Below, in pieces: positions 1 through 64,000 of a stretch of DNA of 64,000 nt (its first letter is position 1; each line of letters begins with the position of its first letter). The position numbers and the translations under genes were made by a program. The DNA lies in assembly GCA_012735215.1 (NCBI GenBank), contig JAAYHX010000016.1, positions 62,001 to 126,000 of the forward strand. Reading direction: 5' to 3'. The notes below the pieces were generated by a model that was given only the letters and a program-made list of their open reading frames with translations, was not told the origin of the DNA and did not search any database. Source of the DNA: Tissierellia bacterium. Lineage in GTDB: Bacteria; Bacillota; Clostridia; Tissierellales; Tepidimicrobiaceae.

Positions 1-29
1 TTATAATTATTTTTTATTGAATTTGTAAA

Positions 30-38
30 TGATATAAT
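30..38 (+). promoter_or_regulatory. Extended -10 promoter for the double-cubane operon
   Basis: The sequence TGATATAAT carries the TG dinucleotide one base before a perfect TATAAT (33-38). No good -35 hexamer is seen at the right spacing, as expected for an extended -10 promoter. It lies 44 bases before the first start codon. Confidence 0.5.
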
Positions 39-81
39 GCTTTTGGTACTGTAAATTACAAAAAGCAAGGAGGATTTGGCT

Positions 82-1371
82 ATGGGAGATTATAGAGAAT
101 TGTGGAGCAATCTGGGAATGGACTTAGATAAGCACGACATACTATGTGAGGCTTTACCTGAAGCCTTTGGCTCAATATATTTAACACAGGAGAATAGACC
201 TGAAAACATGAATTATTTTAACTATGCTCTTGCAGAAGTTCACGGAGCTAGAATTGAAGAGATCAATGAAGCAAAGGCTAATGGAAAGAAAGTTGTAGGA
301 ACCTTCTGCGTGTTCGTTCCAGACGAGGTTATACTTGCTGCAGGTGCAGTTGGGGTTGGACTTTGCTCAGGAAGTCAATTCTGGATTGAGGATGGAGAAA
401 AAGTTTTACCAAGAAACTTATGTCCATTGATTAAGGCCTTTGTAGGAGCTAAGGTAAGCCGTACATGCCCATATTTCCAATCCAGTGACATGATAGTTGG
501 AGAAACAACTTGCGATGGTAAGAAAAAAGCCTATGAGATAGTTGAAGAATATATGCCAGTTCATGTAATGGAGCTTCCTCAAATGAAGAGGGAGAAAAAC
601 TATGAGCAGTGGAAGGACGAGATAAAGCTATTCATCAGTAGAATGGAAGAATTGACTGGCAACAAGGTAACAGTTGAAAATTTAAAGAAGGCTATCGACT
701 TAGTAAATAGAAAGAGAAGAGCACTAAAGAGATTATACGATTTGAGAAAAAATACTCCATCTCCAATTAGCGGATTAGATGCTCTATTAGTAACCCAAGT
801 TGCTTTCTTAGATGATATTGAAAGGTTTATTGAGAATACCAATGCTCTTTGCGATGAGTTAGAGGAAAGAGTAAAGAACTTAGAACCAACTGGAAAGAAG
901 AGAATAATGATAACAGGAACTCCAATGGCAGTTCCAAACTGGAAGCTTCATTCAATAGTAGAGGGGTTAGATGCGGAAATAGTAGTAGAAGAAACATGTA
1001 CAGGAACTAGATACTTTGAAGGAGAAGTTTCAACTGAAGGAGATACAATTGATGATCTATTAAAGAATTTGGCAGATAGATATATGAATATAAACTGTGC
1101 ATGCTTCACACCAAATAATGATAGAACAGAAGACATCATTAAGTATGCTGAAGAATACAATGTAGATGGAGTAATTTACTATAATCTATCCTTCTGCCAT
1201 ACCTATGCAATAGAATACAAGAAGGTTGAAAATGCCTTAGCAGAAAAGAGCATACCACTATTAAACATTGAAACTGACTATTCAGAAGAGGATTCAGGAC
1301 AAATCAAGACAAGAGTTGAGGCATTCTTGGAGATGATTGGTAGTGGAGAAAAACTACATACTGTTTCCTAA
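82..1371 (+). CDS. Double-cubane cluster protein, 2-hydroxyacyl-CoA dehydratase D-like (copy 1)
   Basis: This is a 429-residue member of the 2-hydroxyglutaryl-CoA dehydratase D-component/BcrC-BadD family (E. coli YjiM type). Cysteines sit in the conserved segments GTFC (about 76), LCSG (95), NLCPLIK (114), CPYF (129) and VGETTCDGKKK (144). The last block is typical of double-cubane [8Fe-9S] cluster proteins, which make ATP-driven low-potential reductions of small substrates. The ATG at 82 is chosen because AAGGAGG at 67-73 gives 8-base spacing; a TTG six bases upstream is too close. It heads an operon with DUF3343, an activator ATPase and a paralogue. A role as one subunit of a true acyl-CoA dehydratase cannot be excluded; the substrate is unknown. 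Confidence 0.85.
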   Translation: MGDYRELWSNLGMDLDKHDILCEALPEAFGSIYLTQENRPENMNYFNYALAEVHGARIEEINEAKANGKKVVGTFCVFVPDEVILAAGAVGVGLCSGSQFWIEDGEKVLPRNLCPLIKAFVGAKVSRTCPYFQSSDMIVGETTCDGKKKAYEIVEEYMPVHVMELPQMKREKNYEQWKDEIKLFISRMEELTGNKVTVENLKKAIDLVNRKRRALKRLYDLRKNTPSPISGLDALLVTQVAFLDDIERFIENTNALCDELEERVKNLEPTGKKRIMITGTPMAVPNWKLHSIVEGLDAEIVVEETCTGTRYFEGEVSTEGDTIDDLLKNLADRYMNINCACFTPNNDRTEDIIKYAEEYNVDGVIYYNLSFCHTYAIEYKKVENALAEKSIPLLNIETDYSEEDSGQIKTRVEAFLEMIGSGEKLHTVS

Positions 1372-1564
1372 TCACAGCCAAGGATTAAAATTAGAGAAAC
1401 TGTTAAAGGCTAACAATATTAAATATGTAATATCTCCAACGCCAAGAAAGCTTTCAACCTGTTGTGGAATATCAATTATGTATAATAAAGAAGATGAGGA
1501 CAGGATAAAAAACATTATCAACACCTATTCAATAGAAGTATTGGGACTATATACATTAGAGTAA
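1337..1564 (+). CDS. DUF3343 (putative Se/S carrier-like) small protein
   Basis: A 75-residue protein overlapping the end of the preceding gene by 35 bases, which implies translational coupling. The likely start is TTG 1337 (GGAG at 1329-1332), with GTG 1343 as alternative. It has the features of the DUF3343 family: an N-terminal YILFPNHSQGLKLEKLL segment, a Cys-Cys pair in STCCGISI and a final half-ferredoxin-like fold. The family has been proposed to carry selenium or sulfur, but that is not proven. Its place between a double-cubane protein and its activator suggests a role in maturing or supplying the reductase, which is inference. Confidence 0.7.
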   Translation: MVVEKNYILFPNHSQGLKLEKLLKANNIKYVISPTPRKLSTCCGISIMYNKEDEDRIKNIINTYSIEVLGLYTLE

Positions 1565-1579
1565 GATTGGAGGAATAAA

Positions 1580-2338
1580 ATGTATTATGTAGGAATAGAT
1601 ATAGGCTCTACTGCTTCAAAGGTATCGGTCTTTGATGATCAGGAACTCATATTTAATATTGTTATGCCTACTGGGTGGAACAGTGTGGATACTTCTAATA
1701 AGATTAAGGAAGAGCTGGATAAAAATAAGATAGATTTAGAAAATGCAAAAGTGGTTGCTACCGGCTATGGACGAATATCTGTACCATATGCGGACAAGAC
1801 CATAACAGAGATTACCTGCCATGGGAAAGGAGCCTACTATCTAGCTGGCAAGGATATGATGACAGTTGTAGATATAGGTGGTCAGGATACTAAGATAATA
1901 AATATAGAAAATGGCCGAGTAACCAACTTTTTGATGAATGACAAATGTGCAGCGGGTACTGGTAGATTTCTTGAACTGATGGCAAATACTCTTGGGGTCA
2001 CTTTGGAGGAAATGAGTTACATGGCTTTAAAGGGGGAAGACCTTAATATAACTAGCATGTGTACTGTTTTTGCAGAATCGGAGGTTATCAGCCTTATTGG
2101 CAGCGGAGCCAAAAGGGAGGATATTGCAAGAGGGGTAATAAATTCAATAATTGGTCGAATCACAACCTTGCTTAATAAACAAGGAATAAGAGGAGATGTT
2201 TACTTAACCGGTGGCCTTTGTGAGTTGGCTTCCTTTATACAGCTTTTATCAGAAAAAATAGATAGAAAAGTAAATACCAGTTCCCTTGCCAGGTATGCTG
2301 GCTCTATAGGTGGGGCTTTGTTAGCAAAAAATATTTAG
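1580..2338 (+). CDS. 2-hydroxyacyl-CoA dehydratase activator ATPase (HgdC/YjiL-like)
   Basis: A 252-residue ASKHA-fold ATPase of the BadF/BadG/BcrA/BcrD family. The N-terminal phosphate-binding motif is GIDIGSTASKVSVF, and a second ATPase motif TVVDIGGQDTK lies near residue 95. Two conserved cysteines, in DKCAAGTGRF and SMCTVFAESE, are the expected ligands of the [4Fe-4S] cluster that bridges the homodimer. These activators use ATP hydrolysis to push electrons into the D-component or double-cubane partner. GGAGG precedes the ATG. It sits between two double-cubane paralogues and may serve both. Confidence 0.87.
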   Translation: MYYVGIDIGSTASKVSVFDDQELIFNIVMPTGWNSVDTSNKIKEELDKNKIDLENAKVVATGYGRISVPYADKTITEITCHGKGAYYLAGKDMMTVVDIGGQDTKIINIENGRVTNFLMNDKCAAGTGRFLELMANTLGVTLEEMSYMALKGEDLNITSMCTVFAESEVISLIGSGAKREDIARGVINSIIGRITTLLNKQGIRGDVYLTGGLCELASFIQLLSEKIDRKVNTSSLARYAGSIGGALLAKNI

Positions 2339-2351
2339 AAAAATGAGCTTA

Positions 2352-2380
2352 GGATGGCTATATGCCATCCCTTAGTTTTT
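2352..2380 (+). terminator. Intra-operon hairpin with U tract (attenuator-like)
   Basis: GGATGGC (2352-2358) pairs with GCCATCC (2364-2370) around a five-base loop, followed after a short gap by five T (2376-2380). It lies between the activator stop and the ribosome binding site of the second double-cubane gene, so it probably lowers read-through into that gene. Confidence 0.5.
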
Positions 2381-2395
2381 CAAAGGAGTGAAAAT

Positions 2396-3544
2396 ATGAT
2401 TGAGTTACCAAAGAGATTTGATGAATATGAAGAATCTAGGAGAGAAGGTTTTATAAAGATTAAAGAATTGAAAGATAAGGGAGTAAATATTGTAGGAACT
2501 TTTTGCACCTATGCTCCAACTGAACTCATATATGCAGCTGGTGCAGTTCCGGTAAGCTTGTGCAGTGGCAATCAGGATATTATTGCACAAGCAGAAGTAG
2601 ACCTGCCTGAAAATCTTTGCCCCTTAATCAAATCTAGCTATGGAAATGCTGTAACTGAGAGGTGCCCATTTTTCTATTTTTCTGACCTAGTGGTGGGGGA
2701 GACTACCTGTGATGGAAAGAAAAAGATGTATGAGCTTTTGAAGAATATTAAAGATGTTCATGTAATGAATCTTCCCCAAAGCCAGTTGAATGAACATGAT
2801 TTTGAGTATTGGAAAGCAGAATTAATCAAACTAAGAAGGGTTCTTGAGGAAAAGTTTAATGTAGAGATAACAGATGAAAAACTCAGAGAGTCCATAAAAA
2901 CAAGAAATAGGGAAAGAAAGATATTACTTGAGTTTTACGAACTAGGCAAATTAAATCCAGCTCCAATAAGCGGTTTTGATCTTAATTCAGCTGCAGAAGC
3001 AGTGGCATTTAGATTTGACAGGGAAAAGGCTTATGAAGAAATAGCTATGAGAACCTTGGAGTTAAAGGAAAAGTATGAGAGAGAACTAAAGGGGAAAAAA
3101 ACCAATAGACCTAGAATACTGATAACTGGATGTCCAACAGTTGGAGTAAGAAAAAAGGTAATAGATCAAATAGAGGAGTTAGGTGCTGATGTAGTTGGAT
3201 TTGAAAGCTGCAGCGGACCTAAGGAAATGATGGAGCTAGTAGATGAAACTATGGAACCAATAGATGCCATAGCAAAGAAATACTTAAACATACACTGTTC
3301 TGTCATGACTCCAAATCCAAACCGCTTTAAGGTGTTGGATGAAATGATAGACGATTACCAAGTAGATGGAGTTGTAGAAGTTATACTTCAAGCCTGTCAT
3401 ACTTTCAATATAGAATCCTACAATGTAAAAAATTATGTTGCCAATGTAAAGAATAAACCTTATATTTCCATAGAAACAGATTACTCAGAATTTGATTTAG
3501 GACAATTGAAGACTAGACTTAATGCTTTTATAGAAATTCTTTAA
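2396..3544 (+). CDS. Double-cubane cluster protein, 2-hydroxyacyl-CoA dehydratase D-like (copy 2)
   Basis: A 382-residue paralogue of the gene at 82. The cysteine blocks are conserved: GTFC (37), LCSG (56), NLCPLIKSS (75), CPFF (90), VGETTCDGKKK (105), and near the end a CHTFNIE motif. The ATG at 2396 is chosen because AAAGGAG lies just upstream; an in-frame ATG at 2354 falls inside the terminator-like hairpin and gives a non-conserved N-terminus. Compared with copy 1 it lacks about 40 N-terminal residues. Either the two copies form a heterodimer, or each is a homodimer with a different substrate; the sequence alone does not decide. Confidence 0.85.
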   Translation: MIELPKRFDEYEESRREGFIKIKELKDKGVNIVGTFCTYAPTELIYAAGAVPVSLCSGNQDIIAQAEVDLPENLCPLIKSSYGNAVTERCPFFYFSDLVVGETTCDGKKKMYELLKNIKDVHVMNLPQSQLNEHDFEYWKAELIKLRRVLEEKFNVEITDEKLRESIKTRNRERKILLEFYELGKLNPAPISGFDLNSAAEAVAFRFDREKAYEEIAMRTLELKEKYERELKGKKTNRPRILITGCPTVGVRKKVIDQIEELGADVVGFESCSGPKEMMELVDETMEPIDAIAKKYLNIHCSVMTPNPNRFKVLDEMIDDYQVDGVVEVILQACHTFNIESYNVKNYVANVKNKPYISIETDYSEFDLGQLKTRLNAFIEIL

Positions 3545-3553
3545 AACAAAAAC

Positions 3554-3585
3554 AAACCAGGCCTATAACTAGGACCTGGTTAATT
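3554..3585 (+). terminator. Terminator between convergent genes
   Basis: AACCAGG pairs with CCTGGTT around a 13-base loop with a further CCT/AGG pairing inside. It lies between the converging double-cubane operon and the HAD gene and could end transcription in both directions. Confidence 0.5.
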
Positions 3586-3601
3586 GTTTATTGGATGTTT
3601 T

Positions 3602-4243
3602 TTATAAATTTTTTATTATCTCTAAGTTTAGCTGGTTAAAATTGCTTATAACTAAGTCTGCAAGGGATAAATCCTGGTTTCCTGAACCCATATTCTTTAG
3701 GCCTATACATTTCATCCCAGCTGCCTTTGCTGCTTTTACACCATTTTCAGCATCTTCTACTACTAGACATTCTTCAGGCTTAACGCCTATCTTTTTAGCC
3801 ACAGTCAAGAAGATTTCTGGATCTGGCTTTCCCTTCTTTACCTCTTCACCACTTATGATGTATTTTATATATTTACCTAATCCAAACCTTTTTACAATTG
3901 CATCCACTATCTTCCTGTTATTGGAGGAAGCTATTGCCATTGGGTACCCTTGGTTATATAAGGTCAACATAAAGTCCATAAAGTTTTCAGTTAGCTGAAC
4001 CTCATCAATTCTTTTTAGAAATCTTTCTTTTTTCATATGGATAATTTCTTCAACAGAAGGCTTTAAGTTGAACTGTTCTTTAAGCTTCATCCAGATGCTG
4101 TAGTCTGTAGTTCCCACAAAAGCTTCATGGGATTTTCTATCAAACTTTCCTCCCAATTCTTCTAGCAATTGGCCTTCTATTTCAAAATGCAATGGCTCAC
4201 TGTTTATTATTACTCCATCCATATCGAATATTACAACCTTCAA
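3602..4243 (-). CDS. HAD-superfamily hydrolase, beta-phosphoglucomutase-like
   Basis: A 213-residue HAD subfamily IA protein. Motif I is DMDGV (catalytic Asp7 and Asp9), motif II the Ser-Ser-Asn of IASSNNRK, motif III the Lys of KKGKPDPEIF, and motif IV VVEDAENGVKAAKAAG. The helical cap between motif I and motif II includes a TTDYSIW stretch. The substrate could be beta-glucose-1-phosphate, another sugar phosphate or phosphoglycolate. It stands alone on the minus strand with its own promoter at 4293-4321. Confidence 0.82.
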   Translation of the reverse strand: MKVVIFDMDGVIINSEPLHFEIEGQLLEELGGKFDRKSHEAFVGTTDYSIWMKLKEQFNLKPSVEEIIHMKKERFLKRIDEVQLTENFMDFMLTLYNQGYPMAIASSNNRKIVDAIVKRFGLGKYIKYIISGEEVKKGKPDPEIFLTVAKKIGVKPEECLVVEDAENGVKAAKAAGMKCIGLKNMGSGNQDLSLADLVISNFNQLNLEIIKNL

Positions 4244-4292
4244 AGTATCTCTCCTTTGCCCACTATATAGTTAATATAGAGTTTCAAATTTT

Positions 4293-4321
4293 AATATATA
4301 TTAATAATAGCATATAGTCAA
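4293..4321 (-). promoter_or_regulatory. Sigma-A-type promoter for the HAD hydrolase
   Basis: Read on the minus strand, TTGACT (4316-4321) and TATATT (4293-4298) are separated by 17 bases, about 50 bases upstream of the start codon. Confidence 0.55.
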
Positions 4322-4330
4322 ATACCACAT

Positions 4331-4358
4331 AAAAAGCATCCAGCAGAATGCTAGATGC
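4331..4358 (-). terminator. Rho-independent terminator of the carbinolamine dehydratase gene
   Basis: On the minus strand GCATC and GATGC form a stem with an inner TAGCA/TGCTG pairing, followed by TTTTTA. It begins inside the last codons of the dehydratase gene. Confidence 0.65.
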
Positions 4359-4689
4359 CTCTATATATTTCATCAATTTTTGCTGCTAGTATAAAGTCAT
4401 TTTCGTGAAGGCCTCCTATCTTGTGGGTCCATAGTTCTATGACTACCCTTCCCCAAGAAAGATGAATATCTGGATGATGGCCTTCTTCTTCAGCTAAATC
4501 TCCTACCTTGTTAGTAAAGTCTAAAGCTTCTTTAAAATCCTTAAACTTGTAAGATTTCTTCAGCTTCTTATTGTCTATGACTTCCCAGCCTTCCTTTAAA
4601 GAGGGCATAAGCTCCATTATTTCATCTTCATTTAGCGTTGGAGCGCCAATACTACAGGGAATACACTTCTTAGAAGTTAAATCTATCAT
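4351..4689 (-). CDS. phhB: 4a-hydroxytetrahydrobiopterin (pterin-4a-carbinolamine) dehydratase
   Basis: A 112-residue protein, the usual size for this single-domain family. The signature EEGHHPDIHLSWGRV holds the active-site histidines (71, 72 and 76) and is followed by the conserved IELWTHKIGGLHENDF segment. The classic role is recycling of pterin cofactor for aromatic amino acid hydroxylases. No hydroxylase is encoded nearby and an anaerobe is unlikely to have one, so the role may be in molybdopterin or folate metabolism or another dehydration, as suggested for orphan homologues. Residues CIPC near the N-terminus are also common in bacterial homologues. Confidence 0.9.
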   Translation of the reverse strand: MIDLTSKKCIPCSIGAPTLNEDEIMELMPSLKEGWEVIDNKKLKKSYKFKDFKEALDFTNKVGDLAEEEGHHPDIHLSWGRVVIELWTHKIGGLHENDFILAAKIDEIYRGI

Positions 4690-4903
4690 TATTTCACCAC
4701 CCTATATAAAATGGTATAAAATATATACCCATTAATATAATTATTACAATTAAAAAAGGTAATTAATAGTTTATGTAGAAATACTAATTAATATTAAATA
4801 AGGCATTTATAGTATACATACTCTATTACAAAGTTCTATTAATGGGATTGTCCTTGCATTATAGCTATTTAGCAAGCAGGGAGATACAAAGGAGGGAAAA
4901 GCT

Positions 4904-5395
4904 ATGGTTAATAATAAAGTTCCTAATATTGAGTTTAGGCCTATAACTGGACAAGACATGATTGAAGAAATAAAGGAGCTTTTCTTAGAATATGCCCAAT
5001 CATTAAAAATAGATCTCTCCTTTCAAAATTTTGAGGAAGAATTTAAATCATTACCAGGTAAATACGGACCACCTGATGGACTCTTAGTTCTAGCCTTGGT
5101 AGATGGTAAAGCAGCAGGATGTGTAGCTTTTCATAAGATGTCTGATAAGATATGTGAAATGAAAAGGTTGTATGTTCGCAAGCAATACAGAGGATTAGGC
5201 ATTGGTAGAAGGCTTATTAATATTGTTGTTGAACAAGCCTTAAGGATGAATTATGAATACATCAGACTTGATACTCTACCAACAATGACAATAGCCCAAT
5301 CCTTATATATATCCTTTGGATTTTATGACATAGATCCATATGTGTATAATCCCATTGAAGGAGCAAGGTACATGGAATTAAAGCTAATAGATTAA
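4904..5395 (+). CDS. GNAT family N-acetyltransferase
   Basis: A 163-residue GNAT protein. The acetyl-CoA pyrophosphate-binding motif A is present as KQYRGLGIGRRLI, preceded by the beta-4 strand EMKRLYVR and followed by motif B around LYISFGFYDIDPY. AGGAGG lies at good spacing before the ATG. The acceptor substrate cannot be told. It is a single gene between the minus-strand dehydratase and the next plus-strand gene. Confidence 0.83.
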   Translation: MVNNKVPNIEFRPITGQDMIEEIKELFLEYAQSLKIDLSFQNFEEEFKSLPGKYGPPDGLLVLALVDGKAAGCVAFHKMSDKICEMKRLYVRKQYRGLGIGRRLINIVVEQALRMNYEYIRLDTLPTMTIAQSLYISFGFYDIDPYVYNPIEGARYMELKLID

Positions 5396-5505
5396 CATAT
5401 ATTTTAATGAATGAGTTATATAAGAAAGAATTTATAGAAGCATAGTTGACCTGATGTAGTATAATTAAATTAATAACAATAAGTAAATAAAGAGGTGTAT
5501 AATTT

Positions 5506-6324
5506 ATGGACAAGCAAGACTTAATAAAAATAGCTGAGGATTTTGTAGAGAACTCAGAATACAACTACATAAACAAGGAAGTTGCCATTTCAGAAAAGGT
5601 TGTAGGAATGAAAATTTTTGATGCACCAATCTTTGGATTTGCTTCAGCAGATGATGAGTATTTTAAATCATTAAAAGAACCATCAGCAATAGGGGAACAC
5701 TTCATGGCTCCAAAGGAATGGTTACCAGAAGCTAAGACTGTTATATCCTTCTTTTTGCCTTTTAGCCAAGCTGTTAAAAAAGGAAATAAAAGGGATATGG
5801 AATGGCCTTCTGAAGAATGGCTTCATGGCCGTATTGAAGGTCAAGTTTTCATTAATAAGTTGTGTACCCATTTAAAAGATGCATTAATTAGTGAAGGATT
5901 TGATAGTATAATACCCTCTTTAGATGACAGATTTTGGACCAATAACAATGGTTCAGAACATGAAGCAAAGTTTACAAGCAACTGGTCCGAAAGGCATGTT
6001 GCCTTTGGATGTGGACTAGGAACTTTTGGGCTTTCTAAAGGGCTAATAACTCAAAAAGGAATAGCTGGAAGATTTGGAAGCATTGTTACAGAATTATATA
6101 TATCGCCTGACAAGCGTGAGTATAAGGATATATATGAGTATTGTTCAATGTGTGGTAAATGTGCAAAAAATTGTCCAGCCCATGCAATAAGTATAGAAAA
6201 TGGGAAAAACCATGACCTATGTTTACAATTCTTGCAAGAAACAGCTAAAAAGTTTAGTCCTAGACTTGGTTGTGGAAAGTGCCAGGTAGCTGTGCCTTGT
6301 GAATCCAGAATACCTGTCAAATAA
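5506..6324 (+). CDS. QueG-like 4Fe-4S double-cluster protein
   Basis: A 272-residue protein related to epoxyqueuosine reductase but shorter and divergent. The C-terminus has a ferredoxin-type motif CSMCGKCAKNCP (residues about 206-217) and a second set of cysteines in GCGKCQVAVPC, enough for two [4Fe-4S] clusters. The N-terminal half has the FFLPFSQAV and RHVAFGCGLGTFGLSKG segments of the QueG cobalamin-binding fold. A longer, more canonical QueG is encoded at 22769, so this copy probably acts on another substrate, for example as a reductive or corrinoid-handling protein (inference). It ends 14 bases before the response regulator gene. Confidence 0.72.
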   Translation: MDKQDLIKIAEDFVENSEYNYINKEVAISEKVVGMKIFDAPIFGFASADDEYFKSLKEPSAIGEHFMAPKEWLPEAKTVISFFLPFSQAVKKGNKRDMEWPSEEWLHGRIEGQVFINKLCTHLKDALISEGFDSIIPSLDDRFWTNNNGSEHEAKFTSNWSERHVAFGCGLGTFGLSKGLITQKGIAGRFGSIVTELYISPDKREYKDIYEYCSMCGKCAKNCPAHAISIENGKNHDLCLQFLQETAKKFSPRLGCGKCQVAVPCESRIPVK

Positions 6325-6338
6325 TTTGAGGTGGTATC

Positions 6339-7013
6339 ATGTACAAGATCCTCATAGTGGAAGATGACAAGGCCTTGTGTAATAATATAAAGGAAGGCCT
6401 ATCTAAGTGGAACTTTGAAGGGATTGTTGTGGAAAAATTTGAAGATGTATTACAAGAGTTTGCAAAATACAATCCTCAACTAGTTATCATGGATATAAAT
6501 TTACCCTATTATGATGGGTTTTATTGGTGCAAAAAGATTAGGGACCTATCTAAGGTTCCAATTATATTTCTGTCATCCAGAGACAGTAACATGGACATAG
6601 TAATGGCAGTTAACATGGGTGGAGATGATTATGTGACTAAGCCTTTTTCCATGGATGTCCTATTAGCAAAGATGCAAGCCTTGCTTAGAAGAACCTACTC
6701 CTATGGGCAGCATGAGGGACAAATAATTGAATGTAAGGGGGCCATTATAAATATAAATGATGGAACCCTTACCTATGATGGAGAAAGCATAGAACTTACT
6801 AAAAATGAATTCAAAATACTTCAGCTCCTTATGAGAAACAAAGGGAAGATTGTATCTAGAGATAAAATCATGAGGGTCCTTTGGGAAAGCGAATACTTCA
6901 TTAGCGAGAACACTTTAACAGTGAATGTAAACAGGCTTAGAAACAAGTTAGAGGAGATTGGCTTAAAGGATCTGATAGTAACAAAAAAATCACAGGGGTA
7001 TATGATACCATGA
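6339..7013 (+). CDS. bceR: OmpR/PhoB-family response regulator, BceR-like
   Basis: A 224-residue regulator with an N-terminal receiver domain (acidic pocket VEDD, phosphoacceptor Asp52 in VIMDINLP, conserved Lys in DDYVTKPF) and a C-terminal winged-helix DNA-binding domain ending in KKSQGYMIP. It overlaps the kinase gene by four bases (ATGA). The kinase type and the ABC transporter that follow place it in the BceRS class, which controls antimicrobial-peptide detoxification transporters. Confidence 0.88.
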   Translation: MYKILIVEDDKALCNNIKEGLSKWNFEGIVVEKFEDVLQEFAKYNPQLVIMDINLPYYDGFYWCKKIRDLSKVPIIFLSSRDSNMDIVMAVNMGGDDYVTKPFSMDVLLAKMQALLRRTYSYGQHEGQIIECKGAIININDGTLTYDGESIELTKNEFKILQLLMRNKGKIVSRDKIMRVLWESEYFISENTLTVNVNRLRNKLEEIGLKDLIVTKKSQGYMIP

Positions 7014-8041
7014 CCCTATTCAAATATATTAAGGACTCCTATAGAACAATTGTCTTTTTCTTCCTGCTGCTTCTCATAATTGACTTGATATTAATCAGCA
7101 GTAGCGATTTAGACAAATCACTCTTGGATATTTTCTACTTAAACCTACTCCATTTTTCTATTTTTCTCATATTTTTAGCTATAGATTATACAAAGTGGAG
7201 AAACACCTATGGGGACTTAAAAAGGGCTATAGACCTAAAGGAGAATGTTGACACCTTTGTATCAGAGGGAAGCAAATTGGAAGAAGTTCTAATAAGGGAT
7301 ATAATTGATTTAAAGAATAAAGAAAAGTTAAGGGAAATTGAGGAGCTGAAGAACAACTTAGAAGAAATAAATGATTACATAACCAAATGGGTACATGAAA
7401 TAAAAATCCCTCTATCAGTCTGTGAGCTTATGGCTGACAATATAGAATACAGGGGAATGCATGAAATATCAAAGGAATTAAGGCAGGAAGTAAACAGAAT
7501 GAATTTCCTTGTAAATCAAGTACTACACATGAGCAAGGCTTCCAGCTACAGTCAGGATTTTATTGTGGAAGAGGTGGCCTTAAGCAGTCTAGTTAAAAAC
7601 GTAATTAAGGATAATATGAATCTATTTATATCTAAGAGAATAGAAGTGGAAATGGTTAACCTAGACTACAACATATTGACGGATAGAAAATGGGCCTATT
7701 ATGTAATAGAGCAGATAATAAACAATGCATGTAAATATGTAGATACTGGTGGCAAGGTTAGGATATATGGTGAAGAAAGAGACGAAAGCGTCATACTAAC
7801 TATATGGGACAATGGCATGGGTATACCTAATAAGGATTTAGACAGGATTTTTGACAGAGGATTTATAGGAGAAAATGGCAGGAAGACAAGTAAATCTACA
7901 GGGATGGGTCTTTATATATGTAAAAAGGTAGCAGACCAGTTGAATTTTAAAATTGAAGTATCCTCCCAAGTTTATAAATATACCGAATTTAAAATAATCT
8001 TTTATAAGCTGTCAGATTACTTAAAAGTTACAAAAATGTAA
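7010..8041 (+). CDS. bceS: Intramembrane-sensing histidine kinase, BceS-like
   Basis: A 343-residue kinase with two transmembrane helices (about residues 13-30 and 42-59) joined by a very short outer loop, so it has no ligand-binding sensor domain. This is typical of BceS kinases that sense through the BceB permease. The H-box is TKWVHEIKIPL with His129; the N-box is INNACKYV and the G-boxes are DNGMGI and STGMGLYI. The charged linker from 65 to 120 is likely a coiled coil. It is translationally coupled to the regulator. Confidence 0.87.
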   Translation: MTLFKYIKDSYRTIVFFFLLLLIIDLILISSSDLDKSLLDIFYLNLLHFSIFLIFLAIDYTKWRNTYGDLKRAIDLKENVDTFVSEGSKLEEVLIRDIIDLKNKEKLREIEELKNNLEEINDYITKWVHEIKIPLSVCELMADNIEYRGMHEISKELRQEVNRMNFLVNQVLHMSKASSYSQDFIVEEVALSSLVKNVIKDNMNLFISKRIEVEMVNLDYNILTDRKWAYYVIEQIINNACKYVDTGGKVRIYGEERDESVILTIWDNGMGIPNKDLDRIFDRGFIGENGRKTSKSTGMGLYICKKVADQLNFKIEVSSQVYKYTEFKIIFYKLSDYLKVTKM

Positions 8042-8113
8042 TATTAAAATCCCCTTTGTCATCCTAAGTGATGGAATAAAGCATTTATTAGAACTAGAAT
8101 ATAGGTAAAGAAT

Positions 8114-8144
8114 AATTCTCTCTTTAATATGAGAGAATTTTCTA
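8114..8144 (+). terminator. AT-rich hairpin between bceS and bceA
   Basis: AATTCTCTC (8114-8122) pairs perfectly with GAGAGAATT (8131-8139) around an eight-base loop and runs into TTTTCT. It separates the two-component genes from the transporter genes and could be a terminator that makes the transporter operon separately inducible. Confidence 0.55.
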
Positions 8145-8164
8145 ATGAAGCAGGAGGGGATCAC

Positions 8165-8929
8165 ATGGAAGTTGTACTAGAAACAAGGAGTTTAAGAAAG
8201 GAATATGGTTCTAAAGGTGTGATTTTTTCAGCAATAGATGGTATTGATTTAAAGGTATACAAGGGGGAATTTCTTGGGATAATGGGTCCATCAGGAGCAG
8301 GCAAGACTACTTTGTTAAATATTCTTTCCACAATTGATAGGCCTACATCAGGAAATATTTATTATGAGGGTAAAGATATTTTAAATATGAAAAATAGGCA
8401 ACTATCAATCTTTAGAAGAAAAAATATTGGATTTATATTTCAAGACTTTAATTTGCTAGATAACATGTCTGTTGAAGATAACATTGCTTTACCCTTAGCC
8501 CTTTCAAATGAAAAGGTAAAGGAAATCAAGGAGAAGGTTGAAAAACTAAGCGTCTTCTTTGGATTGAAGGACCATCTTAAGAAATATCCTTATCAGCTGT
8601 CAGGAGGACAGAAGCAAAGGGTAGCAGCAGCCAGAGCTATTATTACATCACCATCCATAGTTTTTGCTGATGAACCTACAGGAGCACTGGACTCAAAATC
8701 TGCACAGGAGTTACTATTATGCCTTATGAAAATGAATCAGGAGTTTAATACAACCATTATGATGGTTACCCACGATGCCTTTGCAGCTAGTTACTGCAAG
8801 AGAATTTTATATTTAAAGGATGGAAGAATTCACGCAAGGCTGGATAAAGATTCTACTAGGAAAGAGTTCTTCAGGAGGATTATCGACTTTGTAGGCTCTA
8901 TGGGAGGTGGCGTCGGTGAACTCCTTTAA
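8165..8929 (+). CDS. bceA: ABC transporter ATP-binding protein, BceA-like
   Basis: A 254-residue MacB/LolD-type ATPase with Walker A GPSGAGKTT, Q-loop FIFQDFNLL, signature LSGGQKQR, Walker B IVFADEPTGALD and the switch His in MMVTHD. The ATG at 8165 is chosen because GGAGGGG lies just upstream; an in-frame ATG at 8129 lies inside the intergenic hairpin. The gene overlaps the start of the permease gene. It should energise resistance to cell-wall-active peptides such as bacitracin or lantibiotics (known for the family; the substrate here is unknown). Confidence 0.88.
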   Translation: MEVVLETRSLRKEYGSKGVIFSAIDGIDLKVYKGEFLGIMGPSGAGKTTLLNILSTIDRPTSGNIYYEGKDILNMKNRQLSIFRRKNIGFIFQDFNLLDNMSVEDNIALPLALSNEKVKEIKEKVEKLSVFFGLKDHLKKYPYQLSGGQKQRVAAARAIITSPSIVFADEPTGALDSKSAQELLLCLMKMNQEFNTTIMMVTHDAFAASYCKRILYLKDGRIHARLDKDSTRKEFFRRIIDFVGSMGGGVGELL

Positions 8930-10778
8930 ACTTACTATCATAAATTTTAAAAGAAATATAAAGACCTATGGTATGTATCTAATGGCAATGATTTTTTCCG
9001 TAGCCACCTATTATAACTTTGTATCCATGAGATACAATCCTCAATTTTTAAAGACAAAGGATTTAACCATATATGTTCAGAGTTCATCTTTGACTGCCTC
9101 ATTGCTTATGATATTATTTCTAGTATTTTTCATCATCTATTCCAGCAACTTCTTCCTTAATCAGAGGAAAAAGGAAATAGGAGTATATGCCTTCATGGGG
9201 ATTGATAACTACAAAATTGCCTTTATGTTTGCAACAGAAGGCTTGCTATTGGGGATCCTGTCCTTGGTCATTGGTCTGCTTCTTGGAACCCTGTTTAGTA
9301 AACTGTTTCTAATGTTGCTGGCTAAGGCAGCCTTGCTCAATATGCGGATTGATTTCTTCATACCCAAGAAAGCTATAGTAGAGACAGTAGTTGTATATTC
9401 AGCTATCCTATTTGTAAGTTTTTTAAAGGGATATATAGATATTATTAGAACTAACCTGATTGATTTGATGAATACACTTAAAAAGGCAGAGGAACTTCCA
9501 AAGATAAACTATTTGAAGGGCTTTGCATCATTAATAATCATAGGTCTTGCCTATTATATTGCCGTTAATTATGGTACATTTGGCTTTGGCAAGGCTCTCT
9601 TATGGACGGTTATTCTGGTCATAATAGGCACCTATTGGCTATTTGGTTCTCTTTTATCTGTCATTATAAGGAAGCTGATAAAGAAAAAACGCTTTCTGTA
9701 TAAAGGTACAAATATAATAAGCTTTTCAAACATAGCTTTTAGGATTAAGGATAACTATAGAACCTTTGCAGCAGTAGCTGTGTTGATAACAACATGTATT
9801 ACCTCCTTTGGTACAGTAAGCTCCCTAAGATATTTTGTAGATGAAAACCACAAAATTGAAGTTCCATACACTATTACCTATATTTCCAGCAAGCAGGAAG
9901 AAATAGAGAGAGTAGAGGAAATAATAGAGAATTCAGGTCACAAGGTTGAATTAAGGCAGCAGGCTAACTTCCTGTTGGTACCTGAATCAAAGCTTGTGGT
10001 AGTAAAAGCATCTACCTTTCAAAAACTATTATCAGACTTGAATGTAGAGGATAGGGAGAAGATACTATCTAAGATTGATAAATTGGAGGACCAAGTGGTA
10101 TATATAGAAAGACCTGGGCTATTGCTGAGCATGTTGGAAAAGAAAGATATAAAAGTAGGGGATAAAAGTTATAAAATAAAAGCTCAAGCAAAGGTTCCTT
10201 TGTTTGGCAACGGTGTACCTTTTCCTTGCCTCATTGTCAGTGATGGGGAATATCAGAGTTTAAAGATTAAATTTGAAGAGAAGCAGTTTAATGGAATCAT
10301 ACTAGATAACCCCGAGGATACCAAGGATTTAACCTTCAAGCTTGCTGAAATACTACCTGTGGATTCAGGTTTATACACCTACTTTATGGCCGGTGCTTCA
10401 TTTTATGATCTAGTTGGCATAGTATATTTTCTAGGCTCTTTCTTGTTTCTAGTATTCGTATTTGCAACAGGCAGCATAATCTACTTTAAGATATTAAGTG
10501 AATCTTTTAAGGATAAGGGCAAATACGAAATACTCAAGAAACTAGGAACTACAGATATTGAAATAAATGAATCGGTATCTAAACAGGTGGGCTTGTTCTT
10601 CCTAATGCCCTTAATAGTAGGTATAGTTCACAGCATAGTTGCAATTTCGGTCTTAAGCGACTTAATGAAATATAGCTTAATAAAACCAACAATTATTAGT
10701 ATATGTATTTTTATAATTGTATATGGAATCTTCTATGGGTTTACCAGGAGAAAATATATCAATGTTGTGATAGGATAG
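8916..10778 (+). CDS. bceB: ABC transporter permease, BceB-like (FtsX fold)
   Basis: About 620 residues with the Bce permease layout: one N-terminal helix, three helices at about 55-165, a pair near 205-255, a helix near 285-305, a large extracellular domain of about 200 residues (310-510), then three C-terminal helices. The extracellular domain binds peptide and, with BceS, forms the sensory complex in this family. GTG 8916 is preferred because GGGAGGT at 8902-8908 is well spaced; GTG 8907 overlaps that site. It overlaps bceA by 14 bases. Confidence 0.85.
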   Translation: MNSFKLTIINFKRNIKTYGMYLMAMIFSVATYYNFVSMRYNPQFLKTKDLTIYVQSSSLTASLLMILFLVFFIIYSSNFFLNQRKKEIGVYAFMGIDNYKIAFMFATEGLLLGILSLVIGLLLGTLFSKLFLMLLAKAALLNMRIDFFIPKKAIVETVVVYSAILFVSFLKGYIDIIRTNLIDLMNTLKKAEELPKINYLKGFASLIIIGLAYYIAVNYGTFGFGKALLWTVILVIIGTYWLFGSLLSVIIRKLIKKKRFLYKGTNIISFSNIAFRIKDNYRTFAAVAVLITTCITSFGTVSSLRYFVDENHKIEVPYTITYISSKQEEIERVEEIIENSGHKVELRQQANFLLVPESKLVVVKASTFQKLLSDLNVEDREKILSKIDKLEDQVVYIERPGLLLSMLEKKDIKVGDKSYKIKAQAKVPLFGNGVPFPCLIVSDGEYQSLKIKFEEKQFNGIILDNPEDTKDLTFKLAEILPVDSGLYTYFMAGASFYDLVGIVYFLGSFLFLVFVFATGSIIYFKILSESFKDKGKYEILKKLGTTDIEINESVSKQVGLFFLMPLIVGIVHSIVAISVLSDLMKYSLIKPTIISICIFIIVYGIFYGFTRRKYINVVIG

Positions 10779-10810
10779 GCTTGAATTAGAGATAATTCAA
10801 GCCTTTTTTA
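10777..10810 (+). terminator. Rho-independent terminator after bceB
   Basis: AGGCTTGAATT (10777-10787) pairs with AATTCAAGCCT (10794-10804) and is followed by a run of T. Its 5' arm overlaps the bceB stop codon. Confidence 0.85.
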
Positions 10811-11007
10811 CTAGATAGTTTTAAAAACTATGGATTTAAAAGAGGAATTCCCCATGAATTAAAGAATATAATTATTAATTGGATTCAAATTGTTGTTGTA
10901 AGGAGTTTTATCTAGCAAGTCCTCCCTAGGTTTTCTAAGAATACATGATGGACATTTCTTGATATATAGTAGTTGGTAAAGGAAGTAATAAATAAGGAGG
11001 TATTGTT

Positions 11008-11733
11008 ATGAGTATAGCAAGGCTTAGGACTATAATAGAGAAGAGCGACAACATTGTATTCTTTGGTGGTGCCGGAGTATCTACTGAGAGCAATATACCT
11101 GATTTTAGATCCAGTACAGGAATTTATAGCACCTATAATGGTTTAGAATATCCACCAGAAACCATATTAAGTTACAGTTTTTTTAAAAAGCATCCGGATA
11201 TCTTTTACGACTTCTATAGGAACAAGTTAATATATAAGGATGCAAAGCCCAATGATGCCCATATTGTTCTTGCAGAGTTGGAAAAGAGGGGGAAGCTAAA
11301 GGCAATAATCACTCAAAATATTGATGGATTACATCAGATGGCTGGTTCTACAAATGTACTTGAATTACATGGCTCCCTCTACAGAAACTACTGTACAAAA
11401 TGTCACAAATCTTTTAGCCTGGACTATGTTTTGGAGTATGAAGGAGTGCCTTTATGTGATGAATGTAGGCATATTGTAAGACCTGATGTAGTTCTGTATG
11501 AAGAAGGATTGGATATGAATGTTTTGAGAAGGTCAATAGATTATATTCGCAATGCAGATGTACTCATTGTAGGAGGAACTTCCTTATTGGTCTATCCTGC
11601 AGCAGGTTTGATAGACTATTACAGGGGAGATAAGCTTATTTTGATAAATAAGTCTGAAACTCCCTACGACAGTAGGGCGAACCTTGTATTCAATGATAGC
11701 ATAGGCAAGGTCCTAAGAGAAGCAGTATCTTAA
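11008..11733 (+). CDS. cobB: NAD-dependent protein deacylase, sirtuin family
   Basis: A 241-residue Sir2 protein. NAD-binding motifs GGAGVSTESNIPDFRS (20-35) and TQNIDGLHQ (102-110) are intact, the catalytic His121 lies in LELHGS, and four zinc cysteines are at 129, 132, 150 and 153 (CTKC...CDEC). Bacterial homologues remove acetyl or longer acyl groups from lysines, using NAD+. GGAGG precedes the ATG. It is monocistronic between two terminators. Confidence 0.92.
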   Translation: MSIARLRTIIEKSDNIVFFGGAGVSTESNIPDFRSSTGIYSTYNGLEYPPETILSYSFFKKHPDIFYDFYRNKLIYKDAKPNDAHIVLAELEKRGKLKAIITQNIDGLHQMAGSTNVLELHGSLYRNYCTKCHKSFSLDYVLEYEGVPLCDECRHIVRPDVVLYEEGLDMNVLRRSIDYIRNADVLIVGGTSLLVYPAAGLIDYYRGDKLILINKSETPYDSRANLVFNDSIGKVLREAVS

Positions 11734-11752
11734 CCGAATTAACATAATAATA

Positions 11753-11784
11753 GCCACCTATATTATAGACTAAAAATAGGTGGC
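11753..11784. terminator. Bidirectional terminator between cobB and the UvrC-like gene
   Basis: GCCACCTAT (11753-11761) pairs with ATAGGTGGC (11776-11784). It lies exactly between the convergent stop codons. Confidence 0.75.
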
Positions 11785-12801
11785 TTATAATATTGTTAAC
11801 TTATCCCAAAAGAGTTTTGCATTAAAATCAATATTAATTTCTTCTACAACCTTTGAAGTCATATCCTTAAGTTCTTTGTTGATGATAATTTTATAATCCA
11901 TATTGCTCTTTTCGTCTCTCTTTGAGTAGTTATGATTACTCATATTTTCAGCTTGTAAGATAAAATCTTCTACATCATATAAGGATAAGTTGAAAAAGCT
12001 TTTCTTCATGATTAAGTTACCATCATATATATAAAAGAGCTTAAATCCTTGGTCTATTTTCTCCCCCATTAATATTCTTTTATCCTTTGTAATATCATTC
12101 TCTAAAGACCTATATATATACTCCGCTGATAAGAGGGTGTCCCTGTAATGGGAAGCCCTTTCAAAAAGAAGTCCAGAGGAGGCTTCCTCCATTTTTCTTT
12201 TTAATGAATTTAAAAAGGCCTCAAGATGATTTCTTGTTGAAAGTATTTCAATTAAACATTTTTTGTTTTCTTCAAAATCCCTTTCACTCATTGAATATGG
12301 CAGAGGATTATATTCAAACTGGTAACCATCTTCATCTTTTCTAATAGGATATAGTTTTGCCATTAGATTTGTTAAGTTGTATATATACCTTCTGCTTCTA
12401 AAGGGACCAAATATATATCTACCTTCCTTTTCTAGGCTTACCGATAAAGGGCTAATAGTATTACACTCTTCTATCCTTAAATACACATAATTTCTATCTT
12501 TGGCAAACTGTGAGTTATAAATGGGCTTGTGCCTTTTAATTAGTTGACATTCTAGCAGTTGGGCTTCAAGATGAGTATCTGTAACAATATATTCCAAACC
12601 ATCTATATTAAAGACCAATCTTTTTAACTTTTCCCATTTATGATCCCTATTAAAATAGGATTTAACTCTTTTATTAAGGCATTTGCTTTTGCCTATATAG
12701 ATTATCTTTCCTTGGGAATCCTTCATCATATAAACACCAGGTTTATCAGGCAAGGATTTGATTTTATTTAGTAAATAATCTGGATTGTTCAACATTATCA
12801 C
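11785..12801 (-). CDS. UvrC N-terminal-like GIY-YIG nuclease (Cho-like)
   Basis: A 338-residue protein that matches the N-terminal half of UvrC only. A GIY-YIG nuclease domain is at the N-terminus (GVYMMKDSQGKIIYIGKS, about residues 21-38, then the catalytic Arg region LNKRVKSYF), followed by a UVR-like helical segment near 215-250 (FERASHYRDTLL). The RNase H-like 5'-nuclease domain and C-terminal HhH domain of UvrC are absent. This layout resembles E. coli Cho, which makes 3' incisions in nucleotide excision repair. A separate full-length UvrC would be expected elsewhere. It has its own minus-strand unit. Confidence 0.82.
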   Translation of the reverse strand: MIMLNNPDYLLNKIKSLPDKPGVYMMKDSQGKIIYIGKSKCLNKRVKSYFNRDHKWEKLKRLVFNIDGLEYIVTDTHLEAQLLECQLIKRHKPIYNSQFAKDRNYVYLRIEECNTISPLSVSLEKEGRYIFGPFRSRRYIYNLTNLMAKLYPIRKDEDGYQFEYNPLPYSMSERDFEENKKCLIEILSTRNHLEAFLNSLKRKMEEASSGLLFERASHYRDTLLSAEYIYRSLENDITKDKRILMGEKIDQGFKLFYIYDGNLIMKKSFFNLSLYDVEDFILQAENMSNHNYSKRDEKSNMDYKIIINKELKDMTSKVVEEINIDFNAKLFWDKLTIL

Positions 12802-13091
12802 CCTTAAATATCAACCAATCAATATGAGATGTTTTCAAAATGCTTTTTAGAAGCCTTTTTAATTAATATAAATATTTTTTCATAATTTACAGTAATTTGT
12901 CAATCAAAAAGAAGGATTTTAAGTAAGCATGTTGAATATTATAATTATTAGATAAATTAATAAAATTAAAACAATTCTAAAAACAATGACAAATATTAGA
13001 CAATATTAAGTACATACTTGATAACCAACACTAGGACCCATAAAAATGTGAAATTAGAATCACTATTAGCTAAAAATAAATGAAAGTGGTG
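12802..13091. other. AT-rich intergenic stretch without recognised elements
   Basis: This segment separates the divergent UvrC-like gene from a small plus-strand gene. It is strongly AT-rich and holds no convincing hairpin with U tract, tRNA or coding sequence. It presumably carries the two divergent promoters, but I could not assign them firmly. Confidence 0.4.
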
Positions 13092-13304
13092 ATGGGTGTG
13101 AGTGATAAGCTGCTGATATTAGTTATAATTTTAGTTATATTGGTAATTTTCTCCTTTGACTATCAAGCAAGAGTTAATAGTAAGGGTATTAGGATTTTCT
13201 TTGAAGACTATGAATATCTTAGAAAGGGATCAGTCAGATTGTCAGAAAAGATTTTAGAAAATATTAACTATGAACATATGGAATTCTTGGCCTATATGCT
13301 ATAG
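13092..13304 (+). CDS. Small single-pass membrane protein, unknown function
   Basis: About 70 residues: a very hydrophobic N-terminal helix (LLILVIILVILVIFSF) followed by a charged tail with KGIRIFFEDYEYLRKGS. I do not recognise the family. The start could be ATG 13080, ATG 13092 or GTG 13098; 13092 is chosen because the GGTG at 13088 is only a weak binding site for it and the others are no better. The clear membrane segment and lack of opposing ORFs suggest a real gene, but it may be a short non-functional ORF. Confidence 0.45.
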   Translation: MGVSDKLLILVIILVILVIFSFDYQARVNSKGIRIFFEDYEYLRKGSVRLSEKILENINYEHMEFLAYML

Positions 13305-13395
13305 GTCTTTTGAAGCTTGCTAAATATATATCTGTTCAATAGGTTTTTTGTTAATCTGACCAATAAAAGACTAACTGGAAATGAGGGGGATGTTA

Positions 13396-13710
13396 ATGAT
13401 ATTAGTTAATACTGATTTCATAGCTGGTAAAGAAATTGACCAAACCCTTGGCCTTGTGAAGGGTAGTACTATTCGTGCTAAACATTTAGGGAAAGATATT
13501 GTTGCAGGATTCAGACATATGGTTGGAGGAGAACTTAAGGAATACAGCGAAATGATTGAAGAAGCAAGACAGATTGCTATTGATAGAATGGTTGAAGAGG
13601 CAAAGCAATTAGGTACTGATGCTGTTATCAATGTTCGCTTCTCAACAACGTCTGTTATGCAAGGGGCTGCTGAAGTTTTGGTATATGGTACAGCTGTTAA
13701 ACTAAAATAA
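13396..13710 (+). CDS. YbjQ/UPF0145 family protein
   Basis: A 104-residue protein of the YbjQ (DUF74, heavy-metal-binding-domain-like) family, recognisable from the pattern VKGSTIRAKHLGKDIVAG, the helix with MIEEARQIAIDRMVEEAKQLG, and GTDAVINVRF near the C-terminus. Homologues form beta-barrel-like pentamers; function is not established. The ATG at 13396 is preferred because GAGGGGG at 13383-13389 is correctly spaced; two upstream in-frame ATGs overlap that site. Confidence 0.85.
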   Translation: MILVNTDFIAGKEIDQTLGLVKGSTIRAKHLGKDIVAGFRHMVGGELKEYSEMIEEARQIAIDRMVEEAKQLGTDAVINVRFSTTSVMQGAAEVLVYGTAVKLK

Positions 13711-13857
13711 CTAAGAATACAAGTTTCTATGGTATAGTTAGTTTGTTGACAAACTTTTCTTAGTATTATATATTATTTATTAAGATTGGCTGCAAGATCT
13801 AAGCTTTAGTGGTATTGGGTTAATAGAGAAATAAGCGACTGAAGGATGGTGTATAAC

Positions 13858-14856
13858 ATGAAGATACTTGTATTAAATGAGCATGACATGGAGAAAGTAT
13901 TCACTATGGAAGATGCAATACAAGCTGATAAAGATGCACTAGAGTTCTATTCAAGAGGAGAAACTTGTATTCCTTTAAGAACCAATTTAGATGTGCCAGA
14001 GCACAATGGTCAAAGCTTATATATGCCAGGATATGTTGGTGGTGCAAATGCCCTAGGAGTAAAGATTATCTCAGTATATCCAGATAATATCAATAAAGGA
14101 TTGCCATCAGTACCAGCTTTAATGGTGCTTGTAGATAATGAGACTGGTGAAGTTTGTGCAGCTATGGATGGTACATATTTGACAAAGGTTAGAACGGGGG
14201 CTCTTTCAGGAGCTGCTACTGACATATTAGCTAGAAAAGATTCCAAAATATATGCTCTAGTTGGAACTGGTGGACAAGCAGAAGCACAGCTAGAAGCAGT
14301 ACTTACTGTAAGGGATATAGAGGAAGTTAGGGTATATAGCAGAACAAGAGATAGACTTGAAGAATTTGTAAAGAACATGAGCGAAAAGTTTTCAGACAAG
14401 TTTAATGTAAGGATTGTAGCTGCTAATAGTGCAGATGAAGCAGTTCAGGACGCTGACATTATTACTTGCGTTACAACTTCCAAAAAACCTGTATTTGATG
14501 GTAAGTTGGTGAAAAAGGGAACCCATATTAATGGAGTTGGCTCCTACACACCAGACATGCAAGAATTAGATGAATATATTGTATTGAATTCTGATAAGAT
14601 ATATGTGGACACTATGGATGGAGTAATTAACGAAAGTGGAGATTTTATAATACCTATGGAGGAAAATAAATTCTCTAAAGAGGATATAACAGGAGAGTTA
14701 GGAGAAGTAATCATAGGCAAAGTTGCTGGCAGGGAAAGTGAAGACGAAATTACCTTATTTAAATCAGTAGGCAGTGGAGTCTTTGATTTGGTAACTGCAA
14801 GGAGAATATACGAAAAAGCTTTGGAAAAGGGAATTGGACAAATCATTGAATTTTAG
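13858..14856 (+). CDS. Ornithine cyclodeaminase / mu-crystallin family protein
   Basis: A 332-residue NAD(P)-binding member of the OCD/mu-crystallin family. The Rossmann glycine motif is LVGTGGQAEAQLEAV, preceded by the conserved TYLTKVRTGALSGAAT segment whose Lys and Arg bind the substrate carboxylate. Later motifs include CVTTSKKPVF and GAHINGVG-like THINGVGSY. True ornithine cyclodeaminase makes proline from ornithine, useful in Stickland fermenters, but alanine dehydrogenase or ketimine reductase activity is equally possible in this family. The ATG at 13858 is chosen for its GAAGGATGGTG binding site. Confidence 0.82.
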   Translation: MKILVLNEHDMEKVFTMEDAIQADKDALEFYSRGETCIPLRTNLDVPEHNGQSLYMPGYVGGANALGVKIISVYPDNINKGLPSVPALMVLVDNETGEVCAAMDGTYLTKVRTGALSGAATDILARKDSKIYALVGTGGQAEAQLEAVLTVRDIEEVRVYSRTRDRLEEFVKNMSEKFSDKFNVRIVAANSADEAVQDADIITCVTTSKKPVFDGKLVKKGTHINGVGSYTPDMQELDEYIVLNSDKIYVDTMDGVINESGDFIIPMEENKFSKEDITGELGEVIIGKVAGRESEDEITLFKSVGSGVFDLVTARRIYEKALEKGIGQIIEF

Positions 14857-14875
14857 CCATATATGCAATTAGCAA

Positions 14876-14916
14876 AAGATCTCTGAATTGTTAACAATTC
14901 AGAGGTCTTTTAAAAT
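14876..14916 (+). terminator. Rho-independent terminator after the OCD-family gene
   Basis: A long stem, AAAGATCTCTGAATT against AATTCAGAGGTCTTT, surrounds a GTTAAC loop and runs into TTTTAAAA. Confidence 0.85.
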
Positions 14917-14990
14917 ATTGGGATGTTTTACTTAAAATATAACCAAAATATTGAAAACTCTGGATCCAATCTGGGGATGGAGGTATTAAA

Positions 14991-15626
14991 ATGTGCGGAA
15001 GATTCCAGCTGGACAGTGACATAAGAGAAATTATTGAAACCTACAAGATAGTGGAAAAGGATATAGATGAATATGATAGAGGGGACTTTTATCCGTCACA
15101 GAATGCACCAATTGTAGTTCAGGATAAAAAGAGAGCATTAAGGCTTGCTAAGTGGGGATTTGATTTAAAAGATAATAAACCCCTTGTAATCAATGCAAGG
15201 GCTGAGTCAATTATGAATAAACCCATGTTCAAAAATTCCATATACAGTGCAAGATGTATAATCCCAGTTAACCTATTCTATGAGTGGAAAGATGAAGGGA
15301 GAATAAAGAAGGTAAAGCATGGCATAAGGTTAAAGAAAAAGAATCTATTTTCCCTTGGCGGAATCTATAAAATGTATATTGATGAAAACTTAAATAAAAG
15401 ATTGGCCTTTACAATTATTACTACAGAAGCAGATGAGGCAATAAGGGATATACATTCACGAATGCCCCTGATAATTAAGGATAGTCTAGTAGATTGTTGG
15501 TTAAATAGTAACACATCCATAAAAGCAATTGAAGAAATTATTTACTCTAATAGGAGTAATGAGTTTGTTATTGAAAGATATGAAGGTGACTCTACGAATG
15601 GGTATGAGCAATTGAAAATGTTTTGA
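14991..15626 (+). CDS. yedK: SRAP-domain abasic-site processing protein (HMCES/YedK family)
   Basis: A 211-residue SRAP protein. After removal of Met1, Cys2 (MCGRF) becomes the N-terminal nucleophile that forms a thiazolidine crosslink with an abasic site in single-stranded DNA. The other catalytic residues are present: Asn68/Arg70 in INARAES, Glu98 in FYEWK and His155 in IHSRMP. It protects abasic sites at stalled forks. It is 60 bases upstream of an AlkD-like glycosylase that creates such sites. Confidence 0.92.
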   Translation: MCGRFQLDSDIREIIETYKIVEKDIDEYDRGDFYPSQNAPIVVQDKKRALRLAKWGFDLKDNKPLVINARAESIMNKPMFKNSIYSARCIIPVNLFYEWKDEGRIKKVKHGIRLKKKNLFSLGGIYKMYIDENLNKRLAFTIITTEADEAIRDIHSRMPLIIKDSLVDCWLNSNTSIKAIEEIIYSNRSNEFVIERYEGDSTNGYEQLKMF

Positions 15627-15686
15627 TATAGGGATATGGATCTAAAGGATTACAAAAGGAAAATATAATTATAATAGGAGGAGCAA

Positions 15687-16331
15687 ATGGATATATTCGA
15701 TATATTCTATAGCCACAAAAATATGGAAAATGCATTCCATATGTCAAAATACATGAAGAACCAATTTCCCTTTATTGGCCTTAAAAAACCTGAAAGAGTA
15801 GCCTTAGCTAGAGATTTTTTGAAGCTTAAGAAAAAGGATAGCCAGATAGATTGGGACTTCATATTTAAGTGTTATAGTATGCCAGAAAGAGAATTCCACT
15901 ACTTAGCCATAGATTACATGGATAGGGTAAAGGACTTGTTCACATCAGAGGATATGGGTAATATAGAAAAGCTCATTACTACTAAATCCTGGTGGGATAC
16001 TGTAGATTATATTAATAGGATTGTTGGGCATGTGGCCATGAAGTACCCAATAGTCAAAGATGAAATAATACACAAGTGGATCTACTCAGATAACATTTGG
16101 CTTAAGAGAATATCTATAATATTTCAGCTAAAGTATAAGGAAAAGACAGATACTAAATTTCTAGAGAAGGCAATTTTGCATAACTCTAATACAGGTGAAT
16201 TCTTTGTTGATAAAGCTATTGGATGGGCCTTGAGAGAGTATTCAAAGACTAATAAAAAGTGGGTAAAAGACTTTATAGAAAACAATGATCTTTCAAAATT
16301 AAGCATTAGAGAAGGGAGTAAATATTTATAA
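15687..16331 (+). CDS. DNA alkylation repair protein, AlkD-like HEAT-repeat glycosylase
   Basis: A 214-residue all-helical protein of the AlkD family. The motif KSWWDTVDYINRIVG matches the conserved Trp/Asp region of AlkD, which excises bulky or cationic alkylpurines such as N3- and N7-alkylated bases. Other family marks are FPFIGLKKPERVAL near the N-terminus and the C-terminal AIGWALREYSKTNKKWVKDF. GGAGGAG precedes the ATG. It is likely co-transcribed with the SRAP gene. Confidence 0.88.
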   Translation: MDIFDIFYSHKNMENAFHMSKYMKNQFPFIGLKKPERVALARDFLKLKKKDSQIDWDFIFKCYSMPEREFHYLAIDYMDRVKDLFTSEDMGNIEKLITTKSWWDTVDYINRIVGHVAMKYPIVKDEIIHKWIYSDNIWLKRISIIFQLKYKEKTDTKFLEKAILHNSNTGEFFVDKAIGWALREYSKTNKKWVKDFIENNDLSKLSIREGSKYL

Positions 16332-16463
16332 CCATAAGCCATTGAGGCCGAGGTACTATTATTATTTTGATGTAGACAGGATTTCTAGCTACATAATATA
16401 ATCACATATAATAGCATCTAGGTTTGTAAAGGTAATGCAAATAATTTTCAGTGGGGTGAATTC

Positions 16464-16973
16464 ATGAAGGAGATTAAACTATATAATGTTATTTTTCCCA
16501 TCTGGCTTCTGATATTTTTTCCGCCGGTTATATTTATTGCATTAGCAGGCAACTTTTTAATTGATTCCTTAGTCTTAATTGCTAGTTTTTACGTATACAA
16601 ACTGGCAACAAACAGTAATTTGAAAACATTTTACAAAAAGAATATAGTTAAGGTATGGCTTTTTGGTTTCTTAGCAGATGCAATTGGAGCTATTATACTG
16701 TTTTTAATTGTAATTTTAGGAGATTACTTTGAACTGCCTTATGAGTTTTTTAATGCCATAAGTTATGACCCCTTTAGCAATTATGCAGCTGTAATGGTGA
16801 TCCTTTTTGCTATGCTGGTGTCAGCCTTATTCATATATCTGTTTAATTATAAAATTGTATTTAAAAAGGTAATAGAAGATACTAGTGCTAGATTTAAGGT
16901 GGCATTTACAATTGCATTAGTTACAATGCCTTGGACCTTTTTATTACCTACTAAGTGGTTTTACTATTATTGA
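16464..16973 (+). CDS. Integral membrane protein of unknown function
   Basis: A 169-residue protein with about five hydrophobic segments (approximately 10-30, 32-48, 64-86, 110-130 and 143-160). I do not recognise a family. The start has a GGGGTGAATTC binding site, and the gene ends in a strong terminator, which supports it being real. No catalytic or ligand-binding motif is visible. Confidence 0.6.
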   Translation: MKEIKLYNVIFPIWLLIFFPPVIFIALAGNFLIDSLVLIASFYVYKLATNSNLKTFYKKNIVKVWLFGFLADAIGAIILFLIVILGDYFELPYEFFNAISYDPFSNYAAVMVILFAMLVSALFIYLFNYKIVFKKVIEDTSARFKVAFTIALVTMPWTFLLPTKWFYYY

Positions 16974-16980
16974 TATTTGT

Positions 16981-17023
16981 AAGAAAGAGTTAATAAGAAT
17001 TTTACTTATTAACTCTTTCTTTT
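16981..17023 (+). terminator. Strong rho-independent terminator
   Basis: A perfect 17-base stem, with arms 16981-16997 and 17005-17021, is followed by TTTTG. It closes the membrane protein gene. Confidence 0.88.
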
Positions 17024-17110
17024 GTATAATTAAAATACATAATACATCATTTAAAACACAGAAGATAAAAATTGCAGAAGAATAAGGGAAATTTTAGAAG
17101 GAGGAATAGT

Positions 17111-17626
17111 GTGGGAAAAGGATATATACATGTCTATACTGGAGATGGAAAAGGTAAAACTACTGCTGCCTTAGGCTTAGCCCTTAGGTCAATATGTGCT
17201 GGTAAAAATGTATTCATAGGCCAATTTGTCAAAGGAATGGAATATAGCGAATTGAAGAGTATAGACTATTTGCCTAATATAGTTATTAAGCAGTTTGGAA
17301 GAGGTTGCTTCATATATAAGGAGCCGGAGGATGAAGATGTAAAATTAGCAAGAGATGGATTATCCCAGTGTAAAAAAATACTAAGGGAAGGCAATTATGA
17401 TCTGGTTATACTAGACGAGCTGAATATTGCTACTTACTATAATCTATTTACCGTAGAAGAGGCCATAGCTGCAATTAAGGGAAAGGCGCCTCATGTAGAA
17501 GTAATTATAACTGGCAGACGGGCCCATGAAAAGATAATAAAAATAGCTGATTTGGTAACAGAAATGAAGGAAGTAAAGCATTACTACAATGAGGGTGTGG
17601 AAGCAAGAAAAGGCATAGAATATTAA
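17111..17626 (+). CDS. cobO: Cob(I)yrinic acid a,c-diamide adenosyltransferase (CobO/BtuR type)
   Basis: A 171-residue P-loop protein with VYTGDGKGKTTAALGLALR at the N-terminus, VILDELNIA as Walker B and the C-terminal ITGRRAHEKIIKIADLVTEM that is diagnostic for the CobA/CobO/BtuR adenosyltransferase. It makes adenosylcobalamin from cob(I)alamin with ATP. GTG 17111 follows AAGGAGG at 17098-17104; an upstream TTG lacks a binding site. Two QueG-type cobalamin-dependent proteins in this window, and many Stickland enzymes, need corrinoids. Confidence 0.9.
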   Translation: MGKGYIHVYTGDGKGKTTAALGLALRSICAGKNVFIGQFVKGMEYSELKSIDYLPNIVIKQFGRGCFIYKEPEDEDVKLARDGLSQCKKILREGNYDLVILDELNIATYYNLFTVEEAIAAIKGKAPHVEVIITGRRAHEKIIKIADLVTEMKEVKHYYNEGVEARKGIEY

Positions 17627-17652
17627 AGGTAATGTAAAGGGGAGGTGGTAAA

Positions 17653-17946
17653 GTGGACAGGAAGGTATTTATATTGCTATCAATGATAATATCTCTTTCA
17701 ATATTATTAGTAGGATGTATGCCAGGAGATGGCAGCTACTCAAAGGAGGATCCTGCAGGATTTCTGTCAGGCATATGGCATGGGTGGATTGCCCCCTTTT
17801 CACTTATTAGGAGCGTATTTAATCCTAGCATAAGATTATATGAGCCAGTAAATACAGGCTGGTGGTATGATTTTGGATTCTACATGGCTATAATAAGTGG
17901 CTTTGGTGGACTGTCCTTAAGTAGGAAAAAAAATAAGGATGAGTAG
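17653..17946 (+). CDS. Small membrane lipoprotein of unknown function
   Basis: A 97-residue protein. The N-terminus is a lipoprotein signal peptide (hydrophobic MIISLSILL followed by the lipobox LVGC at about residue 22). The mature part has the segment GFLSGIWHGWIAPFSLI, a second membrane helix YMAIISGFGGLSL and a basic end. Similar small proteins with a GxWHG motif are widespread, without known function. GTG start with GGGGAGGTGG upstream. Probably co-transcribed with cobO, 26 bases downstream. Confidence 0.7.
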   Translation: MDRKVFILLSMIISLSILLVGCMPGDGSYSKEDPAGFLSGIWHGWIAPFSLIRSVFNPSIRLYEPVNTGWWYDFGFYMAIISGFGGLSLSRKKNKDE

Positions 17947-18007
17947 ATATGATCCATAATCATATATTTAGAAATTGATGTTTATAATAAAATCTGATAG
18001 TATATTA

Positions 18008-18037
18008 TTGAAATCAATAGAAAGGATGGATTATAGT
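18008..18037 (+). promoter_or_regulatory. Promoter for the ABC-F leader transcript
   Basis: TTGAAA (18008-18013) and TATAGT (18032-18037) are separated by 18 bases. This would start transcription near 18044, a few bases before the first arm of the leader structure. An overlapping TATAAT (18037-18042) is a possible alternative -10. Confidence 0.45.
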
Positions 18038-18116
18038 ATAATGAGCATATAACCCTTCATATTTAAAGAACATTTGAATTAGAGTTTGCTAGCCTATATA
18101 AATAGGCAGTTTTGTC

Positions 18117-18155
18117 ATGCAAAAATGTTCTGGAAAGGGTTATATTTATCATTAA
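18117..18155 (+). CDS. Candidate 12-codon leader peptide in the ABC-F attenuator
   Basis: ATG 18117 opens MQKCSGKGYIYH and a TAA. AGGCAG (18104-18109) is a weak binding site at 7-base spacing. The ORF covers the shared strand of P1 and P2, so a ribosome stalled on it would change which helix forms. A two-codon TTG-AAT-TAG at 18074 is another candidate. Neither is proven. Confidence 0.3.
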   Translation: MQKCSGKGYIYH

Positions 18156-18199
18156 TGAATATTCATCTGTGTTCATGTTTATTGTTGTGGGATAAATAT

Positions 18200-18227
18200 G
18201 CCTTTCCAGTAAAGGAGGGCTTTTTTT
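18200..18227 (+). terminator. Attenuator terminator directly abutting the ABC-F start codon
   Basis: Stem GCCTTTC/GGAGGGC (two G-U pairs) with loop CAGTAAA is followed by seven T that run straight into the ATG at 18228. The 3' arm includes the ribosome binding site AAAGGAGGG, so the hairpin would block translation as well as transcription. Confidence 0.75.
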
Positions 18228-19877
18228 ATGTTGGTATTAGAGATAATTGATGTAGAAAAATACTTTGGAGCAAGGAAAGTATTGGAGATAAAGGACCTGA
18301 AAGTATATAAAGAAGATAAAATAGGAGTAGTAGGATTAAATGGTAGTGGTAAAACCACACTGCTTAATTTAATAAGTGGCCATATTAAACCCGATAAAGG
18401 GTACATTAGAGGCTATGGTAAGATATCCTATATAAGGCAGTTAGAAGATGAGCATGACAACACCTTAGAAGGAAAGTATGAGTCTCAATTTGGCTTAAAG
18501 GACAAAGCAGTGGAATACATGAGTGGTGGAGAGCAGACAAGGCTTAAAATAGCCAAGGCACTTAGTCAGAACCACCTTTTACTTCTAGCAGATGAGCCTA
18601 CCTCAAATTTGGATTTTGAAGGAATAGACATGCTTGTTGATAATCTAATACAATATGATGGTGCATTAATGGTTGTATCCCATGATAGGGACTTGTTGGA
18701 TAAGGTATGTAATAAGATACTTGAAATTGAAGAGGGACAAATTAGAATTTATGATGGGAACTATTCCCAATATAGAGAACAGAAAGAACTGGAGAAGAAG
18801 ACCAAGGAAGCAGAATATGAAAAGTATATAAGAGAAAAGAAAAGGTTGAAAAGGGCTATTGTAGAAACAAAGAATAAATCGAGAAGCATCAAAAAAACTC
18901 CAACGAGAATGGGCAATTCAGAGGCAAGACTGCATAAAATGGGTAGTCAGGCTGCAAGGAGAAGCTTAGAAAATAAAACAAAGGCACTAGAAACCAGACT
19001 GAAGAAGCTGGAGGTAAAGGACAAGGTTAAAGAAATTGACATAATCAAAGTGGATATATTAGGAGATGATATTTACTCAAAAGTAATTATAGAAGGAAAA
19101 GACGTGAATAAATCCTATGGAGAAAGGACTCTGTTTAAGGATGGAGAGTTTCAAATATACAATGGAACTAAAGTTGCCCTGATTGGGAAAAATGGCAGTG
19201 GTAAAACCACGCTGCTAAGGATGATAATGAACAGGGAAAAGGGGATAAATATTTCTCAGAAAGCTAAAATAGGATACTTCAGTCAGGATTTAAGCTTATT
19301 AGATAAAGATAAGACCATAATTGAAAATGTAATTGATACAAGTAGGCATGATGAAACCACTGTAAGGACTATACTGGCAAGATTCTTATTCAAAAGAAAT
19401 GATGTATATAAAAAGGTTAGTGTTTTAAGTGGAGGAGAAAGGGTTAAAGCTTCCTTAGTAAAAATTCTAATGTCCGATTTTAATATATTGATATTGGATG
19501 AACCTACAAACTACTTAGATATTTACTCCATAGAAGCCCTTGAAGAGGCACTAGTATCCTATGAAGGAACAATACTGTTTGTATCTCATGATAGAAGATT
19601 CATAGAAAAGGTAGCAGATAGAATAATGTATATAGATAACAATAAGATAAATATCTTCAATGGTACTTTGAAAGAATATGAAATGAGAAAAGCAAGGATT
19701 TTCAAGGAGAATGAAAAAGAAATCCAAGAAAGAAAAGCTATACTTGAATATAGGATGTCTGAAATACTTGGTAAGCTATCTATGCCTTCAAAAGATGATA
19801 ATCTTGAAGCTTTGGATAGGGAATACAATGAAATCCTTAAGGAACTGAAATCTATAAAAAACATCAACCTCCATTAA
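18228..19877 (+). CDS. ABC-F family ATPase, probable ribosomal protection / antibiotic resistance type
   Basis: A 549-residue soluble protein with two ABC domains and no membrane segments. Walker A motifs are GLNGSGKTT (about 38-46) and GKNGSGKTT, signatures MSGGEQTR and LSGGERVK, and Walker B motifs end in ADEPTSNLD and LDEPTNYLD. The basic linker between the domains (about residues 185-265, rich in Lys/Arg) is the P-site tRNA interaction motif region that reaches into the ribosome. The C-terminus is a short helical extension. The attenuator upstream favours the antibiotic-resistance group (Vga/Lsa/VmlR-like) over housekeeping EttA/Uup types; drug spectrum cannot be told. Confidence 0.85.
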   Translation: MLVLEIIDVEKYFGARKVLEIKDLKVYKEDKIGVVGLNGSGKTTLLNLISGHIKPDKGYIRGYGKISYIRQLEDEHDNTLEGKYESQFGLKDKAVEYMSGGEQTRLKIAKALSQNHLLLLADEPTSNLDFEGIDMLVDNLIQYDGALMVVSHDRDLLDKVCNKILEIEEGQIRIYDGNYSQYREQKELEKKTKEAEYEKYIREKKRLKRAIVETKNKSRSIKKTPTRMGNSEARLHKMGSQAARRSLENKTKALETRLKKLEVKDKVKEIDIIKVDILGDDIYSKVIIEGKDVNKSYGERTLFKDGEFQIYNGTKVALIGKNGSGKTTLLRMIMNREKGINISQKAKIGYFSQDLSLLDKDKTIIENVIDTSRHDETTVRTILARFLFKRNDVYKKVSVLSGGERVKASLVKILMSDFNILILDEPTNYLDIYSIEALEEALVSYEGTILFVSHDRRFIEKVADRIMYIDNNKINIFNGTLKEYEMRKARIFKENEKEIQERKAILEYRMSEILGKLSMPSKDDNLEALDREYNEILKELKSIKNINLH

Positions 19878-19897
19878 AATAATGGAGGTTGATTTAA
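19864..19897. terminator. Bidirectional terminator between ABC-F and HxlR genes
   Basis: TCAACCTCCATT (19864-19875) pairs with AATGGAGGTTGA (19881-19892), followed by TTTAAT. The 5' arm overlaps the ABC-F stop codon. Confidence 0.82.
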
Positions 19898-19898
19898 T

Positions 19899-20201
19899 CT
19901 AGCTATGCATTAAGTACTTTTTACTTAATTCACTAAAATGTTTGAATATATGTAGTAAATCTTCCCCAAAGGGTTCCAACTTGTATACGGGCATTCCATT
20001 ATATGTAGTTTTTGATATGGCATTTTTTTCTTGTAGCATTTTTAACTTTCTTTGTAATTCTGTATGGCTTAAATAGGGAATACTATTTAATATATTTGTG
20101 TATCTATTGTTGCCCATGCCTATAGATATTAGGATTTCCGGGACCCATTTTAAACCAATAAACTCCTGTACTGTTTCAATGCTTCTTGCAATAGTATTCA
20201 T
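19899..20201 (-). CDS. HxlR-family winged-helix transcriptional regulator
   Basis: A 100-residue MarR/HxlR-type winged-helix protein: GLKWVPEILISIGMGNNRYTNIL, then the recognition helix around LSHTELQRKLKMLQEKN and the wing with YKLEPFGEDLL. It contains no cysteine, so it is not a thiol redox sensor like YodB or HypR. It diverges from dps across a 14-base palindrome, which suggests that it represses itself and/or dps. Confidence 0.8.
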   Translation of the reverse strand: MNTIARSIETVQEFIGLKWVPEILISIGMGNNRYTNILNSIPYLSHTELQRKLKMLQEKNAISKTTYNGMPVYKLEPFGEDLLHIFKHFSELSKKYLMHS

Positions 20202-20228
20202 GGTTCACCTCTAGGAATAATTTTATGA

Positions 20229-20242
20229 GAACAAATTTGTTC
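20229..20242. promoter_or_regulatory. Palindromic operator between hxlR and dps
   Basis: GAACAAATTTGTTC is a perfect 14-base palindrome. Its last six bases coincide with the proposed dps -35 element. It is placed for control by the divergent HxlR regulator. The half-site spacing (GAAC-N6-GTTC) does not fit the Gram-positive LexA box (GAAC-N4-GTTC). Confidence 0.55.
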
Positions 20243-20266
20243 CTAATACTTTACGATTATTATAAT
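20237..20266 (+). promoter_or_regulatory. dps promoter
   Basis: TTGTTC (20237-20242) and TATAAT (20261-20266) are 18 bases apart, 40 bases before the dps start codon. Confidence 0.5.
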
Positions 20267-20306
20267 ATAAAGTGGGTATATAGACAACATAGAAGGAGGA
20301 GATAAG

Positions 20307-20741
20307 ATGAAAGACTATAAGAAGATTAATGAGTATTTATCAAACTTAGCTATTTTGAATGTTAAATTTCACAACCTACATTGGAATGTGGTAGGTATCC
20401 ATTTCAAGGAATTGCATGAGTTAACAGAAGAGTTATACGATGATCTATTTGAAAAGTATGATGCTGTAGCAGAGCTACTTAAGATGAAGGGAGAAATGCC
20501 TTTATCTAGAGTTTCTGACTATCTAAAGAATTCATCCGTAGAAGAGGTAGAACCAAAAGATTTTTCATCCAAAGAAGTATTGGAAATACTTTTAGGTGAC
20601 CTACACAAGATGAGAGAATTAGCTCTTGAAATAAGAAATGCAGCTGACGAAGAAGGAGACTTTGCAGTAGTAAATGAGTTTGAAGACCACATAGGTGGAT
20701 ATAACAAGAACATATGGTTTATAGAATCAATGCTTAAATAA
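20307..20741 (+). CDS. dps: Dps-family ferritin-like DNA-protection protein
   Basis: A 144-residue four-helix-bundle protein. The Dps ferroxidase signature is present: FHNLHWNVVGIHFKELH (residues about 20-36) with ligand histidines, then LYDDLFEKYDAVAE with the acidic ligands. Dps dodecamers oxidise and store Fe(II) using peroxide and protect DNA, a useful function in an anaerobe rich in Fe-S enzymes. AGGAGGAG precedes the ATG. Confidence 0.92.
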   Translation: MKDYKKINEYLSNLAILNVKFHNLHWNVVGIHFKELHELTEELYDDLFEKYDAVAELLKMKGEMPLSRVSDYLKNSSVEEVEPKDFSSKEVLEILLGDLHKMRELALEIRNAADEEGDFAVVNEFEDHIGGYNKNIWFIESMLK

Positions 20742-20768
20742 AAACCCACTTTTAGTGGGTTTTATTAT
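20739..20768 (+). terminator. Rho-independent terminator after dps
   Basis: AAAACCCACT and AGTGGGTTTT form a stem around TTT, overlapping the stop codon, with a T-rich tail. Confidence 0.82.
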
Positions 20769-20830
20769 TTTACTTACTTCTACTCCAGCTCTATGGAATT
20801 ATCCCCTAGAAAAAATGCTGCAAAATGCAG

Positions 20831-21937
20831 CTAAAAATTCAATCCCTCTTTATGGACACTTATGCTTAGGGCTATTCCAATGCACAGAAGATTAATTAAC
20901 TGGAATGTACCACCATAGCTCATAAAGGGTAGAGGAATACCAGTTATAGGCATAAGGCCTATTGTCATTCCAATGTTTTCCCATATATGGATGAAGAACA
21001 TGGCTGCAAAACCTATTATCATCATTGACCCAAAGGTGTCATTACTGTTTCTTGCTATCTTTACAAGCCTATATAATAGCATAAAGTATAAGAATATTAG
21101 GGCTATTCCTCCTATGAATCCCAACTCTTCTCCAACTACTGCAAATATAAAGTCTGTTTGCTTTTCTGGTATGTAGTTGTACTGAGTTTGCACCCCCTGA
21201 AACAATCCTCTACCGAAAACTTTACCAGAGCCTATGGCAATTTTTGATTGCATAGCTTGATATCCGGAATCTGATAAATCCATTTCAGGATTTAAGAAGG
21301 AGAATATTCTGTTCTTCTGATAGTCCGCTAGATTAAGCCATATTATGGGTAAACTTATTATTCCTGCAAGGAAGGCATAGCCAAAGTATTTGTAATCTAA
21401 ACCCGCAACAAACAGCATTATTACTATAAAGAATACGAACACAATTGCTGTACCTAAGTCTGGTTGCATAAGTATTAATAGAATTGGAATCCCTGCAAGG
21501 ATTAATATTTTTAGTAGTGTTATAGGTTCATTTATACGCTTTTTTTTGTTGCTAATATATTTAGCAAGAAAAATAATTACTCCAACTTTTGAGATTTCAG
21601 CTGGCTGGAATGAAAAGCCTCCTATAGCTAACCAGCTATTCGCTCCCCACTGTTCCTCCCCAGTTCCAAATAGCACTACTAGAACTAGTAGAATTATACA
21701 AACCACATATATGGGAATATAAAGCTTACCAATTACCTGATAATCCATCAACACTAAAACAAAGATTCCAACAAACCCTAGGATTGTAGCAAGGGTTTGA
21801 ACTTTCACATTGCGGTCATGACCAAAGGACAGGGTTGCAGATCTGATCATAACTATCCCATATATACATAGCAATAAAACTGTTATAATCAACATTACAT
21901 CTATTTTTTTAAAGGATTTCTTTTTCAAGTTGAACAT
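20831..21937 (-). CDS. rodA: Rod shape-determining protein RodA (SEDS glycosyltransferase)
   Basis: A 368-residue polytopic protein with about ten transmembrane helices. SEDS-family motifs include the WGANSWLAIGGFSFQPAEISK segment and the C-terminal PFMSYGGTFQLINLLCIGIALS. RodA polymerises peptidoglycan glycan strands with a class B PBP for lateral wall growth. FtsW is the alternative; the short termini and GGFSFQPAEISK favour RodA. On the minus strand an extended -10 (TGCTATAAT) lies upstream of AAAGGAGC. Confidence 0.88.
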   Translation of the reverse strand: MFNLKKKSFKKIDVMLIITVLLLCIYGIVMIRSATLSFGHDRNVKVQTLATILGFVGIFVLVLMDYQVIGKLYIPIYVVCIILLVLVVLFGTGEEQWGANSWLAIGGFSFQPAEISKVGVIIFLAKYISNKKKRINEPITLLKILILAGIPILLILMQPDLGTAIVFVFFIVIMLFVAGLDYKYFGYAFLAGIISLPIIWLNLADYQKNRIFSFLNPEMDLSDSGYQAMQSKIAIGSGKVFGRGLFQGVQTQYNYIPEKQTDFIFAVVGEELGFIGGIALIFLYFMLLYRLVKIARNSNDTFGSMMIIGFAAMFFIHIWENIGMTIGLMPITGIPLPFMSYGGTFQLINLLCIGIALSISVHKEGLNF

Positions 21938-22052
21938 ATTCTAGCTCCTTTACCTTATAATAAATAAATTATAGCATATTTTATAAACAGAATATAGATG
22001 AATTAGCATTTATGAAAGTGGTATATAATAGGATATAGGAAAGGATGATCAT

Positions 22053-22675
22053 ATGTATATTGGATGTCACTTATCTATTTCTAGGGGATACAGTAATGCC
22101 ATTGAAGCTGCATTAAAAATAGGAGCTAATGTATTCCAAATTTCCATACCTTATTATAACTTTCACCCTGGTAATCATTTAGGCCAAGGGAAGGATTATG
22201 CCATAGAAAGGATATCTGAGGCATTAAATGAGATAATAACTGGTAGAGAAGATACTATGATTCTTCTTGAAACCATGGCGGGGAAGGGAACAGAAATAGG
22301 CAGTACCTTTCAAGAGCTTAGAGCAATTATTGATAGGGTTAAATACAGTGAGCTAGTTGGAGTGTGTTTAGATACCTGCCATATATATTCAGCTGGCTAT
22401 GATATTGTTAACAACTTGGATGGGGTATTAGAGGAATTTGATTATATAATTGGACTGGAAAATTTAAGGCAATTCATCTAAATGATAGCATGAAGGAGTG
22501 CAACTCCAAGAAGGACAGGCATGCAAAAATTGGAGAAGGAACCATTGGCTTAGAGGCCATTAGAAAGATAATTAACCATCCTAAGCTAAGGAATTTGCCC
22601 TTTTATTTGGAAACCCCAAATGATCTGGAGGGCTATGAGGATGAGATAAAGCTGCTGAAAAGTCTGTATGAATAA
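22053..22675 (+). pseudogene. nfo: Degraded endonuclease IV (AP endonuclease) gene
   Basis: The reading resembles Nfo but has two lesions. First, only about 207 codons remain against about 280-290 in the family: the N-terminal [12 protein letters not shown]...GANVFQI jumps to [10 protein letters not shown], losing roughly 75 residues with the zinc ligand His of the VHAPY motif. Second, a one-base loss in the A run near 22457 shifts the frame to a stop at 22479; one extra A restores AIHLNDS leading into [10 protein letters not shown] and the final LETPN. Remaining zinc-ligand motifs ([18 protein letters not shown]) are still recognisable, so decay is recent. A sequencing error could explain the frameshift but not the deletion. 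Confidence 0.82.
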
Positions 22676-22768
22676 CATAATATTTCAAAAAGCATGATAA
22701 GAGAGGAGTTATCTGTTAAATATAATATAATAATTAAGGAATTATAATAAAATATCAAAAGGTGATAT

Positions 22769-23788
22769 GTGGTGGACTTAAAACAGTATATAGTGGATTT
22801 ATCAAAGAAGGTTAATATAAATTTAATAGGTTTTACAGATTGCCAACCCTTTTATGATTTAAAGGATTATCTAATTCAAAGAAAAGAGGAAAGCAAGGAA
22901 ACAGAATTTGAAGAGAAGGACATAGACAAGAGAATAAACCCTCGGCTAATTTTTCCTGAATGCAAAACCATAATTGCCCTTGGAATATCATACAATATAA
23001 CCTTGGATGAAGAACCTGATTATAAATTAAGAGGGGCTCTTTCTAAATCATCTTGGGGAGTGGACTATCATACTGTGCTGAAGGACAGAATGATAAGGCT
23101 TATTAAAGAGTTAGAAAAGGCAATGGATTTCAAGTATATGTATTTTGTTGATACTGGTCCCTTGATAGACAGGGAGATTGCACGTAGGTGTGGGCTTGGA
23201 TATTATGGCAAAAATTGTTCCATAATTAATGATGAATATGGTTCATTTATATTTTTAGGGTATATATTGACTAATCTAGAAGTTGAAGAGTATTCATCTC
23301 CAGTGGAAGAAAAATGTGGGGATTGTGATCTATGCCTAAGGGCTTGCCCTACAAAGGCCTTAGAAAGTCCCTATAGGGTAAATCCAAAGAGATGCCTATC
23401 CTACTTAACTCAGACTAAGGACATGATCCCCCATGAACTTAGAGAAAAAATGGGCACTAGAATCTATGGATGCGATACTTGCCAGATGGTCTGCCCCAAG
23501 AATAAAGGGGTGGAAAAATCGAATCACAGTGAATTTATACCAGAGATTACAAAAGGATATATGAATATTGAAGAACTGTTAACTATTTCAAATAAAGAAT
23601 TTAAGAAAAAATATGGGACCATGGCAGGAAGCTGGAGGGGGAAGAATGTATTAAAGAGAAATGGGATTATTGCATTAGGGAATATGAAAAATAAAGAAAG
23701 CCTTATCCTTTTAAAGCCCATATTAAAGGATCAAAACCCTATGATAAGGGATTATACAGAGTGGGCAATTAATAAAATTAATAAATAA
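22769..23788 (+). CDS. queG: Epoxyqueuosine reductase
   Basis: A 339-residue protein with the full QueG plan: N-terminal cobalamin-binding reductase-like domain (VDTGPLIDREIARRCGLGYYGKN), a double [4Fe-4S] cluster domain with CGDCDLCLRACPTKAL and CDTCQMVCPKNK, and a C-terminal HEAT-like repeat (WRGKNVLKRNGIIALGN). It performs the last step of tRNA queuosine synthesis, reducing epoxyqueuosine with a cobalamin cofactor. The start is GTG 22769 or the adjacent GTG 22772, after AAAGGTG. Confidence 0.92.
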   Translation: MVDLKQYIVDLSKKVNINLIGFTDCQPFYDLKDYLIQRKEESKETEFEEKDIDKRINPRLIFPECKTIIALGISYNITLDEEPDYKLRGALSKSSWGVDYHTVLKDRMIRLIKELEKAMDFKYMYFVDTGPLIDREIARRCGLGYYGKNCSIINDEYGSFIFLGYILTNLEVEEYSSPVEEKCGDCDLCLRACPTKALESPYRVNPKRCLSYLTQTKDMIPHELREKMGTRIYGCDTCQMVCPKNKGVEKSNHSEFIPEITKGYMNIEELLTISNKEFKKKYGTMAGSWRGKNVLKRNGIIALGNMKNKESLILLKPILKDQNPMIRDYTEWAINKINK

Positions 23789-23885
23789 TATTTTATGTGT
23801 TTCTATCAAACAATGTAAAAAATAAACAACTCATGTTATACTATAGGTGTATAGTTTATATATTTTAATTTAGGAGGGAAAAACA

Positions 23886-25073
23886 TTGGGTAATGTTCAT
23901 GAGCTAAAATTTTTGAGAGATAAAATTCAGCAATTAAAGGATGAAGGTGTATATAGGAAGCTGCCAGTCTTGGGTGGTCCAAACGAAGCAGAAATAATAT
24001 TAAACGGGGAAAGAGTAATCAACCTTTCATCAAACAACTATCTTGGCTTCGCAAATCATCCTAGACTTAAAAAAGCAGCTATAGAAGCAGTTGAAAAATA
24101 TGGAGCAGGATCAGGGGCTGTAAGAACTATTGTAGGCAACATGTCTATTCACGAAGAACTAGAGGAACTTTTAGCAGAGTTTAAAAGAGAAGAAGCAGTA
24201 TTTATTTATCAATCAGGTTTCAACTGTAATGCTGGAACCATCCAAGCTATAACAGAAGCTGGGGACTTGATAATATCAGATGAACTAAACCATGCATCCA
24301 TAATTGATGGATCAAGGCTTAGCAAGGCTGATAGAAAAATATACAAACACTCAGACATAGAAGATTTGGAAAGGGTATTAAAAGAAAATAGGCATAAGTA
24401 CAATAATGTTCTAATTATTACTGATGGTGTCTTCAGTATGGATGGAGACATAGCAAGGTTACCTGAAATAGTAGAGCTTGCTGAAAAATATGAAGCAATG
24501 ACCTATGTAGATGATGCTCATGGTTCCGGAGTACTAGGGGAAAGCGGAAGAGGTACTGTGGACCACTTTGGATTACATGGAAGAGTTGACTTCAGTATAG
24601 GCACCCTATCAAAAGCTATTGGTGTGGTAGGAGGATATGTTGCTGGTTCTAAAGTAATGTATGAATGGCTAAACCACAGAGCAAGACCTGTGCTATTTAG
24701 TACTTCCTTGCCACCAGCAGCTGTAGGAGCAATTATGGAAGCTATTAGGATGCTTATGGAGTCTACAGAGTATACTGATAGGCTATGGGATAATGCTAGA
24801 TACTTCAAAGAAAAGCTTGGAGCCTTAGGATTTAATACAGGAAATAGTGAAACCCCAATTACACCTGTTATAATCGGAGACGAAGCTAAAACTATGGAAT
24901 TTAGTAGAAAGCTACTAGAGAATGGAGTATTTGTTTCTGGAATAGTATATCCTACTGTACCTAAGGGAACAGGTAGAGTAAGATGTATGGTAACTGCAGG
25001 ACATACTAAGGAGCAATTGGATAAGGCAGTAGATGTATTTAAGAAAGTTGGAGAGGAAATGAGAGTACTATAA
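23886..25073 (+). CDS. kbl: Glycine C-acetyltransferase (2-amino-3-ketobutyrate CoA ligase)
   Basis: A 395-residue alpha-oxoamine synthase of fold-type I PLP enzymes. Visible motifs are [25 protein letters not shown], the [15 protein letters not shown] segment and the PLP lysine in [14 protein letters not shown]. It converts 2-amino-3-ketobutyrate plus CoA to glycine and acetyl-CoA in threonine degradation. The TTG start follows TAGGAGGG. Its closest alternative is 8-amino-7-oxononanoate synthase (BioF), but no biotin genes are nearby and the glycine reductase operon downstream makes glycine supply sensible. Confidence 0.87.
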
Positions 25074-25100
25074 AAAAGAGGACTTAGTCCTCTTTTTTTA
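25072..25100 (+). terminator. Rho-independent terminator after kbl
   Basis: AAAAAAGAGGA (25072-25082) pairs with TCCTCTTTTTT (25088-25098) around CTTAG; it can work on both strands. Confidence 0.85.
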
Positions 25101-25142
25101 TAGTAAAAAATAGATTAAAATAGTATTCATTGAGGTGGTAGA

Positions 25143-25424
25143 ATGATAGTAGTAGCCTGTGAAATACGGCTCATGATATACGGATCCAGTTCCCTAAAGG
25201 ATAAGAGGAAGATTGTAAAAAGCATTATTGGAAGGATTAAATCAAGATTCAATGTGTCCATTGCAGAGGTTGAACTTAATGACAGTTGGAACATGGCAAC
25301 AATAGGAGTTGCTTGTGTTACTAATGACAGCAATCATGGAAATGACATCATCCAAAATGTTATTAAGTTTATAGATGGAGACAGCAGGGTGGAGATAACA
25401 AATTACAATATCCAAATAATGTAG
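25143..25424 (+). CDS. DUF503 (YlxP-like) protein
   Basis: A 93-residue protein matching DUF503: the start MIVVACEIRLMIYGSSSLKDKRKIVKS and the KSRFNVSIAEVELNDSWN segment are typical. In B. subtilis YlxP is encoded with ribosome-assembly genes and has been linked to ribosome function, but the biochemical role is not firm. Here it is placed before nth, with only 8 bases between the genes, so they are likely co-transcribed. Confidence 0.87.
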   Translation: MIVVACEIRLMIYGSSSLKDKRKIVKSIIGRIKSRFNVSIAEVELNDSWNMATIGVACVTNDSNHGNDIIQNVIKFIDGDSRVEITNYNIQIM

Positions 25425-25432
25425 GTGATAAA

Positions 25433-26086
25433 ATGAAAAAAATGTTAGGGAAAGAAGAAGCTAGGGAAGTAATAAGAATACTCTTACAGCTTTATCCAGA
25501 TGCAAAAGCAGAGCTAAATTTTTCAAATCCCTTTGAACTATTAATAGCAACAATTTTATCTGCCCAAACAACTGATGTGCAAGTAAACAAAATTACTGAC
25601 AAACTTTTTCAAGATTATAAAACACCGGAGGACTTCATTAAACTAGCAGAAGAGGAACTTGCTAATAAGATAAAAACTTGTGGCTTCTATAGAAACAAGA
25701 GCAAAAATATATTAGCTACCTGTAGGATACTGGTGGACCAATACCAGGGTAGAATACCTGATACAATGGAAGAACTGATGGAGCTACCTGGAGTAGGAAG
25801 AAAAACTGCCAATGTTGTACTAAGCAATGCCTTTAATAAGCCAGCCATAGCTGTAGATACCCATGTGTTTCGGGTATCCAATAGGATTGGATTGGCAGAT
25901 AGTGATAATGTGTTGGATACAGAAAAGGACCTGATGAATATTATTGATAAAGACATGTGGTCTAAGGCACACCATTTACTCATATTTCATGGCCGCCGAA
26001 TTTGCAAGGCTAGGAAGCCCTTGTGTGACAAATGTCCCTTAACAGGCTACTGCTTTTACTATAATAATCATGTAAAGAATAAATAA
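25433..26086 (+). CDS. nth: Endonuclease III (DNA glycosylase/AP lyase)
   Basis: A 217-residue HhH-GPD glycosylase. The helix-hairpin-helix LMELPGVGRKTANVVLSNAF holds the catalytic lysine, VDTHVFRVSNR holds the catalytic aspartate, and the C-terminal C-X6-C-X2-C-X5-C motif (CKARKPLCDKCPLTGYC) binds a [4Fe-4S] cluster. It removes oxidised pyrimidines and nicks abasic sites. With the nearby Nfo gene degraded, its AP lyase activity may carry extra weight (inference). Confidence 0.95.
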   Translation: MKKMLGKEEAREVIRILLQLYPDAKAELNFSNPFELLIATILSAQTTDVQVNKITDKLFQDYKTPEDFIKLAEEELANKIKTCGFYRNKSKNILATCRILVDQYQGRIPDTMEELMELPGVGRKTANVVLSNAFNKPAIAVDTHVFRVSNRIGLADSDNVLDTEKDLMNIIDKDMWSKAHHLLIFHGRRICKARKPLCDKCPLTGYCFYYNNHVKNK

Positions 26087-26187
26087 CCATGATCTTAATT
26101 CCATAAAGCTGTGCTGTAATAGGAATTTTCTATGCTGAATAATATTGTAATAGTGAAGTATAGCATGGCTTTTATGGAGGGGAAAGG

Positions 26188-27522
26188 ATGAAAAAAATTG
26201 GTAGGCTATCAATGGCCATTATAGGTATTACAGCAATTTTGGCTATCTATCTTTACAGCCTACTGGACAGAGATTTAATATATAAGGGAGTTAAAATAGA
26301 TCAGTTTGATGTGTCAAATATGACAAGAGATGAAGCTTTAAATCTATTAAAGAACAAGAAGGAAAAGGATAAAAACAAGACCATTAAATTGACTTATAAT
26401 GATAGCCTGTTTAAATTTTCTTTATGCGATTTTGGTTTTGAATATGATTACCAAAAAACTGTTGACAAGGCCTATAGAATTGGAAGAGTCGGGAATATAT
26501 TTACTAGGATTATTGATATTGTAAGCACTAGTATTAAGGGTATAGATATCCAGTTGGAAACTAGCTATGACAGAGATAAGATAGAGCATATTGCGGAAGT
26601 TATATGTCAACAGATAAATGTAGAGCCAAGGGATGCAGAAATCAACTTGAAGGATGGAAGTATCCAAATTATCAATGAAGTTGTAGGCAAAAAGGTAAAA
26701 AGGCAAGAGCTTATTAAGGCTATAGAGGGAAACATGCTCAAACAGGACACTATCCAAATACCAGTTGAAAGCATTATTCCCAAAATTACAGGTGATCTGT
26801 TAAGCAGGATAAATGGGATTATTGGTAACTTTTCCACTTCCTTTAAGGGGAGCAGCCAAAATAGGATTGAAAACATAAAGCTCTCAGCTAATGCAATAAA
26901 AGGGACATTATTGCTGCCTGGGGAATCCATGTCCTTCAATGAAACTACAGGTCCCCGTAGGGAAGAATTTGGGTATAAGGAATCAAATGTCATAATTGAA
27001 GGAGAATATACTCCAGGTGTAGGGGGAGGCGTATGTCAGACTTCTACCACTCTATATAATGCTTTGCTGTTGGCTGATGTTACTATACTGGAAAGATATC
27101 CCCATTCAATCCCACCTGAATATATAGCCCTTGGCAAGGATGCTGCTGTAGCTTATGGTTATTTGGACTTGAAGTTTAGAAATGATTTTGATTACCCCAT
27201 ATACATAGATGCCAATATAGTTGGAGACAGGTTGTATTTTTGCATTTATGGGGATCTAAAGGAAAGAGATTTTGCAGTGAAAGTAGAATCAGAAATTGTA
27301 GAAGTTATAGAACCAAAGGAGGAAACCATCTTTGACGAAGGCTTGGAAGCAGGTAATAGGATCATAATTAGCAAAGGCAGAAGAGGCTATAAGGTAAACA
27401 CTTACAAATACATAATAAAAAATGGTCAATTCATCAGCAAAGAGCTGATATCTCAAGATTATTATAGGCCCCAAAATTATGTGTATAAGGTTGGAGGAGC
27501 ACAAGGGGAAAGCAAAAAATAA
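26188..27522 (+). CDS. VanW-family, peptidoglycan-binding-domain secreted protein
   Basis: A 444-residue protein with an N-terminal membrane anchor (about residues 8-24), a YoaR/putative peptidoglycan-binding domain (about 30-190), the VanW domain (about 225-355) and a G5-like beta-rich C-terminus. The VanW core is plain: FNETTGPRREEFGYKES and GVGGGVCQTSTTLYNALL. Such proteins are common in Clostridia and lie outside the membrane; VanW was named for occurrence in vancomycin clusters but its activity is unknown. No van genes occur here. Confidence 0.87.
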   Translation: MKKIGRLSMAIIGITAILAIYLYSLLDRDLIYKGVKIDQFDVSNMTRDEALNLLKNKKEKDKNKTIKLTYNDSLFKFSLCDFGFEYDYQKTVDKAYRIGRVGNIFTRIIDIVSTSIKGIDIQLETSYDRDKIEHIAEVICQQINVEPRDAEINLKDGSIQIINEVVGKKVKRQELIKAIEGNMLKQDTIQIPVESIIPKITGDLLSRINGIIGNFSTSFKGSSQNRIENIKLSANAIKGTLLLPGESMSFNETTGPRREEFGYKESNVIIEGEYTPGVGGGVCQTSTTLYNALLLADVTILERYPHSIPPEYIALGKDAAVAYGYLDLKFRNDFDYPIYIDANIVGDRLYFCIYGDLKERDFAVKVESEIVEVIEPKEETIFDEGLEAGNRIIISKGRRGYKVNTYKYIIKNGQFISKELISQDYYRPQNYVYKVGGAQGESKK

Positions 27523-27524
27523 TC

Positions 27525-28217
27525 ATGTATAAAGAGGTGAGCTATGTGGCAGTTTTGGACATTTTATATGACAAAAAAGTTAAATGCCCTGTGTGTGAAA
27601 AGGATTTTACAACAAAAAAAGTAAGACTTTCAAAACTCCGCTTAGTAAAGCAGGATGCAGATTTTATGCCATATTATGATGAAGAAAATCCAATAAAGTA
27701 TAGTATATTTGTTTGTCCTCACTGTGGTTATTCAGCTACAGAGGATAAATACGATTCTATAGCTAAGAGAAATAAGGATGTAGTACTTAATGAGATCAGC
27801 TTAAAGTGGAATAAAAGAGATTATGGTGATAAAAGAACCATAGAAGAGTCCATAGAATCTTATAAACTTGCCATATACATAGGGCAATTGCTTGAGTACA
27901 TCAATATTGAACTTGGTCAACTAACTTTAAATCTGGCATGGTTATACAGGCTAAAGGGTGATGAAGAGCAAGAGATGAGATTTTTGAGGCTGACCAGGAA
28001 ATTTTTTGAAGAAGGCTATTATAAAGAATCCTTATCAGGTACCAATATGGACGAGATGAAACTTGCCTACTTGATTGGAGAAATCCATAGGAGGCTAGGG
28101 GAAAAGGATAAGGCATTAAAGTGGCTTAATAGTGTTATCTCCAGCCATAGCTTAGGTTCAAATCTTAACATAAAGAATATGGCTGTAGAACAGTGGAGAT
28201 TAATTAAAGAGGAGTAG
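27525..28217 (+). CDS. DUF2225 family protein (zinc-ribbon plus TPR-like)
   Basis: A 230-residue protein with two Cys pairs, CPVCEKDF (about 21-28) and CPHCGYSA (about 63-70), that probably bind zinc, followed by helical TPR-like repeats (AWLYRLKGDEEQEMRFLRL and IGEIHRRLGEKDKALKWL). This matches DUF2225, common in Firmicutes with unknown function. It begins three bases after the VanW-family gene and ends five bases before ogt, so the three form an operon. Confidence 0.87.
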   Translation: MYKEVSYVAVLDILYDKKVKCPVCEKDFTTKKVRLSKLRLVKQDADFMPYYDEENPIKYSIFVCPHCGYSATEDKYDSIAKRNKDVVLNEISLKWNKRDYGDKRTIEESIESYKLAIYIGQLLEYINIELGQLTLNLAWLYRLKGDEEQEMRFLRLTRKFFEEGYYKESLSGTNMDEMKLAYLIGEIHRRLGEKDKALKWLNSVISSHSLGSNLNIKNMAVEQWRLIKEE

Positions 28218-28221
28218 TAAA

Positions 28222-28722
28222 ATGGATATAAGATATTATGAATTCAATACTAGTATTGGGAATATGATTATATGTTTTTCATCTAGAGGCATTGTTTGTT
28301 TAACAGTAGTTAATGGCAATGAGGATCAAATCATAAGAACAGTAATGGACAAGTTCGGACAAGCTGTTAGGGTAGAGCCAAAAGACTATGACTTTCATGA
28401 TCAAATAATAGAATATCTGGAAGGTAAAAGAAAAAGCTTTTCTTTATCCTTAGATTTACAGGGAACGGAATTTCAGAAGAAGGTATGGAATGCGCTTTTA
28501 GAAATTCCCTATGGTGAAACCAGAACCTATAAAGAAGTTGCCAACAGCATAAATGCACCAAAAGCCTATAGGGCAGTAGGCAATGCCTTAAATAAGAACC
28601 CAGTCTTGATACTGGTTCCATGCCATAGAGTAATAGGTTCCAATGGAAAACTTACTGGTTTTAGAGGAGGTCTAGACTTAAAAGCTAAGCTTTTGGAGCT
28701 AGAAAAGAACAATTCATATTAA
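28222..28722 (+). CDS. ogt: Methylated-DNA--protein-cysteine methyltransferase
   Basis: A 166-residue protein with the invariant PCHRV active site (Cys134) followed by GSNGKLTGFRGGLDLKAKLLE. The winged-helix part includes IPYGETRTYKEVA and the RAVGNALNKNP recognition segment. It irreversibly takes methyl or alkyl groups from O6-alkylguanine. It adds to the alkylation repair set in this window together with AlkD. Confidence 0.94.
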   Translation: MDIRYYEFNTSIGNMIICFSSRGIVCLTVVNGNEDQIIRTVMDKFGQAVRVEPKDYDFHDQIIEYLEGKRKSFSLSLDLQGTEFQKKVWNALLEIPYGETRTYKEVANSINAPKAYRAVGNALNKNPVLILVPCHRVIGSNGKLTGFRGGLDLKAKLLELEKNNSY

Positions 28723-28749
28723 CAGCAAATAGCTTGTATATTTTTTAAC

Positions 28750-28869
28750 ATCCTAGTGTAAAATAAAGGGGATCTGATACATGTTATTCAGTCTTTTTTA
28801 CGCTAGGATATTTATTTTTAATAAAATGCTAGGATTATATATATGTCAAATATTTAATTATCTAGCATT
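28750..28869 (+). ncRNA. Structured intergenic region upstream of the Cof-type phosphatase
   Basis: TCCTAGTGTAAAA (28751-28763) pairs with TTTTACGCTAGGA (28796-28808), 13 base pairs with one G-U. Inside its loop a smaller hairpin based on CTGA/TCAG is followed by six T (28794-28799), so the two folds are mutually exclusive and the inner one looks like a terminator. Downstream AAATGCTAG (about 28823-28831) pairs with CTAGCATTT (28862-28870). It could be a riboswitch-like leader, or simply the ogt operon terminator; no known riboswitch consensus is recognised. Confidence 0.4.
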
Positions 28870-28966
28870 TAAAATGTGCATGTAGTAAAATGTATGGGTA
28901 TTTTTTTATTGACTATTTAATTTTTTATGATATATTTATCTTGGCAAAATGATAGGAGGCAAACTA

Positions 28967-29791
28967 ATGAATTTCAAGTTAATAGCTATAGATATGGACG
29001 GTACCCTGTTAAACAGTCAAGATAAAATATCAGAAAGAAACAGGAAAGCCCTGTTAAAAGCTGTTAATAGGGGCATTCATGTAGTTCTATCAACTGGGAG
29101 AATCTACAAATCTGCTCTATACTACTATAAACACATAGGTTTAAAAAGCCCAATAATTGCTTGTAATGGTGCTATAATATCTTCTAGTGAAGGTGACATC
29201 ATCTCTGAAAATGTTCTAGACATAAAGTCCATTAAGGATATAATCCAGCTGGCAGAAGAAAGCCATATGTACTACCATTTTTACGATCTGGACAAGTTCT
29301 ATTATAAAACCACCAAGGAAGAGTTTTCTAATTACTATGGGTATTATGAAAAAAATTATATCAATCAAGATATTGAGCTTGTGCCCTTTAAGAATCCTAT
29401 GGAAGTATTAGATCTTAATAGTTCAAAATACCATAAGGTTGTATTTATTGATGATAATCTAGATAGACTCTTTGGCTTCAGAGAAAAATTAAAATCCATT
29501 AGAGGAATAGACACTTCCAAGTCCTGGCATAACAACTTAGAAGTTATGAATGAAAATGTATCAAAAGGCAATGCTATTAAATACTTGATGGATGTTTTAA
29601 ACATTGATAGTTCTAAAGTAATTGCTATAGGAGATAATGAAAACGATGTATCCATGTTTAAAGTAGCAGGCCTATCAGTAGCCATGAAAAATGGAGACCA
29701 AGTTGCAAAGAATCAAGCGGATGTAATTACAGATACAAATGATGAAGATGGAGTAGCTAAGGCGATAGAAAAGTATGTTTTTAGATATTAG
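28967..29791 (+). CDS. Cof-type HAD-IIB phosphatase
   Basis: A 274-residue HAD protein: motif I IDMDGTLLNSQDKIS, motif II LSTGR, motif III Lys in KGNAIKYLMD and motif IV IAIGDNENDVSMFKVAG, with the large C2B cap between. The Cof family hydrolyses sugar phosphates, FMN, pyridoxal phosphate and similar compounds. ATG 28967 is chosen because AGGAGG at 28954-28959 is 7 bases upstream; an ATG at 28949 precedes that site. It is followed 14 bases later by trmL. Confidence 0.87.
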   Translation: MNFKLIAIDMDGTLLNSQDKISERNRKALLKAVNRGIHVVLSTGRIYKSALYYYKHIGLKSPIIACNGAIISSSEGDIISENVLDIKSIKDIIQLAEESHMYYHFYDLDKFYYKTTKEEFSNYYGYYEKNYINQDIELVPFKNPMEVLDLNSSKYHKVVFIDDNLDRLFGFREKLKSIRGIDTSKSWHNNLEVMNENVSKGNAIKYLMDVLNIDSSKVIAIGDNENDVSMFKVAGLSVAMKNGDQVAKNQADVITDTNDEDGVAKAIEKYVFRY

Positions 29792-29805
29792 GAGGAGATG
29801 AAGGA

Positions 29806-30270
29806 ATGGCTATTAATATAGTACTTGTAGAACCTGAGATACCTCAAAATACAGGTAATATTGCCAGAACATGTGCTTTAACCAAATCGTCCCTTCACCT
29901 TGTGGGGCCTTTAGGATTTTCAATAGATGACAAGCACCTTAAAAGAGCTGGATTGGATTATTGGCATATGGTAGACATCCATTATTATGAAAGTTTTGAT
30001 GAGCTTTTAGACAAATATGGCAATAGGGACTTTTACTATGCTACAACTAAAGCAAAAAAATACTATACTCAAGTTAGTTATACTAATGATTGTTTCATTG
30101 TATTTGGTAAAGAAACAAAAGGGCTGCCAATGGAAATCTTAGAAAAGAATTGGGATAAAACAATAAAGATTCCTATGAGAAAAGACATTAATAGGTCATT
30201 GAACCTAGCGAATTCAGTCAATATAATACTATATGAGGCCTTAAGACAATTGGACTTTCCTTTTTTATAA
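29806..30270 (+). CDS. trmL: tRNA (cytidine/uridine-34-2'-O)-methyltransferase
   Basis: A 154-residue SPOUT methyltransferase. Motifs are VEPEIPQNTGNIARTC at the N-terminus, FGKETKGLP in the middle and the trefoil-knot IPMRKDINRSLNLANSVNIILYEALRQ at the C-terminus. TrmL methylates the wobble ribose of leucine tRNAs. The size agrees with the minimal TrmL family. Confidence 0.93.
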   Translation: MAINIVLVEPEIPQNTGNIARTCALTKSSLHLVGPLGFSIDDKHLKRAGLDYWHMVDIHYYESFDELLDKYGNRDFYYATTKAKKYYTQVSYTNDCFIVFGKETKGLPMEILEKNWDKTIKIPMRKDINRSLNLANSVNIILYEALRQLDFPFL

Positions 30271-30404
30271 CTATATGAAAGTTCTTGCTTAAAAGTTTAA
30301 TTGATAAGAGCTTTCAGTAATACTTTCAACAAAAGCATACTTATTCAACCTTTTCATAAACAGTATACTAAAAGACAAATTAAATAATAGTTAGGAGGGC
30401 TTAA

Positions 30405-32021
30405 ATGGACATTGCGTTACCTGTGTTAGGAGGCTTAGGTCTTTTCCTTTATGGTATGAACATAATGGGAACAGGACTTGAGAAGGCATCAGGAGAAAAG
30501 CTAAAACGATTAATCGAAATTTTAACCAGTAATAGGTTAATGGGAGTTCTTGTAGGTACTGTTGTTACACTGATTATGCAAAGTAGTAGTGCTACAACTA
30601 TTATGGTTGTAGGATTTGTAAATGCAGGCCTTATGAACCTTAGCCAAGCCATGGGAGTTATAATGGGGGCCAATATTGGTACTACAGTAACTGCTCAGTT
30701 AATAGCATTTGATCTAGCAGATATTGCACCTTTAGCAGTGGCTATAGGAGTGGGAATCTGGTTAATTACATCAAAAAAGAGGTTAAAAAGTTTAGCTGAA
30801 GTTTTGATTGGATTTGGAGTTTTATTCATTGGGATGGATATGATGAGCGGAGGATTAAAGCCATTAGCTAACAACCCTGTTTTTTCAAATATGATAGCTA
30901 GCTTAAATAATCCTTTGCTAGGCATATTAGTAGGATTTGGATTAACAACCCTTATACAAAGTAGTAGTGCTTCCATTGGACTTTTGCAAGCCTTAGCTTC
31001 ACTTGGACTTGTGGACATAAGGATAGCATTTCCAATACTTTTTGGAGATAATATAGGTACTACTACAACTGCTTTAATTTCCAGTGTAGGAGCAAACAAA
31101 ACTGCTAAAAGAGCAGCTATTATGCACTTCTTATTTAATCTAATTGGTACTATTTTATTCGTTACCTTATTGAGGATACCAATACAATCTATTGTATTGA
31201 AAATATCACCTTATGATATAAAAAGACAGATTGCTAATGCCCATACACTGTTCAATGTTATTAATACAATTATCCTGTTCCCATTTGCAAACCTTATAAT
31301 CAAGGCAGCTGAGAAAATGATCCCTGGAAAAGATGTAAGAGAAGAGGAAGAGGAGTTAATATATCTGGATACAAGAATTATGGAAACCCCATCTATAGCA
31401 TTAGGTCAAGTTGTTAAAGAAATCTTTAGAATGGCAAATCTAGTAGAGAATAACGTGAAAACAGCTTATCTAGCTTTTGCAAATAAAGACGAAAGATTAA
31501 TTCAGGAAGTTTTTGAGAAGGAGAAAACAATAAACAAGTTGGAAACTGCTATTATTCAGTATTTAGTAGATCTATCAAATAAGCCTTTAACTGAAAAACA
31601 ACACATTCAGGTAAATGCTCTAATCAACTCGATAAATGATATTGAAAGAGTTGGGGATCATGCTGATAATATTGGTGAACTGACTCAAGTAGCCATTGAA
31701 AACAATCTACCTTTTAGCGAGACTGCTATGAAAGAGTTGGAAAATATATTTAATAAAACATATGATGCCTTTAAATTAGCTTCAGAATCCTTACATGAAG
31801 TAAATTATGAAAAGGCAAAAGAGACCTTAAAGTTAGAAGAAGAAGTAGATAGATTAGAAGAGAAGTACAGGACTAATCATATAGATAGGTTGAACAGGAT
31901 GCAGTGTACTCCACATTCTGGTGTGATCTACTTGGATTTCTTGAGTAACTTAGAGAGGATATCCGACCACTCTTCTAATATTGCCTTATATGTTTTGGAT
32001 GACCTAAAGGAAAACAGATAA
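30405..32021 (+). CDS. Na/Pi cotransporter with C-terminal PhoU-like domain
   Basis: A 538-residue protein. The N-terminal membrane part carries two inverted repeats, each with the QSSSAT/QSSSAS signature of the NptA/PNaS family (about residues 52-60 and 186-192), and GANIGTT and GDNIGTT motifs. The C-terminal 190 residues form a PhoU-like helical bundle (INDIERVGDHADNI and LERISDHSSNI). It should import phosphate with sodium. Some homologues are linked to c-di-AMP or other signalling, not shown here. Confidence 0.9.
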   Translation: MDIALPVLGGLGLFLYGMNIMGTGLEKASGEKLKRLIEILTSNRLMGVLVGTVVTLIMQSSSATTIMVVGFVNAGLMNLSQAMGVIMGANIGTTVTAQLIAFDLADIAPLAVAIGVGIWLITSKKRLKSLAEVLIGFGVLFIGMDMMSGGLKPLANNPVFSNMIASLNNPLLGILVGFGLTTLIQSSSASIGLLQALASLGLVDIRIAFPILFGDNIGTTTTALISSVGANKTAKRAAIMHFLFNLIGTILFVTLLRIPIQSIVLKISPYDIKRQIANAHTLFNVINTIILFPFANLIIKAAEKMIPGKDVREEEEELIYLDTRIMETPSIALGQVVKEIFRMANLVENNVKTAYLAFANKDERLIQEVFEKEKTINKLETAIIQYLVDLSNKPLTEKQHIQVNALINSINDIERVGDHADNIGELTQVAIENNLPFSETAMKELENIFNKTYDAFKLASESLHEVNYEKAKETLKLEEEVDRLEEKYRTNHIDRLNRMQCTPHSGVIYLDFLSNLERISDHSSNIALYVLDDLKENR

Positions 32022-32032
32022 CAATGTTTTAG

Positions 32033-32071
32033 AAAAGGAAATTCACTTTTACAAAAGAATTTCCTTTTTTT
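32033..32071 (+). terminator. Rho-independent terminator after the Na/Pi gene
   Basis: AAAAGGAAATTC (32033-32044) pairs with GAATTTCCTTTT (32057-32068), followed by TTT. Confidence 0.85.
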
Positions 32072-32150
32072 ATACAAATTCTGTTTAATGTAAATATAAT
32101 GGGTATATATTGAATGTGAATTTTATTATATAAAAAATTTATAATACTTA

Positions 32151-32179
32151 TTGTCTTTATAAATATTTTGTATTATAAT
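32151..32179 (+). promoter_or_regulatory. Promoter of the glycine riboswitch-glycine reductase operon
   Basis: TTGTCT (32151-32156) and a perfect TATAAT (32174-32179) are exactly 17 bases apart. Transcription would begin near 32186, about 40 bases before the first aptamer. Confidence 0.7.
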
Positions 32180-32224
32180 ATCACTTGGAAAACATTGTTA
32201 CATGGATGACAAAAAAATAATATA

Positions 32225-32443
32225 GCCGTGTGATGAATGCGGGAGACACCAGTTTATACTGGGGCCGAAGGGGTAAGTCATAAACTAGCCATTTATGATG
32301 ATGTTCTCAGGCAAAAGGACCGTATTCTGACGGAACTCTGAAGAGCATATGCACCGAAGGAGCAATCTATGTCATATTACGACATAGAGAAACTCTCAGG
32401 TTAATAACAGAGTAAAAGGCCATCGGACCTTTTACTCTTTTTT
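32225..32443 (+). promoter_or_regulatory. Tandem glycine riboswitch with terminator expression platform
   Basis: Two aptamers of the gcvT-type glycine riboswitch. The first spans about 32229-32320 (CCGAAGGGGTAAG core and TTCTCAGGCAAAAGGAC closing strand), the second about 32325-32403 (GGAACTCTGAAGAGC, CACCGAAGGAGCAA, AACTCTCAGG). A leader segment GTGTGATGAATGCGG precedes aptamer 1, as in the known leader-linker kink-turn. ACTCTG (32335-32340) can pair with CAGAGT (32408-32413), which overlaps the 5' arm of the terminator. Glycine binding would therefore prevent termination, an ON switch suitable for a glycine-consuming operon. Confidence 0.93.
32409..32443 (+). terminator. Glycine-controlled terminator
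   Basis: AGAGTAAAAGG (32409-32419) pairs with CCTTTTACTCT (32428-32438), followed by five T. Its first arm competes with pairing to the second aptamer. Confidence 0.9.
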
Positions 32444-32645
32444 GTTCGTCAAAACGCTTCAATTTTCTAAATATTTGTTAAAGGCCCACTGCTTATTGGT
32501 ATTATATAATAATAATGCTAATACTTGGAAATATTAAAGTATATAATTGACGTATAATACAGATTTGCAGTTAAAATGTTATATTTAATTAATAATCACA
32601 AGCGTATCATATTTAATACATTAATTAAAATAAGGAGGAGAAAAA
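32444..32645 (+). other. Untranslated spacer between riboswitch terminator and trxB
   Basis: About 200 AT-rich bases without an ORF. A TTGACG at 32547 has only a poor -10 (GTTAAA or TTAAAA) at 17-18 bases, so a second promoter that would bypass the riboswitch is possible but weak. The AAGGAGGAG site for trxB is at the end. Confidence 0.4.
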
Positions 32646-33590
32646 ATGCCACAAATTTACGATGTAATTATCATAGGGGAAGGTCCTGCTGGACTATCTG
32701 CGGGCTTATATGCAGCTAGGTCTAGGTTAAAAACTTTAATATTGGAAAAGGAAAAAGCAGGAGGACAAATTGTTTCAACTGACGAAGTAGCAAATTATCC
32801 TGGATCAATAGAAAATGCTACAGGACCATCATTAGTAAAGAGAATGCTAGACCAAGCAAAAGAATTTGGAGCAGAGATAAAGCTTGATACCGTAAAGGAA
32901 GTAGAACTAGATGGCAAGATTAAGATTATTAGGGGAGAGAAAGAAGAATATCAAGCTAAAACTGTTATTGTTGCAACTGGAGCTAAGCCAAGAAAAATTG
33001 GTTGCCCAGGAGAAATAGAGTTAACAGGTAGAGGAGTTTCCTATTGTGCAACTTGTGACGCAGCCTTTTTTGAAGATTTAGAAGTGTTTGTAGTTGGTGG
33101 AGGAGACTCAGCTGTAGAAGAAGCTTTATACTTAACTAAGTTTGCAAGAAAAGTTACTATCATTCACAGAAGGGATGAGTTAAGAGCAGCAAAATCCATC
33201 CAAGAAAAGGCCTTTGAAAATGAAAAGGTTCACTTCATGTGGGATTCTGTAGTTACAGAGATAAAAGGCGATGGAATAGTAGAATCCATGGTAGTTAAAA
33301 ATGTTAAAACTGGAGAAGAGACTGAAATATTTGCTGATGAAGAGGATGGAACTTTTGGAATATTTGTATTTGTAGGCCTAGTACCAACAACTGAGCTCTT
33401 TGAAGGCAAACTAGAAATGGAAAATGGTTATATTATAACTGATGAAGACATGAAAACAAACATACCAGGAGTATTTGCAGCGGGAGATTGTAGGAAAAAA
33501 TCCCTAAGGCAAGTAGTAACTGCTGCTGCGGACGGGGCAATTGCAGCTGTGCAAGCTGAAAAATATATAAATGAAGAATTTAATGATTAA
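32646..33590 (+). CDS. trxB: Thioredoxin reductase of the glycine reductase operon
   Basis: A 314-residue flavoprotein disulfide reductase. The FAD motif is IIIGEGPAGLSAGLYAAR, the redox pair is Cys134-Ala-Thr-Cys137 (SYCATCDAAFF), the NAD(P)H motif is VVGGGDSAVEEALYL and the C-terminal FAD motif is GVFAAGDCR. It passes electrons from NAD(P)H to the thioredoxin encoded next, which in turn reduces the selenoprotein PA of glycine reductase. The binding-site residues after the second glycine motif are IIHRRDELRA, the pattern usual for NADPH use. Confidence 0.93.
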   Translation: MPQIYDVIIIGEGPAGLSAGLYAARSRLKTLILEKEKAGGQIVSTDEVANYPGSIENATGPSLVKRMLDQAKEFGAEIKLDTVKEVELDGKIKIIRGEKEEYQAKTVIVATGAKPRKIGCPGEIELTGRGVSYCATCDAAFFEDLEVFVVGGGDSAVEEALYLTKFARKVTIIHRRDELRAAKSIQEKAFENEKVHFMWDSVVTEIKGDGIVESMVVKNVKTGEETEIFADEEDGTFGIFVFVGLVPTTELFEGKLEMENGYIITDEDMKTNIPGVFAAGDCRKKSLRQVVTAAADGAIAAVQAEKYINEEFND

Positions 33591-33614
33591 TATTATTAAA
33601 AGGAGGAAATCATA

Positions 33615-33932
33615 ATGATTGAGTTAAACAAAGAGAACTTTGAAGCAGAAGTACTGCAAGCAGAAGGACCAGTACTAGTTGATTACTGGGGACCAACTTG
33701 TGAACCATGTAAAGCATTGATGCCACATATTCATGCATTAGAAGAAAAGTATGGCGATAAGGTTAAATTCTGTTCCTTAGACATAACAAAGGCTAGGAGA
33801 CTAGCTATAAAGCAAAAAGTTATGGGATTGCCAGCAATAATCATATACAAAGATGGCCAAGAAGTAGAAAGAGTTGCAGAATCAGAAGCCACTGCTACAT
33901 CAGTAGAAGAAATGATTAATAGAAATATTTAG
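33615..33932 (+). CDS. trxA: Thioredoxin with atypical CEPC active site
   Basis: A 105-residue thioredoxin-fold protein. The active site is YWGPTCEPCKAL with Cys29 and Cys32, instead of the usual WCGPC. Thioredoxins in glycine reductase operons of amino-acid fermenters are known to deviate at this site. The conserved cis-proline follows in VMGLPAIIIYKDG. It is the electron donor to GrdA, using reducing power from TrxB 24 bases upstream. Confidence 0.93.
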   Translation: MIELNKENFEAEVLQAEGPVLVDYWGPTCEPCKALMPHIHALEEKYGDKVKFCSLDITKARRLAIKQKVMGLPAIIIYKDGQEVERVAESEATATSVEEMINRNI

Positions 33933-33944
33933 TTAAAATTAATT

Positions 33945-33978
33945 CCAGTGCAACCTGGAATTACCCAGGTTGTCTGGA
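33945..33978 (+). terminator. Hairpin between trxA and grdE (processing or weak terminator)
   Basis: CAACCTGG (33951-33958) pairs with CCAGGTTG (33965-33972), extended by flanking CCAG/CTGG. No U tract follows, so it more likely acts on mRNA processing or stability than as a full stop. Confidence 0.5.
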
Positions 33979-34016
33979 TTTAATATATATGCTTAAAAAT
34001 AAGAGGAGGTGAAGAT

Positions 34017-35303
34017 ATGCGTCTTGAATTAGGTAAAATTTTCATTAAAGACGTTCAGTTTGGTTCTGAGACTAAAATAGAAGATGGTGTGCTATATGTA
34101 AATAAAGAAGAGTTGATTGCTTTAATCAGAGAAGATGAGCACCTAAAAGAAGTAGATGTTGAAATTGCTAGACCAGGGGAAAGTATAAGAATTACTCCTG
34201 TTAAGGATGTGATTGAGCCAAGGGTTAAAGTAGAAGGCCCTGGAGGAATATTCCCTGGTATGATTTCAAAGGTAGACACTGTAGGAACTGGAAAAACAAA
34301 TGCACTAAAGGGATGTGCAGTAGTTACAACCGGTAAGATAGTTGGATTCCAAGAAGGTATTATAGACATGACAGGACCAGGAGCAGAGTATACTCCGTTT
34401 TCAAAATTAAACAATATAGTGTTGATCTGTGAGCCTGTTGATGGATTGAAACCTCACGACCACGAGAGAGCAGTTAGGTTTGCAGGTTTTAAAGCTGCAG
34501 CATATTTAGGAAATGCAGCTAAGGATATTACACCTGATGAGGTAGTAGCTTATGAAACTCTACCACTATTAGAAAGTGTAAAAGCATATCCTGACCTGCC
34601 AAGAGTAGCCTATGTACAAATGCTTCAATCACAAGGCTTACTTCATGACACTTATGTATATGGAGTAGACGCAAAACAAATACTACCAACCTTTATCTAT
34701 CCAACTGAGATAATGGATGGAGCTATTGTAAGTGGTAACTGTGTATCTGCATGCGACAAGAACACCACTTATCACCACTTAAACAATCCAGTTGTTGAGG
34801 ATCTTTTTGCTAGACATGGAAAGGATCTTAACTTCGTAGGAGTAGTAATAACCAATGAAAATGTGTATCTTGCAGATAAAGAAAGGTCATCAAACTGGAC
34901 TGCTAAACTAGTAGAATATCTAGGATTAGATGGTGTAATAATATCACAAGAAGGGTTTGGAAACCCAGATACCGACTTGATAATGAACTGCAAGAAGATA
35001 GAGCAGAAAGGCATAAAAACAGTAATAATTACTGATGAATATGCCGGTAGAGACGGTGCTAGCCAATCTCTAGCTGATGCGGATCCACTTGCTAATGCAA
35101 CTGTTACAGGTGGAAATGCAAATGAAGTAATTGAGTTGCCACCTATGGATAAAGTAATAGGACATATTGAAGTTGTTAATGTTATAGCTGGAGGATCTGA
35201 TGGCAGCTTAAGAGAAGATGGAAGCATAGTAGTAGAAATCCAAGCTATAACTGGAGCTACTAACGAATTAGGATTTAACAAGATGTCTGCTAAAGGATAT
35301 TAG
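34017..35303 (+). CDS. grdE: Glycine reductase complex protein B, alpha/beta proprotein
   Basis: A 428-residue proprotein. In this family it is cleaved at an internal cysteine to give two subunits, the new N-terminus carrying a carbonyl (pyruvoyl-type) group that forms a Schiff base with glycine. The expected cysteine is at residue 242, in IVSGNCVSACDKNTTYHH, at exactly the position reported for Eubacterium acidaminophilum. Together with GrdB it binds and activates glycine and transfers a carboxymethyl group to the selenocysteine of GrdA. It lies in the canonical order before grdA and grdB. Confidence 0.95.
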   Translation: MRLELGKIFIKDVQFGSETKIEDGVLYVNKEELIALIREDEHLKEVDVEIARPGESIRITPVKDVIEPRVKVEGPGGIFPGMISKVDTVGTGKTNALKGCAVVTTGKIVGFQEGIIDMTGPGAEYTPFSKLNNIVLICEPVDGLKPHDHERAVRFAGFKAAAYLGNAAKDITPDEVVAYETLPLLESVKAYPDLPRVAYVQMLQSQGLLHDTYVYGVDAKQILPTFIYPTEIMDGAIVSGNCVSACDKNTTYHHLNNPVVEDLFARHGKDLNFVGVVITNENVYLADKERSSNWTAKLVEYLGLDGVIISQEGFGNPDTDLIMNCKKIEQKGIKTVIITDEYAGRDGASQSLADADPLANATVTGGNANEVIELPPMDKVIGHIEVVNVIAGGSDGSLREDGSIVVEIQAITGATNELGFNKMSAKGY

Positions 35304-35346
35304 TAAAAATAATAAAAATAAACAATAAACGAAAGGAGTGTAGTTG

Positions 35347-35826
35347 ATGTCTATATTCGATTCTAATAAGAAAGTTATTATAATCGGCGATAGAGATGGT
35401 ATACCAGGACCAGCTATCGAAGAATGTGTTAAAACTACAGATGCTGAAGTAGTATTTTCATCAACAGAATGTTTTGTCTGAACTGCTGCAGGAGCAATGG
35501 ACTTAGAAAATCAAAAGAGGGTTAAAGAATTAACTGAAAAATATGGTGCTGAAAATATGATAGTACTAATAGGAGGAGCTGAAGCAGAAGCTGCAGGACT
35601 AGCAGCTGAGACTGTAACAGCAGGAGACCCTACTTTTGCAGGTCCATTGGCAGGAGTCCAGTTAGGACTTAGAGTATATCATGCAGTTGAACCAGAATTT
35701 AAGGAAGCTGTAGATCCAGATGTTTATGATGAACAAATTGGTATGATGGAAATGGTATTAGACGTAGATGAAATAATTGAAGAAGTAAAGAGTATCAGAG
35801 AAGAATATTGTAAATTTAACGACTAA
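35347..35826 (+). CDS. grdA: Glycine reductase selenoprotein A (in-frame UGA read as Sec)
   Basis: A 159-residue selenoprotein. The ATG at 35347 follows AAAGGAG; the frame crosses TGA 35479-35481 (residue 45) and continues to TAA at 35826. The redox motif is Glu-Cys42-Phe-Val-Sec45-Thr-Ala-Ala-Gly, as in known GrdA. A compact stem TGCT/AGCA with loop GCAGG lies directly after the UGA and is a plausible bacterial SECIS. GrdA carries the carboxymethyl-selenoether from protein B to protein C and is re-reduced by thioredoxin. A standard caller would report only the part after the UGA. Confidence 0.95.
35479..35481 (+). other. Selenocysteine UGA codon of grdA
   Basis: TGA in the conserved CFV-Sec-TAAG motif; upstream and downstream translations both match GrdA in the same frame. 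Confidence 0.95.
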
Positions 35827-35866
35827 TTCCCTGAAAGATTTCGAAAAAAAGAGAGGGGGGAAAACA

Positions 35867-37177
35867 ATGGGGAAAATTAAAGTTGTTCATTATATAAATC
35901 AATTCTTTGCCGGAATAGGTGGAGAAGAAAAAGCTGATCATAAACCAGAAGTAAGAGAAGAAATTGTAGGACCAGGTATGGCTTTAAATGCTCAATTTAA
36001 GGGAGAAGCAGAAATTGTTGCCACAGTAATATGTGGAGATAGCTATTTCAATGAAAACATAGAAGAAGCAAAAGCAGAAATCTTGGATATGGTTAAGAAG
36101 TACAATCCAGATTTATTCATAGCAGGTCCTGCATTCAACGCTGGTAGATATGGAGTAGCCTGTGCTACTATAACCGATGCGGTACAAAATGAATTAGGAA
36201 TTCCAGCCTTAACAGCAATGTATGAGGAAAATCCTGGAGTAGATATGTTTAGAAAGAGCATATATATAGTGCCAACTAAGAATAGTGCTGCCGGCATGAG
36301 AGATGCAGTTAAAAAGATGGTTCCATTGGCTTTAAAATTAGGCAAGGGAGAAGAAATAGGTTCTCCTCAAGAGGAAAACTACTTCCCAAGAGGAATTAGA
36401 AAGAACTACTTTGCAGAAAAGAGAGGCTCTGAAAGAGCTGTTGAAATGCTTATCAAGAAGCTCAAAGGGGAAGAGTTTGAAACAGAATATCCAATGCCTG
36501 ACTTTGACAGGGTTAAACCTAATCCAGCAGTTAAGGATATAACTAAGGCTACAATAGCTATAGTTACTTCCGGTGGTATTGTACCAAAAGGAAATCCTGA
36601 CCACATAGAATCCTCATCTGCATCTAAATATGGAAAATATGATATAGATGGATTTAATGATTTAACTGAAGATGATCATCAAACAGCTCATGGTGGATAC
36701 GACCCAGTATATGCAAATAATGACCCAGATAGAGTTATACCAGTTGATATACTAAGAGAGATGGAGAAGGAAGGAAAGATTGGCAAACTTCACAGATATT
36801 TCTACACTACAGTAGGTAACGGTACTGCTGTTGCAAGTGCTAAGAAGTTTGCAGCGGAAATTGCTAAGGAATTAGTTGCTGATGGCGTGGATGCAGTTAT
36901 ACTAACTTCCACCTGAGGCACCTGTACACGTTGCGGTGCAACAATGGTAAAAGAAATTGAACGCGCAGGTTTGCCAGTAGTTCATATGTGCACTGTAGTA
37001 CCAATTTCATTGACAGTAGGTGCTAATAGGATAGTTCCAACCATCGCTATACCTCATCCTCTAGGAAATCCAAGCCTAGATCCAGAAGCTGAAAAAGACC
37101 TAAGAAGGAAGTTAGTAGAAAGAGCATTAAAGGCTCTAGAAACAGAAGTAGAAGATCAAACTGTATTTGAAGAGTAA
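35867..37177 (+). CDS. grdB: Glycine reductase complex selenoprotein B gamma (in-frame UGA read as Sec)
   Basis: A 436-residue selenoprotein. The frame runs through TGA 36914-36916 at residue 350, the same residue number as in known GrdB, within the motif LTSTUGTCTRCGATM (U is Sec). After it, PISLTVGANRIVPTIAIPHPLGNP is conserved to the end. Stem GCACC (36918-36922) with GGTGC (36935-36939) just after the UGA is a good bacterial SECIS candidate. It is the substrate-specific subunit for glycine; the sarcosine and betaine versions (GrdF, GrdH) are not seen here. GAGGGGGG precedes the ATG. Confidence 0.95.
36914..36916 (+). other. Selenocysteine UGA codon of grdB
   Basis: TGA between ILTST and GTCTRCG, with a five-base-pair stem-loop directly downstream and conserved GrdB sequence in the same frame on both sides. 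Confidence 0.95.
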
Positions 37178-37188
37178 TTTCAGCAATG

Positions 37189-37228
37189 CTATGTGAAATG
37201 GGTGGTGTATATCACCCATTTCACATAG
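37189..37228 (+). repeat. Perfect 16-bp hairpin between grdB and grdC
   Basis: Arms 37189-37204 and 37213-37228 are perfectly complementary with an eight-base loop. No U tract follows. It may protect the upstream selenoprotein mRNA from 3' exonucleases or adjust expression of grdC and grdD. Confidence 0.7.
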
Positions 37229-37256
37229 ACAAATATAATAATTCGGAGGTGGCTAC

Positions 37257-38795
37257 ATGAATTTTGCTGTAGTAAAAGGAACAAGCTATGTCCTAGTCCA
37301 TACAAAGGACATGGTGATCAACAATGGGACAACTCAGACTACAGAGAAGGCAATCAATCCAGATTCTGAGTATTTAAAAAAGTTACCAAATCATCTACGT
37401 GACTTTGATGATGCAGTAAAATATTTACCAAACCAAGTTTATATTGGAAACAATAGGCCTGAAGATTTAAAGAATCATCCACAACCCTGGTATGAAAATC
37501 CTGTAGAAGGTGCAGATAGATTTGGTAAACTCGGAGAAATAATGCCTGAGGATGAATTTATTGGACTAATGAAGATTGTAGATGCTTTTGATTTAGTAAA
37601 GTTAACTGAAGAGTTTACCAAGGATGTGAGAGCTAAACTAGAGGCTCATCCTCTAATTAGAGATGATTTAGTAGCTAGATTAAAGACTGGAGAAGACCTT
37701 GAGACAATTGAGAAATTGATCAATGAAGAACATGCTGAACCACTATTAACTGATGGTAAACTAGTTGGTTGTGTAAAGAGGGCTCACGATGTAGATCAAA
37801 ATCTAAACGCCCACGTTCTATTTGAAAATCTTGTTGTAAAGGCTTCAGGAGTTTTGGCAGGCTTACATCTAATAGATAAAAACAATATAAATCCTGATGA
37901 GGTAGAGTATGTTATCGAGTGTTCAGAAGAAGCTTGTGGAGATATGAACCAAAGAGGTGGAGGAAACTTTGCTAAATCAATTGCAGAGTTAGTTGGATTC
38001 AAAAATGCTACAGGATCAGACACAAGAGGATTCTGTGCTGCTCCAACCCATGCTCTAATAGTAGCTTCTTCACTAGTACAATCCGGTGCTGTAAAAAATG
38101 TAGTTGTTCTTGCTGGTGGTTCAACTGCAAAGCTAGGTATGAATGGAAAAAGCCACGTTGAAAAGAATATGCCAATTCTTGAAGACGTAATAGGAGGATT
38201 TGCAGTTCTAGTAGGTGAAAATGACGGAGTTAATCCAATTTTAAGAACAGATCTAATTGGTAGACATACAGTAGGTACTGGTTCATCACCACAGGCTGTA
38301 ATGGGAGCTTTAGTAACAAAACCTTTAGAAAAAGCAGAATTGAAAATAACTGATATTGATAAATATTCAGTAGAAATGCAAAATCCTGAGGTTACAAAAC
38401 CAGCAGGAGCTGGAGATGTACCAACTGCAAACTATAAGATGATTGGTGCATTAGGAGTAATGAGAAAAGACCTTGAAAGAGCTCAAATAAATGAATTTAT
38501 TGAAAAACATGGTATGCCTGGCTGGGCGCCAACTCAAGGACATATCCCTTCAGGAGTACCATATGTAGGATTTGCAAGGGAAGATATATTAGAAAACAAG
38601 ATCAACAGAGCTATGATAGTTGGTAAAGGTAGCTTGTTCTTAGGTAGAATGACTAACCTATTTGATGGTGTTTCCATTATTATGGAAAAGAATCCAGGCA
38701 AAGCAGAAGAGGAAAAAGGTGTGTCTGAAGAGGAAGTTAGAAAATTAGTAGCTGAAGCTATGAGAGATTTTGCTTCCCATCTACTTCAGGATTAG
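37257..38795 (+). CDS. grdC: Glycine reductase complex protein C beta subunit
   Basis: A 512-residue protein with a thiolase/FabH-like part: SDTRGFCAAPTHALIVASSLVQSG contains a candidate nucleophilic cysteine, and GAVKNVVVLAGG and GHIPSGVPYVGFAR follow. The start MNFAVVKGTSYVLVHTKDMV is typical of GrdC. With GrdD it turns the carboxymethyl-selenoether of GrdA into an acetyl thioester and, with phosphate, into acetyl phosphate. Its GGAGGTGG site is separated from grdB by the hairpin. It is followed ten bases later by grdD. Confidence 0.93.
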   Translation: MNFAVVKGTSYVLVHTKDMVINNGTTQTTEKAINPDSEYLKKLPNHLRDFDDAVKYLPNQVYIGNNRPEDLKNHPQPWYENPVEGADRFGKLGEIMPEDEFIGLMKIVDAFDLVKLTEEFTKDVRAKLEAHPLIRDDLVARLKTGEDLETIEKLINEEHAEPLLTDGKLVGCVKRAHDVDQNLNAHVLFENLVVKASGVLAGLHLIDKNNINPDEVEYVIECSEEACGDMNQRGGGNFAKSIAELVGFKNATGSDTRGFCAAPTHALIVASSLVQSGAVKNVVVLAGGSTAKLGMNGKSHVEKNMPILEDVIGGFAVLVGENDGVNPILRTDLIGRHTVGTGSSPQAVMGALVTKPLEKAELKITDIDKYSVEMQNPEVTKPAGAGDVPTANYKMIGALGVMRKDLERAQINEFIEKHGMPGWAPTQGHIPSGVPYVGFAREDILENKINRAMIVGKGSLFLGRMTNLFDGVSIIMEKNPGKAEEEKGVSEEEVRKLVAEAMRDFASHLLQD

Positions 38796-38805
38796 AGGTG
38801 ATAAA

Positions 38806-39984
38806 ATGGCTGAAAACAATGTAAAAAATATGATTGGGAAAGTTTTCAATGATATAGCTGATGCAATAGAAACTGGACAGTTTGGGCAGAAGGTAAGAGT
38901 AGGTATTACAACCCTTGGCAGTGAACATGGAGTCGAAAATGTAATAGAAGGAGCAGAACTAGCTCAGAAAAGAGATCCATCAATTGAAGTTGTACTAATA
39001 GGACCAAAAGCTGACTCAGCTCTAACTCAAGTTGTAGTGGATTCAGAAGATGAAGGATATATGAAAATGGAAGAGATGCTGGATAATGGAGAATTGGATG
39101 CCTGCGTTACAATGCATTATAGCTTCCCAATTGGTGTATCTACAGTTGGAAGAGTTATAACTCCGGGGAAAGGAAAAGATATGATAATAGCCACAACCAC
39201 AGGTACTTCTTCTCCCCATAGGGTAGAAGCTATGGTAAAAAACGGAATATACGGCATTATAACTGCAAAGGCTTTAGGTATAGAAAATCCAACAGTTGGC
39301 ATATTAAATGTGGATGGAGCAAGACAAGTTGAACGTATCTTTAATGAACTAAACAATAGGGGCTATGAAATAAACCTTACTGAGTCTATAAGATCAGACG
39401 GCGGCAGTGTTATGAGAGGAAATGACCTGCTAGCTGGGGTACCAGATGTTATGGTAACAGATACCTTAACTGGTAATATTCTTATCAAGGTATTTTCATC
39501 CTATACAACTGGAGGTGGCTATGAATCTGTAGGCTATGGATATGGCCCAGGTATAGGAGAAGGTTATGAAAGAACTATACTCATAATTTCAAGAGCTTCT
39601 GGTGCGCCTGTTATTGCAAATGCAATAAGCTATGGAGCTAGTGTTGTCAAGGGCAATATAAATGAAGTTGCAAAGCAGGAATTTGAAAAGGCTAATAAGG
39701 CTGGACTAAAAGAGATACTTGAAGGATTATCCAAGGATACGAAAAAACAAGAAGTGGAAGAAGTTGAAGCGCCACCTAAGGAAATAGTAACAGAAAGCAT
39801 AGCAGGTATAGATATTATGGATCTAGAAGATGCAGTAAGAGTCCTATGGAAAGAAGGCATTTATGCAGAAAGCGGTATGGGATGTACTGGTCCAGTGGTT
39901 ATGGTAAATGAAAAGAATTTATCCAAAGCTATTGGGGCATTGACAAAAGCAGGCTATATAGCTGATCAATCTAATATTTGTTAA
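38806..39984 (+). CDS. grdD: Glycine reductase complex protein C alpha subunit
   Basis: A 392-residue protein of the PlsX-like phosphate acetyl/acyltransferase fold (VRVGITTLGSEHG, IATTTGTSSPHRVEAMVKNG). The C-terminal motif AESGMGCTGPVVMVNEKN has a cysteine at about residue 360, matching the catalytic cysteine reported for the family that holds the acetyl thioester. ATG 38806 follows AGAGGTGAT; an upstream in-frame start would run into grdC. It completes the operon. Confidence 0.93.
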   Translation: MAENNVKNMIGKVFNDIADAIETGQFGQKVRVGITTLGSEHGVENVIEGAELAQKRDPSIEVVLIGPKADSALTQVVVDSEDEGYMKMEEMLDNGELDACVTMHYSFPIGVSTVGRVITPGKGKDMIIATTTGTSSPHRVEAMVKNGIYGIITAKALGIENPTVGILNVDGARQVERIFNELNNRGYEINLTESIRSDGGSVMRGNDLLAGVPDVMVTDTLTGNILIKVFSSYTTGGGYESVGYGYGPGIGEGYERTILIISRASGAPVIANAISYGASVVKGNINEVAKQEFEKANKAGLKEILEGLSKDTKKQEVEEVEAPPKEIVTESIAGIDIMDLEDAVRVLWKEGIYAESGMGCTGPVVMVNEKNLSKAIGALTKAGYIADQSNIC

Positions 39985-39985
39985 C

Positions 39986-40026
39986 AAAGAAACACTCCAA
40001 ATAGTATTATTTGGGGTGTTTCTTTT
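39986..40026 (+). terminator. Rho-independent terminator of the grd operon
   Basis: AAAGAAACACTCCAAAT pairs with ATTTGGGGTGTTTCTTT (one G-T pair), with a T-rich tail. Confidence 0.88.
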
Positions 40027-40049
40027 AATTTTTGTTAACTTGTTACTGA

Positions 40050-40078
40050 TTGAAAAGTAGGACAAAATATTATATAAT
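40050..40078 (+). promoter_or_regulatory. Promoter of the BMP nucleoside importer operon
   Basis: TTGAAA (40050-40055) and TATAAT (40073-40078) with exactly 17 bases between them. Confidence 0.68.
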
Positions 40079-40101
40079 GTATTAGCATGGACTATAAATA
40101 T

Positions 40102-40131
40102 CATATATAAGTATAGACATACTTATATATG
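40102..40131. promoter_or_regulatory. Perfect palindrome in the BMP operon leader
   Basis: CATATATAAGTAT (40102-40114) is the exact inverse complement of ATACTTATATATG (40119-40131), with loop AGAC. It sits between the predicted transcription start and the start codon. It could be an operator or an mRNA hairpin; it does not match the purine riboswitch. Confidence 0.5.
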
Positions 40132-40163
40132 GATTAAATAATTAAAGAAAGGGGAGTCTAAAA

Positions 40164-41231
40164 TTGAAAAAGAAGTTACTTGCTTTACTATTAGCTGGAG
40201 TGTTAGTTTTTTCACTAGCAGCATGTTCAGGTTCTAGTGACCAACCTGCTGATGAAAATGGTGACGAAACTAGCACTGAAGAACAATTAAAGATAGGTAT
40301 GGTTACTGATGAAGGTGGAGTACATGACCAATCCTTTAACCAATCAGCATGGGAAGGTTTGCAAAAGGCAGAAGAAGAGTTAGGAATTAAAGCTTCCTAC
40401 GTTGAATCAAAACAAGATGGTGACTTTGCACCTAACTTTGAAACAATGTTAGAAGCAGATAATGATTTAATCTGGGGTATTGGATTTAAATTAGCTGATG
40501 CAGTTCTTGATGCAGCTAAAAACAACCCAGACCAAAGATATGCTATTGTTGACCACACATATGGAGATAAAACTCCAGAAAACGTTGTATGCGTAATGTT
40601 CAAACAAGAACAACCATCCTTCCTAGTTGGTTATATTGCTGCACATATGACTGAAGCTAACAATGTTGGATTTGTTGGCGGAATTGAAGGAGATATCATT
40701 TGGGCATTTGACTATGGATATCAAGCAGGTGTTCAATATGCAGCTAAAGAATTAGGAAAAGAAATAAAAGTACAAAGACAATATGCTGAATCCTTCTCAG
40801 ATGTGGCAAAAGGTAAGGCTATAGCACAGCAAATGTATCAACAAGGAGCAGATATTGTATTCCATGCAGCTGGTGATGTTGGTACAGGTGTTATAGAAGC
40901 AGCTAAAGAACAAGGTAAGTGGGCAATAGGTGTAGACAGAGACCAAAACTATCTAGCTCCAGACAATGTTTTAACATCAGCTATGAAGCGTGTTGACGTT
41001 GGAGTATTCAATGTAGTTAAAGAACTAGTAAATGGAAACTTCCTTGGAGGTCAAACAATCACTTACGGTTTAGCAGATGGTGGGGCTGTAGATATTGCAC
41101 CAACATCAAACAAGCACGTGCCACAAGAAATCCTTGATAAAGTAGAAGAATTAAAGCAAAAGATTATCAATGGCGAACTAGAAGTACCATATAATGAGGA
41201 AACTTATAAAGCCTTTGTAGATTCATTATAG
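40164..41231 (+). CDS. BMP-family substrate-binding lipoprotein (nucleoside-type)
   Basis: A 355-residue lipoprotein. The signal peptide ends in the lipobox LAAC with Cys21, followed by a Ser/Glu-rich linker. The BMP/PnrA family is recognisable by MVTDEGGVHDQSFNQSAWEGL, the NNVGFVGGIEGDIIWAF strand and VFHAAGDVGTGVIEAAK. Binding proteins of this family take up purine nucleosides or, in some species, other ligands. TTG start after AAAGGGGAG. It is the first gene of a four-gene importer operon. Confidence 0.92.
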   Translation: MKKKLLALLLAGVLVFSLAACSGSSDQPADENGDETSTEEQLKIGMVTDEGGVHDQSFNQSAWEGLQKAEEELGIKASYVESKQDGDFAPNFETMLEADNDLIWGIGFKLADAVLDAAKNNPDQRYAIVDHTYGDKTPENVVCVMFKQEQPSFLVGYIAAHMTEANNVGFVGGIEGDIIWAFDYGYQAGVQYAAKELGKEIKVQRQYAESFSDVAKGKAIAQQMYQQGADIVFHAAGDVGTGVIEAAKEQGKWAIGVDRDQNYLAPDNVLTSAMKRVDVGVFNVVKELVNGNFLGGQTITYGLADGGAVDIAPTSNKHVPQEILDKVEELKQKIINGELEVPYNEETYKAFVDSL

Positions 41232-41239
41232 TACTTATT

Positions 41240-41270
41240 TTAAGCAGCTCAGGTTGCCTGAGCTGCTTAA
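41240..41270 (+). repeat. Hairpin between the binding-protein and ATPase genes
   Basis: TTAAGCAGCTCAGG (41240-41253) pairs perfectly with CCTGAGCTGCTTAA (41257-41270) around TTG. No U tract follows. Such hairpins often make the binding protein more abundant than the membrane components. Confidence 0.7.
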
Positions 41271-41296
41271 ATATCAAATGAACAGGAGGAATCCTA

Positions 41297-42835
41297 TTGA
41301 GTAACATTGATTATAATACTAGAGTAGTAGAGATGAAAAATATCACAAAGAAATTTGGAGACTTTACGGCTAATGATAATATAGATTTGACTGTTCATAA
41401 AGGAGAAATCCATGCCTTATTAGGAGAAAATGGAGCTGGAAAAACTACTCTCATGAATATTCTATACGGATTATATCAACCAACTTCTGGTGAAATATTC
41501 ATCAACGGCCAGAAGGTGCAAGTTACCAATCCAAATGTGGCCATAGGTCTTGGTATTGGTATGGTTCACCAGCATTTTATGTTAATTGACCCATTTACTG
41601 TTACACAAAATATAATGCTGGGGATGGAAGAATCTAAAGGCCTTGGAATATTAGATTTAGATAAGGCCACAAAGAAAGTAGAGGAACTATCAAAAAAATA
41701 TGGGTTATATGTTGACCCCAACGCCTATATTCAAGATATATCTGTAGGGATGCAGCAAAGAGTTGAAATATTGAAGGCCCTTTACAGGGGTGCAGATATT
41801 CTCATCTTGGACGAACCTACAGCTGTGCTGACTCCCCAAGAAATAGAAGAATTGATGGTAATAATGAGAAGCTTAACTGATCAAGGAAAAACCGTTATAA
41901 TCATAACTCATAAATTAAAAGAGATAAAGCAGGTAGCTGATTACTGTACAATCATTAGAAGGGGAAAGAAAATTGATACAGTAAAGGTAGAAGATGTTTC
42001 TGAAGAAGAACTAGCCTCAATGATGGTAGGTAGAAATGTAAGCTTTAAGGTTGATAAGGCTCATAAGGAACCTGGTGAAGTTGTATTGGAAATAGACAAT
42101 CTGTATGTTAAAGATAATAGAGGACTTGATGCTGTAAAAGGACTTTCACTACAGTTGAGAAAAGGAGAAGTTTTGGGTATAGCCGGAGTTGACGGCAATG
42201 GGCAAAAAGAATTGTTGGAAGCATTGACAGGTCTTAGAAAAGCAGAAAGTGGTAGAATTTTGATGAAAGGGAAGGATATTACCAACCTATCCCCTAGAGA
42301 GATCATAGATAGTGGTATTAACAATATTCCTGAGGACAGACAAAAAAGAGGGTTGGTTTTAGACTTTACTGTGGCAGAAAACTTGATTTTGGAAAATTAT
42401 CATAAAAAGCCTTTTTCTAATAAAGGCAGGTTGAATCATAAAGCTATAGATGATTTTGCATCTGAATCCATTGAAAAATTTGATGTTAGACCTAGAAATA
42501 TTAGGCAGTTGGCTGGTGCCCTATCTGGAGGTAATCAACAAAAGGTAATTCTTGCAAGGGAGATTACAAATGATCCTGATGTGTTGATTGCGGCACAGCC
42601 TACAAGGGGACTGGATGTAGGAGCAATTGAATATGTGCATAAATATCTTATAAACCAAAGGGACAACGATAAGGCTGTATTGCTAATATCCTTTGAACTA
42701 GATGAAATAATGGATGTATCCGATAGGATTGCAGTTATCTATAATGGTAAAATAGTGGATGTAATAGATGCAAAAGATGCAGATGAAAAAACTATTGGTC
42801 TATTAATGGCTGGAGGAGGTGTTGACAATGAATAA
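41297..42835 (+). CDS. Nucleoside ABC transporter ATP-binding protein (NupO-like)
   Basis: A 512-residue tandem ABC ATPase. Domain 1 has Walker A GENGAGKTT, signature ISVGMQQRVEILKAL and ILDEPTAVLT; domain 2 has GVDGNGQKELLEA in place of a normal Walker A and LSGGNQQKVILARE. This asymmetric pair is typical of the sugar/nucleoside CUT2-BMP family (NupO, YufO). TTG start after GGAGGAAT. The stop overlaps the next gene. Confidence 0.92.
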   Translation: MSNIDYNTRVVEMKNITKKFGDFTANDNIDLTVHKGEIHALLGENGAGKTTLMNILYGLYQPTSGEIFINGQKVQVTNPNVAIGLGIGMVHQHFMLIDPFTVTQNIMLGMEESKGLGILDLDKATKKVEELSKKYGLYVDPNAYIQDISVGMQQRVEILKALYRGADILILDEPTAVLTPQEIEELMVIMRSLTDQGKTVIIITHKLKEIKQVADYCTIIRRGKKIDTVKVEDVSEEELASMMVGRNVSFKVDKAHKEPGEVVLEIDNLYVKDNRGLDAVKGLSLQLRKGEVLGIAGVDGNGQKELLEALTGLRKAESGRILMKGKDITNLSPREIIDSGINNIPEDRQKRGLVLDFTVAENLILENYHKKPFSNKGRLNHKAIDDFASESIEKFDVRPRNIRQLAGALSGGNQQKVILAREITNDPDVLIAAQPTRGLDVGAIEYVHKYLINQRDNDKAVLLISFELDEIMDVSDRIAVIYNGKIVDVIDAKDADEKTIGLLMAGGGVDNE

Positions 42836-43946
42836 AGGCAATAAGATTGTAATAACATTTATATCAATTTTATTTGGGCTTATAGTAGGAGCCTTAGCAC
42901 TGCTTATAGCTGGTTTTAATCCCTTAGAAGCTTACCAAATAATGTTTCAAGGTATATTCGGTAGTCCAAAATACATCTCATGGACTATAGTAAGATCAAC
43001 ACCTCTAATATTAACTGGTATATCTGTAGCCTTTGCCTTTAAGACAGGTCTGTTTAATATAGGTGCTGAGGGCCAGTATATTATAGGAAGTTTGGTAGCT
43101 ACCTTAGTTGGATATTTTTTTGAGCTACCAATAGTGATTCACGCCATAGTAGCCATGCTGGCTGGTTGTTTAGCTGCTGCAATATGGGGTGGAATTGCTG
43201 GACTTTTGAAGGCTAGATTTGGAATCAATGAGGTAATTACCACTATCATGTTAAACTGGACTGCTTTATACTTTAGTAACTATGTGGTATTTTGGGAACC
43301 CTTTAAAAGGCCTAACAGGGATGCTTCACAACAGATATTGGATACAGCTAGCATAGAAATACTAGAAAATTGGAAAGTATCAGATGCTGGTAGAGAATTT
43401 TTAAGCAACAATCAGTTTCTAAAGGATTTCCTAAATCCACCTGTTAATTTTGGGTTTATAATAGCTATACTAGTAGCAATCTTAGTCTGGTATATATTGA
43501 AACATACTACATTGGGCTATCAGTTGAAAGCAGTAGGATTTAATAGAGATGCTGCTGAGTATGGTGGTATAGATATTAAGAAAAACATGGTGGTAGCTAT
43601 GATGATTGCAGGAGCTATTGCAGGTCTTGCAGGGGCTACTCAAGTATTAGGCGTTTCAAAGGAAACTGCTATACTTACTGCAGCAGAAGGATATGGTTTT
43701 GACGGTATGGCAGTAGCTCTTATAGCAAGCAGCAACCCAATAGCATGTATTCCAGCAGGATTGCTATTTGGCGGATTGAAATATGCGGGTAGTAAATTAC
43801 AACCATCTATAGGAGCTCCACTTGAAGTTATCAACATAACCATTGGAGTAATAGTATTCTTTATAGCAATGCCAAAATTGATCCATATACTGCAATCAGC
43901 TATTAGCAAAAGGAAAAGAGGTGTAAAAGTTGAAAATACTAAATGA
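42828..43946 (+). CDS. Nucleoside ABC transporter permease 1 (NupP-like)
   Basis: A 372-residue permease with about ten hydrophobic segments and the BPD_transp_2 signature GLFNIGAEGQYIIGS near residue 80, then GINEVITTIMLNW. ATG 42828 is chosen because GGAGGAGGT at 42812-42820 is well placed; it overlaps the ATPase gene by eight bases. The loop between the two halves has a charged insert (about residues 165-205) often seen in NupP. Confidence 0.9.
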   Translation: MNKGNKIVITFISILFGLIVGALALLIAGFNPLEAYQIMFQGIFGSPKYISWTIVRSTPLILTGISVAFAFKTGLFNIGAEGQYIIGSLVATLVGYFFELPIVIHAIVAMLAGCLAAAIWGGIAGLLKARFGINEVITTIMLNWTALYFSNYVVFWEPFKRPNRDASQQILDTASIEILENWKVSDAGREFLSNNQFLKDFLNPPVNFGFIIAILVAILVWYILKHTTLGYQLKAVGFNRDAAEYGGIDIKKNMVVAMMIAGAIAGLAGATQVLGVSKETAILTAAEGYGFDGMAVALIASSNPIACIPAGLLFGGLKYAGSKLQPSIGAPLEVINITIGVIVFFIAMPKLIHILQSAISKRKRGVKVENTK

Positions 43947-44862
43947 TATAGGCGGCATTATTGGTATAAGCTTAATGTATTCTGCACCTTTGATATACAC
44001 CTCCTTGGGCGGAGTTTTAACAGAAAACTCTGGAGTTGTAAATATAGGGCTTGAAGGTATGATGACAATAGGTGCCTTTGCTGGAGCAACTGTGGCCTAT
44101 TTCACAGGAAACCCCTGGATAGGCTTTATAGCAGCAGGAATTGCTGGAGCCTTGTTGGCATTGCTTCATGCAATAGCTTGCGTGACTTTTACAGCAGATC
44201 AGGTGGTTTCTGGTATAGCTATAAACTTCATCGGACCTGGTATGGCCTTATTCTTGACTAAGATATTTTTCGATGGTGCAGCTATGACTATTCCTATAGA
44301 TCTAAACGACAAAATGCCAAGACCCCTTGACGGATTATTTACACAGGGTTCTTTTATAGATTCAATATTTAACCAATATGCTACTGTTTATATTGCCTTT
44401 ATACTAGTATTTTTAGTGTGGTTCATGCTGTACAAAACCAGGATTGGCCTTAGAATAAGATCAGTAGGAGAGCATCCAAAAGCTGCAGAAACCCTCGGTG
44501 TTAACGTATATAAGGTAAAATATCTGGCAGTTATACTATCAGGGGTGTTGGCAGGCCTTGGTGGAGCTGCTATGAGTATTGCTGTAGTGTCCAACTTTAG
44601 GAACACATTGATATCTGGACAAGGCTTTATAGCATTGGCAGCAGTAATATTTGGCAAATGGAAACCTCAAGGAGCCATGTGGGGATGTTTGTTATTTGGT
44701 GCTGCCCAAGGTATTTCCATTTATTTAGGACGTAGTGGAGTGATTTCATCACAGTTACTAGCTATGCTACCATATATAATTACCATAATCGTATTGATAT
44801 TGTTTGTAGGGGAATCTCGTGGACCTGCTGCAAACGGTGTACCATATGAGAGAAACAAATAG
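43930..44862 (+). CDS. Nucleoside ABC transporter permease 2 (NupQ-like)
   Basis: A 310-residue permease of the same family, with ENSGVVNIGLEGMMTIGAF near the N-terminus and GLRIRSVGEHPKAAETLGV in the coupling region. About nine hydrophobic segments. TTG start after AGAGGTG, overlapping permease 1 by 17 bases. It completes the importer operon. Confidence 0.9.
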   Translation: MKILNDIGGIIGISLMYSAPLIYTSLGGVLTENSGVVNIGLEGMMTIGAFAGATVAYFTGNPWIGFIAAGIAGALLALLHAIACVTFTADQVVSGIAINFIGPGMALFLTKIFFDGAAMTIPIDLNDKMPRPLDGLFTQGSFIDSIFNQYATVYIAFILVFLVWFMLYKTRIGLRIRSVGEHPKAAETLGVNVYKVKYLAVILSGVLAGLGGAAMSIAVVSNFRNTLISGQGFIALAAVIFGKWKPQGAMWGCLLFGAAQGISIYLGRSGVISSQLLAMLPYIITIIVLILFVGESRGPAANGVPYERNK

Positions 44863-44897
44863 AACTTTTAGTCTCTTGGAGACTAAAAGTTCTATTT
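44861..44897 (+). terminator. Rho-independent terminator of the nucleoside importer operon
   Basis: AGAACTTTTAGTCTC pairs with GAGACTAAAAGTTCT around TTG, overlapping the stop codon, with a T-rich tail. Confidence 0.85.
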
Positions 44898-45002
44898 CTT
44901 TAAAGGTTTTGTACTTTATTCCACATTTTTGGTATAATATTAGTTAGATGAACAATATAAATATAAATGAAGATTCAAATCTCTCATTTTAGGAGTGAGC
45001 CT

Positions 45003-46388
45003 ATGAAGCTGGGATACAATTTAGCCTTAGAACAGGTCCAAAAACTCGTAATGACTCCAGAATTAAGACAAGCTATAAAGCTGCTTCAATTTACCAGTCA
45101 AGAATTAAGCCAATATATAAAGCAAGAGATAGAGAGAAATCCAATGTTAGAGACGGTCGGCGATGAGATAGAGTATGAGAATATTGATGACTATAATACA
45201 GACAAAGAGGAATTTGATTGGAAAGAGTTTGTTGAAGGCTACGATGACATCAGTTATATACCAGAATTTAATAAGGATAATAAGGAATACGATTATGAAA
45301 ATATAATAAAGCATTCTAGTTCTCTTAAAGAGCATTTGTTATTTCAGTTGAATGTATCAAGTTTAGCTAATATTGATTTAAATATAGGTAAAGCAATAAT
45401 TGATAATATTGACGATAATGGATATTTATCTGTAGATCTTGAACAAATAGCAGATGAACTGAGAATACCCACGGCAAGGGCTCAAAAGGTCTTATCAACT
45501 GTCCAAACCTTTGATCCACCAGGTGTAGGCAGCAGAAACTTAACTGAGTGCTTATTGATACAGGTGCGGGAGGATAAAGTTGATAATCCAAAGGTAGAAC
45601 TTATAATCAAGAATCACCTAGAGGACTTGGCTTATAATAGGCTACATAAGGTTTCCAAGCAACTGAATATAGACTTGGTGGAAGTTCAAAAAATTTATGA
45701 CTATATAAAAACCTTAGAGCCAAAGCCGGGTAGGGCCTTTGGTGGCCATGCAGGAAATACAAAATATATAATTCCGGACGTTAATATTGAACTTGTAGAT
45801 GGAGAATATGTTATTATTTTAAATGATATTACTGCTCCAAGATTAAACATTAGCAAATACTATAGAGAAATGATCCGCAAGGGGATAGATTCAGAAGCCT
45901 CAGAGTTCCTAAAAGAAAAGTTATCCCAAGCATTATGGATTATACGAAGTATAGAACAAAGAAGGATGACAATCTACAATGTTGTAAAATCCATTTTAAA
46001 ATTTCAGAAGGAATTTTTCGAAAAAGGAGATAAGGCTTTAAGGCCGTTAACTTTAAAGGAAGTTGCTGATGATATAAACATGCACGAGTCTACAGTAAGT
46101 AGAGCTATAAATGGCAAGTATGTACAGACTCCAAGGGGCTTATATGAATTAAAATACTTCTTCAGTGGTGGCTATTCAACCAATAGGGGGCAGGAAATCT
46201 CTTCCACCAGCATAAAAGTAATGATTAAAGAGATAATTGAGGAGGAAAATCCAAGAAAGCCCTTAAGTGATCAAAAGATATCTGAGATTTTAAAGAAAAA
46301 AGGTATAGACATTTCAAGAAGAACAGTAGCAAAGTATAGAGATGAACAGGGAATCCCTTCTTCTTCAATGAGAAGGAGATACCAGTAG
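45003..46388 (+). CDS. rpoN: RNA polymerase sigma-54 factor
   Basis: A 461-residue sigma-54. Region I is Gln/Leu-rich (LALEQVQKLVMTPELRQAIK), the acidic region II follows, the core-binding domain is central, and the HTH segment LTLKEVADDINMHESTVSRAI and the RpoN box ISRRTVAKYRDEQGIPSS are at the C-terminus. ATG 45003 follows TAGGAGTGAG; a further upstream ATG would add an unconserved tail. No enhancer-binding protein or -24/-12 promoter is seen nearby. It lies just upstream of the glycolysis operon, as in other Firmicutes. Confidence 0.95.
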   Translation: MKLGYNLALEQVQKLVMTPELRQAIKLLQFTSQELSQYIKQEIERNPMLETVGDEIEYENIDDYNTDKEEFDWKEFVEGYDDISYIPEFNKDNKEYDYENIIKHSSSLKEHLLFQLNVSSLANIDLNIGKAIIDNIDDNGYLSVDLEQIADELRIPTARAQKVLSTVQTFDPPGVGSRNLTECLLIQVREDKVDNPKVELIIKNHLEDLAYNRLHKVSKQLNIDLVEVQKIYDYIKTLEPKPGRAFGGHAGNTKYIIPDVNIELVDGEYVIILNDITAPRLNISKYYREMIRKGIDSEASEFLKEKLSQALWIIRSIEQRRMTIYNVVKSILKFQKEFFEKGDKALRPLTLKEVADDINMHESTVSRAINGKYVQTPRGLYELKYFFSGGYSTNRGQEISSTSIKVMIKEIIEEENPRKPLSDQKISEILKKKGIDISRRTVAKYRDEQGIPSSSMRRRYQ

Positions 46389-46420
46389 TAAGCTAACATA
46401 GGTAAAACAGTGCAATCATA

Positions 46421-46594
46421 TAAACATTATTAAATTATAAATATGCATATCCTACAGCAAATCTTGCTGGACAGATGGGAATTTTTCAAAGTATAAATAT
46501 GAAAGAGGTATTAAAGGCTAGCAGGATGGATGCTGCAGCCTTGAGTGCATGGCTTATAATATGTTCATTTATAGGGCCAATGAATGTTGGATAA
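46421..46594 (+). pseudogene. Gene remnant, unrecognised
   Basis: An open frame of about 56 codons without a start codon or ribosome binding site, ending at TAA 46592-46594. It translates to protein-like sequence including NLAGQMGIFQSIN and MKEVLKASRMDAAALSAW, then a hydrophobic stretch LIICSFIGPMNVG. This looks like a piece of a longer, perhaps membrane, protein, with both ends lost. I cannot name the parent family. It ends next to a strong terminator that may have belonged to the original gene. Confidence 0.4.
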
Positions 46595-46595
46595 A

Positions 46596-46643
46596 TCAAG
46601 AAAAAACTCCTACTTTTTTATCTAGTAGGAGTTTTTTCTTGAT
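46596..46643 (+). terminator. Strong rho-independent terminator upstream of cggR
   Basis: TCAAGAAAAAACTCCTACT and its near-exact inverse AGTAGGAGTTTTTTCTTGA enclose a T-rich loop. It lies between the remnant and the cggR promoter and insulates the glycolytic operon. Confidence 0.85.
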
Positions 46644-46667
46644 AAAATTTACACTTTGGTCTATAAT
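46639..46667 (+). promoter_or_regulatory. Promoter of the cggR-glycolysis operon
   Basis: TTGATA (46639-46644) and TATAAT (46662-46667) are 17 bases apart. The CggR-like operator begins 40 bases downstream of the -10. Confidence 0.68.
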
Positions 46668-46706
46668 ATAAATGAAAGTGACACCAGAATATTTTTTTGA
46701 TAGCAT

Positions 46707-46742
46707 TGGGACCAAATACTACATAGAGGGACTTATCACGAC
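46707..46742 (+). promoter_or_regulatory. CggR operator
   Basis: Two direct repeats: TGGGAC-N6-CTAC, four bases, AGGGAC-N6-CGAC. The spacing is exactly that of the B. subtilis CggR operator (CGGGAC-N6-TGTC-N4-CGGGAC-N6-TGTC); the GGGAC halves are kept and the second halves diverge. It lies inside the transcribed leader, so CggR would block elongating polymerase. Confidence 0.75.
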
Positions 46743-46802
46743 CAGGCATACATAATAGTATTCTTATATACTAATCTTTAATCGACTCCAAGGGGTGTTT
46801 TT

Positions 46803-48882
<2,080 letters not shown>

Positions 48883-48895
48883 TAATACCTTTACA

Positions 48896-48932
48896 AATGT
48901 TCAGGATGATAATTTTTATCATCCTGAACATT
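48896..48932 (+). repeat. 17-bp perfect hairpin between gap and pgk
   Basis: Arms 48896-48912 and 48916-48932 are exact inverse complements around a TTT loop. No U tract follows. It probably stabilises the gap message, as intercistronic hairpins in glycolytic operons do. Its core TTCAGGATGA recurs in the hairpin after rnr. Confidence 0.75.
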
Positions 48933-48973
48933 AGTTAATACCAAATTTATTAAATTTGTAAGGGGTGATTCTT

Positions 48974-50167
48974 ATGTTGAATAAAAGGACATTGAAAGAT
49001 TTAGATGTTAGAGGAAAGAGAGTATTGGTCAGGTGTGATTTTAACGTTCCTATAGATGAAAATGGCCATATTACTGATGATAGAAGAATCACAAGCTCTT
49101 TACCAACAATAAATTACTTAATGGAAAATGGAGCTAAGGTTATTTTGATGTCCCATTTGGGAAGGCCAAAGGGAGAGGCAAATCCTAAATTCAGTTTAGC
49201 ACCAGTAGCAAAGAGACTATCAGAACTATTGAACAAAGAAGTAATCTTTGCTAAGGATGATAAGGTAGTAAGCGATCAAGTAAAAGAAATAGTTGAAAAC
49301 ATGAAGGAAACAGATGTTGTTCTACTAGAAAACACCAGGTTTAGAAAAGAAGAAACTAAAAATGAAGAAAACTTTGCTAAGGAATTAGCTTCCTTGGGAG
49401 ACCTATATGTAAACGATGCCTTTGGAACCTGTCATAGGGCTCATGCTTCTAATGTAGGAGTTTCGAGTCATCTACCCTCAGCAGTAGGCTTTTTAGTTGA
49501 AAAGGAAATCTCAGTAATGGGTAAGGCTTTAGAGAATCCAGAAAGGCCTTTCGTTGCCATTTTGGGAGGAGCTAAGGTATCCGATAAAATAGGAGTAATA
49601 GAGAACCTATTGAACAAGGTTGATTCCATATTAATTGGAGGAGGAATGTCCTATACCTTCCTTAAAGCCCAAGGCTATGAAATAGGTACGTCTATAGTTG
49701 AAGATGAGAAGTTGGACTTAGCTAATGAATTAATGAAGAAAGCTCAGGAGAAGAATGTTAAGCTTTTATTGCCAGAAGATGTAGTTGTAGCTAAGGAATT
49801 CAAAAATGATACAGAGTTTAAGACTGTTCCAATAGACCAAATTCCTGCCGATATGATGGGTATGGATATGGGCCAAAAGAGCATAGAGGCTTTTTCAGAA
49901 GAGATCAAAAATGCAAAAACTGTAATCTGGAATGGACCCTTGGGAGTATTTGAAATGGAAAACTTCAAAAAAGGTACCGATGCCATAGCTAGGGTTATGG
50001 CAGAAACAAATGCAACTACCATAGTTGGTGGTGGAGATAGTGCATCAGCTGTTGAGAAAGCAGGATTTGCTAGCAAGATGACTCATATTTCCACCGGAGG
50101 AGGAGCCTCCCTTGAGTTCTTAGAAGGAAAGGTGTTGCCAGGAATTGCTGCTATAGATGATAAATAG
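48974..50167 (+). CDS. pgk: Phosphoglycerate kinase
   Basis: A 397-residue two-domain kinase. N-terminal motif [15 protein letters not shown] binds the phosphoglycerate, [13 protein letters not shown] follows, and the C-terminal nucleotide domain has [12 protein letters not shown] and [18 protein letters not shown] 48974 is chosen because AAGGGG at 48960-48965 is well spaced; a GTG nine bases earlier overlaps it. It makes ATP from 1,3-bisphosphoglycerate. Confidence 0.96.
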
Positions 50168-50178
50168 GAGGGATTAGA

Positions 50179-50925
50179 TTGCGCATACCCATAATAGCTG
50201 GAAACTGGAAAATGAATAAGACTATATCAGAATCTACTTATCTGGTAAATGAAATAAAAGAAAGCCATTTAAGGGAAGATGTTGAAGTTGTAGTGGCAGT
50301 GCCTTTTACTAGCCTAACAGAGGTTAAAAAGGCTATAGAAGGTACTAGGATAAAGTTGGCTGCTCAAAATATGCATTGGGAAGGTCAGGGAGCCTATACT
50401 GGAGAAATATCTCCCTTGATGTTAAAGGAAATAGGTATTGATTACTGTATAATTGGACATTCTGAAAGAAGACAATATTTTAATGAGACTGATGAGACGG
50501 TAAACAAAAAAGCAATAGCTGCTTTAAGCTACAGCATAAAGCCCATAATTTGCGTAGGAGAAACTCTAGAACAGAGGGAAAAGAATGAAGAAGAAAAGGT
50601 TGTAGAAGAACAGATTTTAAAAGCCTTTGAAGGCATAGAGGAAGGACAGATAAAGGATATAGTAATTGCCTATGAACCTGTTTGGGCAATAGGAACAGGT
50701 AGGACTGCTTCTAGTGAAGATGCAAACAAAATGTGTGGTTTTATAAGAAAGATAATTGGATATAAATATGGAGAGCAAGCTGCAAAAACTATTAGAATAC
50801 AATATGGTGGAAGTGTAAAGCCAACCAATATAAAAGAACTTATGGACATGGATCACATAGATGGAGCATTGGTTGGTGGTGCTAGTCTTGTAGCTGATGA
50901 CTTTGTAAAAATAGTAAATTATTAA
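50179..50925 (+). CDS. tpiA: Triose-phosphate isomerase
   Basis: A 248-residue TIM barrel with substrate lysine in AGNWKMNK, catalytic histidine in IIGHSERRQ, catalytic glutamate in AYEPVWAIGTGRTAS (loop 6) and phosphate-binding IQYGGSVKPTN. TTG start after GGAGGGA, eleven bases after pgk. Confidence 0.96.
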   Translation: MRIPIIAGNWKMNKTISESTYLVNEIKESHLREDVEVVVAVPFTSLTEVKKAIEGTRIKLAAQNMHWEGQGAYTGEISPLMLKEIGIDYCIIGHSERRQYFNETDETVNKKAIAALSYSIKPIICVGETLEQREKNEEEKVVEEQILKAFEGIEEGQIKDIVIAYEPVWAIGTGRTASSEDANKMCGFIRKIIGYKYGEQAAKTIRIQYGGSVKPTNIKELMDMDHIDGALVGGASLVADDFVKIVNY

Positions 50926-50938
50926 TGGGGGAACAAAT

Positions 50939-52474
50939 ATGAACAAAACACCAGTAATGCTTATAGTACTAGATGGTTGGGGAATAGGCAGAGAATATGA
51001 GGGAAATGCAGTATATAAAGCCAATACTCCTAATTTTGATAGATTAATGGATAGCTTTCCCAATACTGTGCTAAAAGCTAGTGGTTTAGCTGTAGGTTTG
51101 CCTGAAGGACAGATGGGCAACTCAGAAGTTGGACATTTAAACATTGGTGCTGGAAGGATTGTATATCAGGAATTAACAAAAATAACCAAGTCCATACAAG
51201 ATGGAGATTTCTTTAAGAAGGAAGAGTTTTTACAAGCTATAGATAATGCTAAGAAAAATAATTCAAAACTTCATTTAATGGGCTTGGTTTCAGATGGTGG
51301 CGTCCATAGTCACAATACCCACCTATATGCATTATTAGAATTGTGCGCAAAAGAGAATTTTGATAGTGTATATATCCACGCCTTTTTAGATGGAAGGGAT
51401 GTACCACCTACCATAGGGAAAAAGCATCTTCAAGAACTTCAAGAAAAGATAGAGGAAATTGGCGTTGGTAAGATAGCTACGGTATCAGGAAGATATTATG
51501 CCATGGACAGGGATAAAAGGTGGGATAGGACAAAATTAGCTTATGAGGCAATGGTTCTTGGAAAGGGTAATACCCATAACTACCCAATTGAAGCTGTACA
51601 GAAATCCTATGATGATGGAATAAATGATGAATTCATTATACCAACTGTGATAACAGAAGAAGGTAGCCCCATTGCTACTATTGACAGGGGTGATTCTATA
51701 ATATTTTTCAACTTCAGGCCAGATAGGGCAAGGCAGATTACCAGGGCAATAGTGGATGAAGATTTCGATGGCTTTGAAAGAGTTAAGAGGGTAGAAACCT
51801 TCTATGTGACTATGACTGAATATGATAAAACTATAAAGAATGTCCATGTAGCCTTTAAAACAGAAATCCCAACTAATACCTTAGGGGAGTATGTAAGCAA
51901 GCTAGGTTTAACCCAGCTAAGAATTGCTGAAACTGAAAAATATGCCCATGTTACTTTCTTCTTCAATGGGGGAAGGGAAGTACCTTTTGAAAATGAAGAT
52001 AGGGTATTAATACCTTCACCAAAGGTTGCCACCTATGATTTAAAACCTGAAATGAGTGCCATTGAAGTAAAAGATGAAGTTTTAAATAGATTAAATCAAG
52101 ACAAATATGATCTGATAATATTAAACTTTGCAAATCCAGACATGGTTGGCCATACTGGTAAGGTAGATGCTGCTATTATGGCTGTTGAAACGGTAGATAC
52201 TTGTTTGGGAGAAATAGTGGATTTACTATTGGAAAAGGGTGGCAAAGCTATCATTACAGCAGATCACGGAAATGCTGAAATGATGAAAGATGAAAGGGAT
52301 AATAGCCCTATAACATCCCACACTACCAATAAGGTTCCTTTAATATTAGTAGGAGAGGAAAATATAAAATTAAGAGAGGGAATATTGGCTGATATAGCTC
52401 CTACTATACTTGATATGATGGGCATAGAAAAGCCTAAGGAGATGATAGGAGAAACATTAATAATTGCCAATTGA
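50939..52474 (+). CDS. gpmI: Phosphoglycerate mutase, cofactor-independent
   Basis: A 511-residue iPGM of the alkaline phosphatase superfamily. The metal-binding DGWGIG and nucleophile serine in QMGNSEVGHLNIG are at the N-terminus; the second metal site is ADHGNAEMM with SHTTNKVPLI at the C-terminus. It needs Mn2+ and interconverts 3- and 2-phosphoglycerate. Start 13 bases after tpiA. Confidence 0.96.
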   Translation: MNKTPVMLIVLDGWGIGREYEGNAVYKANTPNFDRLMDSFPNTVLKASGLAVGLPEGQMGNSEVGHLNIGAGRIVYQELTKITKSIQDGDFFKKEEFLQAIDNAKKNNSKLHLMGLVSDGGVHSHNTHLYALLELCAKENFDSVYIHAFLDGRDVPPTIGKKHLQELQEKIEEIGVGKIATVSGRYYAMDRDKRWDRTKLAYEAMVLGKGNTHNYPIEAVQKSYDDGINDEFIIPTVITEEGSPIATIDRGDSIIFFNFRPDRARQITRAIVDEDFDGFERVKRVETFYVTMTEYDKTIKNVHVAFKTEIPTNTLGEYVSKLGLTQLRIAETEKYAHVTFFFNGGREVPFENEDRVLIPSPKVATYDLKPEMSAIEVKDEVLNRLNQDKYDLIILNFANPDMVGHTGKVDAAIMAVETVDTCLGEIVDLLLEKGGKAIITADHGNAEMMKDERDNSPITSHTTNKVPLILVGEENIKLREGILADIAPTILDMMGIEKPKEMIGETLIIAN

Positions 52475-52513
52475 TAATAGACTAAGGGAAATTGAAAAAA
52501 CATTAAGCTATAA

Positions 52514-53850
<1,337 letters not shown>

Positions 53851-53915
53851 ATTGCCAGTACTAGTTTAACATTCTATTATAGCCTTCTCTTATTAATTAC
53901 ATAATATTAATAATG

Positions 53916-53944
53916 TTGATTTTATAGGACCAGTATGTTAAAAT
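53916..53944 (+). promoter_or_regulatory. Promoter upstream of secG
   Basis: TTGATT (53916-53921) and TAAAAT (53939-53944) with a 17-base spacer. Confidence 0.55.
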
Positions 53945-53998
53945 AATCTTGTTTAGCAATTATTGATAAGTTTTATCATGCCTTTAGGAGGTGTAAAG

Positions 53999-54223
53999 GT
54001 GACTACATTTATTACAGTAATATTTATGATATCTAGTATAGCTTTAATCGTGTCTGTTGTATTACAAGATGAAAAATCCCAAGGATTAGGAGCTATCAGT
54101 GGAGAAAGAGATAGCTTTTTTAATAAGTCAAGAGCTGGGAGTAAGGAAGCCATATTAGAAAAAGTAACTACAATATCAGCAGCTGTATTTATGATTTCTG
54201 CATTAGCTTTAGCAGCATTTTAA
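53999..54223 (+). CDS. secG: Preprotein translocase subunit SecG
   Basis: A 74-residue protein with two transmembrane helices and the conserved loop VVLQDEKSQGLGAISGE. GTG 53999 follows TAGGAGGTG; an in-frame ATG at 53963 is upstream of that site and adds an unlikely tail. SecG assists protein export through SecYE. The order secG-rnr-smpB-ssrA is common in Firmicutes; here hppA and a Mur-like gene are inserted. Confidence 0.9.
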   Translation: MTTFITVIFMISSIALIVSVVLQDEKSQGLGAISGERDSFFNKSRAGSKEAILEKVTTISAAVFMISALALAAF

Positions 54224-54253
54224 ATAATGAGTAAACAAGGGAGGAATGCTTAA

Positions 54254-56263
54254 ATGGATTACGTGTTGATATCTGCTCCTATAATTGGAATACTAGCTCT
54301 TATTTTCGCATTTTATAAAGCGAAATATGTTGAAAGCATAGATCCAGGAAATGAAAGAATGAAGGAAATTGCTTCATACATAGAGCAGGGAGCAATGGCA
54401 TTTTTAAGAAGAGAATACAAATCAGTTGTAATATTTGTTGTCGTTCTATTTGCAATTTTAATATTTGCTATTAATTGGCAAACAGCTGTATGCTTTGTAA
54501 TTGGTGCTATTTTTTCACTTCTTGCAGGATATAATGGAATGAAAGTAGCTACTAAAGCTAATGTAAGAACAGCAAATGCAGCTAGGGAAGAAGGAGCAAC
54601 AAAGGCATTAAATGTTGCTTTTTCAGGTGGCACAGTAATGGGCATGAGCGTTGTAGGACTAGGTTTACTAGGAGTTGGAGCCCTATATTTTATATTTAAG
54701 TCTGATGCTATAGTTACTGGTTTTAGTTTAGGGGCTTCATCAGTTGCATTATTTGCACGTGTTGGCGGTGGAATATATACTAAAGCTGCCGATGTTGGTG
54801 CAGACTTAGTAGGTAAAGTTGAAGCAGGAATACCTGAAGATGACCCAAGAAATCCTGCGGTAATTGCAGACAACGTAGGAGACAATGTAGGAGACGTAGC
54901 AGGAATGGGTGCTGACCTATTTGAATCCTACGTAGGAGCTATTATTTCAGCTATTACACTAGGATTAGTTGCCTATGGAGAAAATGGGGTTAAGTTTGCA
55001 TTGGCCTTATCAGGAGTTGGAATTCTTGCATCCATATTAGGAGTTTATTTTGTTAGAGGAGACAAGGATCCACAAAAAGCTCTTAATAGCGGAACACTAG
55101 CAAGCTCAGTAATTACTATAATTGCTGCATTTTTATTGAGCAACTACTTATTAGCTTCTTTAAAACCATTTATAGCTATTCTAGCCGGTTTAGTTGTAGG
55201 CCTTATAATAGGTAGAGTTACAGAGTATTATACTTCAGGAGATTACAACCCAGTTAAGAAAATTGCTAAAGAATCTGAAACTGGTTCTAGTACAAATATA
55301 ATTGGTGGGCTATCTGTTGGTATGATGTCTACAGGTATACCAATAATAGTAATTTGTATTGGTATATTAGTTTCTTACTTTGTTGCAGGTTCTACTGCAG
55401 AGGGTGTTGACGTAAGCGCAGGCCTATATGGTATAGCATTAGCTGCTGTAGGAATGCTTTCAACAACTGGTATGACAGTAGCAGTTGATGCCTATGGTCC
55501 AATATCTGATAATGCTGGTGGTATTGCTGAAATGTGCGATCTTCCAGAAGAAGTAAGACAGATTACAGATAAACTAGATGCGGTTGGTAATACAACTGCG
55601 GCAGTAGGTAAAGGATTTGCTATAGGTTCTGCAGCCTTGACAGCTTTATCCTTATTCTCATCCTATACACAAGTAGTTAAATTGAGTGGTATTAACTTAA
55701 CTAACCCAACAGTAATAGTAGGTGCCTTTATAGGTGGAGTATTGCCATTCATATTCTCAGCTATGACTATGGATGCAGTTGGTAAGGCAGCAAATGATAT
55801 GATTGAAGAGGTAAGAAGACAGTTTAGAGAAATACCAGGAATAATGGAAGGAAAAGCAAAACCTGAATACAGTACTTGTGTTGATATCAGTACAAAAGCA
55901 GCTTTGAGAGAAATGATTATTCCAGGTGTTATGGCAGTTGTTGTTCCTGTACTAGTTGGAATACTATTAGGTGCAGAGGCTCTAGGCGGTTTACTTGCTG
56001 GATCATTGATTACTGGAGTCCTTATGGCAATATTTATGTCAAACTCTGGTGGAGCTTGGGATAATGCAAAGAAATATATAGAAGAAGGACACCATGGAGG
56101 AAAAGGTAGCGATGCTCATAAGGCGGCAGTAGTTGGTGATACAGTAGGAGACCCCTTCAAGGATACATCAGGACCATCACTAAACATTTTAATGAAATTG
56201 ATGACAATAGTGTCATTAGTATTTGCTCAAGTATTCCTAAATTTTGGTGGAATATTATTCTAA
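54254..56263 (+). CDS. hppA: K+-dependent membrane-bound pyrophosphatase (ion-pumping)
   Basis: A 669-residue integral membrane pyrophosphatase with about sixteen helices. The substrate site is [18 protein letters not shown] and the Asp-rich [21 protein letters not shown]; a second acidic motif is [15 protein letters not shown]. The motif [16 protein letters not shown] has Ala where K+-independent enzymes have Lys, so it is K+-dependent. Such enzymes in anaerobic Firmicutes often pump Na+, possibly with H+; sequence reading alone does not settle the ion. It recovers energy from biosynthetic PPi. Confidence 0.93.
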
Positions 56264-56274
56264 CTAAGATAGCA

Positions 56275-56309
56275 AAATGCCCTCTTATTAGGGGGCATTT
56301 TTATTTTTT
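56275..56309 (+). terminator. Rho-independent terminator after hppA
   Basis: AAATGCCCTC pairs with GGGGGCATTT around a TTATTA-type loop, followed by TTATTTTTT. Confidence 0.82.
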
Positions 56310-56422
56310 GAAATAATAACTAAAATTGTTATATTAGCATATATATAGTTAATAATAGTATCTATAGAATATGAAATACCAATCTGTCCCCTTTCTGATT
56401 ATAATTTTGGGGGTGAAAAGGT

Positions 56423-57685
56423 TTGGACAAGAATGTATTGCTAATAATACTCCTACTAGGCTGGTTATACTTTGCTACAGAAAGGTCTAAATTTTTTTTG
56501 CATGTCTTACAATTAGAGAGCTATGAAGAAAGAAGATACATTAAATGGCTGATAAAAGGAAGAAAACTATTTTCGGATAAATATAAGAAAACCCTGTTAT
56601 TATTATCTATGGTTACATGCATATATGGTATTTTTGTGTATGCATTAGATAGTTCTAATATCATAGTTGTTTTGAGAATTATTTACTATTTAATCTGGAC
56701 TATTTGTCTTTTAATGTTTTCCTCTATTGAAGTAGAAGAATTAGAGGAGTCTTTAGCCTTTATAAATAGAGCCAAAAGGCTTTTTGTCGCCAATGGCATC
56801 CTGAATTTTCTACTTGCCCTGCTAGTCCTAATACTATATAGACAATATATAGGCTTCAGTCTCATCTATTTTCCTATGGTCCTATATTTGTACTTCCTCC
56901 TCTATATCTTTCAGCCCTATATCATATACCTGTCCAGTCTGATAATTAAGCCATTAGAGAACAGCATAAACAAGTACTATTATCAGAAAGCCCAGAAAAA
57001 AATTAATAGTATGGGCACACTACAAGTAGTTGGAATTACAGGTAGTTTTGGTAAAACAAGCACCAGGCTTATAACAGAAGCAATATTAAAACAAAGATAT
57101 AGAATATTAAGTACTAATGAAAACTGCAATACTTCAATAGATCTAAGCAAGCTTATAAATGAAGAATTGGATGAAAAGCATCAAGTTTTTATAGTAGAAA
57201 TGGGAGCTAGAAGAATGGGAGACATAAAAGATTTAGCCAAACTTATAAAACCTAATATTGGGGTGATTACTTCTATTGGCCCTGCCCATCTTGAGACCTT
57301 TAAAAATATTGATAGCATAATGAAGACTAAATACGAATTAATAGAAGAACTACAACCAGAGGGTGTAGCCATATTTAATTACGATAATACGTATATAAGA
57401 AAGCTTGCAGACAAGACTTTTAAGGAAAAGATCCTTTTTGGTATGAAGGATATTGAGAAACTAGATCTATATGCAGACAATGTAGAAATATCAGAAGAGG
57501 GCTCAACCTTCACTATTAAAGACAAAAAAGGCAATAGTATAGATTTTAAAACACAATTAGTGGGAAAATATAATATATACAATATATTAGCAGGAGCTTG
57601 TGTTGCAAAGGCGTTAGGGTTGGATTTGGAAGAAATAAAGAGGGCAATTGAAATAAACAGGATTGTTAAGGGAAAGGATTATTGA
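56423..57685 (+). CDS. Membrane-anchored Mur ligase-like protein lacking the C-terminal domain
   Basis: A 420-residue protein. The first about 180 residues contain five or so hydrophobic helices; the rest is a MurF-like central domain with P-loop VVGITGSFGKTST, the VEMGARRMGDIKDLAKLIKP segment and SIGPAHLETF. After NILAGACVAKALGLDLEEIKRAI it ends in NRIVKGKDY, where relatives continue with about 100 residues of ligase C-terminal domain. The downstream bases in other frames do not supply it. It may be truncated and inactive, or an ATPase with another role. TTG start after GGGGGTG. Confidence 0.7.
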   Translation: MDKNVLLIILLLGWLYFATERSKFFLHVLQLESYEERRYIKWLIKGRKLFSDKYKKTLLLLSMVTCIYGIFVYALDSSNIIVVLRIIYYLIWTICLLMFSSIEVEELEESLAFINRAKRLFVANGILNFLLALLVLILYRQYIGFSLIYFPMVLYLYFLLYIFQPYIIYLSSLIIKPLENSINKYYYQKAQKKINSMGTLQVVGITGSFGKTSTRLITEAILKQRYRILSTNENCNTSIDLSKLINEELDEKHQVFIVEMGARRMGDIKDLAKLIKPNIGVITSIGPAHLETFKNIDSIMKTKYELIEELQPEGVAIFNYDNTYIRKLADKTFKEKILFGMKDIEKLDLYADNVEISEEGSTFTIKDKKGNSIDFKTQLVGKYNIYNILAGACVAKALGLDLEEIKRAIEINRIVKGKDY

Positions 57686-57847
57686 TAAGATAGAGATAGT
57701 ATTACTTCCAATACATGGAACTAAATGAAAGGCAACAGTGAAATACTTTTATAGTTCTATAAGATGAATGGATTGACAATAAGGAAGATATAATAAATAG
57801 AAAACCTGATTAGGAAGAGCAACAAAGGAAAAGAATGGAGGATTAAT

Positions 57848-59959
57848 ATGGGAATAAAATCAAATATAATTGACTTTATGGAAGAGAAACTGTATAAGCC
57901 AATGCTAAAGGAAGAATTAGCAGTCCAGTTTGGTATAACAGGAAAGGATATAAAAGAGTTCTATAAAGTACTAGATGAAATGGAAAAGGAAGGCATTATA
58001 ATTCAAACTAAAAGTGGAAGATATGGACTAGTATCTAAGATGAATCTAGTAGTGGGGAAATTAGAAGGCAATGCGAAAGGGTTTGGGTTTTTGATTCCCG
58101 ATGATAAGGAAAGGGATGATATATTCATACCAGCCGAAGGTACTAATGGAGCAATGGACGGGGATAGGGTAATCGTAAAGATAATCGATACTGGTACTGT
58201 AAACAAAAGGGATGAAGGAGAAGTTATAAAAGTATTAGAGAGGGCAAACCATACTATAGTAGGCACCTATGAGGACAGCAAAAACTTTGGCTTTGTTATA
58301 CCAGACAATTCTAAGATATTCTATGATATATTTGTACCTAAAGAACACAAAAATGGGGCCAAGACAAACCAGAAGGTAGTAGTGGAGATCACAAGATGGC
58401 CAGAGAAGAGACGAAACCCAGAAGGGAAAGTAGTTGAAATATTAGGCAATGTAGGAGAAAAGGGTGTAGATATTCTTTCTGTTATTAAAGAGTATAAACT
58501 ACCTGAAGAGTTTCCCAATAAGGTTAAAACACAAGCTCAGCAGATAGAAGAAAGCATAAGGGAAGAAGAGCTACAAAACAGGGTAGATTTAAGGCATTTA
58601 AATACCTTCACCATAGATGGACCAGATGCAAAAGACTTTGATGATGCTGTATCCATTGAGAAAATAGGGGAAAAGTATAGATTAGGAGTCCATATAGCAG
58701 ATGTATCCTATTATGTAAAGGAGAATACACCCTTAGACAAGGAGGCCTTTAAAAGGGGCAACAGCATATATTTAATAGATAGGGTAATACCTATGCTTCC
58801 TGAAAAGCTATCCAATGGAATATGCAGTTTGAAGCCCAATGAGGATAGGCTTACCCTTTCAGTCTTTATGGAGATTGATAAAAGGGGTAATGTATTAAAC
58901 CATGAAATAGTAGAAGGGGTAATAAGGAGTAAAGCAAGGCTAATATATGATGATGTTTCAGACTTATTGGAAAATGGAGATTCAAGTGCCTTTGAGGGCA
59001 TGGATCAAATAGTTGAAGACCTAAAGTTAATGGAAGAACTCTGCCACATTTTAAATGAAAGAAGGGAAAGAAGGGGCAGTATAGATTTTAATTTTCCCGA
59101 AGCTAGAATCATACTTGATGATGATGGCAAGCCCATAGACATAGTTCAAGAGGAGAGGAGAATAGCCAATAGGATAATTGAAGAGTTCATGTTGATCTGT
59201 AATGAAACCATAGCAGAAGAAATGTATTGGGCTCAGGTACCCTTCTTATATAGAATCCACGAAGAGCCAGATGAGGAAAAGATTGAAGGTTTGAGTAAGT
59301 TCATTCATAACTTTGGATATATGATTAAGGGAAACCAAGAAATACACCCTAAGGAGCTGCAGAAGATTACTAAGGAAGTAAAAGGGAAAAAAGAAGAAGC
59401 ACTTATAAACACTATGATGCTAAGGTCCCTGAAAAAAGCACGCTATAGCAGTGAACACGATATTCATTTTGGCTTGGCAGCTAAATATTATAGCCATTTC
59501 ACTTCCCCCATAAGACGTTATCCGGACTTGCAAATCCATAGAATAGTAAAGAAGTTCCATAAAGGTGGGTTAAGTCCTAGGGAAGAAGAAAGGTTACATT
59601 CCATATTACCAAGGGTAGCAGACCATACATCTCAAACTGAGAGAATGGCAGAGGAAGTAGAAAGAGAAGTAGACGACTTAAAGATGACAGAATATATGGC
59701 AGAAAGGATTGGAAACATATACGAAGGCATGATTTCATCCCTTACATCCTATGGAATGTATGTTCAGCTTGAAAACACAGTAGAAGGATTAGTTCACTTC
59801 GAAAATATGATAGACGACTATTATGAATTCGATGAGGAAAACTACTATGTAATTGGAAAGGGCACTAAAAAAATATATAGATTAGGTGATATTGTTAAAG
59901 TGAAAGTTATAGATGCTAATTTGGTTAGAAGAACAATAGATTTTACCCTTGTACCCTAA
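57848..59959 (+). CDS. rnr: Ribonuclease R
   Basis: A 703-residue 3'-5' exoribonuclease: N-terminal winged-helix (to about 70), two cold-shock domains (about 70-220), the RNB catalytic domain with FTIDGPDAKDFDDAVSIE carrying the metal-binding aspartates, HFTSPIRRYPDLQIHR, and a C-terminal S1 domain (GMISSLTSYGMYVQLENTVEG). RNase R degrades structured RNA and tagged mRNAs in trans-translation, matching smpB and ssrA just downstream. GGAGG precedes the ATG. Confidence 0.96.
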   Translation: MGIKSNIIDFMEEKLYKPMLKEELAVQFGITGKDIKEFYKVLDEMEKEGIIIQTKSGRYGLVSKMNLVVGKLEGNAKGFGFLIPDDKERDDIFIPAEGTNGAMDGDRVIVKIIDTGTVNKRDEGEVIKVLERANHTIVGTYEDSKNFGFVIPDNSKIFYDIFVPKEHKNGAKTNQKVVVEITRWPEKRRNPEGKVVEILGNVGEKGVDILSVIKEYKLPEEFPNKVKTQAQQIEESIREEELQNRVDLRHLNTFTIDGPDAKDFDDAVSIEKIGEKYRLGVHIADVSYYVKENTPLDKEAFKRGNSIYLIDRVIPMLPEKLSNGICSLKPNEDRLTLSVFMEIDKRGNVLNHEIVEGVIRSKARLIYDDVSDLLENGDSSAFEGMDQIVEDLKLMEELCHILNERRERRGSIDFNFPEARIILDDDGKPIDIVQEERRIANRIIEEFMLICNETIAEEMYWAQVPFLYRIHEEPDEEKIEGLSKFIHNFGYMIKGNQEIHPKELQKITKEVKGKKEEALINTMMLRSLKKARYSSEHDIHFGLAAKYYSHFTSPIRRYPDLQIHRIVKKFHKGGLSPREEERLHSILPRVADHTSQTERMAEEVEREVDDLKMTEYMAERIGNIYEGMISSLTSYGMYVQLENTVEGLVHFENMIDDYYEFDEENYYVIGKGTKKIYRLGDIVKVKVIDANLVRRTIDFTLVP

Positions 59960-59962
59960 GAC

Positions 59963-59995
59963 TACATTCAGGATGAGCTTATCATCCTGAATGTA
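59963..59995 (+). repeat. 14-bp hairpin between rnr and smpB
   Basis: TACATTCAGGATGA (59963-59976) pairs perfectly with TCATCCTGAATGTA (59982-59995). No U tract follows. Shares the ten-base core TTCAGGATGA with the gap-pgk hairpin. Confidence 0.65.
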
Positions 59996-60066
59996 TAATA
60001 CTTATCTATTGACAAGCTTTCCAAAGGTTGATAAACTATTTTATACTTAATATTTGTGTGGTGATT

Positions 60067-60534
60067 ATGATGAAAAAACAAGAAATACGAAAAGTTGCTA
60101 CAAACAGGAAGGCAAGGCATGAATATTTTATTGAAGAAACCTTTGAAACGGGTATAGTTTTAAAGGGTACGGAAGTCAAATCTATAAGGCAAGGCAAAGT
60201 AAATATAAAGGACAGCTACGCAACTATTAAAAATGGAGAAGTATTTATAAATGGAATGCACATAAGCCCATACGAACAGGGAAATATTTATAATGTGGAT
60301 CCATTAAGGCAAAGGAAGCTTTTGCTTAATAAAAGAGAAATTAGGAAACTCAACTCTTATATAATGCAAAAAGGGTATACCTTAATACCTTTAAGCATAT
60401 ATATTAAGAATGGCTTAGTAAAAGTTGAATTGGCAGTAGCCAAAGGTAAGAAGATCTATGATAAAAGGGAAGATATAGCCAAAAGGGATGCAGAAAGAAG
60501 GATGAGACAACACCTTTCACCAAAGTACGAGTAG
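60067..60534 (+). CDS. smpB: SsrA-binding protein
   Basis: About 155 residues. The SmpB signature is clear: [39 protein letters not shown], the [10 protein letters not shown] segment and the basic C-terminal tail [22 protein letters not shown] 60067 or the adjacent 60070 is the start; an earlier in-frame ATG adds a hydrophobic non-family tail. SmpB delivers tmRNA to stalled ribosomes. The tmRNA gene is about 100 bases downstream. Confidence 0.95.
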
Positions 60535-60631
60535 GTTTATATTGGGTTTGACGGGACCCAAGAAGGACAAATTTGGTTGACATAATGGATATTATTTGCT
60601 ATAATATATGCTGCACTCTAATAAACAATAC

Positions 60632-60982
60632 GGGGGCGAACTTGGTTTCGACGGGGATATTGAAGCAGGAGTAGCGGGTCGTTGTCGCCAAGCAACGTAA
60701 AAAGTGGCACCTAAATATAATCGCAGACGAAAATTACGCTTTAGCTGCTTAATAAAGCAGCTCGTCCTACCTAAAGTGCCCACGCTTTAGGCCGGGGCGT
60801 CAACTAAGTGGGGAACTGTTCTTAGCTTTGCTTCGGGCTAGGAACGGAACTTATGAAGCTACCAAGGCTTAAATCCTGTCAGTAGGAGTTAAGCCGAGGG
60901 AATGTTAAAATACTGACTGCACTCGGAGAAGCTCCTGTGGATGTATTTTCGGACGTGGGTTCGACTCCCACCGCCTCCACCA
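60632..60982 (+). ncRNA. ssrA: Transfer-messenger RNA
   Basis: A one-piece tmRNA of about 351 bases. The 5' end GGGGGCG (60632-60638) pairs with CGCCTCC (60972-60978), followed by A and an encoded CCA (60980-60982). The T arm is GGTTCGACTCC. The tag is read from GCA 60723: Ala-Asp-Glu-Asn-Tyr-Ala-Leu-Ala-Ala, then two TAA stops (60750-60755). The resume codon sits after the usual upstream pseudoknot and several pseudoknot-forming repeats follow. Confidence 0.97.
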
Positions 60983-60988
60983 TACATA

Positions 60989-61022
60989 AAAGCCTTGGTT
61001 TCTTATGAAATCAAGGCTTTTT
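60989..61022. terminator. Terminator of ssrA and the convergent gene
   Basis: AAAAGCCTTG pairs with CAAGGCTTTT around a loop with further A-T pairing, followed by T. It lies at the 3' ends of ssrA and the minus-strand metallo-beta-lactamase gene. Confidence 0.8.
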
Positions 61023-62004
61023 AATCTTTTATAGAATAATAAAGTAGACCATTTTCCTCCTCTACATTTAATTCTCCTAAAGCTCTAAGATGTTCTAAAT
61101 GGGCGTGGGCTTCTCCAGCGGCAAACCATTTCTGGGAATCTGGAAAGTCATCCCAGCTTTTGCTTTTAATATCCCATTGTAGCTCTTTGGTTACTGTTCT
61201 TACAGTAGATCTTCCAAGCTTTCTTAATATATATCTTGCTTCTTCTAGTCTTTTAGCGTGATGCTGATAAAGTTCTTTTATTCTTTCCCTATGGTTATCT
61301 ACCAAATGACGGTGGGAAGGAAACAAATGCTTAATATCCATATTATAAACCAAATCTAGGCTTTTAAAATAAGTTCCAAGCATATCCCCATATTGGAAAC
61401 CCCAAAATGTAATATTGGGAGTTATTTTCCCCAAAATATGATCTCCGCAGAATAGTATCTCGTGTTCCCGTTCATAAAAACCAACTATGCCAGGTGTATG
61501 ACCCTTTAAATCCACAATTTCAAAATGATACTCTCCAATTTGAATAAATTCACCGGGATTTGCAGGATTATAGTTTAAGCTAGTTGTTGGGCGAAACTTA
61601 TATCCAGGATGATCTTCTATATCTAACTGATCTTCTTCCAATCATTGCAGTTTTGCATTCTCAATTACATTTTGCCACATCTGGTCTGATTTATTTACAC
61701 TATTATTTAATAAATCTCCATCTATTTTACTAATGTATATAGTTAGACCAATTTCTTCAAAATAAGAAGCTAATCCTGTGTGGTCTGAATGTAGGTGGGT
61801 AAGAAAGAGAATCGTATTTTCTGGCTTTATATTCAACTCTTCAAAAGCTTTCGTTATTTCTTCCTTTGTATCCTCTCGATTGAAACCTGTATCAATAATC
61901 ATTGATTTATCTTTACCTTTTACAAGATAAAAGTTCAAGTATTTCAATGGATTATTTGGCAGCGGTAGTTCTTTCATGTATATATCCTTGTATACTTCTC
62001 TCAT
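61021..62004 (-). pseudogene. Metallo-beta-lactamase-fold hydrolase interrupted by in-frame TGA
   Basis: Two halves in the same frame, 120 and 206 residues, are split by TGA at 61642-61644 (minus strand), between NAKLQ and LEEDQ. The first half has the metal motif THLHSDHTG; the second has GHTPGIVGFY, FCGDHILGKITPN and PSHRH. Together they make a normal-length MBL-fold protein of the YmaE/RNase Z-like glyoxalase II group with a C-terminal winged helix. The TGA is in a linker, away from metal ligands, and no clear SECIS stem follows, so a nonsense mutation or sequencing error is more likely than selenocysteine. Confidence 0.72.
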
Positions 62005-62202
62005 AATTGCTATCCCCTTTCTTCTTACAATGATAATGTATTATCTCCATTAAATCAAGGGAACTGGTAGATCTCAAATTATTGGTGTTCACTATTTCTA
62101 CATAGTAAAGGATAATAAAATGCAAGTTACTTATAAATTTTGCTAATTTAGTGATATAATATTGTTATGAGCTTGTTACATCATTAACAGGGGGGATAGA
62201 GG

Positions 62203-62715
62203 ATGGATGTTTTTACTGCCATACAGAATAGAAGAAGTATAAGAAAATATATGGATAAGCCTGTAGAGGAAGAAAAGCTATATAAAGTACTAGAAGCAGC
62301 AAGACTTTCTCCATCAGCAAAAAATCAGCAGAATTGGAAGTTTATTGTTGTAAAGGACAAAGAGATCAAAAGCAAACTGGTTAAAGAAGCAATAAAGCAG
62401 CCCTTTGTTGAACAGGCACCAATAATCTTAGTCAGTTGTGGCACAGAACCAGACAGTATTATGAAATGCGGCCAACCAAGATATACTGTGGATTTATCCA
62501 TAGCCACTGCTTATATGATATTGGAAGCTTATGAACAAGGATTGGGAACATGCTGGCTTGGTAGCTTTGATGAAGACAAGGTAAAGGAGATCTTAGGTAT
62601 ACCCGATAAGGTAAGGGTAGTTGCAATTACACCCTTAGGTTATCCTGCTGAAACACCTTTTATGAGACCTAGAAAAGATATTAAGGAGATAGTATGTTAT
62701 AATAAATACGAATAG
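62203..62715 (+). CDS. Nitroreductase family protein
   Basis: A 170-residue FMN-dependent nitroreductase-like protein: [21 protein letters not shown] (FMN-phosphate arginines), [18 protein letters not shown], and [22 protein letters not shown] with the C-terminal FMN contact. It is one of the short members of the family; a substrate cannot be assigned. An extended -10 TGATATAAT lies upstream near 62151-62160 and AACAGGGGGG serves as binding site. Confidence 0.88.
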
Positions 62716-62758
62716 AATCTGCCCCTTATGAATTTTATCAGGTAAAATCTATGAAGAG

Positions 62759-62782
62759 GCTCTGATTAGTCAGAGCTTTTTT
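62759..62782 (+). terminator. Rho-independent terminator after the nitroreductase gene
   Basis: GCTCTGA (62759-62765) pairs with TCAGAGC (62770-62776), followed by six T. Confidence 0.87.
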
Positions 62783-62838
62783 GTATCCATAGGCTGGTCC
62801 ATGCACCCCTTATCCTATTGAAATTCTAATCATTCCTG

Positions 62839-62867
62839 TTTACAAAAATAATATAAAATAGTATATT
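62839..62867 (+). promoter_or_regulatory. Promoter of the DMT transporter gene
   Basis: TTTACA (62839-62844) and TATATT (62862-62867) with a 17-base spacer, 40 bases before the start codon. Confidence 0.6.
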
Positions 62868-62906
62868 ATATCTGTTGGACATAAATAGTATAAGGCGGTG
62901 TAGTAT

Positions 62907-63803
62907 ATGGGCATTAGTAATTTAGGAGAATTAGCAGCTTTATCAACTGCCTTCTGCTGGACTATTAGTAGCATTGTATTTGAAATGGCAGGTAAGAGGG
63001 TAGGATCTATAGTTGTTAACTACATAAAGCTTATAATAGCCATTGTATTTGTAAGCCTGTATTCATTAGTTTCTAGAGGATATTTATTTCCTGTTGATGC
63101 CACTTATCATAACTGGATTTGGTTAGGGCTATCAGGATTGGTAGGGATTTTGCTGGGAGACTTATTTCTCTTTCAAGCTTATGTAGAAGTAGGTTCTAGA
63201 ATTTCTTCCCTTGTCATGGCTTCTAGTCCTCCCCTTACAGCCTTATTTGAATTTATTTTACTGGGAGAAAGACTGGATAAGCTCAGCTTGCTGGGTATGT
63301 TGATTAACATTTCTGGAATTGCCCTAGTAATCCTAGGTAAGGAGGAGGGTAATAACAAGTTCAAGTTAAACCATTCTAAAAGAGGCCTTCTCTATGCCTT
63401 TTTCGGTTCCCTTTCTCAGGCTTTAGGCTTGATAATAAGCAAGGTTGGTATGAGAGACTACAATCCCATAGCCTCTACACAGATAAGACTTATAGCAGGT
63501 TTTATTGGCTTTGCAATAATTGTATCCCTTATGAAAAAGTTTGGAGATGTGAAAAGCGCAGCAAAAAACAAAAGCGCAATGAAGCAGATAGCTATAGGAG
63601 CATTGTTTGGACCCTTTATAGGAGTCACTCTATCTTTGGTGTCATTAAAGTATACAAGTGCAGGCATTTCATCTACTATTACATCTATTACACCAGTAAC
63701 CATAATTCCATTTTCAGTCTTTATTCTTAAGGAAAAAGTAAAGGCTAAAGAAATTATAGGTGCCATAATATCAGTCATAGGTGTTGCTATTCTATTCCTG
63801 TAA
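62907..63803 (+). CDS. EamA/DMT-superfamily transporter
   Basis: A 298-residue membrane protein with ten predicted helices in two EamA repeats. Family motifs include the LSTAFCWTISSIVFE start, GLSGLVGILLGDLFLFQAY, MASSPPLTALFEFILLGERL and in the second repeat TSITPVTIIPFSVFILKEKV. These exporters or importers move amino acids, sugars or metabolites; the substrate is not evident. GGCGGTG precedes the ATG. Confidence 0.88.
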   Translation: MGISNLGELAALSTAFCWTISSIVFEMAGKRVGSIVVNYIKLIIAIVFVSLYSLVSRGYLFPVDATYHNWIWLGLSGLVGILLGDLFLFQAYVEVGSRISSLVMASSPPLTALFEFILLGERLDKLSLLGMLINISGIALVILGKEEGNNKFKLNHSKRGLLYAFFGSLSQALGLIISKVGMRDYNPIASTQIRLIAGFIGFAIIVSLMKKFGDVKSAAKNKSAMKQIAIGALFGPFIGVTLSLVSLKYTSAGISSTITSITPVTIIPFSVFILKEKVKAKEIIGAIISVIGVAILFL

Positions 63804-63896
63804 TCCCTTAAGTTTGCAATAATTATATATTATATAGTTGTTTTTTCTAATCTTTGGGTATCATCATAAATATATTAAGGAGAGTGAGAAAAGCAT

Positions 63897-64000
63897 ATGA
63901 TAAAAGAGCTAAAAGGGGTAAAACCACAGATCCATGAAGATTCTTTTATAGCAGAGACTGCAGTACTTATTGGAGATGTGAACATTTGTGAAGGTTCTAG
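63897..64000 (+). CDS. Gamma-carbonic-anhydrase-like (YrdA/PaaY) protein, partial
   Basis: The window ends 34 codons into this gene. The sequence GVKPQIHEDSFIAETAVLIGDVNI followed by CEGS matches the N-terminus of hexapeptide-repeat gamma carbonic anhydrase family proteins (left-handed beta helix). AAGGAGAG lies upstream at somewhat long spacing. The zinc histidines lie beyond the end, so activity cannot be judged. Confidence 0.72.
   Translation, partial: MIKELKGVKPQIHEDSFIAETAVLIGDVNICEGS

Follow-up and report, generated by a model that had tools for sequence, protein, structure and literature searches.

The closest described counterparts of the leader analysed here are ribosome-mediated attenuators in front of ABC-F genes. 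In Bacillus subtilis, the experimental work in PMC9226507 shows that antibiotic stalling on an upstream open reading frame (uORF) encoding MIN blocks the anti-antiterminator of the vmlR leader, so that the antiterminator forms. The cplR leader of C. difficile, as described in PMC10201436, is 212 nt long, carries a uORF encoding MRI within a 5' hairpin and yields a transcript that ends at the start codon, with the Shine-Dalgarno sequence hidden in the terminator stem. Retapamulin and lincomycin act as inducers; in a cplR reporter, changing the uORF start abolishes activity and breaking the terminator stem makes it constant. In Streptomyces, drugs of the lincosamide, streptogramin A and pleuromutilin classes halt ribosomes at the start codons of the short ARE5 uORFs (PMC12421871).

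The sequence in question lies in the window, a 64,000-nucleotide stretch of contig JAAYHX010000016.1 from a Tissierellia bacterium (Tissierellales; Tepidimicrobiaceae). The leader is real, conserved and very probably functional, and we hold with high confidence that it belongs with the ribosome-mediated attenuators of cplR, vgaL and vmlR. By analogy with these systems, a ribosome jammed by an antibiotic on a three-codon uORF would most likely induce the downstream gene for resistance by ribosome protection.

Layout of the leader

The leader and its surroundings comprise the following elements, all on the forward strand:

17975-18003, +, probable promoter: TTGATG, a 17-base spacer with TG at 17995-17996, and TAGTAT; best-scoring site in the scan
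18020-18029, +, uORF Shine-Dalgarno sequence GAAAGGATGG, rather far (11 bases) from the uORF ATG
18041-18052, +, uORF ATG AGC ATA TAA (Met-Ser-Ile), putative drug sensor, kept in relatives
18049-18057, +, outer 5' strand of P1, the anti-antiterminator; 9 pairs with 18135-18143
18067-18075, +, inner 5' strand of P1; 9 pairs with 18123-18131
18092-18107, +, apical hairpin of P1 and, after it, a U-rich stretch; possible RNA polymerase pause signal
18123-18143, +, 3' strands of P1, partly common to the antiterminator
18130-18150, +, antiterminator 5' strand; 19 pairs with 18191-18209
18191-18209, +, antiterminator 3' strand, of which 18200-18206 doubles as the terminator 5' arm
18200-18227, +, predicted intrinsic terminator: hairpin 18200-18220 and seven T at 18221-18227
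18211-18219, +, Shine-Dalgarno sequence AAAGGAGGG of the ABC-F gene
18228-19877, +, ABC-F ribosomal protection-type gene, 549 aa (NCBIfam NF000355)

A first-pass annotation of the same DNA had proposed three competing pairings with common strands, and P1, antiterminator and terminator are indeed all present in the sequence. As it had stated, the antiterminator contains two perfect nine-base helices, CTGGAAAGG (18130-18138 with 18201-18209) and ATATTTATC (18142-18150 with 18191-18199). Its description of the terminator holds as well: the seven T reach the ATG at 18228, and the ribosome-binding site is buried, AAAGGAGGG occupying the end of the loop and, for the most part, the 3' arm of a stem that joins 18200-18206 to 18214-18220 by 7 pairs, 2 of them G-U. 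The outer 5' strand of P1 overlaps the last codon and the stop of the uORF, and the stop thereby also forms part of a P1 strand.

The leader folds far better than expected by chance, with an energy of -50.6 kcal/mol, whereas shuffled sequences average -33.3 kcal/mol and none of 200 does as well (z -4.36). Between 17600 and 18400 there are five terminator-like sites, versus a shuffle mean of 0.6; two of these are overlapping forms of the leader terminator, and a third corresponds to the P1 apical hairpin.

The proposed sequence of events is modelled on the homologous systems, from which translation of the uORF, stalling by drugs, read-through and the choice of drugs are all extrapolated. Transcription would start near 18010, and a ribosome would initiate at the tripeptide uORF. 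Without drug, this ribosome would finish the uORF and leave, upon which P1 would close, the antiterminator could not form and the terminator would halt RNA polymerase at the ABC-F ATG; in transcripts that read through, the same hairpin would hide the ABC-F ribosome-binding site. A drug acting at the peptidyl-transferase centre, by analogy a lincosamide, pleuromutilin or streptogramin A, would instead freeze the ribosome on the uORF. The stalled ribosome would cover the 5' strand of P1, allowing the antiterminator to pair, the gene to be transcribed and its ribosome-binding site to stay free.

The first-pass annotation had likewise envisaged an attenuator with three states, through which stress from ribosome-targeting antibiotics could be linked to expression of the ABC-F gene, and this part of its account stands. 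It omitted the tripeptide uORF overlapping P1, however, and without that sensor nothing explains how a drug would be sensed. The interval that it had assigned to the switch, 18051-18227, is too short, as the probable promoter, the uORF Shine-Dalgarno sequence and most of the uORF fall at 17975-18050. The difference matters for the predicted structure: 18051-18227 folds as the antiterminator, whereas 18010-18227 folds as P1 plus the terminator hairpin.

Promoter and transcription start

The site at 17975-18003 is the top one in a promoter scoring scan over the 100-base interval whose end lies 10 bases upstream of the uORF. Of the 15 near relatives, 14 have a top site that would set the start 29-36 bases upstream of the uORF, and the mean best score across 45 leaders is 11.44 versus 8.37 in mononucleotide shuffles (standard deviation of single scores 0.97). 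By homology, transcription probably starts around 18010, which predicts a leader of about 217 nt. A consensus scan gives a different best match, TTGAAA-18-TATAGT at 18008-18037 (10 of 12 positions), and does not list 17975-18003. An RNA started from this rival site would begin 3' of the uORF ATG and leave the ATG untranscribed. The upstream site is preferred because a site at a like distance recurs in relatives, as does the uORF, and the rival is disfavoured on these grounds, without the choice being proven; the scan of relatives ended 10 bases 5' of their uORFs, so that the rival site could not have turned up there.

The uORF across Tissierellales

Of 249 genomes of the order, 55 encode relatives of the ABC-F protein at E <= 1e-120, at 56 places, and 50 of the 56 leaders were examined (30 from loci and 20 others); the rest are one whose 5' end is missing on its contig (L016) and five weaker places (G165, G127, G047, G140 and G164). 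A scan of named genomes returned 8 loci, 4 of them close. The closest named matches are Tissierellia metagenome-assembled genomes and Schnuerera sp. xch1, a genus placed by the NCBI taxonomy in Tepidimicrobiaceae, Tissierellales.

A uORF of 2-3 codons that ends in TAA and follows a Shine-Dalgarno-like word is found in 45 of the 50 leaders versus 109 of 2000 dinucleotide shuffles (5.4%), under a rule that was chosen after the leaders had been inspected. Since this rule demands TAA, the universal TAA stop among the 45 is partly a product of selection. Where a leader offers several candidates, some of them ending in TAG or TGA, the one adjacent to P1 was picked by hand and the others were set aside. 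Two leaders are identical (L017 and L028), which leaves 44 distinct ones. The 45 uORFs encode 21 different peptides, 39 of the uORFs being tripeptides and 6 dipeptides. In the 15 near leaders, an AAAGG word precedes the uORF, and the peptides are MRI (6), MRM (6), MRK (1) and MSI (2, one of them the window). The MSI of the window thus falls outside the published cplR consensus MR[I/M].

Five leaders have no uORF by the rule and stand outside the tests on the 45. One of them (L058), judged by eye, is shorter, with a TGA-ended candidate uORF and no clear T run. The other four (L063-L066), from family f12 of the same order, belong to another leader type, in which a ten-codon frame with a strong Shine-Dalgarno sequence (MNNRYSLTNN in L063, MINTNSFLSN in L065) lies about 95 bases before the probable gene start; 3' of it come GAGAGG...CCTCTC, lacking a T run, and GGAGGAT close by. 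These leaders look like cases of translational attenuation only. In other orders of the class, inspection of 6 leaders by eye finds a short uORF in a like setting in four (L071, L072, L075 and L078); none was seen in L073 and L077.

The variety of peptides invites a further idea, namely that in this order the uORF is a sequence-blind detector of blocked early translation. Start, stop and a length of 2-3 codons would be selected and the peptide would drift, and the drugs to which MSI and other versions respond may differ from, or outnumber, those sensed by the published MRI or MIN. We regard this as speculative and rather unlikely.

Covariation and strand matching

The first-pass annotation had suggested covariation of the three helices among related leaders as a check, and the outcome differs from helix to helix. 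In an alignment of the 15 nearest leaders, RNAalifold, unaided, recovers the P1 outer helix and also the terminator. The evidence for P1 is clear: all five measures are reached by 0 of 500 shuffles, no slid register reaches any of them, and 8 of the 18 pairs have changed on both sides (5 of 9 in the outer helix, 3 of 9 in the inner one), with 92.6% of cells paired in the outer helix and 71.5% in the inner helix. In fixed columns, the antiterminator is equivocal. Three measures are reached by 7-9 of 500 shuffles and the other two by 280 and 418, and a register slid by one column scores equally high; insertions and deletions shift the register there. Changes in the terminator are mostly one-sided (12 of 500 shuffles on the covariation score), as expected if its 3' arm must remain a ribosome-binding site.

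A register-free swap test was used alongside, in which the duplex energy of a leader's own strands is compared with that of strands exchanged between leaders over 5000 permutations. In the 15 leaders, own strands match better for both P1 (-16.1 versus -12.3 kcal/mol; 0 of 5000) and the antiterminator (-20.0 versus -15.6 kcal/mol; 0 of 5000). The terminator gives 56 of 5000, and seven unproposed pairings range from 167 to 4932. In all 45 leaders and in 25 representatives, P1 and the antiterminator remain at 0 of 5000, and the terminator reaches 0 and 1, respectively.

Among the unproposed pairings, the P1 5' strand with the antiterminator 3' strand gives 3635 (45 leaders) and 3362 (25 representatives) of 5000, and the uORF Shine-Dalgarno region with the antiterminator 3' strand 5000 and 4998. 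The P1 5' strand with the terminator arm gives 102 of 5000 (45 leaders only), and the uORF Shine-Dalgarno region with the P1 3' region 0 and 3, versus 4174 in the 15 near leaders. As some unproposed pairings pass or nearly pass in the wider set, the swap test is subject there to relatedness effects or further pairings. The signal of the uORF Shine-Dalgarno region with the P1 3' region may stem from relatedness, or from P1 being extended outwards in other families. In four leaders from other families of the order (L027, L030, L032 and L037), a GCAAGGTAT-like uORF Shine-Dalgarno sequence is almost complementary to a AATAACTTGC-like stretch 3' of P1, with a matching change in L030 seen by eye. 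This pairing may lengthen P1 at its outer end and conceal the uORF ribosome-binding site.

Computed switching

The free fold of 18010-18227 contains all 18 pairs of P1 and the terminator hairpin with 5 of its 7 named pairs, at -57.9 kcal/mol. Forcing all 7 terminator pairs costs 0.2 kcal/mol more, and with the antiterminator enforced the energy is -52.1 kcal/mol. When 18026-18058 is held open, mimicking a ribosome on the uORF, the antiterminator forms with 16 of 16 counted pairs and the terminator is left with 0 of 7.

Across the 45 leaders, the free fold has at least 5 terminator pairs in every case, and in 7 it already has at least 8 pairs between the antiterminator regions. With the uORF held open, the antiterminator replaces the terminator in 21 of 45 (7 of the 15 near leaders and 14 of the 30 others), and in the non-switching leaders the terminator pairs stay. 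Controls in which 32 bases are held open at the apical hairpin, or in SL-2 before the antiterminator 3' strand, switch in 0 of 45 each. As such, equilibrium folding supports the switch model in about half of the leaders. Relatives share the apical hairpin with its trailing U-rich stretch, and a pyrimidine-G follows the hairpin at a spacing of 11 in 5 of 15 and of 6 in 7 of 15, counts in which a simple finder misplaced three hairpins. A hairpin-dependent pause of RNA polymerase at this point is a guess.

Specificity and the downstream gene

For the 5' domain, a covariance model was made from 14 near leaders (of the 15, L014 was left out, being nearly the same as L013). With E values up to 1, it hits two places in the window's own genome, namely the leader and, weakly, the reverse strand of the leader. 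Across the 249 genomes of the order, the model finds 17 places, all before an ABC-F frame, in a scan whose stricter filters and near-relative model miss distant leaders. Fifteen of these coincide with ABC-F leaders already found by the protein search, and the remaining two lie before an ABC-F frame that has lost a large internal part (L069) and before one cut by a contig end (L070). Control of genes other than ABC-F genes by the same RNA was considered and rejected, with no case among the 17 places or in the window's own genome. In L069 (553-1485, genome G017), the uORF start is lost and the ABC-F gene has 229 codons left after the deletion; switch and gene seem to be decaying together.

The encoded protein scores 530.8 bits against NCBIfam NF000355 (ribosomal protection-like ABC-F), above the cut-off of 380. 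Against NF000170 (Vga) it reaches 602.6 bits and against NF043038 (CplR) 595.2 bits, under the respective cut-offs of 725 and 780. Among solved structures, the chains that match the protein best in sequence are 7nhl and 7nhn, entered under the names lincosamide-streptogramin A resistance protein and Lmo0919. Elsewhere in the window, Rfam models at gathering score place a SECIS_4 element at 36917-36954 and a glycine riboswitch at 32230-32332, a combination that suggests selenoprotein-based glycine metabolism, and a tmRNA gene lies at 60632-60982 (RF00023, 215.4 bits).

Alternative readings

The same three helices could in principle be governed by a ligand- or protein-binding riboregulator and not by a uORF sensor. 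A three-state leader with an intrinsic terminator would suit such an element, as would the recurring apical hairpin and U-rich stretch, and transcription from 18008-18037 would leave out the uORF. However, the leader has no Rfam match at gathering score, and conservation is found in the helix strands, the uORF with its Shine-Dalgarno sequence and a short stretch after the apical hairpin, with no large conserved core; the presence of the uORF in 45 of the 50 leaders likewise speaks against this reading. We therefore consider this reading very improbable, and a riboswitch was rejected given the missing Rfam match and core.

The preference of the free fold for P1 plus terminator would also be compatible with a simpler arrangement, in which the terminator and the hidden ribosome-binding site merely keep expression low and nothing switches. 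A plain terminator, however, needs neither P1 nor the antiterminator, and the strands of both match better within than between leaders, which makes this arrangement highly unlikely. As for the sensor, the window does hold another frame, of 12 codons, opened by the ATG at 18117. It lies on the 3' side of P1 without a good Shine-Dalgarno sequence, and by eye 3 of the 15 near leaders (L001, L010 and L012) retain its ATG; that this or any other leader frame replaces the tripeptide uORF as sensor is hardly credible.

Comparison with known attenuators

The window leader has the parts by which these attenuators are recognized: a short uORF with a Shine-Dalgarno sequence at the 5' side of the first hairpin, an anti-antiterminator 5' strand at the uORF, an antiterminator exclusive with both P1 and the terminator, and an intrinsic terminator before the main frame. 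Among the literature matches listed, no title or beginning of an abstract names ABC-F leaders of Tissierellales, which is not proof of absence. The switch type itself already has experimental proof from other Gram-positive bacteria; what is new is only its occurrence in this Tissierellales genome and the survey with its varying peptide. Taken alone, the leader leaves the general picture of ABC-F gene control unaltered. It adds this part of Tissierellales to the range of the experimentally proven drug-sensing attenuators, and the 45 leaders with their 21 two- or three-residue peptides present a natural series for the question, raised in PMC10201436, whether the uORF sequence sets the drug range.

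As described in PMC9226507, vmlR shares with the window leader the uORF, the mutually exclusive anti-antiterminator, antiterminator and terminator, a leader of similar size (219 nt in vmlR) and a translational layer. It differs in that a separate hairpin, SL-4, partly hides the Shine-Dalgarno sequence, a role taken by the terminator in the window leader, and in that RNA polymerase pauses have been mapped in vmlR. The Listeria monocytogenes gene lmo0919 (vgaL), with its leader rli53, is likewise described, in a review (PMC11550727), as having a lincomycin-responsive attenuator and an antiterminator before an ABC-F gene. The are5sc and tiaA leaders of Streptomyces combine short uORFs with a terminator and an antiterminator, as here, and differ in ABC-F subfamily (ARE5) and phylum (PMC12421871).

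The closest likeness is to C. difficile cplR. The first-pass annotation had called the abutment of terminator and ATG unusual, a view that does not hold, given that the cplR transcript ends in the same position with its Shine-Dalgarno sequence concealed in the same way. By description, the two leaders agree almost part for part, from the tripeptide uORF in a 5' hairpin through the antiterminator and the terminator at the start codon to the Vga/CplR-like ABC-F gene; they differ in the uORF, which is MRI in cplR and MSI in the window, and in the protein, which in the window stays under the NCBIfam CplR cut-off (PMC10201436 for cplR).
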